Origin: Dehalococcoidia bacterium
GTDB taxonomy: Bacteria > Chloroflexota > Dehalococcoidia > Tepidiformales > Tepidiformaceae
Direction: 5' to 3'
Assembly: GCA_020432045.1 (NCBI GenBank)
Contig: JAGQHB010000078.1
Coordinates: forward strand, 1 to 64,000
Length of the DNA: 64,000 nt
In this document: positions 1 through 64,000 of the stretch, piece by piece
How the letters are laid out: each line of letters begins with the position of its first letter
Numbering within the stretch: position 1 is the stretch's first letter
Made by a program: the position numbers and the translations under genes
Notes under the pieces: model-generated
Told to the model about the DNA's origin: nothing
Database searches by the model: none
The model's input: only the letters and a program-made list of their open reading frames with translations

Positions 1-72
1 GCCCTCTCCGCGAAGGAAGCCCGTCAGCTCAGAGCGGAACTGCTCCTGCTCCGGTGTGAATGCAAACTTCAT
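1..72 (-). CDS. Acyl-CoA dehydrogenase, N-terminal fragment (runs off window)
   Basis: Only the first 24 codons are in the window. They begin MKFAFTPEQEQFRSEL and continue to about GFLREG-like residues, which is the characteristic amphipathic opening of acyl-CoA dehydrogenases. The family oxidises acyl-CoA thioesters with FAD and passes electrons to ETF. A strong Shine-Dalgarno (GAGGAGG, about 6 nt before the ATG at 72) supports the start. The substrate cannot be judged from this fragment. The SDR upstream on the same strand may be a neighbour in fatty or branched acid catabolism, but this is inference. Confidence 0.75.
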   Translation of the reverse strand, partial: MKFAFTPEQEQFRSELTGFLRGEG

Positions 73-150
73 GGCTGGCCTCCTCGGTGGACCGGATCGC
101 TTCGACCCTGGCTGCGTAGTCTACAGCCTGCGGGCATGACCTCCGCTTTG

Positions 151-921
151 CTAGAAGCCACCGCCATTCACGGTGAGGCGCTGGTTCGTGATATACCGGC
201 CCTCGTCGGAACACAGAAACGCGATTGCGTTGGCGATATCCTCGGGCTGGCAGACAAACCCGAAGGGCGACGCCGGATCGAGCGAGCGGATGTCCTCCAC
301 ACCTCGAGCAAAGCTCACGAGGAGCTTACCCATGTCGGTCTCGACTAGCCCGGGTGAAACGACGTTGACGCGGATACCGTACTGCCGCTCTTCCTTGGCG
401 AGCGTGTACGCCATTGCCTCCATACCCGCCTTGGCGATGGCGTATACGCCCATGCGTGGCCCGTACCCCTGGGTAGCTACCGACGAGACCATGATGACGT
501 CGCCGCGGCCAAGAACGCGCATACCAGGGACCAGCAGCCGGCTGAGATGCAGCGGCCCGAACACATGCACGTCGAGCAGACGCTGGAGATCCGAATCCGG
601 CATATCGGCGATCCTCGGTTGGCCGACCGACGCACTTCCGACTCCGGCGTTGTTCACAAGGATGCCGACTGCGCCGAGCTCCGCTGTCACGGCCGCGGCC
701 ATTGCTTCACAGTCGGAGGCACTTGCCACGTCTGCCTGGTAGACGCCTGCACGGCGGCCCTGTGCCCGTACAGCTTCAGCGACGGAGTCGGCCGCCTCCT
801 TGTTGCGCTGGTAGTTGATGGCGACGTCACAGCCGCGCTGCGCGAGCAGCAGGGCGGTCGCGGCCCCGATGCCTCTGCTGCCACCCGTCACGAGCGCTAC
901 CCTGCCTTCAAATCCGGCCAT
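151..921 (-). CDS. SDR family NAD(P)-dependent oxidoreductase (FabG-like)
   Basis: A 256-residue classical short-chain dehydrogenase. The nucleotide-binding motif TGGSRGIG lies near residues 12-19, NNAG near residue 90, a catalytic Ser in the VSSVA segment and the catalytic YAIAK pair near residues 160-164. The C-terminus ends LTVNGGGF, close to the usual SDR ending (VDGG). Length and motif order fit 3-oxoacyl-ACP reductase-like enzymes, but SDR substrate cannot be read from sequence. The start is well supported by GGAGGG about 7 nt before the ATG. It precedes the acyl-CoA dehydrogenase on the same strand, so acyl-CoA or hydroxy-acid oxidation is plausible. Confidence 0.9.
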   Translation of the reverse strand: MAGFEGRVALVTGGSRGIGAATALLLAQRGCDVAINYQRNKEAADSVAEAVRAQGRRAGVYQADVASASDCEAMAAAVTAELGAVGILVNNAGVGSASVGQPRIADMPDSDLQRLLDVHVFGPLHLSRLLVPGMRVLGRGDVIMVSSVATQGYGPRMGVYAIAKAGMEAMAYTLAKEERQYGIRVNVVSPGLVETDMGKLLVSFARGVEDIRSLDPASPFGFVCQPEDIANAIAFLCSDEGRYITNQRLTVNGGGF

Positions 922-1029
922 CTGTCACCCTCCGAAGTGTTCTGCGTTCCGGCTCATATCCCTGCCTGAGGGGCGCACGATACATCGCCTTGCGCACCGC
1001 GACAGCGAGCGCTGCGCTATGCTCGGACA

Positions 1030-1917
1030 ATGGCGGAGTACCCGATCTTCATCGTCGACGCCTTCACGAACGTGGCCTACGCGGGGAACCCAGCTGCTGT
1101 CGTGTTTGACGCAGACGGCTTGAGCGACGTCCAGATGCAGTCCATAGCCCGCGAAATGAATTTGAGCGAGACGGCGTTCGTGCAGACGTCTTCGGTGGCA
1201 AACTTTCGCGTGCGGTTCTTCACGCCAGCAAAAGAGATACCGCTTGCCGGCCACCCGACCATCGCGACGATGCATGCGCTCGTGGAGGAGGGACTTATCG
1301 CACTCGGAGCGGCCCCGCTGCGCGTGACGCAGGAGTTAAAGGCGGGCGTCCTGCCGGTCGACCTCGCGAGAAGCGGCGGCACCACCACGATTGTCATGAC
1401 CCAGGCTTGCCCGGCGTTCGGCGACGATATCTCAGTGGATGCGATCGCGCCCGCCCTGGGGATCGGCCCGGCCGATCTGGTCCCGGGCGTGCCCTGCTCG
1501 GTCGTCAGCACCGGCACACCACAGGCGATGGTGCCGGTCCGTTCGATCGACGTCCTGCGCCGGTTATCACCGGACACCCGCGCGATGGCCGATCTGGAAC
1601 AGCGGCACAAGTACTTCAGCGTGCACGTGTTCGCGATGGAGGCGATGGACCCCGCCAACGCGACCCACGCCCGTCACTTCGCGGCCGGGGCGGGCATCGC
1701 CGAGGATCCGGTGACGGGGAGTGCCACCGGTGGGATGGGGGCCTACCTCTGGAAGCATGGACTCCTGCGCGTGCCAAGATTTCGCGCCGAACAGGGCCAC
1801 CTGATGGGCCGGCCCGGCGTGGTATCGGTCGAGGTCGAAGGCACAGGCGATATCCCCACGGTGGTCCGCATTTCGGGGACTGCGACAACGGTCCTACGCG
1901 GTACGATCCGTGTCTGA
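1030..1917 (+). CDS. PhzF family phenazine biosynthesis-like isomerase/epimerase
   Basis: A 295-residue protein of the PhzF/diaminopimelate-epimerase-like fold. It opens with IFIVDAFTNVAYAGNPAAVV, typical of the family. The conserved acidic residue is present in MNLSETAFV (about residue 46) and the second-domain motif is EDPVTGSATGG (about residue 222). Many homologues are uncharacterised isomerases unconnected with phenazines, and no phenazine genes are nearby. It diverges from the SDR gene across a gap of about 108 bp. The start has only a weak ribosome-binding site. The next gene starts at or just after its stop, so the two are probably co-transcribed. Confidence 0.9.
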   Translation: MAEYPIFIVDAFTNVAYAGNPAAVVFDADGLSDVQMQSIAREMNLSETAFVQTSSVANFRVRFFTPAKEIPLAGHPTIATMHALVEEGLIALGAAPLRVTQELKAGVLPVDLARSGGTTTIVMTQACPAFGDDISVDAIAPALGIGPADLVPGVPCSVVSTGTPQAMVPVRSIDVLRRLSPDTRAMADLEQRHKYFSVHVFAMEAMDPANATHARHFAAGAGIAEDPVTGSATGGMGAYLWKHGLLRVPRFRAEQGHLMGRPGVVSVEVEGTGDIPTVVRISGTATTVLRGTIRV

Positions 1918-1927
1918 GGAACCCTGC

Positions 1928-2665
1928 ATGGATCCGGCCCCACTCACCTTCGATGACGCCGAAGCGTTTTTGACGACAGCCGAATTCGAAGACTGCCGCC
2001 CACTCTGGCACTCTTCAAACTACGTCTTTCTCGGCCAACTCACCGCAGCAGATGGGAAGCAGGGCACAGCCGTGTACAAGCCCCGGCGGGGAGAATCCCC
2101 CCTCTGGGACTTCCCTCCGGGCACGCTGTTCCGGCGAGAGGCAGCCGCCTACCGGCTTTCTCGCCTGATGGGCTGGGACTTCATCCCGCCAACGGTTATT
2201 CGCGACGGACCACAGGGCATCGGCTCAGTCCAGGCGTTCATTCGGCATGACCCGAACTCCCATTTCTTCTCCCAGCGAGACGATCCGGCACTCGTCCCGC
2301 AGCTACAACGCATGGCCGTGTTCGACTTCATCGCCAACAACGCGGATCGAAAAGGCGGACATTGCCTGCTGGACGAAGACGGCCGCATCTGGGGCATCGA
2401 CCACGGCCTCTGCTTTCACGAGGAGTACAAGATGCGGACCGTGATGTGGGACTGGGCCGAGGAGCGTATCGCCGATGAATGGCTCGCCGAAGCCGAGGAC
2501 GTGGGCCTTCGTATCGCGGCCCCGAAGGAGGAGGCCGGGCCATTCCTGGAACTAATCTCTAAGGCTGAGCGGACGGCACTGTTGAGCCGGATCGACCGAT
2601 TGTTAAACCGCCGGACGTTCCCCACGCCAGGCCCTCACCGGAGTTATCCATGGCCGCTCGTTTAG
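1928..2665 (+). CDS. SCO1664 family protein (kinase-fold, function unknown)
   Basis: A 245-residue protein resembling the SCO1664 family, which has a phosphatidylinositol-kinase/FAM20-like fold. Visible blocks are a nucleotide-lysine-like VYKPRRGE followed by FRREAAAYRLS, then DFIANNADRKGGH with a candidate catalytic Asp and metal-binding Asn, and GIDHGLCF resembling a metal-binding DFG equivalent. A GTG at 1910 overlaps the stop of the preceding gene. I prefer the ATG at 1928 because GAGGAA lies just upstream of it. Actinobacterial homologues commonly sit with a phosphoglycerate-mutase-like gene and DUF3090, neither of which is adjacent here. The substrate is unknown. Confidence 0.8.
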   Translation: MDPAPLTFDDAEAFLTTAEFEDCRPLWHSSNYVFLGQLTAADGKQGTAVYKPRRGESPLWDFPPGTLFRREAAAYRLSRLMGWDFIPPTVIRDGPQGIGSVQAFIRHDPNSHFFSQRDDPALVPQLQRMAVFDFIANNADRKGGHCLLDEDGRIWGIDHGLCFHEEYKMRTVMWDWAEERIADEWLAEAEDVGLRIAAPKEEAGPFLELISKAERTALLSRIDRLLNRRTFPTPGPHRSYPWPLV

Positions 2666-2734
2666 GGTGAACTTGAGGACCCTCAGGCCCCTCTCAGCCC
2701 GGGCGGCTAGAATGCCGGACTGGAGGACGACGTG

Positions 2735-3571
2735 ATGGCACGAATCCGTGTTGGTTCCGTGGAAATCCTTCCGCTACTCGATACGCCCATGCTGATGAAT
2801 CCGCACACATTCATTCCGAAGCACGCGGACGAGTTCATGGCGCAGTACCCCGGTGAGGTGGTGGACCCGCGAGGGCTGTTCCCCATCAGCATCACCTGCT
2901 ACCTCGTCCGCTCCGCCGGCAGGAATATTCTCGTGGACAGTGGGATCGGCAGGCGCCGAAGACCGGGCTTCCCACCTGGCAAGCTTGATGACGCGTTGCG
3001 CGAAAACGGACTGAGCCCGGACGACATCGACCTGGTCGTAAACACTCACCTGCACCTCGATCACACCGGCTGGAACACCGTTGAGGGCCCCGACGGAAGC
3101 GCTGAGCTTTACTTTCGCAACGCCGGCTGGCTGATCCAGCGCGTGGAATGGGATTACTGGATGCAACCCCGTTTCACCGGGAGCGGCGAATATCCGCACC
3201 TCGAACAGTGCGTCGGCCCGCTTGAGACGGCCGGCCGCGTGGACTTCGCGTACTCCGAACAGGCGATTGACGAGAACCTCGTGTTCGTCGGAAGCCCCGG
3301 CCACACGCCCGGCCACGTCTGCATCGGCATCCAATCGTCGGGCGAAAAAGCGATCATCATTGGCGATGCGAGCCATCATCCGGTGCAGCTCGATCATCCA
3401 GACTGGTCTCCGTCGGCCGATGCCGACCCGATGCTCGCGGCGCGCACCCGCCGCCTGCTCTTCGATGAGGCGGAGGCCGATAGCCGGACCTGGCTCGCAG
3501 GCCACTGGGCGTTCCCGGGCGCCGGACGGATTGTGCCGGTCGGCGGGCGCCGCGTCTTCCGTGGGCTGTAG
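2735..3571 (+). CDS. MBL fold metallo-hydrolase
   Basis: A 278-residue metallo-beta-lactamase superfamily hydrolase. The zinc motif is NTHLHLDHTGWN (HxHxDH), followed by further metal ligands in SPGHTPGHVCIG and IIGDASHH, and a last His in LAGHWAFPGAG. The order and spacing match the quorum-quenching lactonase / AidC-like and glyoxalase-II-like branches. The substrate is not determinable. GGAGG about 8 nt before the ATG fixes the start, in preference to the GTG three bases earlier. There is no signal peptide, so it is cytoplasmic. Confidence 0.9.
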   Translation: MARIRVGSVEILPLLDTPMLMNPHTFIPKHADEFMAQYPGEVVDPRGLFPISITCYLVRSAGRNILVDSGIGRRRRPGFPPGKLDDALRENGLSPDDIDLVVNTHLHLDHTGWNTVEGPDGSAELYFRNAGWLIQRVEWDYWMQPRFTGSGEYPHLEQCVGPLETAGRVDFAYSEQAIDENLVFVGSPGHTPGHVCIGIQSSGEKAIIIGDASHHPVQLDHPDWSPSADADPMLAARTRRLLFDEAEADSRTWLAGHWAFPGAGRIVPVGGRRVFRGL

Positions 3572-5438
3572 GCGGTTGCCAGCGCCAGTGCGACGCAGTG
3601 CCGCTGGAGCGCTATGGGGATTCGTCCTGCTGGCTGCTCTCCTGGCCGCCGCGACGATCTCCGAAGGACCGGCGGAGACCGTGAGGGCAGCATCGATTGT
3701 CGTGACCGTGACCCTGCCGGGCGACCCCGGTGACGGGTCAGGCGAATGCCCCTCCGAGGATGCCTGCACGCTGCGACGAGCTATCGAGCTGGTCAACGCA
3801 CTGGGGGGAGAAGACGCCGTCACTATCGCCTTCGACCCGCTTGCGTTTCAGCCGGGCAACCCCTCCGTCGTCACCGTCACCGGCTCGGCACTCCCGGCAA
3901 TTGCGCGCGCCAACGTCACCGTGGACGGCGCCGGCGCCGGGGTCATCGTGGATGGCTCTGCCCTGAGCGGTGACGAAGATGGCCTGGCATTCGACGGAGC
4001 GAATCCTGCCGTGAGAGGCATGGAGGTGTTTGGGTTCCCCGGCGCCTGCATCGAAATCACGGGCGTCAACGGCATCGCGGCCGGCGACCCGGCGGCAGGC
4101 ACGGGCAACCGGGTGGGCGGTTGCGACGTCGGGATCCGCGTGACGGGGGCGGGCGCCTCCCTGCGGGGCAACGTCGCCGGGTTTGCCGGCGACGGTACAT
4201 CGCCGCGGCCCCTTCGCGTCGGCATAGAGGTGAGCGCCGCGTCCGTCACCATCGGCGGCACGGGGATCGACGCTGCGCTCGCAAACGTCGTGGGCAATGC
4301 CGATATCGCCATCCTGGTCGGGGGCTCCAGCAGTGACCCATTCAGCGGTGTCGTGATTGCTCGCAACCGCCTCGGCGAAGACCTGGCCGGTACGGCTGCC
4401 ACGATTGAACGCGGCGTACTCCTGGCCTCGCCGTCGGTCTCTACGCGCGTCACCGAAAACACCATTACGGGGGCCACCGTCAGTGCTGTCGCCGTTGCAG
4501 ACGGCACCAGTGGCAACAGTATTATCCTAAATACATTTCGCAATCTCACGGGCCTGGCGATCGATCTTGGCGACGATCGCGTGGCGGACCCAAACGACGT
4601 CGGTGACGCGGACACCGGTGCGAACGGACGTCTCAACCATCCCGAGATCACCCGCCCCGTGCAGGCCGCTATCCAGGGCACCGCCTGCGCCGGATGCCGA
4701 ATCGACCTGTACAGCGTGAACCACGTTGCCGGAGGAGCCAGTGACTATCCGGCTACGCACCTGGTGGTGGCGATCGCTGACGCAGGCGGTTCGTTCACCT
4801 TTGGGTCGCCTCCCGTCAGCCCCGGCGATTGGGTCGTCGCGACGGCAACTGATGCCGATAGCAACACGTCGGAGTTCTCCCCCCCGGTCCGGGTCGGTGC
4901 GGGCGCTATTCTTTGCGGAAATCTGTCACTGAATCGCGGTTGGAACCAGGCAGGCTATTTTGGAGCCGGTTCCACCGCCCTTGGGGCGACGTTCCCCGGC
5001 GACCCCTCGGGGCGAATCCGCGCCGTCTACCACCTGGAGTCCGACGGGACCTATTCCCACTGGTTTCGGGACACCGCCATCGGCCAGACGCTCACCTCGG
5101 TGGAGCCCGGTCTGTCCTACTGGTTCCTCGTGGATGAGCCCGTAACGCTTACTTCCGGATTCTCTTTGACGGCTCCACTCGGGATTCAACTGCGACAGGG
5201 ATGGAACGAGTTCGTGTACTTCGGGGCATCAGCCGCCGGACTCGATGCGTTCGCCTCGCTTGCAGGCTCCGGGGCGACCATCTACCACTTTGCCGCTGAA
5301 GGCGGAGGCGGGGAGTGGCAGCGATGGGGGGCGAACGACAGTCCTGCCTACGTTCGCGAATTCGAAACCGTGGAAGCCTGCGAGAGTTTTACCGTGTTCA
5401 TGCAGTCCGCAGCGGTACTGCGCCCGCTTCACCCCTAG
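3561..5438 (+). CDS. Secreted CSLREA-type right-handed beta-helix protein
   Basis: About 625 residues. The N-terminus carries a signal peptide: basic residues, then WGFVLLAALLAAATI, with likely cleavage after an Ala-rich stretch. Next comes a CTLRRAIELVN segment, a variant of the CSLREAI motif that marks secreted beta-helix proteins. The middle (about residues 50-370) is rich in G, N, V and I with repeated short strands, as in right-handed parallel beta-helices. The C-terminus contains two copies of a domain of about 80 residues opening LNRGWNQAGYFGAG and LRQGWNEFVYFGAS. The start is uncertain: GTG at 3561 overlaps the previous gene, and GTG at 3588 also leaves an intact signal peptide. No anchor or sorting signal is visible. 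Confidence 0.75.
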   Translation: MGCRRLPAPVRRSAAGALWGFVLLAALLAAATISEGPAETVRAASIVVTVTLPGDPGDGSGECPSEDACTLRRAIELVNALGGEDAVTIAFDPLAFQPGNPSVVTVTGSALPAIARANVTVDGAGAGVIVDGSALSGDEDGLAFDGANPAVRGMEVFGFPGACIEITGVNGIAAGDPAAGTGNRVGGCDVGIRVTGAGASLRGNVAGFAGDGTSPRPLRVGIEVSAASVTIGGTGIDAALANVVGNADIAILVGGSSSDPFSGVVIARNRLGEDLAGTAATIERGVLLASPSVSTRVTENTITGATVSAVAVADGTSGNSIILNTFRNLTGLAIDLGDDRVADPNDVGDADTGANGRLNHPEITRPVQAAIQGTACAGCRIDLYSVNHVAGGASDYPATHLVVAIADAGGSFTFGSPPVSPGDWVVATATDADSNTSEFSPPVRVGAGAILCGNLSLNRGWNQAGYFGAGSTALGATFPGDPSGRIRAVYHLESDGTYSHWFRDTAIGQTLTSVEPGLSYWFLVDEPVTLTSGFSLTAPLGIQLRQGWNEFVYFGASAAGLDAFASLAGSGATIYHFAAEGGGGEWQRWGANDSPAYVREFETVEACESFTVFMQSAAVLRPLHP

Positions 5439-5486
5439 CAACCTGCCAGACCGTAGACTTGGCGCACTTCTCCAGGGGTGTGACTG

Positions 5487-6701
5487 ATGGGGATTGAAGT
5501 GCGTTCCTGCCGTGACGATGAAATGCAGCAGTACTACGACATCGGCTCGTATGTTTTCGCTGATCCGGAACTCATTCCAACGGAAAATGGCGGCACGGCA
5601 CCGGATTGGACAACCTGCGCGTGGGTCGACGGCACGCTGGCATCCATCATGGGGGCCTTCCCATTCACCGTGCGGCTCAACGGAGCGCCCGTGAAGATGG
5701 CCGGGGTCACGCAGGTGGGCACGCTCCCCGGTTACCGGCGGCAGGGCCTGCTCCGCAAAATCATGACCCGGGCGTTCAGCGACATGCGCGAACGCGAGCA
5801 GCCGTTCGCGATCCTCTGGGCCAGCATGGGGGCCATCTACCAACGATTTGGCTACGGGCTCGCATCGGACGATATCAAATACCGGTTCGACCCGCGCACC
5901 GCGGCCCTACGCGAAAACGACGAACCGAAGGGCAGCGTCTCGGTGGAGACCGTCGAGCAGGGATATCCGACCGCGAAGATGCTCTACATCGAGTCCGCGA
6001 CGCCGCGGAACCTGCACATCCACCGTAGCCGGGCACTCTGGGAAGTGGGCATCTTCCGGATGCCCAAGGACCACGGTCCCGTAAGGGTTGCTATCTATCG
6101 TGACGCCGACGGCCAACCACGCGGCCATATCGTTTACCAGGCATATCACGCTCAGTTCGACACGCCCGGACCAGACCAGATGATGGATGTCCGCGACTTC
6201 GTCTACCTGGACCTCGGTGCCCATCGGGCCCTCTGGCAGTACATCCTGAAGCACGACCTCGTCCGGCGTGTCGACATGCACGGTTGCATCGGCGAGGACG
6301 ACCCAACGCCCGACCTGTTACTCGAACCGCGAATGCTGGGAAAGCACACGAAAGACGGGATATGGATGCGAGTCATCGATGTCGAGAAGGCGTTGTCATC
6401 GCGGCCCTATGGCGCCGCAGGCGAGATCGTCATCGAGGTCACCGGAGACAGCATGTGCCCGTGGAACGAGGGCCGTTGGCTGCTGGCTACAGATGGCCAA
6501 ATGACTAGCGTCGCCCGGACCAGCCGTGCCACCGACCTGAACCTGAGTCCGAACGCCCTGGCCTCGTTACTCGCGGGGTACCGGAGTGCGACGAGACTTT
6601 CACGTCTCGGGACCGCTACACCGTCCAGGCCGGAGACGCTCCGTGCGGCTGATGCCATGTTCGCCACGGAATATGCTCCTCACTGCCCCAACAGTTTCTG
6701 A
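5487..6701 (+). CDS. GNAT family N-acetyltransferase, Eis-like
   Basis: A 404-residue protein with the three-part layout of the Eis (enhanced intracellular survival) family. It has an N-terminal GNAT domain with the acetyl-CoA loop GYRRQGLLRKIM near residue 85, a second degenerate GNAT-like domain, and a C-terminal SCP2-like domain ending NALASLLAGYRSATRLSRLG. Family members acetylate amines, including aminoglycosides in mycobacteria, but many relatives have unknown substrates. The ATG at 5487 is 48 bp after the preceding stop. It is probably cytoplasmic and shows no sign of disruption. Confidence 0.9.
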   Translation: MGIEVRSCRDDEMQQYYDIGSYVFADPELIPTENGGTAPDWTTCAWVDGTLASIMGAFPFTVRLNGAPVKMAGVTQVGTLPGYRRQGLLRKIMTRAFSDMREREQPFAILWASMGAIYQRFGYGLASDDIKYRFDPRTAALRENDEPKGSVSVETVEQGYPTAKMLYIESATPRNLHIHRSRALWEVGIFRMPKDHGPVRVAIYRDADGQPRGHIVYQAYHAQFDTPGPDQMMDVRDFVYLDLGAHRALWQYILKHDLVRRVDMHGCIGEDDPTPDLLLEPRMLGKHTKDGIWMRVIDVEKALSSRPYGAAGEIVIEVTGDSMCPWNEGRWLLATDGQMTSVARTSRATDLNLSPNALASLLAGYRSATRLSRLGTATPSRPETLRAADAMFATEYAPHCPNSF

Positions 6702-6762
6702 GCAGGCCGGTGCGGATATCCAGAAACGGGGTTTAGGAGCAGGAGTCCGGTATCCTCTTCTG

Positions 6763-9549
6763 ATGCGCGTCATTGAGCCTCAATCCACCGATATCCTCCC
6801 GTACCGGGCATACGAGGAGACCCTCGACAATGGTCTGAAAGTGCTGGTCGTGCCCACTGGCATGCCTCACCTCGTCTCGCTCCAGATCCCGGTCCAGGCG
6901 GGCTCGCGAAACGAGGTCGAACCCGGGAAGTCCGGGTTCGCGCACTTCTTCGAACACATGATGTTCCGTGGGACCGAACGCTTCAGCCCCGACGCGTACA
7001 ACGCGGTCGTAACCCGCGCAGGCGCCCGCCAAAACGCATATACGACAGATGACTATACCAACTATCACATCACGCTCGCGAGAGAAGATCTTCCCGCGAT
7101 CCTCGAACTCGAAGCCGACCGGTTCATGAACCTCCGCTATTCGGAGCCGGACTTTCGGACGGAAGCACGCGCGATCCTCGGCGAGTACAACAAAAGCGCC
7201 TCCGAACCGGTCACCAGGCTGTTCGAAGCCCAGCGGGAGAAGGCCTACACGGTCCACACCTATCAGCACACGACAATGGGCTTCCTGCGCGACATCGAGG
7301 CAATGCCCGAGCAGTTCGAGTACTCAAGGATGTTCTTTAATCGGTGGTACCGGCCCCGGTACACGACGATCCTCATTGCCGGAGACGTGGACCCGGAAGC
7401 CACTCTCGCACTGGTGCGGCAGCACTGGTCCGCCTGGCAGCCGGGTACCGCGAACGCCATTGTCATCCCGGCGGAACCCGAGGCGACAGGAACCGCGGTA
7501 GTCCATGTTGACTGGCCCTCAGAGACGCTTCCATGGGTCACAGTCGGCTTCCACGGCCCTGCGTTCTCCAGCACCGAGTCCGACTTTGCGGCGCTCGACC
7601 TGCTCTTCGACCTCGCGTTCGGCGAGACCTCGGAGCTGTACCAGGACCTGGTCGAGGACCGGCAGTTGGTCGACCAACTCGTCCCATGGGCCTCGGGACA
7701 CCAGGACCCCGGGCTCTTCACGATCCTTGCGCGCGTCAAACGGCCCGAGGACACGGTTGCCGTCCGCGACCGGATCCTCGCTGCCGTGCGCGAAACGCGG
7801 GAATCGCTGTTTGAAACGGCGCGGCTGGAAGACGCAAAGGCGAACGCACGCTACAGCTTCGCCCAGACGCTGGACAACTCCGAATCGATCGCTTCCACCC
7901 TTGCGCGCTTCGTCCGCTACGAGCGCCGCTTTGAGACGATCAACGAACTGTACCGGACATATGCCGCGCTGACGCCGGACGATCTGCAACGGGTCGCCAA
8001 CCAGTATTTGGACGGCAGCCGCGTAGTGCTGGCTACGCTCTCCCACGATCCGTTGCCAACCGGGATTGGGGATCTGACGACGGCACCCACCGCAGCGTTA
8101 AGCGTTTCGGCGACCGATGCGCCGGGCTTCCCCGTGATCGAGCGGCCGTCGCCTTCGGCGTTGCTGCGATTCAAGCTACTGTTTCGTTCCGGCTCCGCTC
8201 ACGACCCAAAGGGAAACGAAGGTCTCGCTGCGCTCAGCGCGGCAATGGTGGCGGAAGCCGGCAGCGAGCGCATGCGGACAGAGGAGATCAGCCGGGCACT
8301 GTTTCCCACGGCCGGTGCATTCCGGGGCCGGGTGGATCGTGAAATGACGACGTTTACCGGCGTCGTGCACCGCGACAACATCGACCGGTACCTCGATGTC
8401 GTGCTCGGACAGCTCCTGACACCCGGCTATCGGGATGACGACTTCGCGCGCCTCAAAGCACGCCAGGCAAACGAGCTGGTGCAAGACCTGCGTTCGAGCA
8501 ATGAGGAAGAGCTCGGCAAGGAGCGACTGCAAGCATTGCTTCATCGCGGGACCTCTTACGCGCATCCATCCGCCGGGACCGAAGCGGGAATCGCCACACT
8601 TGACATCGAGTCAGTCCGAAAATGGGTGGCGGAACACTTGACGCGCGGTAACCTCGTGTTCGGGCTTGCAGGCGATTGGCCGGAGGCGAGCAAGGAACGG
8701 TTGCTCCGGGCTCTCGGACAGCTTCCAGGTGGAGCGCCAACGCCAGCACCGGCGGTCACAGCACATCAACCACGAGGCCTGGCGGTCGAGATCATCGAAA
8801 AGGAAAGCCGCTCGGTGGCGATCTCGTTCGGCCATTCCCTGGCCGTGACCAGGTCTCATCCAGACTTTGCCGCACTCTGGCTAGCACGGTCCTGGCTGGG
8901 CGAGCACCGCGCCCAAAACGGGCGGCTCTTTCAGCGGCTCCGGGAAGTACGCGGGCTGAATTACGGCAATTATGCGTACATCGAAGCGTTTCCGCGAGGC
9001 ATGTACCAGTTCTTCCCGGACCCGAACCTCGGTCGCCAGTCCCAGATCTTCGAGGTATGGATCCGGCCGGTTCCTCCTGAACAAGCGGTGTTCGCCCTGA
9101 AAGCCGCTGTCTACGAACTTCGCCGGCTCATTGAGCATGGCCTGACGGAGGACGAATTCGATGAGACGAGAGCTTATCTTCTGAAAAACGTCTATTTGGC
9201 AACGAAGACTCAGGATCAGCAGCTCGGATACGCGCTTGACGACCATTGGTACGGGATCGATGACTACGTGGCGACGATGCAGCGTGGGCTAAACGCGCTC
9301 ACAGCCGGCGACGTCAACGACGCCGTGCGGCGTCACCTGTCGGGCACCGATCTCCAGGCCGTGATGGTCGCGCGGGATGCCGCCGCTTTGCGCGACGAGT
9401 TACTCGCAGCATCGTTTACGCCGATCGAATACGGGTCGCCGAAAGAGCAGTGGGTGATGGACGAAGACCAGGAGATCGGTGCGCTCGACCTGGGCGTGAA
9501 CGCATCGTCGGTCGTGATCACGCCAGTATCAGACGTTTTCCAGCGGTGA
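6763..9549 (+). CDS. M16 family zinc metallopeptidase, two-domain (pitrilysin/insulinase type)
   Basis: A 928-residue single-chain M16 peptidase with two tandem halves. The first half carries the inverted zinc motif HFFEH at residues 61-65, followed by the downstream TEARAILGE segment that supplies the third ligand. The second half begins near PGFPVIERPSPS (about residue 450) and lacks an HxxEH motif, as usual for the non-catalytic half. An ATG at 6763 gives the natural N-terminus; longer upstream reading is out of context. No signal peptide is obvious, so a cytoplasmic oligopeptidase is the conservative reading. The gene converges on the diiron-type gene across a strong shared hairpin terminator. 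Confidence 0.9.
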   Translation: MRVIEPQSTDILPYRAYEETLDNGLKVLVVPTGMPHLVSLQIPVQAGSRNEVEPGKSGFAHFFEHMMFRGTERFSPDAYNAVVTRAGARQNAYTTDDYTNYHITLAREDLPAILELEADRFMNLRYSEPDFRTEARAILGEYNKSASEPVTRLFEAQREKAYTVHTYQHTTMGFLRDIEAMPEQFEYSRMFFNRWYRPRYTTILIAGDVDPEATLALVRQHWSAWQPGTANAIVIPAEPEATGTAVVHVDWPSETLPWVTVGFHGPAFSSTESDFAALDLLFDLAFGETSELYQDLVEDRQLVDQLVPWASGHQDPGLFTILARVKRPEDTVAVRDRILAAVRETRESLFETARLEDAKANARYSFAQTLDNSESIASTLARFVRYERRFETINELYRTYAALTPDDLQRVANQYLDGSRVVLATLSHDPLPTGIGDLTTAPTAALSVSATDAPGFPVIERPSPSALLRFKLLFRSGSAHDPKGNEGLAALSAAMVAEAGSERMRTEEISRALFPTAGAFRGRVDREMTTFTGVVHRDNIDRYLDVVLGQLLTPGYRDDDFARLKARQANELVQDLRSSNEEELGKERLQALLHRGTSYAHPSAGTEAGIATLDIESVRKWVAEHLTRGNLVFGLAGDWPEASKERLLRALGQLPGGAPTPAPAVTAHQPRGLAVEIIEKESRSVAISFGHSLAVTRSHPDFAALWLARSWLGEHRAQNGRLFQRLREVRGLNYGNYAYIEAFPRGMYQFFPDPNLGRQSQIFEVWIRPVPPEQAVFALKAAVYELRRLIEHGLTEDEFDETRAYLLKNVYLATKTQDQQLGYALDDHWYGIDDYVATMQRGLNALTAGDVNDAVRRHLSGTDLQAVMVARDAAALRDELLAASFTPIEYGSPKEQWVMDEDQEIGALDLGVNASSVVITPVSDVFQR

Positions 9550-9574
9550 CCCGCCGTGGCGGCACACCACACAC

Positions 9575-9608
9575 ACGGAGAGGGCCCGGTTTCCCGGGCC
9601 TTCTCCGT
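9575..9608. terminator. Bidirectional hairpin terminator between convergent genes
   Basis: A near-perfect inverted repeat of 15 base pairs (one G-T wobble) with a 4-nt loop, ACGGAGAGGGCCCGG against its complement. It lies in the 81-bp gap between the stop of the M16 peptidase and the stop of the convergent ferritin-like gene. There is no long U tract on either side, so it may act as a weak intrinsic terminator or mRNA-stabilising hairpin for both genes. Confidence 0.8.
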
Positions 9609-9630
9609 GATGAGCTTTCAGTAAGCCGTG

Positions 9631-10833
9631 CTAAGCGGGAGCACCCGCCTGGATGAAAAGGCCACGGTTGATGGATGCGAGGCGATCCACGCCAGCTTCG
9701 TCGAGAATGGCCACGTACGCACGCAGCTGGGCTTCGCGGATCTCACGGAGTTTCGCTTTGCCTTGCTGGATATTCTCGACACCGCCCCCGAGGAGGACGG
9801 CGATCGGTTCTGACTCCTGGGTGCTGCATTCGAGCTCATTCGCGAGCGCAGCCTCAGCACGGTTGAAGAAGTGGTTCAGGTACTCGCGAGCGTTGGGATG
9901 ATGCTGCACGTAGTACTTGAGGTGGCGCTTCCCGTACTCAAGGTGGCGATGGGAATCGACAGCGAGCCGCGCAAAGATATCCCGATCGACGGCAAGCGGC
10001 AGGATCTCCGCCAGCTTTTCGAACAGGACGACCTCGTAGCTCTTGTAGACAACGTCGATGGCGACAGCCAGTTCTGTAAACTTGAGCGCGCCAAACCAGG
10101 CGCGATACAACGTGCCAAGCCCGGCCTGTCCCAGACCGCCACCGTTCGATAGTGCCCGCTTGCGAAGCACCTCGACCTTCCGGCCCGAATCAAAGATCTG
10201 CGTGGCAACGAAGTTCTTCATGTCGTGGAAGCCGTAGGCGATCTTCTCTTCCCATTGGGCGAGTAGTTTGCTTTCGGTCAGGCCGTGCTGCGCGAAGATC
10301 GTGCAGACCTGGCAAACGGCACGCTCGATATCGTCCGGCTGCGCTTCAAGCGCCTTCCAGTCGATATCGGTGGCCGGTGCCCAGCGCTCGCGAATGGCCT
10401 CCTCGTACATGAGATCGACGTCCTCGGCCCACACCTCACTCTTGTCGTACACCGAGTACGAGCCGGGAGCGTAGGCGCCGGGTGTCGGGTGCGACCCGAG
10501 AGGCGTGTCGTTTTCGTATGGCCAGCGATCGGGCACGTAGCCGTAGCTGCCGATATTGATCTCGCGCATCCCGAGGCCGTTCGGACCGGGGCGAGCCTTA
10601 ATCCCCAACTCCGTGGTCGGCCGCGCCCAGTTCAAGTTGAACTGGAGAAACGACTGCTCCGGATTGGATTCGATGATTCCCAGGTATCTGCCGGCGCGCT
10701 CCTCCGTAATGTGAAGCGCAAGCAGGTTCATGACCTGGTAATCCTTCAGGGGCGACGCCTCGAAGCGGGCGACAAGTTCGTCCGACCACGGCGCCTCGCG
10801 CGCGCGCAGCTTGGTTGCTGGGGTGAGGTTCAT
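9631..10833 (-). CDS. Ferritin-like/R2-like protein with degenerate diiron site (paralogue of upstream gene)
   Basis: A 400-residue helical protein clearly paralogous to the next gene upstream: shared YEEA, PDD-E, RKRAL-NGGG and HLKY blocks, with an ungapped 55-residue match around the second ligand helix. Metal-ligand positions in the paralogue (E129, E161, H164, E207, E237, H240) align with G184, S216, K219, K264, S294 and H297 here, so only the last His survives. Two Lys now sit in the core. It has about 50 extra N-terminal residues. It starts 8 nt after the upstream gene's stop, so both are almost certainly co-translated. I infer a non-metal partner subunit or a metal-independent enzyme. 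Confidence 0.85.
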   Translation of the reverse strand: MNLTPATKLRAREAPWSDELVARFEASPLKDYQVMNLLALHITEERAGRYLGIIESNPEQSFLQFNLNWARPTTELGIKARPGPNGLGMREINIGSYGYVPDRWPYENDTPLGSHPTPGAYAPGSYSVYDKSEVWAEDVDLMYEEAIRERWAPATDIDWKALEAQPDDIERAVCQVCTIFAQHGLTESKLLAQWEEKIAYGFHDMKNFVATQIFDSGRKVEVLRKRALSNGGGLGQAGLGTLYRAWFGALKFTELAVAIDVVYKSYEVVLFEKLAEILPLAVDRDIFARLAVDSHRHLEYGKRHLKYYVQHHPNAREYLNHFFNRAEAALANELECSTQESEPIAVLLGGGVENIQQGKAKLREIREAQLRAYVAILDEAGVDRLASINRGLFIQAGAPA

Positions 10834-10841
10834 GCCTGCTC

Positions 10842-11876
10842 CTAGTCGAGCAGGGCCCGCATGGCCGGGGCCATGCGCTCGCGGCGATCGGCCATGCCGA
10901 TGACTTCGAGGCGATGCATGTACTCATTGATCTGGCGCTTGCGCATGATCATGAGCTTCTGGAATCCCTCGTCGATCTTGTCGATGCCGCCACCAGCGAG
11001 AATCGCAAGTGCTTCGGACGTCGCCGGGTTGGTCGCGAGACTGCCCTGGGTCTGTCCAAGTGCACCCTCCTGGATGTCCAGGTAGTGGTGCAGCTCTTCC
11101 TTGCGGTGCGGCTCGACATCCACGAGATACTTCAGGTGGGTGACGCCGAAGGCCAGGTGGCGCGACTCGTCCTGCGCGGCAAGACGGAAAATACGCTTCT
11201 CCGCGTCATTCGTCGAAATAAGCTCGCCCATGCGGAAGATGGTCTGCACGAAGCCTTCGCCCACGAGGTGCAGGCGCGCCGTCATTTCCGTGAAGTCATC
11301 GGCCGTGAGCAGGTTCGTGGCCCCGAAGCCGGAATCGACAAGTCCGCCGCCGTTGACAAGCGCACGCTTGCGGAACACATCCTCATGCCGCGACTCATCC
11401 ATCACTTGCGTGCCGAGGAAGAGCTGCGTTTCGAACTGGTCAGGATGGACCTGGCCCATGAACCGGCCGGGAAGGTCGCCTGCAATGAACTCGACCTGAG
11501 TTAGGAACGTGCAGAGCGTGCACATCGCCATCTCAAGGTCATCGGGCAGTTCGTGGATCTCGTCCCACGGGATATCTACCGCGGACGACCACTGGCGCTG
11601 CATGGCTTCTTCGTAGAGCATCCGCGCCGACTCGCTCCACACATCCGCCTTGGTCTTATACTGGCGGGCGTGTCGCGGCGAGCGGGGGTCGAGGACAGCA
11701 CCGCGCATCGCCATCGATGGGCGGCCGGCTTCATTCGGCACGTCGCCGTAGGTGAGGACGTTGAGATCCTCGAGCGTGAGGCCGCGTTTGCCGGGTTCGG
11801 CTTTGGCGCCCCAGCCTTCGTCGATGTTCAGCCAGGAAAGATCCAGGCCCGGATTAAGTGTAGGTGCTGTTGCCAA
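10842..11876 (-). CDS. Ferritin-like diiron (ribonucleotide reductase R2-like) protein
   Basis: A 344-residue four-helix-bundle protein with a complete carboxylate-bridged diiron ligand set: E129 (TQVEF), E161 and H164 (DESRH), E207 (VGEGF), E237 and H240 (DESRH). The E-to-ExxH spacings of about 30 are canonical for ferritin-like oxidases and R2 subunits. It is shorter than R2lox or NrdB enzymes in detail and no NrdA is nearby, so I do not call it a ribonucleotide reductase subunit. The start is a TTG preceded by GGAGGGG at good spacing. It leads a two-gene operon with the degenerate paralogue and has a palindromic operator-like element upstream. Confidence 0.85.
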   Translation of the reverse strand: MATAPTLNPGLDLSWLNIDEGWGAKAEPGKRGLTLEDLNVLTYGDVPNEAGRPSMAMRGAVLDPRSPRHARQYKTKADVWSESARMLYEEAMQRQWSSAVDIPWDEIHELPDDLEMAMCTLCTFLTQVEFIAGDLPGRFMGQVHPDQFETQLFLGTQVMDESRHEDVFRKRALVNGGGLVDSGFGATNLLTADDFTEMTARLHLVGEGFVQTIFRMGELISTNDAEKRIFRLAAQDESRHLAFGVTHLKYLVDVEPHRKEELHHYLDIQEGALGQTQGSLATNPATSEALAILAGGGIDKIDEGFQKLMIMRKRQINEYMHRLEVIGMADRRERMAPAMRALLD

Positions 11877-11959
11877 CGTCGGCCCCTCCGCAAGTCATAT
11901 CTTCCTGAATGCTAAAGAATTTCGATGACACTTACAAACGCCGACAATAGACCGGTTCC

Positions 11960-12000
11960 ATACCTTACCGTTCGGTTCGTCTAACCGGTCGGTAAGGTAT
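11960..12000. promoter_or_regulatory. 41-bp nested palindrome, probable operator of the diiron gene pair
   Basis: Arms of 18 nt (outer 11 bp ATACCTTACCG / CGGTAAGGTAT and inner 5 bp CGGTT / AACCG) flank a 5-nt centre, with one mismatch and one wobble between them. Each arm itself contains an ACCG-NN-CGGT dyad, so the element is a palindrome of palindromes. It lies 84 nt upstream of the TTG start of the diiron gene. No T tract follows on the minus strand, so an operator for a dimeric (TetR-like) repressor is more likely than a terminator. No TetR-type gene was found in the window. Confidence 0.6.
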
Positions 12001-12005
12001 CCACG

Positions 12006-12347
12006 TCAGCCGTCCGCGCGAGTCTCGATCTTCCAAGCAGATTCTGCCGGATCCGGATGGTCCCGGGCAAATATGCTCATGTATAAGTTCGGCATTTCTT
12101 GCGCCGGGGTTAGGACGAATACACCGCCGCGTTGCACTGCCTCACCTTCCTTCCGCCTTTGGCGAAAGCCCTCGCGAAACGCCTGCCATGTTCTGAGCGT
12201 AGGAATTCGCGGCCGTCTCGCGTCGGCAATTCCGTATGACTTCCGCCATGGGTTGACGACGACGGCCGCTTCCGTCGGAAAACCGCACCGGCTGCCTTGC
12301 TGTGTCGCGCACAACAACCAAGTCCGGGAGGTCCGCCACGCTGTCAC
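12006..12347 (-). pseudogene. Decayed AhpC/TSA peroxiredoxin-like gene remnant
   Basis: The C-terminal half of a peroxiredoxin-like (AhpC/TSA family) protein is recognisable: GFPTEAAVVVNPWRKSYGI, then TWQAFREGFRQRRKEG, then QRGGVFV and ARDHPDPAES. These match the family's Y-x-x-x-G, Q-x-GGVFV and DHPDP blocks. Upstream, the segment DLPDLVVVRDTAR reads in a different frame, so at least one frameshift has occurred near 12290. The catalytic N-terminal half is missing because the DUF255 gene begins within about 80 nt. Homology is by eye only. Together with the palindromes, this remnant fills the 547-bp stretch 11877-12423. Confidence 0.5.
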
Positions 12348-12381
12348 TTACGTCGCGGATCGTACGCGGTGGCCGATGCCA

Positions 12382-12401
12382 TACCGACGTACTGACCGGT
12401 A
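12382..12401. promoter_or_regulatory. TACCG-N10-CGGTA inverted repeat, possible second operator
   Basis: The inverted repeat TACCG ... CGGTA with a 10-nt spacer lies just upstream of the peroxiredoxin remnant and just after the DUF255 stop. It reuses the half-site seen in the 41-bp palindrome at 11960-12000. Recurrence of the same half-site 400 bp away suggests one regulator once controlled both units. The repeat is short and chance occurrence is possible. Confidence 0.35.
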
Positions 12402-12423
12402 AGCGAATCGAAGGCGCCGTCCA

Positions 12424-14496
12424 TCAGCCGGGAGCCGCTTGATGAAGCTGCTCAATGAGGCCGGGCACATTGTCCACCGGGAGCTGGCAAACCATGTCCT
12501 CGCAGACATACGCCATCGCCTCTGCTCCTCCATCACGCCCATGGAACAGCGGCAGAGGCGTCCCCGGAGCACCCGCGGCCAGGACCAACCAGGGAATGTA
12601 GCGGTTGCTTACTGCCGCTTCGAACGGCTCACGCCTATCCGAGGTACCGGCGATCACCACTTCCTGCCGCGGAGCCAGTAGCAACTCCGCCACCTGCCAG
12701 AGCGTACCGAATCCGGTGGGGGCGCCCGTCAGCATATCCCGTTGACTGGCGACGATGTCCGTTGCGATGCCGATCCATTCCTCGCGCCCGAAGTAGCGGC
12801 CGAGCCAGAACGCAAGGAGCGCGGCTGCGCTGCAACCTCCAGGGGTTGCGGAATCGAAAAATGCCTTCTGCCGGACGATGAGGTGCTCGGCACCCTCGGG
12901 AGTCTCGAAGAACAACCCGTCAGCTGGATCGCGGAACCGTTCGAGCATCGTGCCAAAGAGGTCGCGAGCCCACGCGAGGTGGGCGATCTCTCCGGTCGCG
13001 CGATAAAGGTCGACGAGGCCGAGGCCGAGATATGCGTAGTCCTCCAGCATGCCGTCGACTTTGCTTATCCCGTCCTTCCATGTGTGTCTGAGACGCTGCC
13101 CGTCCCACATGGCCTCGCCGAGGAATGCTGCGCAGCCGGCCGCAACGCTGATCCAGTGAGGGTTTCGGAATACGCGGCCGGCCTCGGCAAATGCACCGAT
13201 CGTGAGTCCGTTCCAGGCGGTGAGGACTTTATCGTCGAGTCCCGGGTGGACGCGCTGTTCCCGCGCCGCAAATAGCTTCCCGCGGATCAGGGCAAGCCGA
13301 GCGACACGCTCGCCGTCAGACAGCCCATGCTTCTCGGCGAACGCATCGGCCGGCTCCCACGTTGCAAGGACTGTCCGGCGGCCGAATTCCTGATGATGAG
13401 GATCTTCGAAGTTGCCGCGTTCTGTGACGCCGAACCAGTCAGCTGCGAAGCCGGCATCCGATCCGAGGACATCCCTGAACTCCTCTGGCGTCCAGACGAA
13501 GAACTTCCCTTCGATTCCTTCGGAGTCCGCATCCTGGGCAGCGTAGAAGCCACCGGACGGGTCGAGCATCTCTCGCTGCAAGTACGCAAGCGTGTCCTCC
13601 ACGACACTCGCAAAGAACGGGTCGCGAGTCAGCTGAAACGCATGGGTGTAGGTCCGCACGAGCTGCGCGTTGTCGTACAGCATTTTTTCGAAGTGAGGCA
13701 CCAGCCAGTAGCGGTCGACCGAGTACCGGGCAAACCCACCTCCGAGGTGGTCATACATTCCGCCCTGCGCCATGCGCACGAGCGTCGTAAGGGCCATGTC
13801 GAGCGATCGATGGGACGCACTGCCGCCACCGGTCCGCGCGTGGTGCACGAGGAGGAACTCGAGATTGGGAGGCGAAGGAAACTTCGGCGCCTGGCCGAAA
13901 CCGCCAAACTCGGGATCAAAAGAAGCTGCAAACGTCGCGACGGCGGCTTCAGCATCGGCCGCGCTCACCGGCGCGGGAGTGCCAGTGTGGCGGTTCGCCA
14001 GTGCCGCGATGTGGTCGGTAATCCCTTCCGCAGAGGAAAGGATGCGAGGTCGCTCGTCCTTCCAAGCGTCATGCAGCGCTTCAAGGACCCGGGGGAAGCC
14101 GGGCCGGCCGTGCCCGTCCGTTGGGGGGAAGTAGGTGCCGGCGTAGAAGGGCCGGAGATCGGGCGTGAGGAACACCGTCATCGGCCAGCCACCAGATCCG
14201 GTCATCGCCTGTATTGCGGTCATGTAGACGGAGTCGACATCCGGGCGTTCCTCGCGGTCGACCTTGACGTTCACGAACCACTGGTTCATCAGCTCCGCTG
14301 TGGCTTCGCTCTCGAAGGACTCGTGTGCCATCACATGGCACCAGTGACAGGCCGAATAACCGACCGAGAGAAGGATGGGCTTGTCCTCGGCACGGGCCTT
14401 TTCGAACGCTTCTTCGCCCCATGGATACCAGTCGACTGGATTGTCCTTGTGCTGCAGCAGATAGGGCGAGGTTTCAGCGGCGAGTCGGTTGGGCAT
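12424..14496 (-). CDS. DUF255 thioredoxin-domain protein (YyaL/SSP411 family)
   Basis: A 690-residue protein starting [20 protein letters not shown], the signature opening of the DUF255 (SPATA20/YyaL) family. A thioredoxin-like domain with a CHWC active site ([16 protein letters not shown], about residues 44-59) precedes a large six-hairpin-glycosidase-like alpha/alpha barrel. The family is highly conserved but its reaction is undefined. The cellobiose-epimerase-like barrel plus redox motif suggests a carbohydrate or redox function. The longer upstream reading overlaps the divergent amidohydrolase promoter, so the ATG at 14496 is preferred. Length is normal for the family. Confidence 0.9.
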
Positions 14497-14584
14497 GGAT
14501 CCAGCTAACCGGATCGGCGCCGGGGAAGGAAGCCGGGAGCGTGCACAGTTCCTGTACGCTTCCTCCCAACGCCGGAGGTGCCTT

Positions 14585-16054
14585 ATGGCTGCAGACATGG
14601 TCTTTCGCAACGCGACTGTCATCGATGGTTCTGGGGGGGCACGCCTGGCGGCGGATGTGGCCGTCACAGATGGGCGAGTCAGCGCCGTCGGCGAGGCGCC
14701 GCTCGCAACGCGCGAAATCGACGCATCGGGATTGATTCTCTCTCCCGGATTCGTAGATACCCACTCGCACGACGACGCGGCCTTCATCCGCTATCCGGGC
14801 ATGGAATTCAAACTGGCACAGGGTGTGACCAGCGAAATCAGCGGCAACTGCGGGTTCAGTGCCGCGCCTCACGACCCGGGACAGCCTCCCCGCCCGGACG
14901 ACATCGCCGGCCGGAGCGCCGATTGGCGGACGCTCTCGGAGTATTTCGCCGCGTGCATGAAACGGCGTCCGGCCATCAACAACGCAATGCTGATTGGCCA
15001 CAACAAGCTCCGCTACATGGCGAGCGGCATGGAGAAGCGTGCCGCCACGGCGGACGAGATCGCCCGGATGCGGGGATGGCTGGGGCAGGCGATGGAAGAG
15101 GGAGCCGTCGGTTTCTCCACTGGACTGATCTATGAGCCCGGGCGCTACAGCGATACAGGCGAAGTCGTCGCCCTCGCAAACGAAGCGGGCCGTGCGGGAG
15201 GCCTCTATGCCACGCACATGCGGAACGAGGGTGAGCGGCTGCTCGAAGCCGTGGATGAAGCGATCCATATCGCGCGCGAAAGCGGAAGCAAGCTCCATAT
15301 CTCCCACCACAAATCGGCAGGAAAGAAGAACTGGGGAGGCGTGAGGGCCTCGCTGGCAAAGGTCGACGCGGCGAACGCCTCGGGGATGGACATCACGCTC
15401 GACGTTTACCCCTACACCGCCGGCAGCGGTCCAATGAACCAGTACGTGAACCTCGACCACATCGATGTGGAGTGGGCGAAGCACGTGCTCATCGCCACCT
15501 GTCCCGATTTCCGCGAGTTTGAGGGCATGACGATTCCCGAGATTGCATCCCGATGCGAATGGGAGATCGAAGAGGCTGTACGCCAGGTTATCACCGGACC
15601 ACGCGGGAAAGAGACGATCTGCATCCACTTCATCATCGATGAAGCAGACATCGAAACGAACCTGCGGCATCCTCGCATGATGATCGGCAGCGACGGCATC
15701 CCCGAACTCAACGGCCAACCGCACCCAAGGCTGTTCGGCACAATGCCACGGGTGCTCGGGCATTATGTAAGAGAACGAGGGGTGCTTTCGCTCGAAGAGG
15801 CCGTCAGACGGATGACCAGCATGGCCTGCGAACGCTTCGGCCTGGCGGGCCGGGGGCTCGTGAAGGAGGGCTACCGGGCCGACCTCGTCCTTTTCGACGA
15901 GCAAACAATCATTGACCGTGCTACGTACAAAGAGCCCAAACAGGAGCCCGCGGGCATCCGCATGGTCGTCGTCAACGGCGAGGTCGCGATGGAAGACGGG
16001 CGGCACACTGGGGCTGGAGCGGGCCGCATGCTTCGGTACGGGAAGGATGACTAA
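14585..16054 (+). CDS. N-acyl-D-amino-acid deacylase family amidohydrolase
   Basis: A 489-residue amidohydrolase of the D-aminoacylase/dihydroorotase-like group. The metal HxH is H60/H62 in [10 protein letters not shown]. Later blocks are SGNCGFS, the [10 protein letters not shown] segment, ISHHKSAG and the catalytic GSDGIP. The family removes N-acyl groups from D-amino acids or related amides using zinc. GGAGG about 7 nt before the ATG at 14585 supports the start. It is divergent from the DUF255 gene and probably leads the HAD phosphatase gene 51-100 bp downstream. The exact substrate is unknown. Confidence 0.9.
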
Positions 16055-16105
16055 CAACGCCGCTGGTAGGCTCGAATCAACGTGATCCACGATCTGGGGA
16101 GCACC

Positions 16106-16890
16106 GTGACTCTCCCGGCTTCTGAAAACTTCTGCCTGGAGATCGCATTGCCAACCCGTCCGTCAATCCGTGCCGTCATTTTCGACCTCGGCGGCACGCT
16201 CCTCGATTGGGCCGACTGGGAAGGTGAGGTGCCCCAGCGCTGGCATCGTGCCTACGACGAACTGGTCACCGTTTCGGCCGTGGCGGCGACCCGTGAACAG
16301 TTCGTCCCGGCGATGGTGGACGCAGAGGCCGCGTACTGGGCACGCGTAGCTCGTGACTACTGGAGCGGGCCACCTTCGGGCCTCATCGCTGATGGGTTCC
16401 GAAGGCTGGGGATGCGCGCGAATGAGGCTGAACTGCTGGTGGTCCTGGACGGCTACGCCCGGGCTGTGGATCGGACGGCGGTCGTGTTCCCAGACACTCG
16501 CAAGACACTGCAGACCCTGCGCGCCGACGGCTACCGCCTTGGTCTGCTGTCGAACACGTGGTGGGCCGCCGAATGGCACAACGCGGACCTCGCGACACAC
16601 GGACTTGCGGGCCTGTTCGACGAAATCGTGTACAGCTCCGATCTTCCGCACGCGAAACCGCATCGCTACGCTTCGAGTGGACCTCAGCACGGCTCGGGGT
16701 CGATCCCGGAGAATGCGTCATGGTCGGAGACTGGCCGGAATACGACATCATCGGCGCCCAGGCCGCGGGAATGCGCGGTGTTTGGAAGACCAACGGCAGG
16801 CCGCGGTCCGGGCCCGCGGGGTTCGCCCCTGATGGCGTCATCACCCAGCTTGCGGAACTCCCGGCACTCATCCAAAGCTGGAGTCAATGA
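16106..16890 (+). pseudogene. HAD family hydrolase, disrupted by a frameshift
   Basis: The reading frame carries HAD motif I (IFDLGGTLLDW), motif II (LLSNTWW) and motif III (HAKPH), then loses homology at about 16668. In the +1 frame the protein resumes with FEWTSARLGVDPGECVMVGDWPEYDIIGAQAAG, giving motif IV, and ends at 16890. One base appears missing, or two extra, near 16666-16672. Joined, the product would be a phosphoglycolate-phosphatase-like HAD enzyme of about 260 residues. Start choice is uncertain: GTG at 16106 has GGGGAG upstream, and GTG at 16082 is possible. The stop overlaps the next gene's start (ATGA-type), so sequencing error is a real alternative to true inactivation. Confidence 0.8.
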
Positions 16891-17675
16891 GCGGCGCAAC
16901 CGAGTACGGCCAGGAACTGGATGTCGCCATCGCGGCCGCGCGGGCAGCTGGCGGCGAGGTGGCTCGCATGCGGCGTGATGGGCTCCGGTACGGCCACAAA
17001 GAGGGGCGCGAACTCGTCTCCGAAGCGGATATTCGCGCCGCGGAGATGCTCCATGAGGCGATCTCTGGCGCGTTCCCGCAGGATGGATGGCTGAGCGAGG
17101 AGCACGTGGACACGGAAGTGCGACTCGGGCGAAGCCGCACCTGGATCGTCGACCCCATCGATGGCACGCGGGAATTCCTGATGGGCGTGCCCGAATACGC
17201 GGTGTCGGTTGGACTGGCTGTCGACGGGGAGGCTGTCCTCGGCGTCGTGTACAACGCGGCGACTGGCGAGCTATTCAGCGCGCTTTGCAACGAAGCGGAG
17301 GAACGGCCCGCCGGCCGGGCGCCAGCGCGGTATCGCGTGCTTGTCGGCCGAGGCGAACAGCGCTGGGACGACATCCCGCCGCTGCCCGCGGGGGCGGAGA
17401 CGGCGGGCGTTGGCAGCGTCGCCTACCGGCTCGCGCTCATCGCCGCGGGAAAAGGGGACGTGGTCCTGACCGGGTCGGGACGTTCGGAATGGGACGTTGC
17501 CGCGGGCGTGGCGCTGTGCCGTGCAGCCGGGCTGCGCGCGACCGGGGTGCTGGGCGACCCTTTGACGTTCAACCAGCCCGAACCGTGGGTACGTGGTCTC
17601 CTCGTGGGACCGCCCGTGCTCCATGACCAGATTTCAGCTCACCTGCAGAAGGTGATCCGGCAGCAGCAACGCTAA
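16887..17675 (+). CDS. cysQ: Inositol monophosphatase/CysQ-like 3'(2'),5'-bisphosphate phosphatase
   Basis: A 262-residue member of the lithium-sensitive phosphatase superfamily. The metal-binding motifs are present: an acidic SEADI block near residue 47, EE in WLSEEH near residue 71, DPIDGTREF near residues 89-97 and the C-terminal SEWDVAAG (about residue 200). The DPIDGT-REF form fits CysQ-type enzymes, which hydrolyse 3'-phosphoadenosine 5'-phosphate, better than plain inositol phosphatases, but assignment is not certain. Its ATG overlaps the end of the HAD gene, indicating co-translation. Confidence 0.85.
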   Translation: MSGATEYGQELDVAIAAARAAGGEVARMRRDGLRYGHKEGRELVSEADIRAAEMLHEAISGAFPQDGWLSEEHVDTEVRLGRSRTWIVDPIDGTREFLMGVPEYAVSVGLAVDGEAVLGVVYNAATGELFSALCNEAEERPAGRAPARYRVLVGRGEQRWDDIPPLPAGAETAGVGSVAYRLALIAAGKGDVVLTGSGRSEWDVAAGVALCRAAGLRATGVLGDPLTFNQPEPWVRGLLVGPPVLHDQISAHLQKVIRQQQR

Positions 17676-17708
17676 CGGCCACGAGCAGGCATGTGATTCA
17701 ATGACGCC

Positions 17709-18626
17709 ATGAGCATTCGTATCGGCATGGGAGTCGGCTTCCCGTTCTCCGGCCCGCAGGCATTTCTAGATTGGATCGACCTCTGCGAGCAGAGCCCTAT
17801 CGATTCCGTCTGGTTCAGCGAGCGGCTGGTTTCGACCGTTCCGAACCTGGAACCAATGACGGCGATGGCGATGGTGGCCGGCCGCACGAAGCGGCTGAAG
17901 TTCGGTATGAATGCGATCGTCCTCCCGTTTCGAGACCCTCTCGTCCTCGCCAAAGAGTGCGCCACGCTTGACTTCCTCAGCGGCGGACGCTTGCTCCCCG
18001 CATTCGGCGTGGGCTCCGAGATCGCGCCCGAGTTCCGTGCGACCTCGCGCGGGCCGATCGGTCGGGGCGGGTACTCAGACGAGATCATCGAGATCATGAC
18101 GCGGCTCTGGACCGAGGAGCACGTGACACACGCGGGCGACCACTTCCAGTACGAGGACGTGACGATCTCGCCCCGTCCCAAACAGCAGCCGCTGCCGGTC
18201 TGGATTGGAGGGAGCAGCCCGGCAGCCATCCGGCGGACAGCAAGAGTCGGCACGGGCTGGCTTGCTGGACTCCAGAGTCCGGCGCAGTGCGCTCCCGTCG
18301 TGGCCGCCATCCGCCGCGAAGCGGCCGCCAACGGGCGCCCGCTGGACGACGACCACTATGGCGCCGGGTTCACGTTCCGATTCGGCTCATGGGACGAGCC
18401 ACTGGTCGAACGGGCAGCAGCACAGTTCGCACGAGTGCCGGGGGGGCCGGATCCGCGGAGTTACATGGCAGTGGGCTCGGCACGCGACATTGCCGCTCGC
18501 GCGGCGGAGTACATCGACGCAGGCATCTCGAAGTTCGTGCTCAGGCCCGTGGCCGATTCGGACGAGCAGTGGATGGCGCAGACGCGCCGGCTCATCGACG
18601 AGGTGATCCCGCTCGTCCACTCCTAG
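17709..18626 (+). CDS. LLM class flavin-dependent (F420-type) oxidoreductase
   Basis: A 305-residue luciferase-like monooxygenase. Motifs are GMGVGFPFSG at the N-terminus, TAMAMVAGRTKRLKFGMNAIVLPFRDP, LDFLSGGRLLPAFGVGSE and the C-terminal block ISKFVLRP. Such proteins use FMN or F420 and are abundant in Actinobacteria and some Chloroflexota. The cofactor cannot be assigned here. It follows the CysQ-like gene by 33 bp on the same strand and converges on tilS. The family is often involved in xenobiotic or secondary metabolism, but no specific substrate is supported. Confidence 0.9.
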   Translation: MSIRIGMGVGFPFSGPQAFLDWIDLCEQSPIDSVWFSERLVSTVPNLEPMTAMAMVAGRTKRLKFGMNAIVLPFRDPLVLAKECATLDFLSGGRLLPAFGVGSEIAPEFRATSRGPIGRGGYSDEIIEIMTRLWTEEHVTHAGDHFQYEDVTISPRPKQQPLPVWIGGSSPAAIRRTARVGTGWLAGLQSPAQCAPVVAAIRREAAANGRPLDDDHYGAGFTFRFGSWDEPLVERAAAQFARVPGGPDPRSYMAVGSARDIAARAAEYIDAGISKFVLRPVADSDEQWMAQTRRLIDEVIPLVHS

Positions 18627-18632
18627 CAGGAG

Positions 18633-20021
18633 TTAGCCCTCGGGTAGTGCCTCGACTGCGATGTGCCAGGGGTCCGCTCCCGGAGCCAGGTCTGCCTCGA
18701 TCGACTTTATGCCCGACATCGCCGCCTGGACGCGGGAACTGTCGGCGAATACAAGCGCAAGCCGCCGGTCCCACGCGGGGACACCGGCGCGCTGAAAGAC
18801 ATCACTCAGCTTCCGCTCATGGCCATGCCAGGCGATACGGTCACCGGGGTGGGGGCTTCGGGCCCTGAGCGCACCCGAGAGGCGGCTTCCATCGACTGCC
18901 ACGGACGGCGTGGCCGCAGGCGGTGGATCCATCAGCACGCGGACGCGGTAGGGTGACACGATGGTGACGCCCGGTACGTTCAGCACCTTCGGCTCGACTA
19001 CTGGTGGTGTGAGCGGCGGACCGATACGAACGCTGGCGCCTGAAGCTTCCACCTGCACTTCTCCAAGGCTCACGAGGCCGTGCTCGCGGCCGTTTAGCAT
19101 GGCTCCCAGGTTGGCGAGTACCGTCCGGTTCGTGGTGACTCCAATCCTGTAGAACGCTGCCTCGCGCTCGATGACGAGCAGCTGTGCCTCGGCTCCAGGG
19201 GCAGCGAAGGTGGATCGGTCGAAGATCGCACCAATCGGTGTGCGTTCGGACGGCTGCACAAGCATGGCTTCCCGTTCGATGCGCTCGAAAACGGAGGCGG
19301 CGCTCTCCGCGAGCCCGGTGAGCGCGTCCCGCACGGCCGGGTTGTATGTCCTCAAGAGCGGGATGAGTTCGCTGCGTACGCGATTGCGGGCGAATGAAAC
19401 GTCGGAGTTGGAGGGATCGATGCGAGGCGAAATGCCAGCTTCGCGACACATCTCCAGCGTGTCTTGGCGAGTAAGGCTCAAGAGCGGGCGAACCAGGCGC
19501 TGGCTCCCACCAGGCACGGTGGCCGCCGGCCGGATACCGCGCACACCGCGTACGCCGCTGCCGCGGATGACGTGCATCAGCACGGTCTCGGCGTGGTCGT
19601 CAGCTGTGTGGCCAGTCGCGATCGTATCGATGCGCTTCTCTCCTGCAACGAACGAAAAGAACTGGTAGCGCATGCGGCGGGCCGTTTCCTCAACTCCGAG
19701 CCGCTGTTTACGTGCGACGTCGGCGACATCACCTTCGCCGCTGAGGAACGGGATGCGACGGGCTTCGCAGAGTTCGCCAACCCACGCCAGGTCGTCTGCA
19801 GACCCGGGGCGGAGCTTATGGTCGAAATGGACCACAGTCAGCGAAAAACCGAGCTGCTTTGAAAGCTCCTCCAGCATGAGGAGCAAAGCCACGGAGTCTG
19901 GACCGCCGGAAACGGCAGCCATGACCGACTTGGAGCCGCGAAAGAGACGATGAGTGGCGACGAATCGTTCAGCAGTTTGGAAAGGGGACCGGCTCACCGT
20001 GGGAAGAGACGCTGCCACCAT
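18633..20021 (-). CDS. tilS: tRNA(Ile)-lysidine synthetase
   Basis: A 462-residue TilS with the PP-loop SGGPDSVALLLM (residues 39-50), followed by HFDHKLRPGSADD and GHTADDHAETVLMHVIRGSGVRG. It attaches lysine to C34 of the CAU-anticodon tRNA-Ile using ATP, an essential function. The C-terminal substrate-binding domains are present (HPGDRIAWHGHERKLSDVFQRAGVP near the end). The start overlaps the end of the FtsB-like gene by 28 nt, suggesting coupling. The tilS plus ftsB-like pairing is common in Gram-positive and Chloroflexota genomes. Confidence 0.92.
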   Translation of the reverse strand: MVAASLPTVSRSPFQTAERFVATHRLFRGSKSVMAAVSGGPDSVALLLMLEELSKQLGFSLTVVHFDHKLRPGSADDLAWVGELCEARRIPFLSGEGDVADVARKQRLGVEETARRMRYQFFSFVAGEKRIDTIATGHTADDHAETVLMHVIRGSGVRGVRGIRPAATVPGGSQRLVRPLLSLTRQDTLEMCREAGISPRIDPSNSDVSFARNRVRSELIPLLRTYNPAVRDALTGLAESAASVFERIEREAMLVQPSERTPIGAIFDRSTFAAPGAEAQLLVIEREAAFYRIGVTTNRTVLANLGAMLNGREHGLVSLGEVQVEASGASVRIGPPLTPPVVEPKVLNVPGVTIVSPYRVRVLMDPPPAATPSVAVDGSRLSGALRARSPHPGDRIAWHGHERKLSDVFQRAGVPAWDRRLALVFADSSRVQAAMSGIKSIEADLAPGADPWHIAVEALPEG

Positions 20022-20329
20022 TCGCCCGGAGCGTCCGGTTGGGCCGGCGGCGGGCTCTGGATTACGAACGGAATCTCACCGGGCTTGATGTATCCGAGCT
20101 GACGGCGAGCTTCCTGTTCGATGTAAAGGTCGGAACTCACATACGCGCGTACCGATTCCAGCCGCGCTTTCTCTTCCTTGAGTTGCTCGACCTCTTCCCG
20201 CGCGTTCGCACGTTCGTCCGAAAGCCGCTGGCTTTGCAGCCATCCACCCGCAAATGAGAAGGCGAGGTAACCCGCGAGGATGAGGCATCCGACGAACAGG
20301 AACTTCGAAAGGTTCTGAGGGATCCCCAT
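19994..20329 (-). CDS. FtsB/DivIC-family septum formation initiator
   Basis: A 111-residue protein with a single membrane segment (FLFVGCLILAGYLAFSFAG, residues about 10-28), then a coiled coil (SQRLSDERANAREEVEQL and on), and the conserved EQEARRQLGYIKPGEIPFV block near residue 80. This is the FtsB/DivIC architecture of a divisome bridging protein with an extracytoplasmic coiled coil. The ATG at 20329 (MGIPQNLSKF) is chosen over a longer upstream start. Overlap with tilS indicates a shared transcript. Confidence 0.88.
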   Translation of the reverse strand: MGIPQNLSKFLFVGCLILAGYLAFSFAGGWLQSQRLSDERANAREEVEQLKEEKARLESVRAYVSSDLYIEQEARRQLGYIKPGEIPFVIQSPPPAQPDAPGEWWQRLFPR

Positions 20330-20355
20330 ACGAGCACAAACTACGTCGGTAGCGA

Positions 20356-20973
20356 TCAAGATTCAAGCGGTGCGAGATGGCAGCGATCGTTCAGCGCTTT
20401 CATCACAGCTGAGCCATCCTCCCGGACGCGAAGCGTCGAGACAGAAGCGAGCTCGGCGGAGACCGACCGGAAGGCGGGCACATCGAGCCCCATCAGCCGG
20501 ACGATAGCCAGGCGAATCACAAAATTATGTGCAACAACAACGGCGGATTCGTACGGACGCCCGCGCAATTCCTGCAGCAACGGTTCGAGCCGCGCATCCA
20601 CATCCGCGATACTTTCCCCACCGGGCATAGAGGCGAGGTGACCGTCGACTCCGCCCCACGCGGAGAGGAAATCCGCGTACCTCTCCCGCATTGCCGGGAA
20701 GGATATGCCTTCGGTATCGCCAGCATCGAGCTCGAGGAGCTCGTCGCGGACCTCCAGTTCGCTACCAGAAGCGCCTACGATTGCCTCGGCAACAGCACGA
20801 CAGCGGACAAGAGGGCTCGAGTAGACACGGCCGAGTGGGTTCGCGGCGAAGCGCGCGGCCACAGCTTCAGCCTGTCGCACACCAAGTTCTGTGAGGGGCA
20901 CATCCGCTCGACCGAGACCGAGGCCGTCGCGGTTGTGGGCCGTCTGACCGTGCCGCACGAGATGAAGGATCAT
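20356..20973 (-). CDS. Histidine phosphatase family protein (phosphoglycerate-mutase-like)
   Basis: A 205-residue protein with the phosphohistidine motif LVRHGQTAHN near the N-terminus, the RCRAVAEAI arginine block and the second catalytic His in VVVAHNFVIR. It is the size of CobC/GpmB-like phosphatases, not of true cofactor-dependent mutases. Its ATG forms an ATGA overlap with the stop of the upstream GNAT gene, confirming the start at 20973 and translational coupling. The substrate is unknown. Confidence 0.9.
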   Translation of the reverse strand: MILHLVRHGQTAHNRDGLGLGRADVPLTELGVRQAEAVAARFAANPLGRVYSSPLVRCRAVAEAIVGASGSELEVRDELLELDAGDTEGISFPAMRERYADFLSAWGGVDGHLASMPGGESIADVDARLEPLLQELRGRPYESAVVVAHNFVIRLAIVRLMGLDVPAFRSVSAELASVSTLRVREDGSAVMKALNDRCHLAPLES

Positions 20974-21461
20974 GGCGCCGGCCGCGAGTCGAGCGACGAC
21001 CAGAGTCTCTGGATAAAAGGCGAAAAGCCAGCCGACTGCCAGAATGCGGCCGCTTCTTCGTCGGCCGCCAGGACCGGCATCTCGAGATGCGTCACGCCAG
21101 ATTGGGTCGCTGCCCACGCGCGGACCGCGTTCATCAGAGATTGGGCAACACCCTGCCTGCGGTAGCCCGGCTCCACGAAGATATACCCGACGCTCACATG
21201 CCGCTCCGGCACCCGGTCCGGCGCTGAACCGACGACGTTGGCACTCAAGAACCCGGCGATGACGTCACCGGCATCGGCAACGATGACGGTTGCACCCGGC
21301 CGTGCCAGCGATTCGGCGAGGCCTGTGGTGAATTCATCCTCGTCGACAGCGGCAAGCTCGATACGGGCATCGTGGGATGCGTTGTGCTCCCGCATCGTCA
21401 GCCATCGGGGATAGAGCCGTGGGGCGTCAGCGACGTGAGCACGCCGGTACGTGATTGTCAT
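20970..21461 (-). CDS. GNAT family N-acetyltransferase
   Basis: A 163-residue single-domain GNAT. The acetyl-CoA binding loop is EPGYRRQGVAQSLM, preceded by the beta-4 strand VSVGYIFV, and the C-terminal EEAAAFWQSAGFS motif is typical. The acceptor substrate is unknown. The ATG at 21461 overlaps the TGA of the DUF2344 gene (ATGA), and the stop overlaps the next phosphatase start. It is therefore the middle of a coupled set of three genes. Confidence 0.88.
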   Translation of the reverse strand: MTITYRRAHVADAPRLYPRWLTMREHNASHDARIELAAVDEDEFTTGLAESLARPGATVIVADAGDVIAGFLSANVVGSAPDRVPERHVSVGYIFVEPGYRRQGVAQSLMNAVRAWAATQSGVTHLEMPVLAADEEAAAFWQSAGFSPFIQRLWSSLDSRPAP

Positions 21462-22159
21462 CCGTCGAACCTCCCCTTTCGCCGCCATGCGTCGAGTGCG
21501 GGCGAGACGCGTTCGAAAAGCAGGCGTTCCCGGGTGATATTACCAGCGGCAACGTCGCCGAACAGGGCAGTGATGACGGGCTCGGGCCGGACCATGAAGT
21601 CCGGCGTGGCGGACAGGCGCATGCGCAGGCTGACCGGTTCGTCTTCCGTGCCCGGCGGCAGCACGGCAAGAGACGCGACGGCGACGCGCAGGTCGTACAC
21701 GCGCTGACGATCACGCCGCTCTTCTGTCCATTCGAGTGACTCAAGCGCGAGGAAGCGTCCGCATTCGAGCTCGGCACGCTCATGGCCAGCATCCGGCACT
21801 TCCACGAGGTAGTCGCCCCAGAGTGCCGCGGCCTGTGCCGGTGGGGTGGAGAGGGGGATTTCTTCGGCGTCGATCAGCGGCAGGTCCGGCACAGTTTGGC
21901 CGGCGACCCGCAAGCGAAATTCATCGAGCTCGATCCGTTCGTCAAACGAGATGTCCATGACCTCGCGTTCAGCGAGGTACCCGAGCGGGAGCGGCCCTGC
22001 GAATTGAAGCTTGGGATGGGGCGTGAATCCCTGGCTGTAGGAAAGCGGGAGACCAGCGCGGCGTATCGCACGCTCCCAGTAACGGAGTACGTCGAGATGC
22101 GAGATATAGCGCACACGCTCACGCTTGGCGAAGTACGCACGGATGCGCTGAGTGGTCAT
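21458..22159 (-). CDS. TIGR03936/DUF2344 radical-SAM-associated protein
   Basis: A 233-residue protein with the DUF2344 signature: KRERVRYISHLDVLRYWERAIRRAGLPLSYSQGFTPHPKLQFA. The family is usually encoded next to or fused with a TIGR03960 radical SAM protein, often near ribonuclease G or ribosomal protein L21/L27 genes. None of those is adjacent here, which is slightly unusual. Function is unknown, possibly RNA modification. It leads a coupled operon with the GNAT and phosphatase genes. Confidence 0.88.
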   Translation of the reverse strand: MTTQRIRAYFAKRERVRYISHLDVLRYWERAIRRAGLPLSYSQGFTPHPKLQFAGPLPLGYLAEREVMDISFDERIELDEFRLRVAGQTVPDLPLIDAEEIPLSTPPAQAAALWGDYLVEVPDAGHERAELECGRFLALESLEWTEERRDRQRVYDLRVAVASLAVLPPGTEDEPVSLRMRLSATPDFMVRPEPVITALFGDVAAGNITRERLLFERVSPALDAWRRKGRFDG

Positions 22160-22207
22160 CCATCCATGGTATCGGCCAGTTCCCGAGGGCCAAGTCCGCT
22201 CGCCGAT

Positions 22208-23221
22208 TCAGGCATTTGCAAGCCATTCAATCCACTCGCCGTGAGGGTGAATGCGGGCAAGGCGGACGTAATCACGCCGGCCACCGGGGAGGAAGAGATC
22301 GAGGTCAAGCCACCGCGCGCCGCCGTCCACCGCCTCAGAGCGGAGCCATGCCAGCCCTTCACGCGAGGCCCCACCCAGCGCCTCGACCAACGCAACGAAC
22401 CGCTCCCGCGCCTCAGCGGTGAAATGGGCAAGCATTGCGAAGTGAAAGACGATCGGCACGACGCCAGGCTCAAGGGACTGGACGACCTCCACGAGGGCAT
22501 CCATCGCATCGCCGGATACGACCTCGACCGGGGCAAGGGCGAGGTCCGCCAGTGCCCGGTCGAGAAGCGCGCGTCGCTCCGGATGGTCGGGCCAAACGAG
22601 GGCCCGCAGCCAGGCCACGGCCTCCGCGTCATCGGGTCTCACAGGCTGAAGGTCGATGCCCATGCGCCGGACGAGCCTTACCGGATCCCAGGCAATAGGC
22701 GGAGGGATGCCCCGCACTTCACAGGCGAACGACACCAGGGCATCGGAAGGGCCGGAGCAGTCTGCCCCGCCATAGTCAATCCGGTAGCGGTCGAAGCGGA
22801 GCAGAAGCCCGGCACTTGCACCGGGCTCTATCAGCGCAAGCGGGCCGGCGAACCGATCTGCGATAAACGAGACTCCGGGGAGCAGTGCACTCGACCGCCG
22901 CACCTCGTTGGTTTGCACCAGTTTCGTGGCACACAGCGCGCGCAGGCGTGGTTCCTCGCACAGACAGGCGGCAATGAACTCTGACTCGCTGAAGGCTGCC
23001 ATTTCGGCACCGAAGAGCAGATGCGCAGCCCCAAGAAATGTGTTTGGCACGGCGCGGCCAGCGGGCACGGTTTCGGCGATCGCAAGGAGATCAGGAACCC
23101 TGGCCACGATGCGGGCGAGCCGGTCGTACGCAGGTGCATAGGCTCCGCATTCGCGGTCAGCGAAACGGACGAAACTCTCTGCAAGCCGCCTCTGGTCGTC
23201 CGGTGGAAGGGCATCAGCCAC
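22208..23221 (-). CDS. DUF2332 domain-containing protein
   Basis: A 337-residue protein matching the DUF2332 pattern: RFADRECGAYAPAYDRL near the N-terminus, ALIEPGASAGLLLRFDRYRIDYGG in the middle (a glycine-rich segment like a SAM-binding fold) and HPHGEWIEWL at the end. Function is unknown; the fold may be methyltransferase-like. The GTG at 23221 overlaps the meaB stop by 8 nt and is preferred over a longer start inside meaB. It is the last gene of the methylmalonyl-CoA operon, though the link may be only positional. Confidence 0.85.
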   Translation of the reverse strand: MADALPPDDQRRLAESFVRFADRECGAYAPAYDRLARIVARVPDLLAIAETVPAGRAVPNTFLGAAHLLFGAEMAAFSESEFIAACLCEEPRLRALCATKLVQTNEVRRSSALLPGVSFIADRFAGPLALIEPGASAGLLLRFDRYRIDYGGADCSGPSDALVSFACEVRGIPPPIAWDPVRLVRRMGIDLQPVRPDDAEAVAWLRALVWPDHPERRALLDRALADLALAPVEVVSGDAMDALVEVVQSLEPGVVPIVFHFAMLAHFTAEARERFVALVEALGGASREGLAWLRSEAVDGGARWLDLDLFLPGGRRDYVRLARIHPHGEWIEWLANA

Positions 23222-24167
23222 GGACCGAATCGGCGAGGGCTTCGGCAGCGGTATGGGGATCCAGGGTTCGGCCAGCAACCTGGCGCACCAGCTCGTCCAA
23301 CTCTTCGGCACTCGTGTTCCGCTGGATTCGCTGCAAGAGGATGGCCCGCGCCGCGGCCACGACCTGGTGCCGGGCATTCGACATCCGGTGCTTTTCCAGT
23401 TCTCCCGATTCATCGAGCCAGCGGCGGTGGTCGTCGATCGCGTCGGCGACTTTTTCCAGTCCCTCGGGCTTCATGGCGATCGTCTTCAAGATCGGTGGGC
23501 GGCGGGATCCAGCGGGCGCGAGAGCGAGCAGCGCCTGCAATTGGCTTACAAGGATATCGGCGCCGGGATGGTCGGCTTTGTTCACAATAAGCACGTCGGC
23601 GATCTCGATGATACCGGCCTTCATCGCCTGGATGTCGTCACCGGTCCCGGGGTTGTTCACGAGAAGCGTCGTGAGCGCGGTGCCCGCGATTTCCACTTCG
23701 TCCTGGCCCGCGCCGACCGTTTCGATGATGACGTAGTCGAAGCCGAAGGAGTCCATGACGGCAACGACATCAGCAATGCTTGGGGCGAGGCCACCGAGGG
23801 CGCCACGGGACGCCATCGACCGGACGAACACCCCCGGGTCTAACGCAAGGCTCTGCATGCGGATGCGGTCACCGAGGATCGCGCCCTGGGTGAACGGACT
23901 CGATGGATCGACGGCAACGATACCAACCGTCTTCCCGCGATTGCGATATTCGCTGGCGAGCGCGCCCGTGAGCGTGCTCTTGCCGGCGCCGGCGCCACCG
24001 GTAACTCCGATGATGTGAGCCTTGCCAGAGTGCGGGAATATGTCGCGGAGATAGTCGCGCCCCTCGGGCGTTTCGTTCTCCACCCGGCTGATGATACGAG
24101 CAAGTGCTCGCCGGTCTCCGGCAAGGAAGCGATCAACGATTTCGGTCACGGGTACCCGGACCTCCAT
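23214..24167 (-). CDS. meaB: Methylmalonyl-CoA mutase-associated GTPase MeaB
   Basis: A 317-residue G3E-family GTPase. It has Walker A GGAGAGKSTLTGAL (about residues 55-68), a VAVDPSSPF block, the Walker B-like IIETVGAGQDE and VNKADHPGAD (base-recognition NKAD). MeaB loads adenosylcobalamin into, and protects, methylmalonyl-CoA mutase. The gene sits directly after the B12-binding subunit, which fits. The mutase large subunit is not in the window. Confidence 0.93.
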   Translation of the reverse strand: MEVRVPVTEIVDRFLAGDRRALARIISRVENETPEGRDYLRDIFPHSGKAHIIGVTGGAGAGKSTLTGALASEYRNRGKTVGIVAVDPSSPFTQGAILGDRIRMQSLALDPGVFVRSMASRGALGGLAPSIADVVAVMDSFGFDYVIIETVGAGQDEVEIAGTALTTLLVNNPGTGDDIQAMKAGIIEIADVLIVNKADHPGADILVSQLQALLALAPAGSRRPPILKTIAMKPEGLEKVADAIDDHRRWLDESGELEKHRMSNARHQVVAAARAILLQRIQRNTSAEELDELVRQVAGRTLDPHTAAEALADSVRG

Positions 24168-24210
24168 TCGTAGGGATGGTTCGGCGCAGCGGTGGCCTGC
24201 AAGCGGGAGC

Positions 24211-24633
24211 TCAGCTGGCGGCGTGCTCGTATACGAATTTGACGATGTCCTGGGTGTTGGTGCCGGGCCGGAATACGGCCTTGAAGCCCAGCGTGTTCAG
24301 TGCCTTCGAGTCTTCCTCGGGGATGATGCCGCCGCAGAACAGGAGGACATCGTCGGTGCCAATGCCACGCTTCTTTAGCTCATCGACCACGCGCGGGAAT
24401 AGCTCGAGGTGCGCGCCGGAGAGGATTGAGAGGCCGACAACGTCGACATCCTCCTGCAACGCGGCCTCGGCGATCATCTCGGGCGTCTGGCGGATACCCG
24501 TGTAGATGACTTCACAGCCACCGTCGCGAAGCGCGCGAGCGACGACCTTCGCACCACGGTCGTGGCCGTCGAGGCCCGGCTTGGCGATGAGGACCCGGAT
24601 CTTCTTTTCACTGGACTTGGGTGCTGCGGCCAT
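24211..24633 (-). CDS. Cobalamin B12-binding protein, methylmalonyl-CoA mutase small (C-terminal) subunit
   Basis: A 140-residue stand-alone B12-binding domain. It contains the base-off/His-on motif [12 protein letters not shown] (DxHxxG), [15 protein letters not shown] and [10 protein letters not shown]. In organisms with a split mutase this is the cobalamin-binding subunit of adenosylcobalamin-dependent methylmalonyl-CoA mutase. The ATG at 24633 is chosen because the longer reading enters the upstream gene. It lies between the epimerase and meaB genes, so the propionyl-CoA/succinyl-CoA pathway is strongly implied. Confidence 0.92.
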
Positions 24634-24647
24634 GATCGAACTCCTGG

Positions 24648-25127
24648 TTAGCTTGTTGCGAGACGGTCGAAAGCGGAGACAACCTCCGGCGGAGCCTGTA
24701 CGAGCTCGACGAGGACACCGGCGGCCCCGATTGGGGTTGCTTCGTTGCCCTTGGGGTGGACGAAGCAAACGTCGAACCCACTGGCGCCCTTGCGGATGCC
24801 GCCGGGAGTGAACCGCACACCCTTGCCGGCCATCCAGTCGACGGCCGCATGGAGGTCATCGATCCAGAGGCCGACGTGATTGAGCGTGGGAATGTGGACG
24901 GCGGGTTTCTTCTCCGGGTCGATCGGCTGCATCAGGTCCACCTCGACCTTGAGCGGGCCAGAACCAGCGACGGCGATGTCTTCATCGACGTTTTCGGATT
25001 CTGAGCGAAACTCCCCGGTGACCGTGAGGCCGAGTATGTCGACCCAGAAACTGCGGAGTTCTGTCTTCGAAAGTGCACCCACGGCGATCTGTTGAACGCC
25101 GAGGACGCGGAACGGGCGGTCTGCCAC
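24648..25127 (-). CDS. Methylmalonyl-CoA epimerase-like VOC protein
   Basis: A 159-residue vicinal-oxygen-chelate protein. It contains [39 protein letters not shown] and [10 protein letters not shown], the paired beta-alpha-beta-beta-beta modules with metal-ligand His/Glu. Context (B12-binding mutase subunit and meaB downstream) supports methylmalonyl-CoA epimerase, although the sequence differs somewhat from canonical Mce, so lyase or dioxygenase relatives are possible. The GTG at 25127 has GGAGG upstream. It leads the four-gene operon. Confidence 0.85.
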
Positions 25128-25197
25128 GGAGCGCGCCTCCGGTTTGGTTTGTTGTGCGCCAAAGAATAGCGTTCGGCGAACGAAAGGGCGATTCGGA

Positions 25198-26637
25198 CTA
25201 TAGCGAGGGCAGCTGCTCGATAGAACGAACGCGCCACAAGTTGGCGGTGTGGACGACACGAACATGGTCGCCGCGGGATGCAGAGCCAGCACCAGGAACA
25301 AGAAAAAATGCCGTCACCGAGTCGTGCCGGCCGTCATCGACTGCGATCCGGCCCCCGTGAACCTTAACCACTTCGCCTTCCAGTACGACCGGGCGGCCGA
25401 GATCCGAGATGCCTCGGAGCCCCCGGATGGCGCCCGCAAGGGCGAGTAGCGCCCACCAGCCTCCGAGAGCGGTCTGGAACGCAACGACACCAAACACAAT
25501 CAGCTTCAGCTTCGCAAAATCGCCCGATGCAAGGTCGGAACCAAACTCATCGCGAAGGTCGAAAACGAGCGGGAGCATGATGGGCAAGATGATGAAAGCC
25601 ATGCCACCGAACATCACGGCACGGCCCAACCCCTCCAACGCCGCTTTCCATGGTTCCTGCCCGAATCCGAACCGCCTTGGATACTCTACGCGGACCTGGC
25701 GCCAGACACCTGAATAGCGCGTCCAGGCTGCTTCCGGATCTTCCGTCCGGAACGGCAACGCCTCGGCCGTGTCATGTGCGGCGCCGACTGCGAGTGCACC
25801 CGAGAGGTTGCGGCCCCAGACCGTGACGGCTGCGGGCGGCAGCCCTTCCAGCGCCTCCGAGTGCCGCAGATAGTTGCGAAACCCGAGCCAGCGGGACGCC
25901 ACCCGGTCACCCTCGTCTGTCTCTCGCACGGAGCGGAAGGCTCCGAAGCCCACCATGAGTACGACCCACGCGATGCCGCCAGCCCAGAGCCAGTCCCAGC
26001 GCCCCCAGTCGTCGGAACTTCCTGTGTCCTGGACAAACAGGTTGGCCGAGGCGAAAGAGAGGGCGAAGAGCAGAAAGACTACGGCGAGCCATCCGCCGAG
26101 CACCACGTAATCGAGTGCGGCCCAGCGGTTGCGTGCGAGCCCCATCCGTCGTGCGTCCTTCACGACCCCCTTCTGAAACGCCTTAAACCATCCGTCATCG
26201 GCCGACGCTTCCACTTCGAGGACTTCGAGTGGACAGGAACCGCCCGTTGCTCGCCGGCGAATCAAATCCAGGACCTGGTGCTCATAGGGGCGCAACACGC
26301 TCGTTTCGACTGGTTGCCGGAGGCGCACGACCCCGTGGTCAAGGCTGAGCATGTCAATCGCGAGAAATCGTTGCGCCGCGAGGTCTACAAAGGTCGCCGA
26401 GACGGCGACCCGGGTCACATGGCAGTGGTTGATGAGGAAGTTGGCGACTGCAGGTGGCTCCGGACCGGGCTCATCTGTCTCCGGCCCGGCGCGGGGAAGC
26501 GTAGAGCGAGTCGCGAACCATCGGACGACGGCGAGTCCGGCCCACCCGCCCCCGGACAGAAACGCGGCGATGAGTAGTACGAGCGACAGGCCCGAGAACC
26601 CGTCGAACTGCTCTCCTCCCACGGCCAACGCAAGCAC
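25198..26637 (-). CDS. DUF2207-like predicted membrane protein
   Basis: About 479 residues with membrane segments near the N-terminus ([22 protein letters not shown]), in the middle ([18 protein letters not shown] and [19 protein letters not shown]) and near residue 360 onwards. A soluble wedge ([27 protein letters not shown]) is typical of the C-terminal half of DUF2207 proteins. The N-terminal extracellular DUF2207 domain seems absent, so this could be a short relative. The start is uncertain: GTG at 26637 is my choice, since the longer reading overlaps the CoA-transferase. Function is unknown. Confidence 0.65.
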
Positions 26638-26677
26638 AACGGCAGTGTAGCCCTTTTGGTTCCGGCCGAGCCTGAAC

Positions 26678-27889
26678 TCAACCGATGGCGCCGGACTCCT
26701 TGAGACGAGCGATATCGTCCCAATCGAATCCGAATTCGAGGAGCACTTCTTCGGTATGCTGGCCATACTCCGGCGCCGGGCGCTCGATCCGGCCCGGCGA
26801 GTCACTCAGCTGAATCGCGGGGCCGACCATCTTGAGCCCCGTATGCACTTCGTGCGGGAAATCCACGAGCAGGTCGTTCGCAATCACCTGCGGGTCGTCC
26901 GCGATCTGGTCGTAGCTGTTGACCGGGCCCACGGGGAGCCTGGCGCGGGCTGCAAGGAGTTCCACCCAATCAGCCTGTGCGCGGGTCTTAAAGATCTCTC
27001 CAAGCGCCGCGATGAGCGGGACGCGATTTGCGGTCCGTTCCCGGTGCGAGGCAAAGCGCGGGTCATCGTTGAGGTCGGGGCGCTCGATGGCCTTGAGGAA
27101 ATCGGGCCACCACTTGTCCGACTGCAGAAACGCGAGGCAGATGTAGCGACCATCGCTGCATTCGTAGATATTCCAGAGCGGCTCGGCTTCTTCGCGCTCG
27201 CGGCGTGGCGGAACGAGGCCGTGGAACAGTGTCGCCGTGATGTTGTGGGACTGCAGGGCTATCTGGCCGCCCATCAGCGAGGCATCGACCATCTGCCCCT
27301 TCCCGGTGCGGGACCGGTGAATCAGCGCCAGCAACACGCCGTAGGACAGGAACATCCCACCGACCTGGTCGGCAAGGCCTCCAAAACCCGCGACAGGCGG
27401 CACATGCGGCGGCCCCTGGACGCTCATCGTCCCGCCTCGCGCCTGGCCAAGGATGTCGAACGACGCCCAGTGACGGTGCGGGCCCTTCGGGCCGTAGCCG
27501 CTGGCAGAGGCGTAGATGATCGCTTCATTTCGGGCCCGGACATCGTCGTATCCGAGCCCGAGGCGCTCCATTACTCCCTGGCGGAAGTTCTGGACGAAGA
27601 CGTCGCACGATTCCGCCATACGCAGGATCGTCTCGCGGCCTTCAGGATGCTTTAGGTCCACGAGGATACCGCGCTTGCCGCGGTTATGGGCTTCAAAATA
27701 CGGATTCGGGTCGAAGCCGGTATACAGGCCTCGGCCAGCATCCGGATTGCCGGGACCTTCGACCTTGATCACCGTTGCACCGTAGTCCGCCAAAATAGCC
27801 GTAGCCGAGGTGCCCTGCTGGAAAATGGTGAAGTCGAGGACCTTGAGGCCGGAAAGCGGCAGGCCGTCCGAGGGGATATCTGGAAACAC
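26678..27889 (-). CDS. CaiB/BaiF family (type III) CoA-transferase
   Basis: About 403 residues. The N-terminal LSGLKVLDFTIFQQGTSATAILADYGATVIKVEGP and the NRGKRGILVDLKHPEGRE block are diagnostic of CoA-transferase family III. The catalytic Asp is likely in GGLADQVGGMFLSYG. The family moves CoA between carboxylic acids (formyl, carnitine, succinyl and others). The GTG at 27889 is inferred, because the longer reading has a proline-rich stretch unlike the family. It is divergent from the methyltransferase gene. Substrates are unknown. Confidence 0.88.
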   Translation of the reverse strand: MFPDIPSDGLPLSGLKVLDFTIFQQGTSATAILADYGATVIKVEGPGNPDAGRGLYTGFDPNPYFEAHNRGKRGILVDLKHPEGRETILRMAESCDVFVQNFRQGVMERLGLGYDDVRARNEAIIYASASGYGPKGPHRHWASFDILGQARGGTMSVQGPPHVPPVAGFGGLADQVGGMFLSYGVLLALIHRSRTGKGQMVDASLMGGQIALQSHNITATLFHGLVPPRREREEAEPLWNIYECSDGRYICLAFLQSDKWWPDFLKAIERPDLNDDPRFASHRERTANRVPLIAALGEIFKTRAQADWVELLAARARLPVGPVNSYDQIADDPQVIANDLLVDFPHEVHTGLKMVGPAIQLSDSPGRIERPAPEYGQHTEEVLLEFGFDWDDIARLKESGAIG

Positions 27890-27990
27890 ATGCGTACTCC
27901 GGTCGGGGCTGACCGGCGGGATTATAGGCGGTTGGACCGGCGGCGGGACTGGTGGCCGCCCGCGAGAGTCGCAGGTACGGTGAGGCGAAG

Positions 27991-28605
27991 ATGACCGGCA
28001 CTCGGTGGGGCAAGGTACTGGCAGCCCTGTGGGATCGCGCCACACGACGCGAGGGTCCGGAAATGACCGCGCGCCGCGTCGCGGTTGCTGGAGGTGCGAG
28101 CGGCGACGTGCTCGAGCTCGGCTTCGGGACCGGCGCGAACTGGAGATACCTGCCCGCGGGCATCAGCTACGTCGGGATCGAGCCCGACCCTGCGATGCTC
28201 TCGCGGGGACGCGCACACGCCGTACAGTCAGACAGAGCTGTCCGGCTCGTAAGGGCTGAGGCCGAGGCGCTGCCCTTTGCCGCTGCATCCTTCGATACGG
28301 TGTTCGCGACACTCACGCTTTGTTCGGTACGGGACCTCGATGCGGCGCTCAAGGAGGTCGCTCGAGTACTGAAGCCTGGTGGGGAATTCCGGTTCTGGGA
28401 GCATACCAGGCCACAAAACCGCGTCGCTGCTCTGATCACGGATGTTGCCTGTCCGGCCTGGGCGTGGGCCGGGGGTGGGTGCAGGCTAAACCGCCGCACG
28501 ACAGAGGCACTTAATGCGGAGTTTGCGATGGAGGAAATCACAGCGTTCCGGATGTTTCTCCCGATGGTGCTCGGCGTGGGACGCCTTCGGCCTGAGGAGC
28601 AATAG
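27991..28605 (+). CDS. Class I SAM-dependent methyltransferase
   Basis: A 204-residue Methyltransf_11-type protein. Motif I is LELGFGTGANWRYLP, then IEPDPAML, the motif IV region FDTVFATLTLCSV and LKPGGEFRFWEH. It resembles the METTL7-like/thiol-methyltransferase group and phospholipid N-methyltransferases (CSVRDLDAALKEVARVLKPGG). The ATG at 27991 is preceded by GAGGCGAAG. It is likely co-transcribed with nfo, four bases downstream. The acceptor is unknown. Confidence 0.88.
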   Translation: MTGTRWGKVLAALWDRATRREGPEMTARRVAVAGGASGDVLELGFGTGANWRYLPAGISYVGIEPDPAMLSRGRAHAVQSDRAVRLVRAEAEALPFAAASFDTVFATLTLCSVRDLDAALKEVARVLKPGGEFRFWEHTRPQNRVAALITDVACPAWAWAGGGCRLNRRTTEALNAEFAMEEITAFRMFLPMVLGVGRLRPEEQ

Positions 28606-28608
28606 ACT

Positions 28609-29460
28609 GTGGCAATGCTTATCGGCGCCCAAATCTCCAGTGCAGGTGGCCTGTACAAAGTCTTCGAGCGCGCAGCGGAAATCGGTGCGGAAGCGATCCA
28701 GGTCTTCCTCTCGGCTCCGCAGCAGTGGAAACCGCCAACATTCAACGACGAACAGGTTGCCGCTTTCCGGAGCGCGCATGCAGCCTCGTCGCTGCCCGTC
28801 TTCGTACACGGGAGCTACCTGATGAACTTCGGGAGTAAGGACGAGGCACTGCTCAACCGGTCCGTCGCATCGCTGCGAAGCGGACTGCGCTGGGCAGGCG
28901 AGCTGGGCATGGTGGGGACGGTCTTTCACGTCGGAAGCCATCTTGGAGCCGGCTTCGAAGCGGTGCTCCCGAACGTCTGCGCGCGAATCCGCGAGGCGAT
29001 GGAGGCCAGCCCCAACGAGAGCCGGGTGCTGCTGGAGACGAACGCAGGCCAGGGAAATTGCATCGGCCGGACCTTCGCCGAGTTGGGCGCGATCATCCGG
29101 GGACTCGACGGCGATCCGCGTGTCGGCGTCTGCTTCGATACGTGCCACGTTTTTGCAATGGGCTACGACATCGCCAACCGCGAAGGCTGCGAGCAAACGA
29201 TGGAGGAGTTCGAGCGGGAGATCGGCGTGGACCGCCTGGTGGCCGTCCACGCGAACGACAGCAAGATGCCATTGGGCGGTGTCCGAGACCGCCACGAGAA
29301 CATTGGCGAGGGCGAGATTGGGCTCGACGGCTTCCGGACCATCATGCAGCACGCGGCATTCCGGGACGTGCCGTTCCTCCTGGAGGTTCCCGGTTTCGAG
29401 GGCAACGGCCCGGATGCAGAGAACGTCGCCCGCCTCAAGGCGATCAGGGACTCGCTTTAA
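28609..29460 (+). CDS. nfo: Deoxyribonuclease IV (AP endonuclease, Nfo family)
   Basis: A 283-residue TIM-barrel endonuclease IV. It opens LIGAQISSAGGLY and carries the metal-binding blocks VFHVGSHLGAGFE, ETNAGQGN, CFDTCHVFAMGYDI, HANDSKMPLGGVRDRHENIGEGEIG and a final LEVPG. It cuts 5' of abasic sites in base-excision repair. Start may be GTG at 28609, which has GAGGAG at good spacing, or ATG six bases later. The length is normal. Confidence 0.93.
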   Translation: MAMLIGAQISSAGGLYKVFERAAEIGAEAIQVFLSAPQQWKPPTFNDEQVAAFRSAHAASSLPVFVHGSYLMNFGSKDEALLNRSVASLRSGLRWAGELGMVGTVFHVGSHLGAGFEAVLPNVCARIREAMEASPNESRVLLETNAGQGNCIGRTFAELGAIIRGLDGDPRVGVCFDTCHVFAMGYDIANREGCEQTMEEFEREIGVDRLVAVHANDSKMPLGGVRDRHENIGEGEIGLDGFRTIMQHAAFRDVPFLLEVPGFEGNGPDAENVARLKAIRDSL

Positions 29461-29522
29461 CACGGCTCACATGGGTGCGCGCCTGCGGTTCCGTCTTGGC
29501 GTTGGGCTGGCTAGGCTGAGCG

Positions 29523-29843
29523 ATGATGTCTGACGCGGATACTCTCACTGGCAAACTCTCCGGCCCTCTCTTCACCGAATGCGCCGAATGGATCTGGGAA
29601 CAGATCCAGGAAGACGGGCACTTCGTGCAGGGCGAACTGATCGAGCTAATCCTGGTCACGGAGCGGATGCTCGGCGTTCAGGCGCTCGAGCGCACCGGCG
29701 CCGTCGAATCCGTGATGTCCCGGTTTGGCGAGATGGGGATCGGCGGCGACCCATCACCGATCACGCCCGATGTGGTCGACATGGTGCTCATGTGGGAAGA
29801 CGATTTCCTTGGTTTCGCGGGCATCTCGCGACCTGAAAGCTAA
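29523..29843 (+). CDS. Conserved-looking acidic hypothetical protein, 106 aa
   Basis: A 106-residue protein opening MMSDADTLTGKLSGPLF. It is acidic and helix-rich (FTECAEWIWEQIQEDGHFVQGELIELILVTERMLG), with a second block ITPDVVDMVLMWEDDFLGFAGI. I recognise no domain; the pattern ELI-LIL-TERMLG suggests a small all-alpha protein. It lies between nfo and the glmS leader, 62 bp after nfo. No frameshift or odd features. It is likely real because no larger gene competes and codon pattern looks normal. Confidence 0.65.
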   Translation: MMSDADTLTGKLSGPLFTECAEWIWEQIQEDGHFVQGELIELILVTERMLGVQALERTGAVESVMSRFGEMGIGGDPSPITPDVVDMVLMWEDDFLGFAGISRPES

Positions 29844-29856
29844 CGACGATCCAGCG

Positions 29857-29886
29857 TTGACGGGCGACCAGACGCCACGGACACTG
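29857..29886 (+). promoter_or_regulatory. Probable sigma-70-type promoter of the glmS transcript
   Basis: TTGACG at 29857-29862 and GACACT at 29880-29885 are separated by 17 bp. The -10 element matches TATAAT at three of six positions, including the most conserved A2 and T6. Start of transcription near 29892 would give a leader of about 57 nt before the ribozyme cleavage site, which is a usual arrangement. Confidence 0.4.
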
Positions 29887-29948
29887 GCAGCGGTCAGGGG
29901 GTGCATCCCAGCGAAGCAGCTTACCGAATCTACGGAGTGGACCAACGA

Positions 29949-30107
29949 AGCGCCTGACCCGCGAATGCGGGTGACGAGGTGGGGGCAGAATCGAACCTTC
30001 GGCGGGTGGCCCCCCGGCCGGCACGGTCGACAGGGCATCTGAAAAACGGGCACGGCAACGGCCCGACAAAGCAGGAGCCCACGTGCGAGGGGAACCGCAA
30101 CCCCCTC
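29949..30107 (+). ncRNA. glmS ribozyme (GlcN6P-activated self-cleaving leader of glmS)
   Basis: The 347-bp leader of glmS contains the glmS ribozyme core in order. Cleavage is expected between A29949 and G29950 in AAGCGCC. The P1 hairpin ACCCGC-GAAT-GCGGGT (29957-29972) follows. Then comes GACGAGG, next GGGGGC (29981-29986) pairing with GCCCCC (30009-30014) around AATCGA and TCGGCGGGTGG, and a P4-like CGGGC/GCCCG helix (30047-30065) flanked by GAAAAAC and ACAAAGCAGG. A final hairpin GAGGGG/CCCCTC ends near 30107. In characterised examples glucosamine-6-phosphate is a cofactor for cleavage and lowers glmS expression. The glmS gene is 83 bp downstream. Confidence 0.9.
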
Positions 30108-30190
30108 TCTCCACTCAATCAGCAGCAATCGACACGAACTTGACCGGACCTTCGCTATCCGGAGAACACGCTGCGTGCGGGGAGTTACGA

Positions 30191-32041
30191 ATGTGCGGAA
30201 TTGTTGGATACGTGGGCCCAAGAGACGCGGCCCCGATCCTGATCCAGGGGCTCCGGGACCTCGAATACCGTGGATATGACTCAGCCGGGATCGCCGTCAT
30301 GCCCAATACCGGCGACGAGATCGCAATCCGGAAGCGAGAGGGCAAGATCGCGAACCTCGAAGCGGCGGTCCGCGGTGGTGTACCGCTGCAGGGAGGCACT
30401 GGCATCGGCCACACCCGGTGGGCGACGCACGGCCGCCCCAGCGACACAAACGCCCATCCGCACCACAGCTGTGGGGGCGACGTTGTGGTCATCCACAACG
30501 GCATCGTGGAGAACTATGCCGAACTAAAAGCCGAGTTGAAGGCGGCTGGTCACACCTTTGCAAGTGAGACCGACACAGAAACCATTGCGCACCTCGTCGA
30601 GCAGCAAGTCACCGAGGGCCTCACGTTATCCGAAGCGCTGCGTCATACCACGGCGCGGCTGCGCGGGTCACACGCCATCCTCGCGCTGAACCGAAAGGAA
30701 CCGGGGGTGATCGCCGGCGCGCGCATCGGCAATGCCGGAGGCATCGTTGTCGGCTTTGGAGAGGGCGAAAGCTTCCTTGCCAGCGACCTGGCAGCGGTCA
30801 TCGCGCACACACGGGATGTCGCATTCCTCCGGGACGGCGAGTTCGTGACGGTCACGGCCAGCGGTGTCGACTGTTTTGACCAGGATGGGCGGACGATCAC
30901 CCCGGAACGGCGAGTGGTGCCTCTCGACCCCGTGAGTGCGCTCAAGGGCCAGTACCGCCACTTCATGCTGAAGGAGATCATGGAACAGCCGGTCGCGCTT
31001 TCGGACACGATTGGGTCACTCATCGTGGTCGACCCGCCGGAGTTGCAGCTGATGGCGCTTGGCGCGGCCGCCGCACGCCTGAAGGACACGAAACGGGTCG
31101 TCCTCCTAGGCATGGGAACATCGCTCCACGCTGCGATGATCGGCCGCCGCTATTTCGAACTCTTCGCGGGCATCCCGGCGGAGGTAGATAACGCCAGCGA
31201 GTTCCGCTATCGGGAGCCGGTGCTCGATGCCGAGACGCTCGTCGTGACCGTCAGCCAGTCGGGCGAGACGGTGGACGTTCTGGAAGCGATGGCCATTGCG
31301 CGAGAGGCGGGATCCGCTCAGGTCACCATTTGCAACGTGGAGGGCGCACAGACCACGCGCGTGGCCGACGGTGCCGTCTATACCCGTGCAGGGATGGAGC
31401 GAGGCGTCGCCAGTACGAAGACGCTGCTTACTTCCATCGTCGCGCTGTATTGCCTGGCGCTGGCGACGGGCAAGGCCAGGGGACACATTTCGCCACAAGA
31501 TCTTGCGGGACGAATCCGGGACCTCGTAATTCTCCCGGAGGCAGTTGCATCGGTCCTGGCGGACGCGGACGTGTATGAGCAGATGGCGCCGGCGCTGGCG
31601 CGGTTCAACGATTTCCTCTTTCTTGGTCGAGGGCTGGCCTACCCGGTGGCGATGGAAGGAGCACTCAAGCTCAAGGAGATCAGCTACATCCATGCAGAGG
31701 GGTACGCCGCCGGCGAGATGAAACACGGACCCATTGCGCTCATCGACCGCGAATTCCCGACGGTCGCGATCGCGACGCGCCACGCGCTGCGTTCCAAGAT
31801 GGTTTCGAACATCGAACAGGTGCAGGCCCGTGGCGGCGAAGTGCTCGCGATTGTGACGGAAGGGGATACGGAAATCCCCGGCCTCGTACGCTATACAGTA
31901 TCGATTCCGGACGTGCCGGAGTTACTCGAACCGATCGTGGCGACCGTCCCACTGCAGTGCCTTTCCTACCAAATTGCCCTGCAGCGAGGTTGCGACGTCG
32001 ACCAGCCCCGGAACCTCGCCAAGACGGTGACGGTAGAATGA
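30191..32041 (+). CDS. glmS: Glutamine-fructose-6-phosphate aminotransferase (isomerizing)
   Basis: A 616-residue GlmS. The N-terminal Cys nucleophile follows the initiator (MCGIVGYVG), with GIGHTRWATHGRPSDTNAHPH as the glutaminase signature and two SIS sugar-isomerase domains (SQSGETVDVLEA near residue 356 and the VAMEGALKLKEISYIHAEGYAAGEMKHGP block), ending DQPRNLAKTVTVE. It makes glucosamine-6-phosphate, the entry to peptidoglycan and lipid sugars. The ATG at 30191 has GGGGAG upstream. Expression is expected to be controlled by the ribozyme immediately upstream. Confidence 0.95.
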   Translation: MCGIVGYVGPRDAAPILIQGLRDLEYRGYDSAGIAVMPNTGDEIAIRKREGKIANLEAAVRGGVPLQGGTGIGHTRWATHGRPSDTNAHPHHSCGGDVVVIHNGIVENYAELKAELKAAGHTFASETDTETIAHLVEQQVTEGLTLSEALRHTTARLRGSHAILALNRKEPGVIAGARIGNAGGIVVGFGEGESFLASDLAAVIAHTRDVAFLRDGEFVTVTASGVDCFDQDGRTITPERRVVPLDPVSALKGQYRHFMLKEIMEQPVALSDTIGSLIVVDPPELQLMALGAAAARLKDTKRVVLLGMGTSLHAAMIGRRYFELFAGIPAEVDNASEFRYREPVLDAETLVVTVSQSGETVDVLEAMAIAREAGSAQVTICNVEGAQTTRVADGAVYTRAGMERGVASTKTLLTSIVALYCLALATGKARGHISPQDLAGRIRDLVILPEAVASVLADADVYEQMAPALARFNDFLFLGRGLAYPVAMEGALKLKEISYIHAEGYAAGEMKHGPIALIDREFPTVAIATRHALRSKMVSNIEQVQARGGEVLAIVTEGDTEIPGLVRYTVSIPDVPELLEPIVATVPLQCLSYQIALQRGCDVDQPRNLAKTVTVE

Positions 32042-32159
32042 ACAGGGACTTTAGACCGGCGCGGGCGCGGCATTCGGCCGTTCCCTGCCTCATGGGCGCT
32101 GCGTATGATCTTGAGTCGTCGACCGAAATGTATGCCCAAGCGGCGGAGGTATAGCCAGC

Positions 32160-34454
32160 GTGATTAGCACAACGAACGCTGTCGTCTGGTTCTCTGAAGT
32201 CGGGAGAGACGATGTCCCGGTGGTAGGGGGAAAAGGCGCAAATCTCGGCGAACTTACACGGGCCGGGATCCCAGTCCCGCCAGGCTTCGTCGTCACGGCA
32301 GATACCTACTTCCGGTTCATCGACCACAGCGGCCTTGAGCCGGCCATCCGCAAAGAGCTGTTCGGCCTCGATGTCCACAACTCGCGGGACCTGAACGAAC
32401 GGGCGTCGCGCATCCGGGCTCGCCTGATGGAAGCACCAGTGCCGGCCCACATCGCGGAAGCAATCCGCATGGGATACCGCGAACTCGGGCAGGGGCCTGT
32501 TGCCGTTCGCAGTTCCGCCACGGCGGAAGACCTGCCGGAAGCGAGCTTCGCCGGCCAGCAAAGCACCTACCTCAACGTTGTCGGCGAAGAGAATGTCGTG
32601 CGCGCCGTCCAGGCGTGCTGGGCGTCGCTTTGGGAAGGGCGAGCTATCTTCTACCGGGAAGAGTCAGGCTACGACCACATGAAGGTCGGCCTTGCCGTGC
32701 CCGTACAGCGAATGGTGCAGTCCGAGATCTCCGGCGTCATGTTCACCGTTGAGCCGGTGACATCGGATGCGACCAAGATCACGATCGAAGCGGTGTACGG
32801 CCTTGGCGAGGGTATCGTCTCCGGGGAGATTTCCCCTGACCTCTACATCGTCTCGAAGCAGTCTCTGCAGGTGCTGGATATCACACATGCACCACAGGAC
32901 CGGATGATTTCGCGCCACCTCGGCTCGGATGGCGGATATGAAACCGGCAACACGTGGCAGGAGGTGCCCGCCGGCCTCGGCGGCCGTCAAAAGCTGACAG
33001 AGGACCAAATCCGCGAGCTGGCGCGAATCGGCCGGGGTGTTGAAGAGCACTACGGCAGCCACCAGGACATCGAATGGGCCTACGAGGGCGGGAATTTCTA
33101 CCTCGTCCAGTCCCGTCCCGTCACGACGATGCGTGCGACGGACGACGAAGGTGACGAGGGCGAGACCGAAACAGCGCCATTGCTTCTCTCCGGCCAGCCT
33201 GCGAGCCCGGGCGTCGGATTCGGGAAGGTGCGAATCGTGCATGATCCGGCCGACATCGACATCGTCAGGCCCGGAGACATCCTGGTTGCAGAAATGACGA
33301 CTCCGGACTTCGTCCCTGCAATGAAACGGGCCGTAGCGATTATCACGGATCGTGGCGGGCGCACCTGCCATGCGGCCATCGTCAGCCGCGAACTCGGTAT
33401 CCCCTGCGTCGTCGGCGCAGGAGATGCGACGAGGCAGCTCGCCGTGGACCAGGAAATCACGGTCGACGGATCAAGCGGTGCGGTTTACCAGGGCGAAGCC
33501 CTGGCGAGGCTTGCCTGGTACGAACGGCAGAAAGAACGATATGCGAAGTCGGCGTCGCTGAAGACGACGACGAAGCTGTACGTGAACCTCGCCGAGCCGG
33601 AACTTGCAGAGAGAGTTGCCGCGCAACAGGTCGACGGCGTCGGATTGTTGCGGGCCGAGTTCATCGTTGCGCAGATCGGCGTCCACCCGCGTACGTTCAT
33701 CGAAGAGGGCCGGCCCGAGGAATACACGCGGCAACTGGCTGATGGTATCCGCGAGTTTTGCCGGGCGTTTGACCCGCGACCGGTGGTCTATCGCCTGACG
33801 GACTTCAAGACGAACGAGTACGCGAACCTTCGAGGTGGGACGAAGTACGAGGCAAACGAAGAAAACCCGATGATCGGGTTCCGGGGAGCTAGCCGGTACA
33901 TCGAAGAGCCGGATGTCTTCCAACTCGAGATCGAGGCAATCAAGCTGGTCCGGGCCGAGTACAACAACCTGTACGTTATGGTGCCATTCGTTCGGACGCC
34001 CGCCGAGTTAACACGCGTAAAGCAGATCCTCGCTGAGCACGGACTCCAGCGCGGGGACGACTTCAAGCTCTGGATGATGGTGGAAGTGCCGTCGAACGTA
34101 CTTATCCTCGATAGCTTCATTGAAGTCGGCATCGACGGGATCTCGATCGGCTCGAACGACCTCACCCAGCTGGTGCTGGGCGTAGACCGCGACAGCGAGA
34201 AGTTGGCCCACACGTTCGATGAACGCAACGAAGCCGTGATGCTCGCGATTCAACACGCCGTGTTGACGGCCCGCCGGAGGGGGATCACGGTCTCTATCTG
34301 CGGCCAGGCTCCAAGCGTCTATCCGGAAGTCACGGAGAAGCTGGTGGAATGGGGGGCAACGAGCGTCAGCGTGAGCCCGGACATGATCAATCAAACGCGG
34401 GAGATCATTGCCAACGCGGAAGTGAAGCTGGGCAAGGCGCCCAAACCCGACTAA
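32160..34454 (+). CDS. ppsA: Phosphoenolpyruvate synthase (pyruvate, water dikinase)
   Basis: A 764-residue PEP synthase. The N-terminal pyruvate-phosphate dikinase ATP-grasp domain carries PVVGGKGANLGEL and AVRSSATAEDLPEASFAGQQ. The central phosphohistidine domain has TDRGGRTCHAAIVSRELGIPCVVG with the catalytic His404. The C-terminal PEP-binding barrel carries GLLRAEFIVAQIGVHPR, MIGFRGASRY and ISIGSNDLTQL. It converts pyruvate and ATP to PEP, supporting gluconeogenesis. The start is a GTG at 32160. The 118-bp gap after glmS shows nothing I can identify. Confidence 0.95.
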   Translation: MISTTNAVVWFSEVGRDDVPVVGGKGANLGELTRAGIPVPPGFVVTADTYFRFIDHSGLEPAIRKELFGLDVHNSRDLNERASRIRARLMEAPVPAHIAEAIRMGYRELGQGPVAVRSSATAEDLPEASFAGQQSTYLNVVGEENVVRAVQACWASLWEGRAIFYREESGYDHMKVGLAVPVQRMVQSEISGVMFTVEPVTSDATKITIEAVYGLGEGIVSGEISPDLYIVSKQSLQVLDITHAPQDRMISRHLGSDGGYETGNTWQEVPAGLGGRQKLTEDQIRELARIGRGVEEHYGSHQDIEWAYEGGNFYLVQSRPVTTMRATDDEGDEGETETAPLLLSGQPASPGVGFGKVRIVHDPADIDIVRPGDILVAEMTTPDFVPAMKRAVAIITDRGGRTCHAAIVSRELGIPCVVGAGDATRQLAVDQEITVDGSSGAVYQGEALARLAWYERQKERYAKSASLKTTTKLYVNLAEPELAERVAAQQVDGVGLLRAEFIVAQIGVHPRTFIEEGRPEEYTRQLADGIREFCRAFDPRPVVYRLTDFKTNEYANLRGGTKYEANEENPMIGFRGASRYIEEPDVFQLEIEAIKLVRAEYNNLYVMVPFVRTPAELTRVKQILAEHGLQRGDDFKLWMMVEVPSNVLILDSFIEVGIDGISIGSNDLTQLVLGVDRDSEKLAHTFDERNEAVMLAIQHAVLTARRRGITVSICGQAPSVYPEVTEKLVEWGATSVSVSPDMINQTREIIANAEVKLGKAPKPD

Positions 34455-34489
34455 GCAATGGCGAACACGTCCACAGGTACAATCCTGCT

Positions 34490-35548
34490 ATGGACCTTTC
34501 TAACGTCCGGCGCAGGTTGGAGGCGCGCGAGTCGCTGCTGAGCCCGCTGGCCACGCGGTCCCGGTGGGCGGTTCGGCGGCGTACCGAGGCTCCGGACCCT
34601 GTTCGGACATCGTTTCAACGCGACCGTGACCGGATTGTCCACACGAAAGCCTTCCGGCGGCTAAAGCACAAGACTCAGGTCTTCATTGCCCCGCAGCAAG
34701 ATCACTACGTCACCCGCCTTACGCACACGATCGAAGTCGCCCAGGTGGCGCGGACGATCGCACGGGCGCTGAACCTCAACGAAGACCTCGCCGAAGCCGC
34801 GGCACTGGGCCACGACATCGGCCACGGACCGTTCGGTCACGCCGGGGAAGAGGCCCTGGCCGAGTGCCTGCCAGACGGCTTTCGGCACAACTACCAGTCC
34901 GTTCGCGTACTGGACCAGCTCGAACATAGGGGCGAGGGCCTCAACCTCACGCTGCAAACTCTTGAGGCGGTCGAGAAGTCCAGCAAAGTCCGTGAGGATA
35001 TCTTCGCCGAAGGCTGGGGCGTGCCAGCCACCCTTGAGGGCCAGGTCGTGAAAGTCGCTGATGCCATCGCCTACGTGAACCATGACATCCTCGATGCGGT
35101 CCGCGCGGGGATCATTACCGAAAGTGACCTCCCGGACGCTGCGCGCATCCACCTGGGGACGACGCATTCCGAACGGTTGAATGCGCTGGTGTCCGATGTA
35201 ATTGCTTCCAGCTGGGACGCTACTGGTCGCGGCCCCACCAGACCTGAGCCCTTGATCAGGATGAGCGCACCCATCGCGGCCGCCGCCAACGAATTGCGGG
35301 AGTTCATGTTCCAGCGCGTCTACCTGTACGACCGGACACGGTCAGAGGCGGAGCGAGGCAAACGGGTGGTCACATTCCTCTTCCGTCACTACGAACAGAT
35401 ACCGGAAGCGATAGATTCGGATTACTGCCTGGATGGCGATCCGCCTCCCCGGCGTGCCGCAGACTTTGTTAGCGGGATGACTGACCGGTACGCGATCCGG
35501 CTGGCCACGGAACTGGGGTGCGAGGACGCTCGCGATTGGCGTGTCTAA
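34490..35548 (+). CDS. dgt: Deoxyguanosinetriphosphate triphosphohydrolase-like protein
   Basis: A 352-residue HD-domain dNTPase. Key blocks are VRTSFQRDRDRIVHTKAFRRLKHKTQVF, TRLTHTIEVAQVARTIARAL, the HD pair in ALGHDIGHGPFGHAGE and LEGQVVKVADAIAYVNHDI. The family hydrolyses dGTP or other dNTPs to nucleosides and triphosphate. The length fits the shorter dGTPase-like subtype. The ATG at 34490 follows ppsA by 35 bp and the gene precedes the SH3-domain protein and dnaG on the same strand; dgt-dnaG proximity is common in bacteria. Confidence 0.92.
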   Translation: MDLSNVRRRLEARESLLSPLATRSRWAVRRRTEAPDPVRTSFQRDRDRIVHTKAFRRLKHKTQVFIAPQQDHYVTRLTHTIEVAQVARTIARALNLNEDLAEAAALGHDIGHGPFGHAGEEALAECLPDGFRHNYQSVRVLDQLEHRGEGLNLTLQTLEAVEKSSKVREDIFAEGWGVPATLEGQVVKVADAIAYVNHDILDAVRAGIITESDLPDAARIHLGTTHSERLNALVSDVIASSWDATGRGPTRPEPLIRMSAPIAAAANELREFMFQRVYLYDRTRSEAERGKRVVTFLFRHYEQIPEAIDSDYCLDGDPPPRRAADFVSGMTDRYAIRLATELGCEDARDWRV

Positions 35549-35644
35549 CCGGGAACTAAACGTGGCGTTGCCCTGCCGTGCTCATTTCTTGCCGGTATGG
35601 AAAGGCGGCGCGGATAATCGGGACGGGCTCCCTCCGCCTATGCT

Positions 35645-37273
35645 ATGACGAATCGACCCAACTTCCCCGATGATGAGCCCGTCATTGGTGCTCCGCCAAA
35701 GGGGTTTCCAACGGAACGGCTGGACGCTGGCCCGGTGATCGGTTCCACCGGCCGGCCGGTACCGCCCCGCCCCGTGGTGACGCCCAGGCGCGTGGGGCCG
35801 CCCCCGCTTCCGGAAGTCACGCCTGAAATCGACTATTATGACAATTACGATGAGGGGGCGCCGACCCGGAATCCGTGGTTCTATGCGTTCCTCGCCGCCG
35901 TAGCCGTAATCGGCGCGGCACTGGTCTTCGTCTTTGTCCGGTCCATCGATATTGGCGGCAACAACGACGAACCCAACACGGCAACAGTACAGCCAGCAGC
36001 GCTGCAAGCCGTGATGATCGCGCCGCGCGATGGAGACCGTGTGAAAGCGGGCGATACCGTGGAGTTCGTCGTACGTATCGCATCCAGCCAGGCGATCACC
36101 AGGGTCGAACTGCTGATCGATAACAAGGCCGTCGCGGAAGGAAAGGCAGTCGAGGCGCCAGGTGCGACCCCCGTAACAACGCCAGTTCTCGCGAAGCTCT
36201 ATGACGCGACCCTCACCACGCGGTTAGCAGAGCGTGGGGACCACACGGCCGTCGTCCGAGTCACGGCCGGTGCCGCGACCATTTCGACGGCAACGGTACG
36301 GCTCGTGGTATTCGAAGAGCCAACTGACCCCCGGATTACGGCCCGCGTTGTCGCCACCGCGTCGGTCCGTTCGGGTCCTGCCGAAACGTGGCCCGAGGTG
36401 ACCCGGCTCCAGCCCGGGGCAGAGGTTCGGTTGGTGGCAAGGACACGCGACAGCGAGTGGTTGCAGATCGACGACTCGGCAGGTGAACGCTGGATCCGCC
36501 GCAACGCCGTATCGGAGAGCGGCAGCCTCTCGACCCTTCCCATCCGCGATGTAACCGCGACACCACCGCCAACAGCGACGGCGACGCCGCCCACCACGCC
36601 AACCCCCAGCACTGCCAACCTGCCGGACTTTTCTCCGTCCGACGCCCGGTTTGTCTTCGCAGACCGTGGACGGGCGGCACTCCGTGTGACGATCAAGAAC
36701 GACGGAGCGGACTTTTCCGGCCCGCTCGTGATCGAAGCGGTCACCTCGCCCGGCAGCCTGCTCGTATCGCCGCTGGTGTTCGATATCAACCTTCGGACTG
36801 GACGGGTTGCGACCGTCGACTTCGAAGTCACTGGGGCATTGCCTGACCGCGCCGACGTGACGGTTCGAGTCGATCCCGAAAATGCTATCGAAGAATCCAA
36901 CGAGGACAACAACACCGTCGGGTTCACGGGCGTCCGCGCTCCCGCCGATCCACCGGAGATTTCGATTTCGTCAGCGACGATTGTCGATGGACAGATCAAT
37001 GTGACCGTTACGAACCTCGGAGGGCAGTTGGCTCCCACCGAAGTGAGCGTCGTGGTGGAGGTCGGGACGAACCAGTCCCAGTCTAAGCGGGTGCTGTCAC
37101 TCGACACCGACGAGTCGGCGCATTTCCAGGTACCCGTACCGGCCGCAGGAACGGCGACGGTGCGCGTGCTTCTCAACGGAGCCACAGCGGCTACGGGCAC
37201 GGTACAGATCCCGGGCACAGCCACGGCTACGGCCACGACAGCGGCGACCACCACCGGGACGCCCACACCCTGA
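35645..37273 (+). CDS. Membrane-anchored protein with SH3b-like and CARDB-like domains
   Basis: A 542-residue protein. A proline-rich cytoplasmic head (about residues 1-75) is followed by one membrane span (WFYAFLAAVAVIGAALVFVF) and an exported tail. The tail contains an Ig/Big-like segment, an SH3b-like domain (ARVVATASVRSGPAETW ... DSEWLQI), a Pro/Thr linker (TPPPTATATPPTTPTP) and CARDB-like repeats (LPDFSPSDARFVF and later FEVTGALPDRADVTVRVD). It ends in an Ala/Thr-rich tail. It probably acts at the cell surface. No catalytic motif is seen. The domain names are by pattern, not search. Confidence 0.75.
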   Translation: MTNRPNFPDDEPVIGAPPKGFPTERLDAGPVIGSTGRPVPPRPVVTPRRVGPPPLPEVTPEIDYYDNYDEGAPTRNPWFYAFLAAVAVIGAALVFVFVRSIDIGGNNDEPNTATVQPAALQAVMIAPRDGDRVKAGDTVEFVVRIASSQAITRVELLIDNKAVAEGKAVEAPGATPVTTPVLAKLYDATLTTRLAERGDHTAVVRVTAGAATISTATVRLVVFEEPTDPRITARVVATASVRSGPAETWPEVTRLQPGAEVRLVARTRDSEWLQIDDSAGERWIRRNAVSESGSLSTLPIRDVTATPPPTATATPPTTPTPSTANLPDFSPSDARFVFADRGRAALRVTIKNDGADFSGPLVIEAVTSPGSLLVSPLVFDINLRTGRVATVDFEVTGALPDRADVTVRVDPENAIEESNEDNNTVGFTGVRAPADPPEISISSATIVDGQINVTVTNLGGQLAPTEVSVVVEVGTNQSQSKRVLSLDTDESAHFQVPVPAAGTATVRVLLNGATAATGTVQIPGTATATATTAATTTGTPTP

Positions 37274-37334
37274 GCGTGCTGACGTAACTCCGGGCGCTTA
37301 CTACAGGACTGGCCCGCGACAGCGCCTGACGCGA

Positions 37335-39218
37335 GTGGCGACCTACAATCAGTCCGTGGACCCGGTCGAAGAGGTCAAACGCAGGCTCGAGATCGCCGAA
37401 TACGTCGGCCGGACGGTCGCGCTTCAGCGCAGCGGACGCAACTTCAAGGGACTCTGCCCCTTTCACAACGAGAAGACGCCGTCGTTCTACGTCTTTCCCG
37501 ATAAGGGGACGTGGCGCTGTTTCGGCCAGTGCGGGGAAGGCGGCGACCTCTTCTCGTTCGTCCTTAAACGTGATTCGGTCGACTTCCGGACGGCACTCCA
37601 AGAGTTAGCGCGAGAGGCCGGTGTGACGCTCTCCACCGATTCTGGGAAGCGGCGCGGACGGGCGGACCACCTCAACAGTGTGATCTCCGCGGCGGTGGAC
37701 TTCTTTGAGCAGCGATTCCGGGACGACGCGGCCAGTGAGGCCCGCGAGTATGTCCTACGAACACGGGGCATCGGTGAGGAAGCAGTGGCCGCGTTTCACA
37801 TCGGTTGGGCGCCAAACGATTGGAGGGCCCTCCGTGACTATCTCTCCACGCGCGGATACGACGAGCGTGACGGCATCGCGGCGGGCGTCCTCATTGAACG
37901 CGAAGGCGGCGGCGCCTACGACCGCTTCCGGGGACGCGTCACGATCCCTATCGCCGACGAGCGCGGGGTCTTCGTTGGCATTGGCGGCCGAGCCATGGGG
38001 AGCGATCAGCCGAAATACCTGAACTCTCCCCAAACTGAGGTGTTCGATAAAGGCCGGACGCTTTTCGGACTGCACACCGCAGCCGACGAGATCCGCAAGA
38101 CGGGCGTAGCAGTGGTCGTCGAAGGCTACATGGATGTGATCGGACCGTGGCAAGCGGGGTTCCGCAACGTAGTGGCAACGATGGGGACTTCCCTCACGGA
38201 GCACCACGTCCAACTCCTGCGCCGGTCGACCCGGCGAATCGTGCTGGCACTGGACCCGGATGCTGCCGGCTTGCAGGCTGCGGAGCGTGCAGGCGGATTG
38301 CTGCTCGGGTTCGATAGTCCCGAGGCGGCGGGCCAGGCAGCACACTCAGCCCGTGCGGTCACAGGGGATACGGATGTCGACCTGCGCGTAGCACCCTTGC
38401 CGGCGGGCAAAGACCCCGACGAGGTAGCGCGGGCCGACCCGGCATTGTGGAGGAAAGCGATTGCCGAAGCACCGCCGTTCGCTGCGTTCCTGGTGGAGAG
38501 GCTGCTCGCCGGGCAGGAGATCGCGTCATCACCGGCTGATGCAAGGAGGGCAATCGACCGGGTCCGGCCCGTACTGCTTGCCGTCACCGATCCCGTTGAG
38601 CGCGCCGTCTATGTCCAGCGGATCGCCAGACACCTTGGCTCGACAGAACAGGCGGTGGACGAGCGTCTTCGCGCCGGGGCAGGCAGCCGGCGCACAGGCA
38701 CGAATGCCGTACCTGTGCCACGCCCGGCCGCCTCACAGGAAACGTACCTGCTCGCGTCGCTCGTCCGGAATCCGGAACTGCGCGAAGAGTTCGGCAGGCT
38801 GATTCCGGCCGGATTCTTTTCAACTGAGGTCGACCGGATGGTGTTTGAGCGCTGGTATACCGGAAGGCCGGCCGGCGACAGCGATGACCCTGTCGAGATG
38901 CGCCGAGCTTACCTCGCGGGCCTGCGGCTCCCACCGTTCACGGCGGAGCAGGCAGCCACGGATGTCAGGGCGAAGATCGAGCGAATTAAGCGGGAGCGCG
39001 ACGTAGTGCACCTCGCGGCAATGAGCGAACGGATGGCTGAGGTCGAACGCGAATCTGGTCCCGAAGCAGTCGCAGCGATTGCGAACAAAGCGTGGCGAGG
39101 GCTGGCAACGGCCACGGACGAGCGCGATGTCGCCGAGGTGGTGTTCGAAGTCCAGCAGCTCGCGCAGAGCATGCACCGCCACGAACACATCCCCCAGCAG
39201 GGCCAGTCGAGGTCATAA
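37335..39218 (+). CDS. dnaG: DNA primase
   Basis: A 627-residue DnaG. The CHC2 zinc finger near residues 41-66 reads CPFH ... CFGQC, so the last pair is C-x3-C, not the E. coli-like CxxC. The TOPRIM domain carries VVVEGYMDVI and ALDPDAAG, with GIGGRAMG and PKYLNSPQTEVFDKGRTLFG before it. The C-terminal helicase-interaction region is present. It synthesises RNA primers at the fork. Start may be GTG at 37335 or a nearby in-frame codon; the upstream gap is 61 bp. Confidence 0.95.
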   Translation: MATYNQSVDPVEEVKRRLEIAEYVGRTVALQRSGRNFKGLCPFHNEKTPSFYVFPDKGTWRCFGQCGEGGDLFSFVLKRDSVDFRTALQELAREAGVTLSTDSGKRRGRADHLNSVISAAVDFFEQRFRDDAASEAREYVLRTRGIGEEAVAAFHIGWAPNDWRALRDYLSTRGYDERDGIAAGVLIEREGGGAYDRFRGRVTIPIADERGVFVGIGGRAMGSDQPKYLNSPQTEVFDKGRTLFGLHTAADEIRKTGVAVVVEGYMDVIGPWQAGFRNVVATMGTSLTEHHVQLLRRSTRRIVLALDPDAAGLQAAERAGGLLLGFDSPEAAGQAAHSARAVTGDTDVDLRVAPLPAGKDPDEVARADPALWRKAIAEAPPFAAFLVERLLAGQEIASSPADARRAIDRVRPVLLAVTDPVERAVYVQRIARHLGSTEQAVDERLRAGAGSRRTGTNAVPVPRPAASQETYLLASLVRNPELREEFGRLIPAGFFSTEVDRMVFERWYTGRPAGDSDDPVEMRRAYLAGLRLPPFTAEQAATDVRAKIERIKRERDVVHLAAMSERMAEVERESGPEAVAAIANKAWRGLATATDERDVAEVVFEVQQLAQSMHRHEHIPQQGQSRS

Positions 39219-39263
39219 CGGCACGCTCGATAGGAATATTTGTGTAGGCGCGTGTCCACCTGA

Positions 39264-39291
39264 TTGACACTCGACATCCACTTTTGATAAA
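39264..39291 (+). promoter_or_regulatory. Sigma-70-type promoter with perfect -35, upstream of a micro-ORF
   Basis: TTGACA at 39264-39269 and GATAAA at 39286-39291 are spaced by 16 bp. The -35 hexamer is a perfect consensus and the -10 is A/T-rich in an otherwise GC-rich region. Transcription from near 39298 would give a leader of about 38 nt, then the 30-codon ORF, then the hairpin terminator. Confidence 0.6.
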
Positions 39292-39335
39292 CAGTGCATG
39301 TCGGCCCAAAAGCCGATAGAAGCGGGAGGTGCCTT

Positions 39336-39428
39336 GTGAAGAAGGCCCGGACGTTCCTCGCTCTCAGCGCTCTAACTGCGGTCGCCGGCATTTCGTGGGC
39401 GGTTCCGATGTTGGGCATCAGCTGGTAG
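39336..39428 (+). CDS. Tiny hydrophobic secreted/membrane peptide, 30 aa
   Basis: A GTG-initiated ORF encoding 30 residues: MKKARTFLALSALTAVAGIS, then WAVPMLGISW. The N-terminal KK-R charges followed by a hydrophobic stretch look like a signal peptide or a single membrane anchor. GGAGG lies about 7 nt before the GTG. It has its own promoter and a strong terminator immediately downstream, so a monocistronic transcript of about 190 nt is predicted. I know no family for it. Coding status is inferred from these signals, not from homology; a non-coding small RNA is the alternative. Confidence 0.6.
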   Translation: MKKARTFLALSALTAVAGISWAVPMLGISW

Positions 39429-39447
39429 CGGGAGCAATCCCATAACA

Positions 39448-39485
39448 AGAAGGGCCAGCTCGCTTCGGTGAGCTGGCCTTTCTTG
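39448..39485. terminator. Strong intrinsic terminator
   Basis: The hairpin GGCCAGCTC-N8-GAGCTGGCC (39453-39461 with 39470-39478) extends through flanking AAG/CTT-type pairs and is followed by TTTCTT. It ends the micro-ORF transcript on the plus strand. Because the stem is flanked by AAGAAG on the left, it can also terminate the convergent HD-GYP gene on the minus strand. Confidence 0.85.
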
Positions 39486-39513
39486 CATTTGCGGGGTGGA
39501 CCGAGGGGAAGCC

Positions 39514-40950
39514 CTATCCTGCCGCCAGACGCGTCATATCATCGTCATGCTGTTGCCAGGAAGGCAGGAAGAGCGGACGAGGGTTCTTCGTGTGGTCTTC
39601 TTCGGACCAACTTGGGAACAGTGCTTCGAACGCCTCCATCAGCTTCGGGTCAAACTGGGTGCCCGCGCATCGGAGGATCTCCTGCAATGCCTCCTCCGGA
39701 GATTTGCCCTTGCGATAGGGCCGGTCCGAGATGATCGCATCGTACGTATCACAGATTGCAAAGATCCGTGCGCCAAGCGGGATCCCTTCGGCCTTGAGCC
39801 GTCGCGGATAGCCGTCGCCATCCCACCGCTCGTGGTGAGCGAGCACGATCTGTGCAGTTGGGCGCAGGTATGGCACGGCAGCAAGGATGCGGTACCCGAG
39901 CGCGGGGTGACGGCGCATCACTTTCCATTCGTCCTCGGTGAGGCGTCCCGGCTTCAGGAGAACGCCGTCAGGGACGCCGATCTTGCCAACATCGTGCATG
40001 AGCGCGCCGCGGTACACCATCGCGAGTTCTTCCGGGTCCTTGATGCCAATGAGCTTGGCAACATCCAGCGAATGGGTTGCGACCCGGACTGAATGTCCGC
40101 GGGTCTCCTGGTCGCGCACGTCGAGTGCCGTGACCAGCGACTCCAGCGTGCCCGTATAGGCCTGGTCCAGCTCCTTGGACATGTCCCGAATCCGCGTGTT
40201 TGCGACTGTGAGATCGGCATTCGAGCGCTCCAGCGTCTTCACGTACTCGCGCGTCTTGTCCATCACCTGCTTCATCGAATACCGCGTGAGGACGAGCGGG
40301 ACCGCAAACAGGCCGCCGATACCTCCCAGTTCTGCGATTGCGATCCCGAGAGCGCCAGCGACGAGTGCGAGTCCCGTGTAGTAGGGCAACAACCACAGGA
40401 AAGACTGCACGGTCGTCCGGTACGGTTGGCCGCTGCTGAGCGACACGACGCCAGCTACGGCCGCGCTGGCGAGTCCGTACTGGAGCACGCCGACGCCAAC
40501 AGCCAGGCTCAGCAACGCGAGCGGCGAACCAGGGTCTGGCACAAGCAGCCAGGCAAGCGTGGCACCGATGAAGGTCGAGGCGTTGTGCTGGCCGAAGTTG
40601 AACGCGAGCTTTCGCGCGTCGCCACGGCTGTACCGTAACCAACCCGTGAACGTGAGGACGGTGGCAGCCAGTACAGCCCCAGGGGGGCCAAACTCAAGTG
40701 CAGCGAGGACGATTCCGACGAAGCCCAGGGAGACCCTGCCACCCTTCGTCAGGTCAATCGCATTCGCTTCCGCTACCGCCGTGCAGGCGAGCACAAGCAC
40801 CAGCGCGGGAACATTACTCAAACCTTCGAGGTAAAACGCAACCGTAAAGGCCACTGCTCCAGCCAGGAACGTGAGCGCCACATAGAGGTCGACCGACCGT
40901 GCGTCGCGCGGAGAAGACGGCATCGCAGGTCTAGTATCGGCGGTCGTCAT
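39514..40950 (-). CDS. HD-GYP domain protein with multi-span membrane sensor
   Basis: A 478-residue protein. The N-terminal half (about residues 20-235) has about seven or eight membrane spans of MASE-type character. A short coiled linker (LERSNADLTVANTRIRDMSKELDQAY) leads to the HD-GYP domain, which has HDVGKIGVPDGVLLKPGRL, RRHPALGYRIL, LAHHERWDGDGYPRRL and DTYDAIISDRPYR. The GYP triplet and surrounding metal ligands look intact, so cyclic-di-GMP phosphodiesterase activity is plausible. No GGDEF partner lies in the window. It is divergent from the CoA-transferase gene. Confidence 0.9.
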   Translation of the reverse strand: MTTADTRPAMPSSPRDARSVDLYVALTFLAGAVAFTVAFYLEGLSNVPALVLVLACTAVAEANAIDLTKGGRVSLGFVGIVLAALEFGPPGAVLAATVLTFTGWLRYSRGDARKLAFNFGQHNASTFIGATLAWLLVPDPGSPLALLSLAVGVGVLQYGLASAAVAGVVSLSSGQPYRTTVQSFLWLLPYYTGLALVAGALGIAIAELGGIGGLFAVPLVLTRYSMKQVMDKTREYVKTLERSNADLTVANTRIRDMSKELDQAYTGTLESLVTALDVRDQETRGHSVRVATHSLDVAKLIGIKDPEELAMVYRGALMHDVGKIGVPDGVLLKPGRLTEDEWKVMRRHPALGYRILAAVPYLRPTAQIVLAHHERWDGDGYPRRLKAEGIPLGARIFAICDTYDAIISDRPYRKGKSPEEALQEILRCAGTQFDPKLMEAFEALFPSWSEEDHTKNPRPLFLPSWQQHDDDMTRLAAG

Positions 40951-41047
40951 CGGGCTGACAGATGGTTGCGGACAGGATAGTTGTCACTAATCCGCTACAA
41001 ATCACCCGGCGATGACCCCTGAACGGGCCCCGCGTAGACTCCTGGCC

Positions 41048-42238
41048 ATGGCAGGCGCACTCGACGGCATACGCGTTCTCGATTTCACCAGGTACCAGCA
41101 GGGACCGTATGCCACCACGATGCTGGCCGACCTCGGTGCAAGAGTCGTGAAGGTCGAGGACCCGGCCGGCGGCGACTACGGCCGGCGGCTCTGGCGAGGC
41201 GCAGACGGGTACAGCCCCTTCTGGGAAGCACTGAATCGCGGCAAAGAGTCGATATGCATCGACCTCAAGAAGGCGGATGGCATCGCTCTTGTGCTGGACC
41301 TTGTCGATCAGTTCGACGTCGTCGCAGAAAACTTTCGGACCGGGGCGATGGAGCGCTTCGGCCTTGGCTACGACGCATTGCGCGCGCGCAATGAACGAAT
41401 CATCTACGCGCAGGCGTCAGGCTGGGGCACACTCGGGCCATTGGCCGAAGCGCCATCGTTCGACCAGATCGCCCAGGCGCGGAGTGGATTCGCTCAACAT
41501 ACCGGCGGAGGCCCAGGAGCCATCCCCCAGGTGCCCTACCCGGGCATCGCCGATCACGTCGGTGCAATGAACTTCGCCGCCGGGATCCTGGCGGCACTCT
41601 TTGCGCGGGAGCGGACTGGCCGAGGCCAGCGCGTGGACGTGTCGCTGCTCGGGTCGCAGCTGGCGCTGCAATCTGCAGAGCTCCAGCACGCGTTCCACTA
41701 TGGCGAACAGCGGCCTCGCGAATTCCGGTCATCTCCGACGGCCGGCCACTACCGCTGTTCTGATGGCCACTGGCTCATGATTGTGGGAATCGACCAGAAG
41801 TTCTGGCCGCGGCTGTGCAAAGCGCTCGAAATGGAACATCTTGCGGACGACCCGCGGTTCGCCCGGGGTGGTGGCCGTTTCGCCAATCGCGAAGCGCTAC
41901 AGGCGACGTTGGACGGCGTATTTGCCAAACGAACGGCGGGGGAGTGGCTGGAACGGCTCCAGGCCGTCGACCACCCGGCCGGGATCGTGCAAGGACACGA
42001 GGACATCGGCACCGATCCGCAAGTCCTGGCGAATGATTACGTCGTGACGCGCAAACACCCGCGGTGGGGCACGGAGCAGACCGTTGGACTGCATATTCAA
42101 CTCTCCGAGACACCCGGAAAGGTGGGCTCGCCAGCACCGGCGCTGGGCGCGAACACTCGCGGTGTCCTCCGCGAACTCGGCGTGGACGATGCGCGGGTCG
42201 AATCCTTGCTTCGTGATGGCGTACTGCGCGACGGCTAG
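41048..42238 (+). CDS. CaiB/BaiF family (type III) CoA-transferase
   Basis: A 396-residue enzyme opening MAGALDGIRVLDFTRYQQGPYATTMLADLGARVVKVEDP. It shares the NRGKESICIDLKKADG block, RFGLGYDALRARNERIIYAQASGWG, and GIADHVGAMNFAAG holding the likely catalytic Asp. It is the second CoA-transferase of this type in the window, and is closely similar in layout to the one at 26678-27889. The ATG at 41048 is the natural family start. It converges on the CysRS-like gene with a 4-bp overlap. The acyl specificity is unknown. Confidence 0.9.
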   Translation: MAGALDGIRVLDFTRYQQGPYATTMLADLGARVVKVEDPAGGDYGRRLWRGADGYSPFWEALNRGKESICIDLKKADGIALVLDLVDQFDVVAENFRTGAMERFGLGYDALRARNERIIYAQASGWGTLGPLAEAPSFDQIAQARSGFAQHTGGGPGAIPQVPYPGIADHVGAMNFAAGILAALFARERTGRGQRVDVSLLGSQLALQSAELQHAFHYGEQRPREFRSSPTAGHYRCSDGHWLMIVGIDQKFWPRLCKALEMEHLADDPRFARGGGRFANREALQATLDGVFAKRTAGEWLERLQAVDHPAGIVQGHEDIGTDPQVLANDYVVTRKHPRWGTEQTVGLHIQLSETPGKVGSPAPALGANTRGVLRELGVDDARVESLLRDGVLRDG

Positions 42239-43452
42239 GGCGTCAGATCACCGAGCGCGGGCCCTCTCGCTCCAGCGAACGCGAATCCGAGCACCGCGAG
42301 CGCCACTTTCACGGAGGCGGCATCGTCAGGGTCCGCGGAGCCTGCGAGAACCCGCGATGCGGCCTGATCGAGCACATCGATGCCCGCCGACACGTGGAAA
42401 TCTTCATCAACTGCCTCGCGGAAGGCAGCGAGCAGCGGCGATGACATAGGGGCAGTCCCCGGCGCGCTGGTAACAACGGATTTCAGCCGCTCGAACCGGG
42501 GGCGCAGGGTGTCCATGTCGCCATCGTGATAGTCGGCATCCGCGCGGTAATGCTGCATCAAGAGGTAGAGGCGGAGGTGGTCAGGCTCGTAGCGCTCCAT
42601 GAGATGGCGGGCAAAGACCAGTGTCTCGGGTTTTGACTTGGCCATCTTCCGGCCTTCTGACTGCAGCATGCCGTTGTGCATCCAGTAACCACAGAAGGGA
42701 GCGAGGCCGGTGGCGCCTTCGGCCTGTGCTATTTCATTCGTATGGTGTGGGTAGACGAGGTCGGACCCACCACCGTGGATGTCGATCTGGTCGCCAAGGT
42801 GTGCCATCGACATAGCGGTGCACTCGATGCTCCATCCGGGGCGGCCCGGCCCCCAGGGACTGTCCCATGAAGGGTCACCAGGGTCGACCTGTTGCCAGAG
42901 CAGGAAGTCCAACGGGCCACGTTTCTTCTGGGCGCGTTTAGATTCCGGGTTTTCGAGCTTTCCAAGTTCGGCCATGCCGAGGCCACGAAGCGCACCGTAC
43001 CCGTCGAATGTGGTGGCCTCGTAGAACACGTCGCCGTCGACCGCGTAGGCATGGCCCCGGTCGATGAGCTGCTGAGTCAGACCCAGGATTTGTCGAATGT
43101 GGTTCGTGGCGTAGGGGTATTCGGTGGGACGCAACACATTAAGGCGGTCAAGGTCGCGGCGAAACTGGCTGTCGTTTTCGTCACGTATCTCATGGATAGT
43201 GCGGCCCTGTTCGCGTGAAACCCGGATCATGTCGTCGTCGATATCGGTGACGTTCTGGACGTAGCGGACTCGATACCCGGAGTCGGTCAGGTAGCGGCGT
43301 AGCGCATCGAACTGCACATAGGAAAACGCATGGCCGAGGTGCGTCACGTAGTAGGGTGTGACCCCGCAAACATAGATGCGCACTTCGCCGGGCACGACGG
43401 TGGTCAACTCGCGCGTCGTGCGGGCGAGCGTGGAATACAAGCGCAGGGTCAT
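42235..43452 (-). CDS. cysS: Short cysteinyl-tRNA synthetase-like enzyme (CysS/MshC family)
   Basis: A 405-residue class I synthetase. The HIGH motif is THLGH (VCGVTPYYVTHLGHAF) and the KMSKS motif is KMAKS. Zinc ligands appear conserved: Cys in YVCG, Cys in IECTAMS and the HHTNEIAQ His/Glu pair. The last is more like CysRS than mycothiol ligase MshC, though TPYYVTHLGHA is MshC-like. It lacks most of the anticodon-binding tail of CysRS (usually about 460 residues). It is therefore either a compact CysRS or a related ligase. ATG at 43452. No second CysRS is visible in the window. Confidence 0.8.
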   Translation of the reverse strand: MTLRLYSTLARTTRELTTVVPGEVRIYVCGVTPYYVTHLGHAFSYVQFDALRRYLTDSGYRVRYVQNVTDIDDDMIRVSREQGRTIHEIRDENDSQFRRDLDRLNVLRPTEYPYATNHIRQILGLTQQLIDRGHAYAVDGDVFYEATTFDGYGALRGLGMAELGKLENPESKRAQKKRGPLDFLLWQQVDPGDPSWDSPWGPGRPGWSIECTAMSMAHLGDQIDIHGGGSDLVYPHHTNEIAQAEGATGLAPFCGYWMHNGMLQSEGRKMAKSKPETLVFARHLMERYEPDHLRLYLLMQHYRADADYHDGDMDTLRPRFERLKSVVTSAPGTAPMSSPLLAAFREAVDEDFHVSAGIDVLDQAASRVLAGSADPDDAASVKVALAVLGFAFAGARGPALGDLTP

Positions 43453-43504
43453 ACGGGGGAGCCTCCGGGCACAGGTAGCGTAGCAGAGCAAACCGCGGGC
43501 ACGT

Positions 43505-45832
43505 TCACGAAAGCACACCATCCGCCGCCAACCGCGCAACCTCTTCGTCGTCCATGCCCACAGCGCCCGTCAGAAACTCAAAAGTATCGGCGCCAAGCTG
43601 ATGCGGAGCACGATAGACGCCGGGGCGCTTACCGTTGAAACGCGCGGGAAACCGGTCGATCGGCGTGCCCTGGGTCCCCCCGGAAGCTTCCGACTCGCCG
43701 AAGAACCCGCCCGGCCCCAGGTACGGATCATTGGCATCGAGGTCCGATGCGTCCTGGACGGCCCCGGCAGCGATGCCGGCTCCCTGGCAGCGACGCATCA
43801 CCTCGTAGCGGTCGAGGCCACGCGTCCAGTCTTGTACGGCTGCATCCAGCGCATCCTGGTTGGCGAGGCGCTGATGGTGGATGGCAAAGCGCGAATCATG
43901 CGCGAGGTCCTGGCGGCCCATTGCTTCACAGAGCGCCCGCCATTCGCGGTCTCCGCGGGCCGCTATGGCGACCCAACAATCGTCGCCGGCGGCCCGATAG
44001 ATGCCATGTGGCACCCATGCGTCGAATGGGTGCCTGTTGCCCGATGGCTCGGGCGCCGTCGCATTCACGAGGTGGTCGATGAGCCCCGGGGCCATGAGGT
44101 TGAGGCCAACCTCGTACTGGGACAGGTCTACGTCGATTCCTTCGCCGGTACGCCGCGCGTGTTCCACGCCTTCGAGGATGGCGATGGCGCCTGCGAGCCC
44201 CGAAAGGTGGTCGGTGAGGGAGAATCCGTATCCGGCGAGGTGTTCGCCGGGCATGTTGGTCATGTGCGTCAGCCCAACCATCGCATGGATGGTTGGAGCG
44301 AACGTGACGAACGACTTCCACGGCCCCGACTGCCCCATGCCGCCCATCGAGACGACGGAAACTTTCGGGTTCACGTCGACCAGTGCCGGGCGATCGAGGC
44401 CCCATCGCTTCAGGACGCCGGCGCTGAAGTTTTCGACGATCGCGTCAGAAACGCTGGCAATACGCCGTGCAACGGCAAGACCTCGCTGGTCCGCGAGATT
44501 GAGCAGGAGACTCTTCTTGTTCCGATTCCAGCTGACGTAGTAAGGATGGCTGGGGTTGGATGCCCCACCGGCACGCAGGGCAGTCGCAACCTTGACGACC
44601 TCGGCCCCGAGATCAGCAAGCACGCGCGTGCCGAACGGGCCAGCCAGCACATGGGTGAAGTCGAAGATGCGGATGCCTTCGAGTGGGAGCGTAGCCTCAA
44701 GCGACGCGGGGGCGTCGATAGGGGCCTTCTGAGCCCAGCCCAGCGCGGACACCTCGACGGTGGAGGCAACCGTAGGCGGCGGCCCATCGACGTTAGTGGT
44801 GAACAGCCGTCCCGGGACCGGCACTGCACCGGCGCCGGGCACGTCGCAGGGCAGGAGGTATCCGCGTGCCGCAATCTGAGGGCTCGTGACCACCTCCGGA
44901 ATGGTAAATGAAGGGCCCCAGGGGAGGTGCTTCGCCTGCGCTTCGAGGAAGAATTCGCGGGCATCCTTCGTAGCAATCCAGGCGCGTGTGAGTTCCATCA
45001 CGTGTGCCATGTCGAGTGCAATCGCGACCGCATCGGGGTAGCGCGCCCGGTCCGAAAGGTCCCCGGCCATGCCATCGGCCTCCATCCAGGGAAGGATGGT
45101 GTCGAGGAACCGCAGGGCTACGGTGAACATCATCCCGTTGCCGTTGCGGTCGTCCGTCACCTGGTAGGCGTTGCTCCAATGAAGGCTGCCCTGCCTGCGA
45201 GCCACCCGGGGCCAGGTTGGCCAGGGGAAGAACCACTGCATGAGCACCTGTTCGGTACAGGACACCAACGCTTCATGCGCGGAAAGGTCCACGTGGGCGC
45301 CGGTTCCAGTCAGTGCTGAAGCACGATGGCTGGCAAGGGCGCAGATCGCCGCGTACATGCCGGCCGTGTGGTAGGCCTGGTTTCCGTAGCCGGTCAAGGG
45401 TGGCCCGTCAGATTCGCCAGTGACGGAAGCTGAGCCCGAGAGCGCATTTAACACAAGGTCGTTGACGCGGAGGCTGCCGTTTCCAGCACCCACGGGGGAG
45501 ACTGAAACCCGAACCAGCGAGTGCGCGGCCCCGGCCAGCGAAGGGACGGCCTCGGCAGGCCAGTCTTCGATAAGAACATCGGCCGACAAGAGCAACGTAT
45601 CGAGCACCCCGGGCGAATCGACCACGATTCGCTTGCCGAGGTTGTACCAGGTCTCCTGGATGGACCGTTGGCCGCCAGGGAAGAATGGCGCTTCGGCTGC
45701 GAGCGAATCTCCGGTGCGCGGCACGAGCCGGACCACGTCCGCTCCGGCCTCGGCAAGCAGGTGGCCGGCATATGCGGGGATGAACGAGCCGGATTCGATG
45801 ACGCGAAGACCCGCCAAAGGCTGTTGAGGCAT
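43505..45832 (-). CDS. Double-domain CaiB/BaiF CoA-transferase (fused tandem)
   Basis: A 775-residue protein with two type III CoA-transferase modules. Module one begins LAGLRVIESGSFIPAYAGHLLAEAGADVVRL; module two begins near residue 405 with LEGIRIFDFTHVLAGPFGTRVLADLGAEVVKV and carries NRNKKSLLLNLAD. A candidate catalytic Asp occurs in module two (GFSLTDHLSGLAGAIA) but the matching position of module one reads GYGNQAYHTAGMYA, so the first half looks catalytically degenerate. Such fusions are known but less common than single-domain enzymes. ATG at 45832. Confidence 0.85.
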   Translation of the reverse strand: MPQQPLAGLRVIESGSFIPAYAGHLLAEAGADVVRLVPRTGDSLAAEAPFFPGGQRSIQETWYNLGKRIVVDSPGVLDTLLLSADVLIEDWPAEAVPSLAGAAHSLVRVSVSPVGAGNGSLRVNDLVLNALSGSASVTGESDGPPLTGYGNQAYHTAGMYAAICALASHRASALTGTGAHVDLSAHEALVSCTEQVLMQWFFPWPTWPRVARRQGSLHWSNAYQVTDDRNGNGMMFTVALRFLDTILPWMEADGMAGDLSDRARYPDAVAIALDMAHVMELTRAWIATKDAREFFLEAQAKHLPWGPSFTIPEVVTSPQIAARGYLLPCDVPGAGAVPVPGRLFTTNVDGPPPTVASTVEVSALGWAQKAPIDAPASLEATLPLEGIRIFDFTHVLAGPFGTRVLADLGAEVVKVATALRAGGASNPSHPYYVSWNRNKKSLLLNLADQRGLAVARRIASVSDAIVENFSAGVLKRWGLDRPALVDVNPKVSVVSMGGMGQSGPWKSFVTFAPTIHAMVGLTHMTNMPGEHLAGYGFSLTDHLSGLAGAIAILEGVEHARRTGEGIDVDLSQYEVGLNLMAPGLIDHLVNATAPEPSGNRHPFDAWVPHGIYRAAGDDCWVAIAARGDREWRALCEAMGRQDLAHDSRFAIHHQRLANQDALDAAVQDWTRGLDRYEVMRRCQGAGIAAGAVQDASDLDANDPYLGPGGFFGESEASGGTQGTPIDRFPARFNGKRPGVYRAPHQLGADTFEFLTGAVGMDDEEVARLAADGVLS

Positions 45833-45934
45833 TCGGCGGATTCTAGGCATGCCGCAGGGCACGGTCACGGTCGTCACCACGCATGCACCAACCGTACCCA
45901 CGTGGAACCCGTTGCCGCAGGTGCGGACACACCA

Positions 45935-46561
45935 TCAAGCTTTCACGGCACCCTTGAAATGGCAGCCGTGGACGGTCCCGTCAGGATCGACATCGTACGT
46001 GAGTGGTATGCCCGTACCGATGTTGACCTGCAGGATTTCCGCAGGCGTCAGGTCCTCGATTTCCATCACGATCGAACGCAGGCTGTTGCCGTGGGCGGCG
46101 ACCAGCACGTTCTTTCCCGCTTTCAGTGCCGGCATGATGTGCGCATCGAAGTAGGGAAGAGTGCGCGCCGCGGTGTCCTTCAGGCTCTCGCCGTTTGGCG
46201 GCGGCACGTCGAAGCTTCGGCGCCAGATGTGAACCTGCTCGTCACCGAATTTTGCGGCCGTTTCGGCCTTGTTCAGTCCCTGGAGATCGCCGTAGTGGCG
46301 TTCGTTGAGCGCTAGGTCGTATTCGGTCGGGACGCCTGTCTGCCCCAGCACATCGAGAACGATGTCGAGAGTCCGGTTTGCGCGCTGAAGGACGGAAGTG
46401 AAGGCCTGGTCGAAGTGGAGTCCCGCCTCACGGAGCTGCTCGCCAGCTTTTCGCGCCTCGGCTTCACCGTTCGCGGTTAGGGGAACATCGATCCATCCAG
46501 TGAACCGGTTTTCAAGGTTCCATTGCGATTGACCGTGGCGAATCAGGACAAGCTTGGCCAT
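45935..46561 (-). CDS. gpmA: 2,3-bisphosphoglycerate-dependent phosphoglycerate mutase
   Basis: A 208-residue dPGM. Motifs are LIRHGQSQWNLENRFTGWIDVPL, TSVLQRANRTL, LNERHYGDLQGLNKAET, the PPPNGESLKDTAAR block and VLVAAHGNSLRSIV. It interconverts 2- and 3-phosphoglycerate in glycolysis/gluconeogenesis. The length is slightly short of the usual 228-250 residues but all catalytic blocks are present. It is followed 21 bp upstream (higher coordinates, same strand) by the zinc-ribbon micro-gene. Confidence 0.93.
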   Translation of the reverse strand: MAKLVLIRHGQSQWNLENRFTGWIDVPLTANGEAEARKAGEQLREAGLHFDQAFTSVLQRANRTLDIVLDVLGQTGVPTEYDLALNERHYGDLQGLNKAETAAKFGDEQVHIWRRSFDVPPPNGESLKDTAARTLPYFDAHIMPALKAGKNVLVAAHGNSLRSIVMEIEDLTPAEILQVNIGTGIPLTYDVDPDGTVHGCHFKGAVKA

Positions 46562-46582
46562 AAGTTGCTGCTCCCGCGCGGA

Positions 46583-46729
46583 TCAGGCGGCGCGCCGGCC
46601 AAACGGCCAGAACTTCTTGAAGAGCGATGGGCCGGTCTTTTCCTCGGGCCGATCGAAGCCACGGCCACACGACTGGCAGTACACGTAGACGTTCAGGTTG
46701 TCGCGGCCACACCAGGGGCACTTGCGCAT
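46583..46729 (-). CDS. 48-residue zinc-ribbon protein
   Basis: A 48-codon gene starting MRKCPWCGRDNLNVYVYCQSCGRGF. It has two CxxC knuckles (CPWC and CQSC, separated by 14 residues) that make a zinc ribbon, and a basic/aromatic tail (LFKKFWPFGRRAA). GGGAG lies just before the ATG. It precedes gpmA on the same strand. Function is unknown; similar small ribbons occur as nucleic-acid or partner-binding proteins. Confidence 0.75.
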   Translation of the reverse strand: MRKCPWCGRDNLNVYVYCQSCGRGFDRPEEKTGPSLFKKFWPFGRRAA

Positions 46730-46835
46730 TTGCTCCCCTCCCAGCTATCGCCGCCAAGTCTACGTCGCTGGCGGGTAAGCGGCAGCTTTCTTGAGGAGGC
46801 TGAGACAGTGACAATCGCAAAAACTTGGAGCCACC

Positions 46836-47369
46836 ATGCCGGACCCACAGCTACTTTCGTCCAGGACCGTGTACGCGGGCCGACTTTTCCGGATTGAGAT
46901 GGATGAACTGCGCATGGAAAACGGTGTCATCGCGCACCGCGAAATCTTGAAGCATCCTGGTGCGGTGGCAATGGTGCCGGTCGCTCCTGACGGGCGCCTC
47001 CTGCTCGTCACGCAGTACCGGCATGCGGCAGGCAGGCGTCTGCTAGAAATCCCCGCCGGAACGCTCGAAGCCGGTGAGGACCCGACGGATTGCGCCATCC
47101 GGGAGATGCAGGAAGAAGTTTCGATGCATCCCGGCGTTGTGGATTCGCTCGGCGGTTTTTACGTAGCGCCGGGCTACACGAGCGAATACATTCACCTGTT
47201 CGTGTGCAGCGACCTCCGCGAGGCGTCGCTGGATGCCGACGAGGATGAAGACCTCGAGGTACACCCGACCGAACCGGAGGAAGCACTCGCGATGATCGAA
47301 CGGGGCGAGATTTGCGATGCGAAATCCGTAGTCGGCATCCTGCGCTGGCGTGCCCGGTCATTGCAGTGA
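46836..47369 (+). CDS. Nudix hydrolase, ADP-ribose pyrophosphatase-like
   Basis: A 177-residue Nudix protein. The box begins GTLEAGEDPTDCAIREMQEEVSM and keeps the REmqEE metal-binding core, but the family's following Gly is replaced by the SMHPG segment. The upstream half (AVAMVPVAPDGRLLLVTQYRHAAGRRLLEIPAG) is typical of ADPRP/GDP-mannose pyrophosphatases. A TTGGAG sequence precedes the ATG at 46836. Divergent from the zinc-ribbon gene across 106 bp. Substrate specificity is inferred only. Confidence 0.9.
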   Translation: MPDPQLLSSRTVYAGRLFRIEMDELRMENGVIAHREILKHPGAVAMVPVAPDGRLLLVTQYRHAAGRRLLEIPAGTLEAGEDPTDCAIREMQEEVSMHPGVVDSLGGFYVAPGYTSEYIHLFVCSDLREASLDADEDEDLEVHPTEPEEALAMIERGEICDAKSVVGILRWRARSLQ

Positions 47370-47404
47370 ACAACGTTTCCTATACGGGGATTCACGCCGC
47401 TACA

Positions 47405-47434
47405 TTGCTGGCACTTCGAGGCCGGGCGTAGGAT
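47405..47434 (+). promoter_or_regulatory. Probable promoter of the sdhCAB operon
   Basis: TTGCTG at 47405-47410 and TAGGAT at 47429-47434 are 18 bp apart in the 129-bp gap before sdhC. Four of six -10 bases match TATAAT. It is a plausible housekeeping promoter but not experimentally supported. Confidence 0.4.
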
Positions 47435-47498
47435 TCACACGCTTTTAGCAGGCTCGCCAGACGGAAACAGGCCGGCCACGCGTGCCACGGAGGGGGAG

Positions 47499-48260
47499 AT
47501 GAGTTCGATGCCAGGCCGCGCAGGGGCCGGTCCTGTCGCCCCGGTCCACCAGAAGGGACCCCGGCGATTCTGGATACAACAGTTCTACGGATCAGCACTC
47601 GGGAAAAAAGCCGTGATGGCGCTCACCGGGATCATCGGTTTGGGCTTCGTGTTCATGCACATGGCTGGAAACCTGAAGATCTACACGGGTGAAAACGCAG
47701 ACGGCGTAAAGCACATCGACGAGTACGGCGAGTGGCTGCGGACGCTACTCGAACCAGCCGTTCCACACACGGGTACGCTGTGGCTCCTCCGCGGGATCCT
47801 GATCATCGCGGTACTGCTGCACATTCACGCGGCAATCACCCTGAGCATGATTAACCGGCGTGCCCGGCCGACGGGTTACAAGGGCGGCCGCACGTATGGC
47901 CTTGGCGGCACGTACGTTGCCCGGTCCATGCGGATTACAGGCATACTCGTGGCCGCCTTCATCGTCTTCCACCTGTTCGACCTGACCTGGGGCCCGGCCA
48001 ACCCTGACTTCGAACGGGGCCAGGTCTTCCACAACGTGACATCCAGCCTCGATCGCTGGTGGGTGGCGGGCATCTACATCGTCGGCAACCTGGCCCTCGG
48101 CCTGCACCTCTGGCATGGCGTGTGGAGCCTGTTCCAATCGCTCGGACTCAATAATCCACGCTTCAACACCTGGCGCCGCGGGCTCGCCTGGGGCTTCACG
48201 GTCCTGGTGGTCGGCGCCAACCTCACGTTCCCAATCGCCATCCTCAGCGGGGCCGTGTAA
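47499..48260 (+). CDS. sdhC: Succinate dehydrogenase cytochrome b subunit (b558 family)
   Basis: A 253-residue membrane subunit. Five membrane spans are visible, including VMALTGIIGLGFVFMHMAGNL with a likely heme His, GILIIAVLLHIHAAITL, ITGILVAAFIVFHLFDLTW, LALGLHLWHGVWSLF and the last FTVLVVGANLTFPIAIL. His in HMAGN, HIHAA, FHLFD and LHLWHG fit the diheme b558 subunit, which anchors the quinone-reactive arm. GGAGGGGGAG precedes the ATG. It leads sdhCAB. Confidence 0.92.
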   Translation: MSSMPGRAGAGPVAPVHQKGPRRFWIQQFYGSALGKKAVMALTGIIGLGFVFMHMAGNLKIYTGENADGVKHIDEYGEWLRTLLEPAVPHTGTLWLLRGILIIAVLLHIHAAITLSMINRRARPTGYKGGRTYGLGGTYVARSMRITGILVAAFIVFHLFDLTWGPANPDFERGQVFHNVTSSLDRWWVAGIYIVGNLALGLHLWHGVWSLFQSLGLNNPRFNTWRRGLAWGFTVLVVGANLTFPIAILSGAV

Positions 48261-48272
48261 GGGAGATACGGA

Positions 48273-50189
48273 ATGACTCTCGATGCAAAAATTCCTCCCG
48301 GTCCTATCCAGGAGAAGTGGGACAACCACAGGTTCAATACCAAGCTCGTGGCGCCCCAAAACCGGCGAAAGTTCGACGTAATCGTCGTCGGGTCAGGGCT
48401 GGCCGGGGCATCTGCCGGCGCCACACTCGGCGAGCTCGGTTACAACGTGAAGGTGTTCTGCTTCCAGGACAGCCCACGACGCGCCCACAGCATTGCCGCC
48501 CAGGGCGGCATCAACGCCGCCAAGAACTACAAAAACGATGGCGACAGCGTCTACCGGCTGTTCTACGACACGATCAAGGGTGGTGACTACCGTTCCCGCG
48601 AAGCGAACGTCTACCGGCTCGCACAGATCAGCACCAGCATCATCGACCAGTGCGTGGCACAGGGCGTGCCATTCGCGCGGGAGTACGGCGGCCTTCTGGA
48701 CAACCGCTCCTTCGGCGGTACGCAAGTTTCCCGGACGTTTTACGCGCGTGGCCAAACGGGGCAGCAACTTGAACTTGGCGCCTACCAGGCCCTCATGCGC
48801 CAGGTCGAACTGGGCACTGTCGAGCTGCATTCGCGCCACGAAATGCTGGAAATTGTCGTAGAGGACGGCAAGGCCGCGGGGATCATCGTTCGTGACCTCA
48901 TCACCGGCGAACTAACCCGTCACTCGGCCCATGCCGTCGTGCTGGCGACCGGCGGATATGGCAACGTGTTCTTCCTTTCCACCCAGGCAAAGGGTTGCAA
49001 CACAACGGCGATCTGGCGAGCGCATCGCAAGGGCGCTTACTTCGCCAACCCCTGCTATACACAGATCCACCCAACCTGCATCCCCGTGAGCGGCGACCAC
49101 CAGTCGAAGCTCACGCTGATGAGCGAGTCGCTCCGCAACGACGGGCGCGTATGGGTGCCCGTGAAGCCGGACGACCGCCGGAAGCCAGGAGACATCCCGG
49201 CCGCGGAGCGGGACTACTACCTTGAGCGCCGGTATCCGGCGTTCGCGAACCTGGTGCCTCGCGACGTTGCCTCGCGGGCGGCCAAAGAGCGCGTCGACGC
49301 GGGCTATGGTGTCGGTGAGCTGAAGAACGGCGTCTATCTCGACTTCGGCGACGCAATCCACCGGTTGGGCCGGACTGTCGTGGAGCAGCGCTACGGAAAC
49401 CTCTTCGATATGTATGCCAACATCGCCGGCGAGGACCCGTACGAATCCCCTATGCGTATCTACCCGGCCGTGCACTATACGATGGGTGGCCTCTGGGTGG
49501 ACTACAACCTGATGAGCAACCTGCCGGGACTATTCGTCGTCGGCGAGGCGAACTTCTCAGACCACGGGGCGAACCGGCTCGGCGCAAGCGCGCTCATGCA
49601 GGGTCTCGCGGACGGCTATTTCGTGCTGCCGGCGACCATTAGCGGCTGGCTTGCTGACCAACTCAACCAGCCCGCCCCGTCGACGACGAGCGATGCCTTT
49701 AACGAGGCGGCGGACGCCGTTGCTGAGCGCATCAACACCTTACTGACCGTGAACGGCACCCGCACGGTCGACTCCTTCCATCGCGAACTCGGCCAGACAC
49801 TTTGGGATAACTGTGGGATGGCCCGCAATGCTGCCAGCCTCAGCGACGCCCGAAAGAAGATCTCCGAACTTCGCGAGGAGTACTGGTCCGACGTTCGCGT
49901 GCTCGGCGACGGCCAGTCGCTAAACCAATCGCTCGAAAAGGCAGGCCGTGTGGCAGATTTCTTCGAACTCGGTGAACTCCTTTGCCAGGACGCCTTGCAT
50001 CGCGAGGAGTCCTGTGGCGGCCACTTCCGCGAGGAGCACCAGACACCCGATGGCGAAGCGAAGCGCGATGACGACAACTTCGCCTACGTCGCGGCCTGGG
50101 AATTCCAGGGGACCGGGAGCAAGGCGAAGCTGAACAAGGAAGACCTCGAATTCGAGTACGCCCATCCGTCGCAGAGGAGCTACAAGTAA
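48273..50189 (+). CDS. sdhA: Succinate dehydrogenase/fumarate reductase flavoprotein subunit
   Basis: A 638-residue flavoprotein. FAD binding begins [26 protein letters not shown], the covalent-FAD His lies in [20 protein letters not shown], then GATLG-type blocks and the substrate-binding/active HxxxR region ([29 protein letters not shown]-like). It oxidises succinate to fumarate in the TCA cycle. It lies 12 bp after sdhC and overlaps sdhB by one base. Confidence 0.95.
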
Positions 50190-50977
50190 TGAACCTGACG
50201 CTCAAAGTCTGGCGCCAGAGGGGGCCCTCGGACGCCGGGCACTTCGAAGCCTACGACGCGCCCGGGATCACGGAGGACATGTCGTTCCTCGAAATGCTGG
50301 ATGTGGTGAACGAACAGCTCATCCATTCGGGGCGCGAAGCGATCGCCTTCGACCACGACTGCCGCGAAGGCATCTGCGGATCGTGTGGCATGGTGATCAA
50401 CGGCAAGCCACACGGCCCGAAGAAGCTAACGACGACCTGCCAGCTGCATATGCGCAACTTCCGGGACGGTGATTCGATCACTGTCGAGCCGTGGCGGGCA
50501 GCCGCATTCCCTGTGGTCAAGGACCTCGTTGTCGACCGCCGGCCGTTCGACGCCATCATCCAGGCTGGCGGCTGGATCACAGCCCCGACCGGCGGGGCGC
50601 AGGATGCCAACCTGACGCCGATCCCGAAGGCGGTCGCCGACCAGGCATTCGACGCGGCCGCGTGTATTGGCTGCGGCGCCTGTGTCGCAGCTTGCCCCAA
50701 CGGTGCGGCACAGCTGTTCACTTCGGCCAAGGCGGCGCACCTCAACCTCCTGCCCCAGGGGCAGCCCGAACGATGGAGCCGGGTGACGGCGATGGTCGAC
50801 CGCATGGAGGAGTACTTCGGCAGCTGCACGAACTATGGAGAATGCCAGCAGGCCTGTCCCAAGGGCATCAGTATCGACTTTATCGCGATGATGAACCGGG
50901 ACTACCTGAAGGCCCAGTTCAAGGACCGCAAGCGCCTTGTGGGGGCTTCAGACCTGGCTGGCGACGGTGCAGGCTAG
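50189..50977 (+). CDS. sdhB: Succinate dehydrogenase iron-sulfur subunit
   Basis: A 262-residue SdhB. The [2Fe-2S] ligands are in [16 protein letters not shown] with the C...C spacing typical of the family, the [4Fe-4S] motif is [15 protein letters not shown] and the [3Fe-4S] motif is [16 protein letters not shown]. It passes electrons from SdhA to the membrane quinone site. Its ATG overlaps the sdhA TAA (TAATG), so translation is coupled. It ends the operon; the next genes are convergent 50 bp away. Confidence 0.95.
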
Positions 50978-51026
50978 GGGGACGATCGCATCACTGTAAG
51001 CCACCGCTGCTCCATGTCGCCGTTGC

Positions 51027-51467
51027 TCAGACCCTCGCCGGAAAGACCCGACGATCGGCAATGGCGTATTTCAACACGCTCGTCGCGATAAGTGCGAGGG
51101 CGGACGCTGCGAGATACGGCGCCAGCATGTCTACCGCAATGAACAGGACCTGGTTGATACCCGCTGCCGCGATGATCAGTGCGTTAAAGCCGGCCAGGCG
51201 GCGCCAGCCGAAGCCGTGTGAGCCGCGCCGATCCGACCATGTGAGTCGCTCGCTGAGGACGTAGTTCATCTGTGCAGAGAGCACGAAGGCGACCAGGTTG
51301 CCGGAGCGCCCGAGTGGCGTTGCCTCCACGAAGACGGCGAGGAGCACCAATTGGAATCCACCGCACGCGATGCCAACCAGCGCGAAGCGGGTGAGCCGCT
51401 GCCACGGTATGCGCCGAAAGTGCCACCGGTCAGCGCCGCGTTCGCTAACGGACTGGTTCAACGCCAC
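51027..51467 (-). CDS. GtrA family membrane protein
   Basis: A 146-residue protein with four membrane spans: ALVGIACGGFQLVLLAVFVEA, LVAFVLSAQMNYVLSERLTW, FNALIIAAAGINQVLFIAVD and ASALALIATSVLKYAIADRRVF. The FxLVGxxxTxx...N(Y)xxxR pattern is typical of GtrA-like flippases that move prenyl-linked sugars. It overlaps the end of the adjacent glycosyltransferase gene by 23 nt, so the two likely act together in surface glycosylation. Confidence 0.88.
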   Translation of the reverse strand: MALNQSVSERGADRWHFRRIPWQRLTRFALVGIACGGFQLVLLAVFVEATPLGRSGNLVAFVLSAQMNYVLSERLTWSDRRGSHGFGWRRLAGFNALIIAAAGINQVLFIAVDMLAPYLAASALALIATSVLKYAIADRRVFPARV

Positions 51468-53728
51468 TCAGGACTACTCCATCGAGGAAGACAGCCAGTT
51501 GTTCAGACGGTTCGAAGGTTATGACGAGATCGGCACCAGCTGGCGCGTTGGAGAGTTTCACGTCGGCCTCGACCAATCCGCCCTTTTGGCCCGCCGGATT
51601 CTTCCATTCTGACGACACCTCGACACCATTCAGGCGCACCGAGAACCGACCCGTCCCCGCTTCGTAGCCCCAAAGCCGCAGACTCACCCAGTATTCCCCA
51701 GCTTCGAGGTCCGGTATCGGTATATTGAGCGATGGTTTGGCGCCAGTAGTCAGGAGGCCGCCCCCCTGGCTCATCTGTGCAAGGAGGCTCACTCGCCACT
51801 CCGCAGAGTCCGGCTGCAACGCCTCGGCCTCGATGCGGTCGAAGACCGGAATGCTGATAGGCAGGATTGGCCTCGGGTCCCCATCAACGATGATTGCCAC
51901 GCTACAGTCTCCGTTCCCAGGTGGAGGCAGTGCGACGAGGTCCGCTCGCACAGACGACTCTCCCTGGCGAATCGCAACCGTCTGTGCTGGTCCGGTCCTA
52001 GAAGCGCAGGCGATGGCCACGGGGAGATCAAGATCCGCTGGGGCGGAGCCGTCGAACTGCAGTTCAATCGCGACGTGCTCATCAGAGCGGAGCCAGGGCC
52101 TCGAGGCGCCGGCCGAGACGATCAGCAGTGAACCTTCGCCAATCGCGACCGGCGCGTTCAGCGCTTCGCGGTAGTGAATCGCCGTGGCAGCGATCTCGAT
52201 GGGGACCTCGAAGACGTCAACGCCGTCAAACGAAAACGCCTTAAGCCAGTGGGCCGCTGGAGCGGTTGGAGCCGCCCACCACGACTCGCCAGGTAGGATG
52301 ACAACATAGCTGCCGGGCACGACTGCCGACCGTCCGGACTCGTCGAAACGGCGCTCAAGACGAGAAGAGCCTGGGTTGTTCCGCTCCCAGAACGTCCCGG
52401 CGCCACCGAGTCGAAACGAGAGGGGGCGTGAGAAGTCCTCGTTCCAAGAGAAGATCCTGGCGGCTTCAACATCGTTGAGATAACCCGCAACGCCGCGTTG
52501 GCGCACATCCCAACGATTGCCGTCCCGGACCCAGAAGTCGTGCTCGGACTTCACCTCCGACAGGGACACAATCGTGAGTGCGAGTCCGACGATGATGGCC
52601 AGGGCAGGTGCAACGATTCGGCCGGGGTCGTGAGCCCCAATGGTTGAGAGGATGAAGCCCCACCCGCAGCCTCCAATTACCAGCATCGTCGTGATAAGCG
52701 GAAGCAGATAGCGCGGTTCCTTCCAAAAGAACGGCGTGTCATCGAGACTCATGAAACGCTCGAAATAGACGTACTGAACCGCCACCATCGCCACGAGTAT
52801 GGCCAGTGGTGCTGCGAAGGCAGGGTGGCGGAACGCTTTGAGGAGCCACCCGCAGCCTCCAATTGCAGCAACAAGCACGAATGGCCAGAAGTTCGCGTCT
52901 GTCGCCAGCGTCCTGGCGTAGTCCCACTGACCGCTGGCCGCAGGTACGCCAGAACCCGACTTCTCCAGAAGGATTCGGAAGTCCTCAAGCGGAGCAGAAC
53001 CGAGAGAGATGAGGATGGCCTGGAATACGACAAGAATGGCAACGGCGCCGGCCACCACGCCTAATGCCTCAAGCAGCATCCACCTGCGCCTGGCAGCAAG
53101 CAGGATAACCAACCCGACGCCAAGTGGGAGGAATGCGGCGGCCGCGGTGCCCCGTGCGTAGAACCCAAGCGTGAGGCACCCCCCCCAAGAATGCGAGGAC
53201 GATCCTCTGGCGGGGAGGAAGTTCGAAGGACACTATGCCGATGAGGAACATCGTCGCCATCCCAACGAATGCCGCCTGGGGTGCGTCGGGCAAGAACTGA
53301 GTTGAATTCACGATTGCGACCGGTTGCAAGGCGAGCAGGAATCCGGTCGCGATTCCCGCGGGGAGCCCTGCGAGACGTCTGCCAAACCAGAATCCGCAGG
53401 CCACCAGTGCCACTGAGACGAGCATCGGGAATGCCGTCGAAGCCGCGTCGGACACGCCGAACAACCGGTAGAGCATGGCTGCCGGGACGATGATCGACAA
53501 GCGGACGTACTGCGTGTAGGAAACTTCGCCGAGGAAGCTGGGATCGAACGCTGGTTGCCACCGGCTGATACTGACGGCCGCATCGGCGTAGCTGAACGGG
53601 TCTACGTTGACGAGTCCGAAATAGAAGAAGAACCGCGGCGCCAGCGTGAACGCCGTCAGCGCCAGTAGCGCACCAAATGCTGGCGTGAGGACACGCGCCC
53701 GGAATGCCGTCCATGACGAGTGTTCCAC
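51445..53728 (-). pseudogene. Multi-span glycosyltransferase-like protein split by a +1 frameshift in a G8 tract
   Basis: The first half (start GTG 53728) encodes membrane spans such as FGALLALTAFTLAPRFFFYFGLVNVDPFSYA and runs to RIVLAFLG. Downstream of a run of eight G on the minus strand (C8 at about 53179-53186) the protein continues in another frame with GCLTLGFYARGTAAAAFLPLGVGLVILLAARRR, more spans and a carbohydrate-binding-like C-terminal domain. Removal of one G restores a 761-codon frame: an ArnT/PMT-like glycosyltransferase. The homopolymer makes sequencing error, or slippage-based phase variation, likely explanations. Confidence 0.75.
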
Positions 53729-53830
53729 GGCAAGATCATACAGAGGGCAAACGCTACGTCCTAAGCGGTGGGGTAAGAACACCATCAGATGGCACAGGGC
53801 CCAGTATCCAACCGCTAGGAGAACCTCGCA

Positions 53831-54544
53831 CTACTTGGGCGGGAGCGCAACCATCACTTCGCCGTTTTCCACCTTGCAGGGGTAGGTCTGCATGTCCTCT
53901 GCCTTCATCGATGGCTTGGGCACCATCGGTGGCATGGGGGGTGCGGAGAGGAGCCGGAAGATCTTGCTCTGGAGACCGCCAAGGAACGGGTGGGCCTGGT
54001 TGAACTGGCTATCGAACGGTTGGCGGACTACCTGTCCGGAATCAACCTCGAAGCGAGCGCCGTGGAACGGGCACATGACGCAGCCATCGCGGACAGGTTC
54101 GGCCTTAATCGGGGAGCCAGGGAAGCCGCCGAGCGGCAGGCGCGCGTGCGAGCACAACGCCCCCATGGCACTGACGTTGTCGCCCTGGCGGATGAAGAGG
54201 ATGCGCTTGCCGCGGACTCGAAGTTCCTTCGGCGTACCGTCCGGCAGTTCGCGGAGGGGCACTGCCTTCACCCAGCGGGTGAGCTTGCCAACCGGGATGA
54301 TCTTCTTTGCGGAGAGCGGCAGCGGCGGGTCCAGCCCAAGAAGCGGAGCGGTCACCAGTTGGGCGACGGCCAAAGAGAGAGCGCCGATCACAATGAGGAC
54401 GATCCCGGGAAGGGTGCTTCCCGAGTTCGTTGAGATATCACCGGGGGCCACGAGCAGGATGATCCCACCAATCACAAGGGCGATCGAAGCCGCCCCCCAC
54501 GTCCCCATGATCGAAAGCCCAAGAAACGCCAACATCGGTGACAC
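53831..54544 (-). CDS. Rieske [2Fe-2S] domain membrane protein
   Basis: A 237-residue protein with two N-terminal membrane spans (GAASIALVIGGIILLVAP and LPGIVLIVIGALSLAVAQLV), then a Rieske domain with CSHARLPLGG (CxH) and CPFHGARFEVDSG (CxxH). The C-terminal tail continues with proline-rich residues. It may serve as a quinol-oxidising or electron-transfer component. It lies just ahead of the ABM/flavin-reductase cluster on the same strand, with a 60-bp gap. Its exact partner is unknown. Confidence 0.88.
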   Translation of the reverse strand: MSPMLAFLGLSIMGTWGAASIALVIGGIILLVAPGDISTNSGSTLPGIVLIVIGALSLAVAQLVTAPLLGLDPPLPLSAKKIIPVGKLTRWVKAVPLRELPDGTPKELRVRGKRILFIRQGDNVSAMGALCSHARLPLGGFPGSPIKAEPVRDGCVMCPFHGARFEVDSGQVVRQPFDSQFNQAHPFLGGLQSKIFRLLSAPPMPPMVPKPSMKAEDMQTYPCKVENGEVMVALPPK

Positions 54545-54604
54545 AGGCAGATCCTCCGCGGCGGATACTACCCCGCATCCTGCAAAGGCTCAAAGCGGGA
54601 AGCG

Positions 54605-54916
54605 TCAGGCGCCGGACATCTGCTCCGAGAGGCCCTCCAGCAGCACGCGGGCACGCTCCGGTGCCGCAAGGTGGATGCGAATCTGGGATTCGAGTGCCTT
54701 GCGAGCTTCCGACTGCGTCCAGTTTCTCCAGTCCATGAGCCCGAACCATGTGCTGATCACAATGAGCGTGCGCGGGTCTTCACTGTCTCTGAGCGTTTCG
54801 CCTGAGATATAGCCCTCTTGTTCGAGGCAGAGGACACGCAGACGCCGCAGGAGGTCGAATACCCGCCGTTCCTGGCCAGGAAGCACTTTGCGTTCAATCA
54901 GCACTTTGACTGCCAT
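54605..54916 (-). CDS. Antibiotic biosynthesis monooxygenase (ABM) domain protein
   Basis: A 103-residue dimeric alpha-beta barrel protein. It opens VKVLIERKVLPGQERRVFDLLRRLR with a characteristic beta-alpha-beta layout, and ends WTQSEARKALESQIR. ABM-domain proteins include quinol and anthrone monooxygenases but most are uncharacterised. It ends 3 bp before the flavin reductase gene, so it is likely part of the same transcript. Confidence 0.8.
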   Translation of the reverse strand: MAVKVLIERKVLPGQERRVFDLLRRLRVLCLEQEGYISGETLRDSEDPRTLIVISTWFGLMDWRNWTQSEARKALESQIRIHLAAPERARVLLEGLSEQMSGA

Positions 54917-54919
54917 TCT

Positions 54920-55414
54920 TTACTCCAACACAAGGTCGCGGTAGCCACGACGGTAGTAGACGAGTGGCAACTTCGTGCCATCGGCCGAAGCAGCGACCAC
55001 GCGCCCGATCATAATTGTGTGGTCGCCTCCGGGGACGGCACGTTCAAGTTCACAGTCCAGTGCCGCGATGCTCCCGGAAATCACTGGTGCCCCGGTGTGC
55101 ATCACGACGGTTTCGATGCCGAAGTCCTTCGTGGGCTCACGACCGGACATCGCGAAGATCGCACTGACATCGCCCTGGCCGGCGGCGAGGATACTGACAG
55201 CGAAGCAGCCGGACTCTTCGATCATCCGCGGCAGCCGGTTTGAATCGGCAAGGCAGACGAGCACGAGGAGCGGATCCATGGAGAGCGATGAAAAACTGGA
55301 AACGGTGATGCCGTAGACAAGATCCTCCTGCCGCGTCGTAACCACCGTCACCCCGGCAGCCCAGGAACCAAGTGCAGCTTTGAAGTCATCCGGCGAGACG
55401 GCAGGCACGGGCAT
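54920..55414 (-). CDS. Flavin reductase family protein
   Basis: A 164-residue protein of the HpaC/PheA2-like flavin reductase family. Blocks are FKAALGSWAAGVTVVTT, YGITVSSFSSLSMDPLLVLVCLA and LDCELERAVPGGDHTIMIGRV. It supplies reduced FMN/FAD to a two-component monooxygenase. No such oxygenase is in this stretch; the LLM protein is 37 kb away. ATG at 55414; the longer reading is an unsupported extension. Confidence 0.9.
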   Translation of the reverse strand: MPVPAVSPDDFKAALGSWAAGVTVVTTRQEDLVYGITVSSFSSLSMDPLLVLVCLADSNRLPRMIEESGCFAVSILAAGQGDVSAIFAMSGREPTKDFGIETVVMHTGAPVISGSIAALDCELERAVPGGDHTIMIGRVVAASADGTKLPLVYYRRGYRDLVLE

Positions 55415-55427
55415 AGGTAGAAACTCC

Positions 55428-55712
55428 TTAGCTCCCCTGTAGCGTGGGCACCATGTCCCACAACGGGTGGACGGTTGTCTCGACAAAGAACCGGGCCATT
55501 GGCAGGCCGGCGAGCAACTGATCCATCTCCCGCGGGTCCGCAGCATCGTAGATGGCCAGTACGCCCAGCCCGGTTTCGCGGTACATGGCCCTGATCTTCC
55601 CCTGGTCGTAGTGCGACTTCACAGCGCGCAGCTGGTCTCCAACGACCTGCTGCCAGGCCTCGGGGCTAATGTCGGAGGGTTGTCGGCTGACGAGCCGGAC
55701 GGAGAAAAGCAA
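55428..55712 (-). CDS. Muconolactone Delta-isomerase-like protein
   Basis: A 94-residue alpha-beta barrel protein. Blocks are LFSVRLVSRQPSDISPEAWQQVVGDQ, GKIRAMYRETGLGVLAIYDAADP and the LPMARFFVETTVHPL end, which fit muconolactone isomerase. A TTG at 55712 with TTGGAG about 9 nt upstream is chosen as start. Isomerisation in catechol degradation is a suggestion from similarity. It is upstream of the flavin reductase with a 13-bp gap. Confidence 0.75.
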   Translation of the reverse strand: MLFSVRLVSRQPSDISPEAWQQVVGDQLRAVKSHYDQGKIRAMYRETGLGVLAIYDAADPREMDQLLAGLPMARFFVETTVHPLWDMVPTLQGS

Positions 55713-55779
55713 AGGGACGCTCCAACGAGTGAGTGAAACGGAAGTATAACGGGCGGGCCCCTGTGGGGGCTCGCTCGCT

Positions 55780-56541
55780 TCAGGCCGCGCGGATGAAGAG
55801 CACAGCGGCGGCGACCAGCCCGTAGGAGACGACCGCCACGCGCAACCAGCGGCGCCCCAGTTTCCGGGCGAGGCCAACGCCAAGGTAACCACCCGCAATC
55901 GCCCCCGCAGCCATGACAAGCACCACTCCCCATTCGACGGGCCCAAAGAGTGCGAACCAGACCACGGCCATTGCGTTCATGACCAGCGACAGCATCCCCT
56001 TGAGAGCGTTGGAGTGCTGGAGTTCGTCCGGCAGGAAGATGCCGAGCACAGCGAGCAACATGATGCCCAGGCCCGCGCCGAAGTAGGCGCCGTAGATCGC
56101 GAGGAAGAAGGTTGCGACCAGGACCGAGGCGGTGACCGGAGCCTCTGCGCCTTCAGGATGGCGGCGAAATAGGTGCGCCAGGCGGTCCTGGGCCAGCATC
56201 AGGACGCAGGCGAAGAAGATGAGGAACGGGACCACGACATCGAACACGTCCGATGGTGTCGCCAGCAGAATCACTGAGCCGGCAACAGCACCCAGGAGGC
56301 TCGGGAGGGTGAGCCGGAGGACGCGGCTGCGCTGGCGGCTCAGCTCATCCCGGTATCCGAACGACCCAGAGGCGTAGCCGGGCCAAAGCGCCACCGTGTT
56401 CGTCACGTTCGCGACCTTGGTGTCGTAGCCGGCTGCGACGATGGCGGGAAACGAAACCAACGACCCGCCACCAGCGACGGAATTAATGGCCCCTGCGAGG
56501 AAGGCAGCTGCCGCCAGGCCAAGGATCTCAATGGCATCCAC
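55780..56541 (-). CDS. TSUP family transporter (TauE/SafE)
   Basis: A 253-residue membrane protein. It has repeated hydrophobic segments (LAAAAFLAGAINSVAGGGSLVSFPAIVAAG at the start, LPSLLGAVAGSVILLATP, VVPFLIFFACVLML, TASVLVATFFLAIYGAYFGAGLGIML, AVVWFALFG and GVVLVMAAGAIAGGYLGVGLARKLG), with the GGGS-type motif of TauE/SafE sulfite/organosulfonate exporters. The start is a GTG at 56541. Specificity is unknown. Confidence 0.9.
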   Translation of the reverse strand: MDAIEILGLAAAAFLAGAINSVAGGGSLVSFPAIVAAGYDTKVANVTNTVALWPGYASGSFGYRDELSRQRSRVLRLTLPSLLGAVAGSVILLATPSDVFDVVVPFLIFFACVLMLAQDRLAHLFRRHPEGAEAPVTASVLVATFFLAIYGAYFGAGLGIMLLAVLGIFLPDELQHSNALKGMLSLVMNAMAVVWFALFGPVEWGVVLVMAAGAIAGGYLGVGLARKLGRRWLRVAVVSYGLVAAAVLFIRAA

Positions 56542-56618
56542 GACGGAACAGTGCTCCGCGAGTTGGATACGGGCCAGCGGATCGAATAGAGGCCGCGGTG
56601 ACGCTACTATCGCCGGCG

Positions 56619-57164
56619 ATGGCAGCGCCGCGGCCCGTCCTCACCTTCGACCTCGATGGCGTCCTGTGCCGCCCGCCGTTTGGAATCAACCCCGGCCGCA
56701 ATATCGGCAAACAGCGCAAAAGCGAGGGTAGGCCGACGATATTGGCCCCGACGGAGCCATACCGGTACGCCTGGCGGCGGCCAATGCCGGGCGCGCGCGA
56801 AGGCTTCCTCTGGCTCTCCGAGGCCTACGACTGCCGCATCGTGACCGCCCGGACGGAACGAACGCGGCAGACGACCGAAGGTTGGTTGCGGCGCTGGCTG
56901 GGTGTCCTGCCGGAACTCCACCTACGGGCCGACTACACGGAGACCCCCGCGGCGTACAAGGTGCGGACCACACAGGCGTTGGGTGCGCTCGCGCACTTCG
57001 AAGACGATCCGCACACGGCGCTGTGGGTCTCCGAACACATTCCCGCCGTGTTCCTCGTCGACTGGTGGCGAAACCGCTGGTTGAAAGCCGAACGCGTACA
57101 CCGCATCGAGTGGATATCGGAGGCCGGAGCGATCCTGAGGGCCCTTCAGATAGATGCCGGCTAG
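56619..57164 (+). CDS. HAD-like hydrolase, small
   Basis: About 181 residues opening MAAPRPVLTFDLDGVLCRPPFGINPG, with DLDGVL as HAD motif I, IVTARTERTRQT as a Ser/Thr motif II equivalent, and FEDDPHTALWVS as motif IV-like. The Lys of motif III is not obvious. A GTG at 56598 gives a longer reading. It may be a 5'-nucleotidase-like protein. It converges on the PAS gene, overlapping by 4 bp. Confidence 0.7.
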   Translation: MAAPRPVLTFDLDGVLCRPPFGINPGRNIGKQRKSEGRPTILAPTEPYRYAWRRPMPGAREGFLWLSEAYDCRIVTARTERTRQTTEGWLRRWLGVLPELHLRADYTETPAAYKVRTTQALGALAHFEDDPHTALWVSEHIPAVFLVDWWRNRWLKAERVHRIEWISEAGAILRALQIDAG

Positions 57165-57607
57165 CCCTGTTCGCTCACCTTGGCCTCAAGCTCCTTCATC
57201 CGCGCACGGTCAGCACGTTCCTTTTCGAACCGCTCAGTGATGTCACGTGCTGTCGCGAGTGCCCCGACTGCCTTCCCGTCTGCGACGATGATGGCGAATC
57301 CAAGCTCGACGTAGAACTGTGTGCCGTCTGCACGGAGGGCACGCGTAGGGAGCGACTGGCCAACGTACTTGGTCTTCGCGTCACCCATGGCGCGTTCGAA
57401 CCCGGTCCAGTGTGCGGGCCGGAACCGCTCGGGGATGATGATGTCGAGGTTCTTGCCAAGCGCCTCGCTGGCGGGAAACCCGAAGATCCGCGCGGCGGCT
57501 GCGTTCCAGGTTCGAATCGTGCCTTCACGGTCGGCGAAGATGACCGCGTCGGGCGATTGTTCAACGAGCAAGACCGGGTCAACGTGCGTGTCCTTCTCCA
57601 TGTTCAT
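57161..57607 (-). CDS. Stand-alone PAS domain protein
   Basis: A 148-residue single-domain PAS protein. Core blocks are SPDAVIFADREGTIRTWNAAAARIFGFPASEALGKNLDIIIPERFR and FYVELGFAIIVADGKAVGALATARDITERF (PAC). It has no output domain and ends in a short coiled coil, so it must signal through a partner. AGGAGGAA precedes the ATG at 57607. No histidine kinase is near. Confidence 0.88.
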   Translation of the reverse strand: MNMEKDTHVDPVLLVEQSPDAVIFADREGTIRTWNAAAARIFGFPASEALGKNLDIIIPERFRPAHWTGFERAMGDAKTKYVGQSLPTRALRADGTQFYVELGFAIIVADGKAVGALATARDITERFEKERADRARMKELEAKVSEQG

Positions 57608-57628
57608 TCCTCCTCTACCGGATCTACC

Positions 57629-58018
57629 TTACCCGCTGCCAGGCCGAGGGTAGAATTGGTCGATGAGGATCGGATTTCCATCCGGGTCGGTGAGCGTGAT
57701 GTGAGCTGGCCCGTCGGCGGCGGGGTCAGTCTCCTCCCCAAGAGCGAGCCCTGCCTGCTTCAGCGCCGCCTGGATGTCCCGGACGTCCTGGAACTCGGAC
57801 AGTACCTCCATACGGATGGTGAGGCCCGGGTTAAACGTCAGAATGTTCTTCTCAAACATCCCGTGGAATAGCCCAATAATCGATTCGCCGTTCTTCAGGA
57901 TGAGCCAATTCTCAGCGGCATCGCCTCCCGTGACCTCGAAGCCGAGGCTTTCATAGAAGGTCCTTGATGCCGCCAGGTCTTTCACAGCGAGCGAGATCGA
58001 GAATGCTCCGAGGTCCAT
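57629..58018 (-). CDS. VOC (glyoxalase/bleomycin-resistance-like) family protein
   Basis: A 129-residue VOC protein. [36 protein letters not shown] and [17 protein letters not shown] form the two beta-alpha-beta-beta-beta modules. It is similar to the YaeR/PhnB-like group, with no certain substrate. ATG at 58018 with AGGGTG upstream. It may be a metal-dependent resistance protein, but this is not supported. Confidence 0.85.
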
Positions 58019-58070
58019 ATCACCCTGCTTTCTGGAACACAGCCGCTCCGGCATCGATCAGTGGTGGCGG

Positions 58071-58451
58071 CTACGTCCCCGCTGCCTGCTTCTGCCAAGT
58101 GGCCATGTCGAAGTAGTCGCGCCACTCGACGATCTTTCCGTCCCGCACGCGAAAGACGCCTGCAACGGGCAGGACAATTTCCTTCCCGGGAACCTTGAAC
58201 CGATCAACGCGTTCGTTCATGACAATGTCGCCGGCCGCGAGCTGGTTTACGACCTCCCACCCAGCTGACTCCATTCGCCCGACGAAGCCAGCAAGGGTCT
58301 GACGGATCGCATCCAGGCCAATGGCAGGGTGCGACGGCATATTGTGGTACACCGCATCGGGCGCGAAGTAGCCAAGCAGGTGCTCGACATCCGGGTGCGG
58401 CGCAGCAAACTCGGCCACAAAGGCCGTGACGACAGATTCGGGCGAAAGCAC
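58071..58451 (-). CDS. SnoaL-like / limonene-1,2-epoxide hydrolase family protein
   Basis: A 126-residue cone-shaped alpha+beta protein. The R-x-D pair in NERVDRF and the downstream Asp in EWRDYFD match the catalytic Arg-Asp-Asp triad of limonene epoxide hydrolase. The AVYHNMPSHPAIG block is also typical. The residues suggest real epoxide hydrolase activity, but SnoaL-like relatives with other roles exist. The start is a GTG at 58451 with GGAGGG upstream. Confidence 0.82.
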   Translation of the reverse strand: MLSPESVVTAFVAEFAAPHPDVEHLLGYFAPDAVYHNMPSHPAIGLDAIRQTLAGFVGRMESAGWEVVNQLAAGDIVMNERVDRFKVPGKEIVLPVAGVFRVRDGKIVEWRDYFDMATWQKQAAGT

Positions 58452-58473
58452 TGAATCCCTCCCGTTCAGCAGG

Positions 58474-59712
58474 TTATCCGCCGGCTTCGACCAGCGTCCG
58501 CCGGAGTAACAGCATCGCCTGGGTGACAGCGCGGCGCTTCACAGCCTGGCGGCCCTGGTTCATCGTCATGCTGAGGTGATGCGTACGATCGTCGGGGTCA
58601 GCCACTGCAATATGCACCGTCCCGGGATCGACACCATCCTGCGGGTCTGGACCAGCGACGCCCGTGATGCCGAGGCCAAAGTCCGAACCGAGCCTCGCAC
58701 GGGCGGCCCGGGCCATCGCACCGGCCGTCTCGGGCGAAATCACGCCGAACTCCCGGATCACATCTGAATCAACCCCATACTCAATCTTCATCTCAGTGGA
58801 ATACGTGACCAGGCCGCCGCGGTAGACCGAACTCGTGCCCGGCACGTCGGTGATCACACTTGCGAAGAGCCCGCCGGTGCACGATTCCATTGATGCCAGC
58901 GTCGCGCGGCGGGCAATGAACAGGCCGTGGACGTAGCCCTCGAGCGTGTCATCATCCTTTCCCCAGATTGCCGGACCGAAAATCCGCTCAAGTTCCTCTT
59001 CTACCGGTAGAATGCGCGTCCAAGCCTCTTCGCGCGTGGCTCCCTTTGCCCCAATGCGGAGGTGCACACCGTCGGCCCGGGCGTAAGTTCCGACACCGAT
59101 CCCTGGCATGCCATAGACGGGCTTGGCCATTTCGTCGACGGTGCCTTCGCCAATGCCGAGCGTCTTGAGCGTCCGGGTGACCAGGACCTGGCCATCCGAC
59201 CGGCGTACCAATTCCGGCCTGGCTTCATTCGCCCACATGCGCTCCATCTCGTTGGGCACACCCGGCATGCAGATGATGACGCGGCCGTCTCGCTCGACCC
59301 ACCAGCCGGGCGCCGTACCACGGGGATTTTCGAGAGCGCGCGCGCTTGGGATGAGCCATGCCTGCTTGATGTTCGAGGGCGGCATCGCGTAGCCGCGGCG
59401 GGTAAAGAAGCCATGGAGCCGATCTTCGAGTTCCGGCACGACGAAAGGCTCCTCGCCCAGCAGCCGGGCAATCCCTTCGCGTGTCATGTCGTCTTCAGTC
59501 GGACCGAGGCCGCCGGTGATGACGATGAGATCGGAGCGATCCCAGGCCCGCTGCAGCGTCTCGACGATGCGGCCCATATTGTCGCCAACAACAGACTTGT
59601 AGTTGAGGTCGATTCCCAGTTCAGGCAGTGACTGGGCGATGTGGGCGCTGTTGGTGTCGATGATTTCACCGAGCAGAATCTCGGTGCCGATAGCAATGAT
59701 CTCGGCTTTCAC
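58474..59712 (-). CDS. cinA: CinA family nicotinamide-nucleotide amidase
   Basis: A 412-residue CinA. The N-terminal COG1058 (MoaB-like) domain has IAIGTEILLGEIIDTNSAHIAQSLPELG, GLGPTEDDMTREGIA and IMCMPGVPNEM-like blocks. The C-terminal PncC domain has the ATLASMESCTGGLFAS motif with the Ser of nicotinamide mononucleotide deamidase, and GLGITGVAGP. It recycles NMN to nicotinic acid mononucleotide. GTG at 59712 is chosen as start, since the longer reading is unsupported. Confidence 0.93.
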   Translation of the reverse strand: MKAEIIAIGTEILLGEIIDTNSAHIAQSLPELGIDLNYKSVVGDNMGRIVETLQRAWDRSDLIVITGGLGPTEDDMTREGIARLLGEEPFVVPELEDRLHGFFTRRGYAMPPSNIKQAWLIPSARALENPRGTAPGWWVERDGRVIICMPGVPNEMERMWANEARPELVRRSDGQVLVTRTLKTLGIGEGTVDEMAKPVYGMPGIGVGTYARADGVHLRIGAKGATREEAWTRILPVEEELERIFGPAIWGKDDDTLEGYVHGLFIARRATLASMESCTGGLFASVITDVPGTSSVYRGGLVTYSTEMKIEYGVDSDVIREFGVISPETAGAMARAARARLGSDFGLGITGVAGPDPQDGVDPGTVHIAVADPDDRTHHLSMTMNQGRQAVKRRAVTQAMLLLRRTLVEAGG

Positions 59713-59853
59713 CGCGCGAGTATAGCGTGCCGCCGGGTCGCAATCAGAAGTGGGTATAGAGCGTAAGCGTCTGTTAACGCAATCATTCAACTGAAGTCGT
59801 ACGCTGCAGCTGCATCGGCCCCCGAGGGCCGCGCTGCAGAGGAGCAGATAACG

Positions 59854-60177
59854 ATGGCGAACTATCTCCTGGCGTATCGCGGTGGCGGAATGCCGGCATC
59901 GGAAGAAGAGGGCCAGAAGGTGATGGCCGCGTGGATGAACTGGTTCGGGACGCTCGGCGAAGCCGTGGTTGACGGCGGCAATCCTTGCGGGGCGTCGAAA
60001 TCGGTCGCATCGAACGGGGCCGTGAGCGATGGTGCACCCTCGATGGTCACCGGCTACTCGGTCCTCAAGGCCGACAGCCTGGACGCAGCGACGCAGATGG
60101 CGAAGGGCTGCCCGATCCTCATGACCGGCGGCAGTGTCGATGTCTACGAGACCTTCGACGCGTCAGCTGGAATGTAA
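59854..60177 (+). CDS. YciI/DGPF-like domain protein
   Basis: A 107-residue protein with a ferredoxin-like dimeric alpha-beta barrel: MANYLLAYRGGGMPASEEEGQKVMAAWMNWFGTLGEAVVDGG, a GYSVLKADSLDAATQMAKGCP block and the final VDVYETF. GAGGAG precedes the ATG. Function is unknown; YCII-related proteins are often small accessory enzymes or regulators. It is divergent from cinA across 141 bp. Confidence 0.82.
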   Translation: MANYLLAYRGGGMPASEEEGQKVMAAWMNWFGTLGEAVVDGGNPCGASKSVASNGAVSDGAPSMVTGYSVLKADSLDAATQMAKGCPILMTGGSVDVYETFDASAGM

Positions 60178-60304
60178 CCAGCCCCAGGGCGACGCGAACC
60201 ACTGGCCACCGCTCCGGTCTGCCATACCCGGCCCACCGGAGCGGTGGCACCGCCCGGGAGCGGAAGCGTAGCTTGCTGCAATCAAATGAATCCGGGACGG
60301 ATGC

Positions 60305-60522
60305 GTGGACGCCGCGATCTACCGTCGGTACAAAGTCCTTCGGGAACTGTGGCGTGGCGTATGGCCGTGGTGTACCTGGCAGAGGACAGGACACCAATGC
60401 GCCACGTGGCGCCCGAGCAGCTCTTTCCGCAACACGCCACGAATGACGGGTTCTGGGAACGGTTTGAGCAGGATGCCCGCATCGTGGCACCCGCCCACCC
60501 TGAATCGAAATGGCGCTGGTAG
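60305..60522 (+). pseudogene. Relic of a Ser/Thr kinase N-lobe (partial duplicate of the next gene)
   Basis: The first 18 codons (RRYKVLRELWRG) align with GRYQVVRELGRG of the downstream kinase. After a 1-base deletion near 60359, MAVVYLAEDRTPMRHVA ... NDGFWERFEQDARIVAPAHPES aligns with MAIVYLAEDTVLKRQVA ... PDFRSRFEREALIMARVRHDS. The phosphate-anchoring Lys region VALKAI is VAPEQL here and a TAG at 60520 ends it. It is a decayed duplicate separated by about 410 bp from the intact copy. Within the gap 60178-60714, the remaining 190 bp show nothing I recognise. Confidence 0.8.
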
Positions 60523-60714
60523 CCGACGAGGTGGCCGAACTGCCGGTCGCGGCGCGGGCGTCGAAAACGAACTCGTCCGGTTCGGTGTGAACGGGAGGCG
60601 GATCGGCCACGTTCAACGATCTCGAGACCAGAAAGAATTAACAACGATGGTTCCCGGCTATGGCAAGGAGAAGGGGCCGGGCCGTATGTTTGTCGCGATG
60701 GAACGGGCTCGAGG

Positions 60715-62412
60715 GTGACGGACCCCGGCTTCGGCCGCTATCAGGTCGTGCGCGAACTCGGACGCGGCGCGATGGCGATCGTGTACCTGGCCGAGGACAC
60801 GGTTCTCAAGCGCCAGGTCGCACTGAAAGCGATCAATCCGCAATACGCGGCGGACCCAGATTTCCGGTCACGGTTCGAACGCGAGGCGCTGATCATGGCC
60901 CGGGTGCGCCACGATTCGATCGTGCCTGTGTTCGACTTCGGCGAACGGGCGGGCCAGCAGTACATCGTCATGGACTATATGCCCGGGGGCACACTGGAGG
61001 ACCGCCTGCGACGCGGCAGGCTGCCGACAGGCGTGGCGCTCGCAATCCTACGGCGCGTCGCCCGGGCGCTGGACGCGGCGCATGCTGCAGGTGTCATCCA
61101 CCGCGACCTCAAGCCGGCGAACATTCTCTTCGATGCACAGGGCCGGTCGTATGTCGGCGACTTTGGCGTTGGCCGCATGGATGGCTCCTCCACCGGCGTG
61201 ACCATGCCGGGAACCGTCGTGGGGACGGCACACTACATGAGCCCCGAACAGGTCCGCGGCGCCGACCCAACTCCAGCTGCTGACATCTACTCGTTCGGGG
61301 CGTTGGCGTTCGAAACGCTCACCGGCAGGCCTCCATACGAGGGGGAAAGCGCGTGGGATGTGATGCGCCAGCATGTCGAATCGCTGCCACCGCGCACGAG
61401 CCGCTATGACATGGGCCTTCAGTTCGCAGACGACCCGGTGGCCGACGCCATGGCGAAGGACCCGGCGAGGCGTCCGCGCCAGGCGATCCACGTCGTCGAA
61501 GCGCTCGAACAGGGATACGGGGGTGCACCGGCGCCGGTTCGCGCCACCAGCAGCCCGGAGCGCACAGTCGTCGCGGCACAGATGGGGCCAAGCACCCGGC
61601 CGCCCATAATCATGCCGCCGGCTCCGGCCACAGCGTACGCTCCACCTCCCGCTGCAGCGCCGAACAAGACCCGTTGGATAGTGCTTGGCGTGGCGGGAGC
61701 TGTGGTCGTTGCAGTCGTCGCGGGAGTGGCACTCTCGCTGAGCGGAGGGGACGGTCCAAAGCAGGTTATAGGGGATGAGACCCCGGCCACACGCCAACCG
61801 ACGCAGCCTCGTGCGCCAACCGCAACGCCAACCAAGGCACCACCAACCGCAACTCCGCCGACGCTCCGCACGCCGACCGGAAACGTGATATTGAGCGAAG
61901 GGTTCGACGGGCCCGGCGCACCGTTACTCACGCCCTTCAACGTCAGTTCGGGGCGAGCGTTCGTCGATGCAGGCGCATTCGTGATGGAAGACTACTCGGA
62001 TGCCGACAATCTCTTCCCGTTCAAGTCGTACGACGTCGGAGCTGGGAACCAATCGATTTCGGCAGATGTGTCTTCCGCGTCGGCAATCGTGTACTTCTTC
62101 TGCAGAGTCGACGACAACTACGAGGTGCGGCTGATCATCGACCAGGCCAAGCGGTCGTTTAAGACACAGATCCGCGCTTACCGTGAAGACACCTTCAGCA
62201 CATACGTGGACTGGACCGTTTCGCCACAGCTCCACGATTCGGGACCCAATCGGATCGACCTCATCTGCCGTGGGCAGCAGTTAGAAGCTGTGATCAACGG
62301 CGTCCTCGTCGCGTCGCACACGATCGCCGGGGCCGTCGGCACTAAGGTTGGCCTCGGCGTCGATGGTGGTAGCCAGGCTTCATTCGATAACATCGAAATT
62401 CGCGCCAACTAG
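60715..62412 (+). CDS. Membrane-anchored Ser/Thr protein kinase with C-terminal LamG/DUF1080-like domain
   Basis: A 565-residue protein. Kinase domain residues 1-265 have the glycine loop GRGAMAIVYLAED, ALKAI (Lys38-region), HRDLKPANILF, DFGVGRM and the APE-like SPEQVRG. A membrane span (WIVLGVAGAVVVAVVAGVALSL, about residue 330) follows a proline/alanine-rich linker, then a Pro/Thr-rich linker and an extracellular beta-rich domain ending GGSQASFDNIEI, similar to LamG/concanavalin. There are no PASTA repeats. The exported domain probably senses a carbohydrate. The GTG start has GGGCTCGAGG ahead. Confidence 0.88.
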   Translation: MTDPGFGRYQVVRELGRGAMAIVYLAEDTVLKRQVALKAINPQYAADPDFRSRFEREALIMARVRHDSIVPVFDFGERAGQQYIVMDYMPGGTLEDRLRRGRLPTGVALAILRRVARALDAAHAAGVIHRDLKPANILFDAQGRSYVGDFGVGRMDGSSTGVTMPGTVVGTAHYMSPEQVRGADPTPAADIYSFGALAFETLTGRPPYEGESAWDVMRQHVESLPPRTSRYDMGLQFADDPVADAMAKDPARRPRQAIHVVEALEQGYGGAPAPVRATSSPERTVVAAQMGPSTRPPIIMPPAPATAYAPPPAAAPNKTRWIVLGVAGAVVVAVVAGVALSLSGGDGPKQVIGDETPATRQPTQPRAPTATPTKAPPTATPPTLRTPTGNVILSEGFDGPGAPLLTPFNVSSGRAFVDAGAFVMEDYSDADNLFPFKSYDVGAGNQSISADVSSASAIVYFFCRVDDNYEVRLIIDQAKRSFKTQIRAYREDTFSTYVDWTVSPQLHDSGPNRIDLICRGQQLEAVINGVLVASHTIAGAVGTKVGLGVDGGSQASFDNIEIRAN

Positions 62413-62421
62413 CCACCCGCG

Positions 62422-64000
62422 TCAGTGCGCTTCGCCTGCTCCATTGATGATCAGTTCGACCACTGCAGGGTCAGCGAGGGTGGACACGTCGCCCACATTC
62501 TCCGGCTCGCCCTCGGCCACCTTGCGGAGAATGCGCCGCATGATCTTGCCCGACCGCGTCTTCGGCAGGCCGTCGACGAACTGGATCTTGTCGGGCGTCG
62601 CGATAGGCGAGATCTCCGTTCGCACCTGGTCCCGCAGCGCTTTTGCCAGTTCGGGGGACGCTACCTGGCCCGCCTTCAGGAGCACGTAGGCGTAAATCCC
62701 GGTGCCCTTGATGTCGTGCGGATACCCCACGACCGCGCTTTCGGCCACGGACAGATGGCTGACAAGTGCTCCCTCGATCTCGGCCGTGCCAAGGCGATGC
62801 CCGGAGACGTTCAGCACATCGTCGACGCGTCCCGTAATCCAGTAGTAGCCGTCCTGGTCGCGGTGGCAGCCGTCCCCTGTGAAGTACATCCCGGGGTAGG
62901 TGGAGAGGTAGGTTTGGATAAAACGATCATGGTCGCCGTAAACCGTCCTCATCATTCCCGGCCATGAGGCGCGCATACAGAGCCGGCCGCTGACGCTGTT
63001 GCCTTCGAGCTCGACTCCAACTTCATCGACGACCACAGGTTGGACACCGAAGAACGGCAGCGACCCGGAGCCCGGCTTCATCGGCGTGGCGCCGGCGAGG
63101 CCGGTGATCATGTGGCCCCCGGTCTCGGTCTGCCAGTAGGTGTCGACGACGGCACAGCGCCCATCTCCGACTACGTTGTAGTACCAGCGCCAGGCTTCGG
63201 GGTTGATGGGCTCGCCGACGGATCCGAGCACGCGTAGCGATGTGCGCTTATAGCGCTTTACAGGCTCATCGCCCTCACGCATCAGGGCACGGAGCGCGGT
63301 GGGCGCCGTGTAGAAGATGTTGATACCGAGCCTGTCGATCATGTCCCAGTAGCGCCCTGCGTCGGGATGCGTCGGGATCGACTCGAAAACGACGCTCGTC
63401 GCACCGTTCGCAAGCGGCCCGTAGACGATGTAGCTGTGCCCTGTAATCCAGCCAACATCGGCTGCGCAACAGAAGATGTCGCCTTCGCGATAGTCGAACG
63501 TGTAAAGGAACGTCAGCGCGGTGTAGAGCAGGTATCCAGCCTGAGTGTGGAGGACGCCTTTTGGCTTCCCTGTGGAACCCGACGTATAGAGGATGAACAG
63601 CGGGTCTTCCGAATCCATCGGCTCGGGCTCACATTCGGCGGGCTGTGCTGGCACTGCATCGTGCCACCAGATGTCGCGACCCTGGGTCATCGGGATCGTG
63701 CCGCCGGTGTGGCGAAACACCAGGCAGAACTCAACGGTGTGACCGGGTTGCGCAAGCGCCTGGTCAACATTGGTCTTGAGAGCTACGGGCCGGCCGCCAC
63801 GGCGGCCCTCATCCTGCGTGATGATCGCCCTGCAGGTGGAGTCCTCGACGCGGTCACGGATGGAGCGCGGGCTGAAGCCGCCAAAGATCACGGAGTGGAC
63901 GGCGCCGATACGCGCGCAGGCCAGCATAGCGACGACCAGTTCGGGCACCATGCCCATGTAGATCGCCACACGGTCGCCTTTGCGAATACCCCGTGCTTTC
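62422..64000 (-). CDS. acs: Acetyl-CoA synthetase, C-terminal portion (5' end beyond window)
   Basis: About 526 residues of an AMP-forming acetyl-CoA synthetase. The visible part begins [36 protein letters not shown], has the P-loop [29 protein letters not shown] (acetate/adenylate site), [25 protein letters not shown], and [19 protein letters not shown] with the catalytic, acetylatable Lys. It activates acetate to acetyl-CoA. It converges on the kinase gene 9 bp away. The N-terminus (about 130 residues) is off the window. Confidence 0.93.

Follow-up and report, generated by a model that had tools for sequence, protein, structure and literature searches.

At positions 9631 to 11876 of the window (the whole stretch of 64,000 nucleotides that was analysed) two ferritin-like genes, here named A and B, lie in tandem, and the locus raises the question of what a putative diiron oxidase subunit has to do with an adjoining paralogue that has lost its metal site. 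A sequence-only reading had proposed that the two products form a heterodimer of one catalytic and one structural or specificity subunit, or else that B works by metal-free radical chemistry. The features of the locus are as follows.

10842..11876, minus strand: gene A, R2-type ferritin-like diiron oxidase/oxygenase subunit (ORF of 344 aa, ligands EEHEEH, fold match to VlmB, ADO, R2lox and sMMO)
9631..10833, minus strand: gene B, metal-site-less paralogue, pseudo-ferritin-like partner (ORF of 400 aa, ATG start)
10834..10841, minus strand: 8-nt gap between the A stop and the B start, with a GGAG overlapping the A stop (sequence inspection)
11960..12000, no strand assigned: inverted repeat, 18-nt arms, 89% complementary (ATACCTTACCGTTCGGTT/AACCGGTCGGTAAGGTAT), ~85–125 nt upstream of A

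The gene pair and its ligand residues

Both ORFs were recovered as two adjacent ferritin-like genes 8 nt apart, and their products were aligned with 31% identity over 343 positions (E=1e-48), which makes them paralogues, as had been read from the letters. B carries an N-terminal helical extension of ~60 aa that is not present in A, and A begins with a TTG codon preceded by GGAGG. The 8-nt spacing and the GGAG that overlaps the A stop suggest a single transcript with coupled translation, and A and B are likely to be transcribed together. Consensus promoters and terminators were searched for the pair and none was found. The inverted repeat upstream of A resembles a TetR-type operator and is possibly one, the regulator type being one that we infer. 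In some relatives A and B are separated by strong G+C-rich hairpins (L072 at ~10236–10267, L077 at ~10070–10165) of 29 nt and 90–97% self-complementarity, which possibly are a dispersed repeat or control the A:B ratio.

All six ligand residues are kept in window A (E129, E161, H164, E207, E237 and H240). The aligned columns of window B hold G184, S216, K219, K264, S294 and H297, so that five of six are replaced and H297 is the one ligand-position residue still present; the alignment agrees with the residues that had been listed for both proteins. In the family alignment the set E,E,H,E,E,H was intact in 35 of 35 A-lineage proteins (one A is a fragment) and in all eight outgroup proteins, and the metal site was lost in each of the 35 B proteins. 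The cores that took its place fall into several subtypes. That of the window, G-x-K-K-S-H, is found in 16 of 35 B proteins, and the others read ALHDR, GxLDIH, xxHTLH, AYHxx, AAHGKH and ADADKH. The pair of core lysines is confined to the window subtype, the other 19 B proteins having unrelated substitutions and no such pair. Within the window subtype K219, K264, Y263, Y266 and E267 are invariant (16/16), E187 is present in 15 of 16, D215 is retained and D293 is near-invariant. In this subtype the metals may have given way to a salt-bridge core formed by K219 and K264 together with D215, D293 and the new acidic residues E187 and E267.

Fold and relation to known diiron proteins

AlphaFold models of A and B, which are of moderate quality (built from 17 sequences, mean pLDDT 67 and 78), superposed on ferritin-like diiron oxidases, with the top match to VlmB (Z ~23 over ~250 residues) and matches at Z 20–24 to VlmB, aldehyde-deformylating oxygenases, R2lox and methane monooxygenase. 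Sequence searches of the PDB with A and with B gave no significant match, and neither protein reached a Pfam or NCBIfam cutoff.

The best structural matches of both proteins are to the VlmB azoxy synthase and the aldehyde-deformylating oxygenases (Z 21–24), with which A shares the six-ligand diiron set, but identity is only 12–20% and a common fold is no proof of function. We know of no metal-less partner of VlmB or of the aldehyde-deformylating oxygenases. R2lox resembles A in its R2-type fold, its six-ligand pattern and a lipid theme; R2lox proteins bind fatty acids (PMC6060897) and one of them has been reported to be an alkane monooxygenase (PMC10867098). The NCBIfam R2lox model was the best match for A, far below threshold (31.9 bits vs a cutoff of 194), and every A protein has Ala and Leu/Met where, judged by spacing from the ligands, the R2lox cross-link residues Val72/Tyr162 would lie. 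A was therefore rejected as an R2lox; a further difference is that the literature covered does not mention a metal-less partner of R2lox. A was likewise rejected as a ribonucleotide reductase R2 protein: it scored 14.7 bits with the Ribonuc_red_sm Pfam model vs a cutoff of 33.6 (B gave no match), and the radical Tyr site, four residues past the first ligand His, is occupied by Phe in all 35 A proteins and all eight outgroup proteins. Some R2 subclasses are also without the radical Tyr.

The nearest parallels to the pair as a whole are enzymes in which a catalytic diiron subunit is joined by a metal-less one. PaaA, a catalytic diiron subunit, forms a heterodimer with PaaC, which has a matching fold and a structural role (PMC4498308). 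The A/B split into a putative catalytic and a same-fold metal-less protein resembles this, the pairing being predicted here from genes and models, and PaaABCE also has in common with the present system a small third protein (here gene C, described below) and, around several A/B relatives, CoA-related genes. The systems differ in that A and B share 31% identity vs 17% for PaaA/PaaC, in that C is SCP2-like and not PaaB-like, and in that a linked PaaE-type reductase was not recognised; the Pfam family of PaaA/PaaC matched neither A nor B up to E=0.1. Methane monooxygenase and the phenol/toluene hydroxylases likewise have the same fold and a metal-less paralogous partner of the catalytic subunit, and the models gave Z ~20 to methane monooxygenase alpha and a similar value to beta. 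A is, however, much shorter than the catalytic subunit of these multicomponent monooxygenases, the A/B duplication is internal to its own family, and genes for gamma, effector and reductase components were not recognised beside A/B. The Phenol_Hydrox Pfam model did not match A; it matched a remote outgroup protein (L105) at E=1e-10. With no match to either Pfam model, A was rejected as a member of the PaaA or Phenol_Hydrox families.

No description of a pair of this kind was found in the literature searched, mostly outside subscription journals; the sequence-only reading likewise knew of none. The concept is nevertheless not new, since PaaA/PaaC and methane monooxygenase alpha/beta already combine a catalytic subunit with a metal-less one; it is the A/B family that is new.

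Descent of the pair and a third gene

Pairs were searched in 301 + 400 Chloroflexota genomes, and a one-genome-per-species scan was made for B. An A-then-B tandem, on the same strand and in the same order, was found at 32 Chloroflexota loci including the window, and the recurrence of one order and one asymmetry at 32 loci shows that the asymmetry is not due to chance. The one-genome-per-species scan gave eight loci (close relatives only), seven of them in Chloroflexota and one unassigned. Gene order in other genomes had been named as a check on the proposed pairing, with intact ligands in both genes or lack of joint conservation as grounds against it; B was degenerate in 35 of 35 proteins and the genes are conserved together at the 32 loci, so that neither ground applies. 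Linkage is not absolute, since one A is without its own B nearby (L084) and in three genomes of one family (G277, G291 and G350) A and B lie on different contigs. At these split pairs (L081, L085 and L092 with L082, L086 and L091) the third gene, C, follows the B. A plasmid collection contained no relative of B and only two weak matches to A, at 25%. One weak relative of A (25%) is a ferritin-like protein on a Xenorhabdus plasmid (L107:7941-8699), near genes of condensation-domain, acyl carrier and sterol desaturase type.

In a maximum-likelihood tree of 77 proteins, including 34 A and 34 B, the A clade (95/97) was sister to the B clade (100/99) and the fully liganded singletons fell outside both, which points to a single duplication and a single loss of the metal site, after which the two clades diversified together. 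Over 30 pairs, A–A and B–B distances were correlated with r=0.91, the highest value in 5,000 permutations being 0.36. Three genomes carry three pairs each, and there the nearest relatives of an A and of its B belonged to the same pair type in another genome. B evolved ~1.8 times faster than A, and its dN/dS of 0.08–0.49 indicates purifying selection. The same B data bear on the possibility that B is a functionless duplicate in decay: the lost metal site and the faster evolution would fit, but selection, intact frames and deep conservation contradict a pseudogene, and this reading can be set aside as highly improbable.

In a second kind of tandem pair, at L102:9131-12060, an A adjoins a degenerate second copy (QYHNTH) that was placed outside the B clade. 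Constraining this copy into the B clade was disfavoured (p=0.029, the group having been named after the tree was seen). A second, independent origin of a metal-less partner is thereby suggested, and only at that strength because the branch is long and the group was named afterwards. In another genome (G312) an ORF at L125:5206-5940 combines a substrate-binding-protein-like start with the C-terminal quarter of a protein of the A family, and is a deletion product or an assembly error.

The sequence-only reading did not include a third component, C, of ~150 aa, which tracks the A/B family. C immediately follows an A/B-family gene, on its downstream side, at nine loci, two of which (L089 and L102) belong to the base of the tree; in the genome of the window it lies on another contig (G000:C41:50658-51083). 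Within the 400-genome sample, a C profile matched strongly in 17 of 17 genomes that carry the A/B lineage or the singletons nearest to it, and gave no strong match in the other 383. A class-level sample of 235 genomes, which shares genomes with the 400-genome sample, gave 73 with A/B and C, four with A/B only, two with C only and 156 with neither. Genomes with three A–B pairs have one C each, and in one family (f91) a single genome (G400) is without both A/B and C, the other listed members having both. Most positives lie in few families of one class, so the co-occurrence may in part reflect shared ancestry, and as the counts are inflated by it the p-values of co-occurrence are not to be taken at face value. 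In genomes with C alone a common gene adjoining C was sought and none was consistent. Profile comparison of C with SCP2 gave a probability of 97% and E=5e-11, the SCP2 Pfam model did not match C itself, and those of the weak matches of the C profile in the phylum that were checked were SCP2 by Pfam. By profile comparison, C is a remote SCP2 homologue.

Some relatives of the pair lie near genes for a thiolase with a ChsH2-type OB protein, CoA-transferase III, enoyl-CoA hydratase, SDR and luciferase-like monooxygenase, and the order at L102 is A-B-C-thiolase-OB; such gene types are common in these genomes. The window pair has no catabolic neighbours. Among the genes listed around pairs, no reductase or ferredoxin was consistently near and no effector or reductase genes were recognised.

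Candidate roles of B and C

The reading that best fits these data is that A and B are probably two different subunits of one heteromeric oxygenase with a ferritin-like fold, in which A would be catalytic and B structural or regulatory, while C may carry lipids or acyl-CoA. A and B were inherited and diversified together across many Chloroflexota, with C usually in the genome, and are for this reason probably parts of one multi-part oxygenase. We infer a physical A–B complex, the identity of the metal, the O2 chemistry, the class of substrate and the role of C. In the proposed scheme A would hold the dimetal site and activate O2, and B, derived from a duplication of A and now without the metal site, would have a structural or regulatory role beside it, probably filling one half of an R2-type dimer and stabilising or tuning A. 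In the subtype of the window a charged Lys/Asp/Glu network would stand where the metals were. C, encoded in trans in the window's genome, would probably present a hydrophobic or acyl-CoA substrate, or serve the complex in another way. The heterodimer that had been proposed for the pair is thus indirectly well supported, by the conserved tandem order, the clean division into catalytic A and degenerate B, the descent from one duplication, the matching A and B trees and the purifying selection on B. A fuller version is tentative and carries somewhat less than even weight: A, B and an SCP2-like C that delivers substrate would make up a hitherto undescribed Chloroflexota family of three-component diiron oxygenases, whose metal-less partner would have evolved independently of the methane monooxygenase and PaaC partners and possibly twice (L102).

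B may instead serve A as an accessory factor, that is as a regulator, as a chaperone of assembly or metal loading, or as an inhibitory paralogue that binds transiently. A tandem, co-diversifying and selected paralogue would fit any obligate partner and the ~1.8-fold faster evolution of B would suit such a role, but B matches A in fold and size and the closest precedents, PaaC and methane monooxygenase beta, are standing subunits, which by analogy makes this unlikely. It is improbable that the two proteins work independently of each other within one pathway, A being for instance a homodimeric oxidase while B binds a ligand or lipid without metal. The binding of fatty acids by the related R2lox (PMC6060897) and the three genomes in which the genes are unlinked are in favour of this reading, but the mirrored trees and near-constant adjacency fit a physical pairing better than joint membership of a pathway.

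Catalysis by B without metal, through a Lys/Tyr-based radical as in class Ie R2, was the second proposal of the sequence-only reading and appears very unlikely. Class Ie R2 proteins share with window B an R2-type fold, replaced metal-binding residues and a Lys among the replacements, and the invariance of K219, K264, Y263, Y266 and E267 throughout the window subtype would accord with such chemistry. In class Ie, however, exactly three ligand Glu are replaced, as VPK or QSK (PMC11846895), whereas four Glu and one His are gone from window B, so that positions and number differ; the position of the R2 radical Tyr is Leu in the window subtype, and the substitutions vary among B subtypes. An NrdI-like gene was not noticed next to A and B. 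With the lysines in one subtype only and a pattern unlike class Ie R2, radical chemistry is a weak candidate, and as a general explanation of B it was rejected.

If A and B are the unlike subunits of one oxygenase, they would add a further, independent example of a diiron enzyme gaining a twin without a metal site, in a family for which no Pfam model scores above its cutoff. Metal-less partners would then arise repeatedly and the reason for this would become testable, the B subtypes, with very different dead cores and the same kind of partner, providing a natural mutational series. An SCP2-type carrier would be linked to a diiron oxygenase, and the family would offer a way to approach the possible oxidation of lipids or acyl-CoA in Chloroflexota, which are for the most part uncultured.

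Follow-up and report, generated by a model that had tools for sequence, protein, structure and literature searches.

A complete glmS ribozyme ahead of glmS in a Chloroflexota bacterium close to Tepidiforma, with related RNAs ahead of glmS and glnA in the phylum

Known glmS ribozymes and the element in the window

In Bacillus subtilis, the cleaved product of the glmS ribozyme is degraded by RNase J, and McCown and co-workers (2011) reportedly enlarged the class and pointed out variants from Deinococcus-Thermus. In characterised members, GlcN6P, the product of GlmS, serves as the cofactor for cleavage between A(-1) and G1, after which the mRNA decays (PMC11477304). The cleavage chemistry and the roles of the core have been described (PMC7125110, PMC11602151, PMC11477304), with A(-1)G1 as the cleavage dinucleotide, a P2.2 helix that contains the C2-G56 pair and a bulged nucleotide 6 (PMC7125110), and P2.1 strands and core nucleotides with an active-site role (PMC7125110, PMC11602151). 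Two surveys of glmS riboswitches both include Chloroflexi (PMC2258182, PMC3766115), and no statement was found in the accessible parts of the literature on whether glmS ribozymes of Chloroflexota were already known.

The window, that is, the whole 64,000-nucleotide stretch of DNA analysed here, contains one element of this class. When the whole window was compared with Rfam by cmscan, its forward strand matched RF00234 (glmS ribozyme) with 71.9 bits and an E-value of 1.5e-14 (gathering score, 37 bits), the alignment spanning model positions 1-167 of 167; with the local stretch scanned by itself, the E-value was 2.1e-16. This was the sole Rfam match within the window and the single RF00234 match in a whole-genome scan, and both positive controls, B. 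subtilis and Deinobacterium chartae, were detected with RF00234. A chance match is ruled out by the E-value, the gene context and the covariation described below. Almost certainly, the 5' leader of glmS contains a complete glmS ribozyme, the GlcN6P-dependent cleavage in this reading being carried over from the characterised family, and the element is a canonical, intact-looking member of an already known class.

A first-pass annotation, made from the letters of the sequence, had named a glmS ribozyme here and proposed an Infernal search with the Rfam glmS model. The covariance model, the covariation and the gene context bear the identification out, and the search result is significant. All elements that it listed are found on the forward strand, namely AAGCGCC, the P1 hairpin, GACGAGG, GGGGGC/GCCCCC, AATCGA, TCGGCGGGTGG and ACAAAGCAGG, the last of them in the internal loop of P4. 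The end that it set, at 30107, takes in a terminal hairpin that falls outside the Rfam model.

The glmS gene downstream is the only full copy in the genome and the sole match to TIGR01135 over the cut-off, and 102 nt separate the ribozyme from its ATG at 30191. No sigma-70-type promoter was recognised upstream of the ribozyme by a simple promoter scan. Between nfo and the ribozyme there is a 106-aa ORF (29523-29843), which has no NCBIfam match.

In comparison to the RF00234 types of Bacillus subtilis, Bacillus anthracis and Thermoanaerobacter tengcongensis, the window element shares the cleavage-site context, a predicted P2/P2.1/P2.2 double pseudoknot, the P3/P3.1 pseudoknot, a P4 domain that has the conserved internal loop and a GNRA cap, and the position ahead of glmS. 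It differs from them in that its helices are rich in G+C, the P4 hairpin contains a one-nucleotide bulge, the outer part of P4 has one mismatch, and a hairpin is added after P3.1.

Anatomy, covariation and proposed mode of action

In the window element, each helix of the known fold can be traced: P1, P2, P2.1, P2.2, P3, P4, the GNRA-capped P4 hairpin and the P3.1 pseudoknot (Table 1). Within P2.2, U6 (29955) is unpaired and G7 (29956) pairs with C30000. P2 encloses the core strands AUCGA and UUCGGCGG, which, together with the cleavage site (AGCGCC) and GACGAGG, are present in the window and in its relatives. Rfam draws a UCGA/UCGG pairing inside P2, which was not adopted because in the solved structures these strands belong to P2.1 and P2.2 (PMC7125110, PMC11602151). 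The outer helix of P4 (30033-30041 with 30072-30080) has one A.A mismatch and leads to the conserved internal loop, followed by the P4 hairpin (30047-30054 with 30059-30065) and its GCAA cap (30055-30058); a GNRA cap with a pyrimidine at the second position is typical (PMC2258182). The pseudoknot-free minimum-energy fold includes P1, P2, P3, P4 and the P4 hairpin. However, the folding energy of the window RNA is unexceptional (z = -1.42) and was set aside as uninformative by itself, so the case for the fold depends on the covariance model together with the covariation.

For the covariation, 42 Chloroflexota glmS ribozymes were aligned without structure (alignment A1), and 32 named pairs were counted, the pairs of P2.1 and P2.2 being left out. 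Paired cells amounted to 92.3%, compared with 77.3% in shuffles, two-sided changes occurred at 25 of the 32 pairs (16.2 in shuffles) and in 214 cells (73.5 in shuffles), and none of 500 shuffles was as high on any of these three measures. Sliding the partner by 1-3 columns lowered pairing to 34-46%. With both controls, P1, P2, P3 and P4 are kept through compensatory changes. Only four pairs of P3 were counted, since the MAFFT alignment splits the fifth at L3. The P3.1 pseudoknot is 100% paired, with two-sided changes at three of its four pairs. When L3 and tail segments were swapped among 68 sequences, the mean longest match was 4.63 for a sequence's own segments and 4.27 for swapped ones, the highest of 500 swaps reaching 4.60; a simple rule was used to cut out the L3 segments, and a few of the cuts are wrong, which acts against this result. 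The inner pairs of P4 are variable and weakly supported, two of them being unpaired in 16 and 32 of the 42 sequences. The complementarity of P2.1 and P2.2 is intact; their bases are near-invariant in A1 (positions 2-5 and 7 are invariant in all 42) and so lie outside the reach of covariation, while shifted-bulge variants in relatives agree with P2.2. G29976, the counterpart of the catalytic G, is a G in 41 of 42.

Table 1. Coordinates of the features discussed (window positions unless a locus, L, is named; A1, alignment of Chloroflexota glmS ribozymes)
Feature	Position	Strand	Evidence or remark
nfo (deoxyribonuclease IV)	28609-29460		upstream of ribozyme
glmS ribozyme	29938-30089	+	RF00234 over whole model
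Predicted self-cleavage site, A(-1)/G(1)	29949-29950	+	RF00234 alignment position; G1 invariant (42/42)
P2.2 5' strand, C2 G3 C4 C5	29951-29954	+	complementarity to 30001-30004
P1 hairpin	29957-29972 (29957-29962 with 29967-29972)	+	99.2% of cells paired; two-sided changes at 4/6 pairs
GACGAGG core	29973-29979	+	6/7 positions invariant in A1
P2.1	CGA 29975-29977 with TCG (UCG) 29991-29993	+	strands per PMC7125110, PMC11602151
P2	29981-30014 (GGGGGC 29981-29986 with GCCCCC 30009-30014)	+	99.6% of cells paired; two-sided changes at 6/6 pairs
P3 hairpin	30015-30029 (30015-30019 with 30025-30029)	+	100% of cells paired over 4 counted pairs; in minimum-energy fold
L3 loop GCAC	30021-30024	+	P3.1 pseudoknot with GUGC 30083-30086
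P4 domain	30033-30080	+	sequence, fold, pair counts
P3.1 3' strand GUGC	30083-30086	+	pair counts
Extra 6-bp hairpin GAGGGG/CCCCUC, directly after P3.1	30087-30107	+	outside Rfam model; lineage feature
Likely ribosome-binding site GGGGAG	30179-30184	+	read from sequence
glmS, glutamine--fructose-6-phosphate transaminase, 616 aa	30191-32041	+	TIGR01135 735.5 bits, cut-off 418
glnA-linked RNA	L148 889-1108	+	
glnA-linked RNA	L151 1005-1208	+	
glnA-linked RNA	L152 1030-1247	+	
glnA-linked RNA	L154 395-602	+	
glnA-linked RNA	L155 2662-2879	-	
Further glnA-linked loci	L157, L158, L159, L162, L166, L167, L168, L172, L173, L176, L181		
A5/A53 loci	L120, L121, L122, L126, L129, L131, L133, L135, L137, L138, L139, L053		

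By analogy with the characterised family, we infer GlcN6P-dependent cleavage in this organism. GlcN6P made by GlmS would bind a preformed pocket as catalytic cofactor, and self-cleavage would fall between 29949 and 29950. The mRNA beyond this site would then be degraded, probably by a 5'-end-sensitive RNase, the RNase J that the genome encodes (TIGR00649, 604 bits; cut-off, 400), and GlmS production would fall as a form of product feedback.

Three other readings were weighed against this one. The element might be a decayed glmS ribozyme, related in sequence with cleavage lost, as could be argued from the single P4 mismatch and from a score that is mid-range for Chloroflexota copies (71.9 bits, compared with up to 107). 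This is very unlikely, considering that the nucleotides of P2.1, P2.2, the cleavage site and the pocket are intact, that pairing is kept in P3.1 and P4, and that the element is retained in 23 of the 25 sampled genomes of the window's family.

The extra hairpin bears on a second reading. At this site, all 22 of the family-group members tested have a stem that is 5 bp or longer, compared with about 25% of single shuffled segments that reach 5 bp, and many related families of the same class likewise have a stem after P3.1. The hairpin is a lineage addition, which perhaps stacks on P3.1. Its constancy in the family would suit a switch that senses GlcN6P but acts mainly by a different route, for example through translational control by this hairpin or by the leader, cleavage being of lesser weight. 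Such a route has an even slimmer chance than decay: the hairpin lies about 70 nt from the ribosome-binding site, no terminator-like site was found in a simple terminator scan, and the complete catalytic core is conserved. Least credible of all is the use of a different amine cofactor by the ribozyme in this organism, which is compatible with the sequence taken by itself but is opposed by pocket and cleavage-site nucleotides that match the family consensus and by a downstream gene that is glmS itself.

Distribution of glmS ribozymes in Chloroflexota

In a search of named genomes, the closest GlmS proteins were 63-67% identical and came from metagenome-assembled genomes named Tepidiforma, Dehalococcoidia, Chloroflexi and Chloroflexota, plus two labelled 'bacterium'. 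As Tepidiforma is placed in Chloroflexota, the organism, judged by these protein similarities, is a Chloroflexota bacterium close to Tepidiforma, in line with the probable Chloroflexota genome proposed at first reading. The window would add an example of glmS under regulation from a lineage near Tepidiforma that has been little studied.

Across wider samples, RF00234 was found in 37 of 294 genomes of the window's class and in 125 of 400 Chloroflexota genomes, covering 75 of 225 genera (about one third). The core signature, with a glmS start 22-385 nt downstream, was present in all 68 oriented loci, which are best matches and not a random sample. Other Chloroflexota ribozymes (L002-L036, L111-L139) share the architecture of the window element, with glmS downstream in 68 of 68, and named relatives (L031-L037, L039, L041, L042, L053) also bear the element ahead of glmS. 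Of 80 loci retrieved on the basis of GlmS similarity, only those from Chloroflexota or from unlabelled close relatives had the element.

Chloroflexota is therefore a regular home of glmS ribozymes and not an isolated outpost. The extension of the phylogenetic range of the class that was suggested for this leader is modest, because about a third of the sampled genera carry RF00234, and is one of documentation. What it adds is a record of glmS ribozymes as regular in this phylum, with their helices documented there by covariation.

Departures from the canonical form ahead of glmS and glnA

Several features found elsewhere in the phylum are absent from the window element. In 12 of 68 glmS-linked ribozymes, the C-G pair of positions 5 and 53 is replaced by two A residues, always changed together (Table 1), which would fit a U6-A53 pair with nucleotide 5 bulged. 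Long P2 inserts occur in other Chloroflexota (L131, L135, L139). At the glmS-linked copy in L128 (1501-1650, minus strand), GACAAGG replaces GACGAGG, which alters the counterpart of the catalytic G; this copy could be inactive, or the change could be an assembly error.

The Chloroflexota family f119, unlike the window, also has copies ahead of glnA. At least one RF00234 match was detected in 112 of 147 f119 genomes, and some of them have two; in five two-match genomes, one copy lies ahead of glmS and the other ahead of the gene for type I glutamine synthetase (glnA). Two of these glnA genes were tested and scored 552 and 539 bits with TIGR00653 (cut-off, 429). Among the loci read, glnA-linked copies were found in 16 f119 genomes, the gene link being made by the N-terminal GlnA motif.

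The glnA-linked core reads AGCG[G/A]CUG / UCAGCGG, and the core types split by gene. Ahead of glmS, positions 4-5-6/53 are CCN/G or CAU (rarely CAA)/A, apart from 3 of 79 rows that fit neither type and look like parsing errors; ahead of glnA they are RCU/A in 15 of 16, and the one exception most likely stems from misparsing an AGCGGA that lies upstream in L148. With A53, pairing would be kept if U6-A53 forms and the bulge moves, either to position 5 (the A type ahead of glmS) or to position 4 (the glnA type, with C5-G54). According to a mutational map of the T. tengcongensis core, activity is restored by bulge shifts of this sort (PMC7125110). Chloroflexota would hold natural ribozymes with the P2.2 bulge at position 6, 5 or 4, shifts of the same kind as the activity-restoring ones in that map, with one type ahead of glnA.

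For 15 aligned glnA-type RNAs, 14 of them with the GlnA motif seen downstream, a 54-pair consensus was obtained in which, in uncontrolled counts, 94.9% of cells are paired and 32 pairs have two-sided changes. This well-supported consensus comprises P1, P2 with two added hairpins, P3, a GNRA-capped P4, and a helix that links sequence upstream of the cleavage site to the post-P3 sequence. An exact-pattern search for the glnA-type core, of a kind that overlooks variants, matched 12 of 346 genomes of the taxonomic class of genome G470, the element itself being found only in the four f119 genomes among them. Six matches in family f140 were rejected because they read as a single conserved stretch that resembles coding sequence (secA-like by eye), and the remaining two seem to be chance matches.

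Glutamine synthetase makes the amino donor of GlmS. On balance, the glmS ribozyme fold has probably been taken up by a second gene of the pathway in Chloroflexota, in the form of an f119 variant ahead of glnA with its P2.2 bulge moved from position 6 to 4 and its pairing otherwise kept; this would be a self-cleaving switch that ties glutamine supply to the level of amino sugars, or else a switch whose ligand has changed. No report joining the glmS ribozyme to glnA regulation was found in the titles and abstracts of the literature. The glnA-linked RNAs are more novel than the window element, which is their ordinary relative, and they merit separate study as a test case for a self-cleaving riboswitch moved to a second gene or changed in ligand.

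The glmS-linked copies of f119 (L149, L150, L153, L154 2480-2648, L156) keep P1-P3 and the core, and the P4 domain and P3.1 are apparently absent. Their post-P3 sequence can pair with a stretch upstream of the cleavage site.
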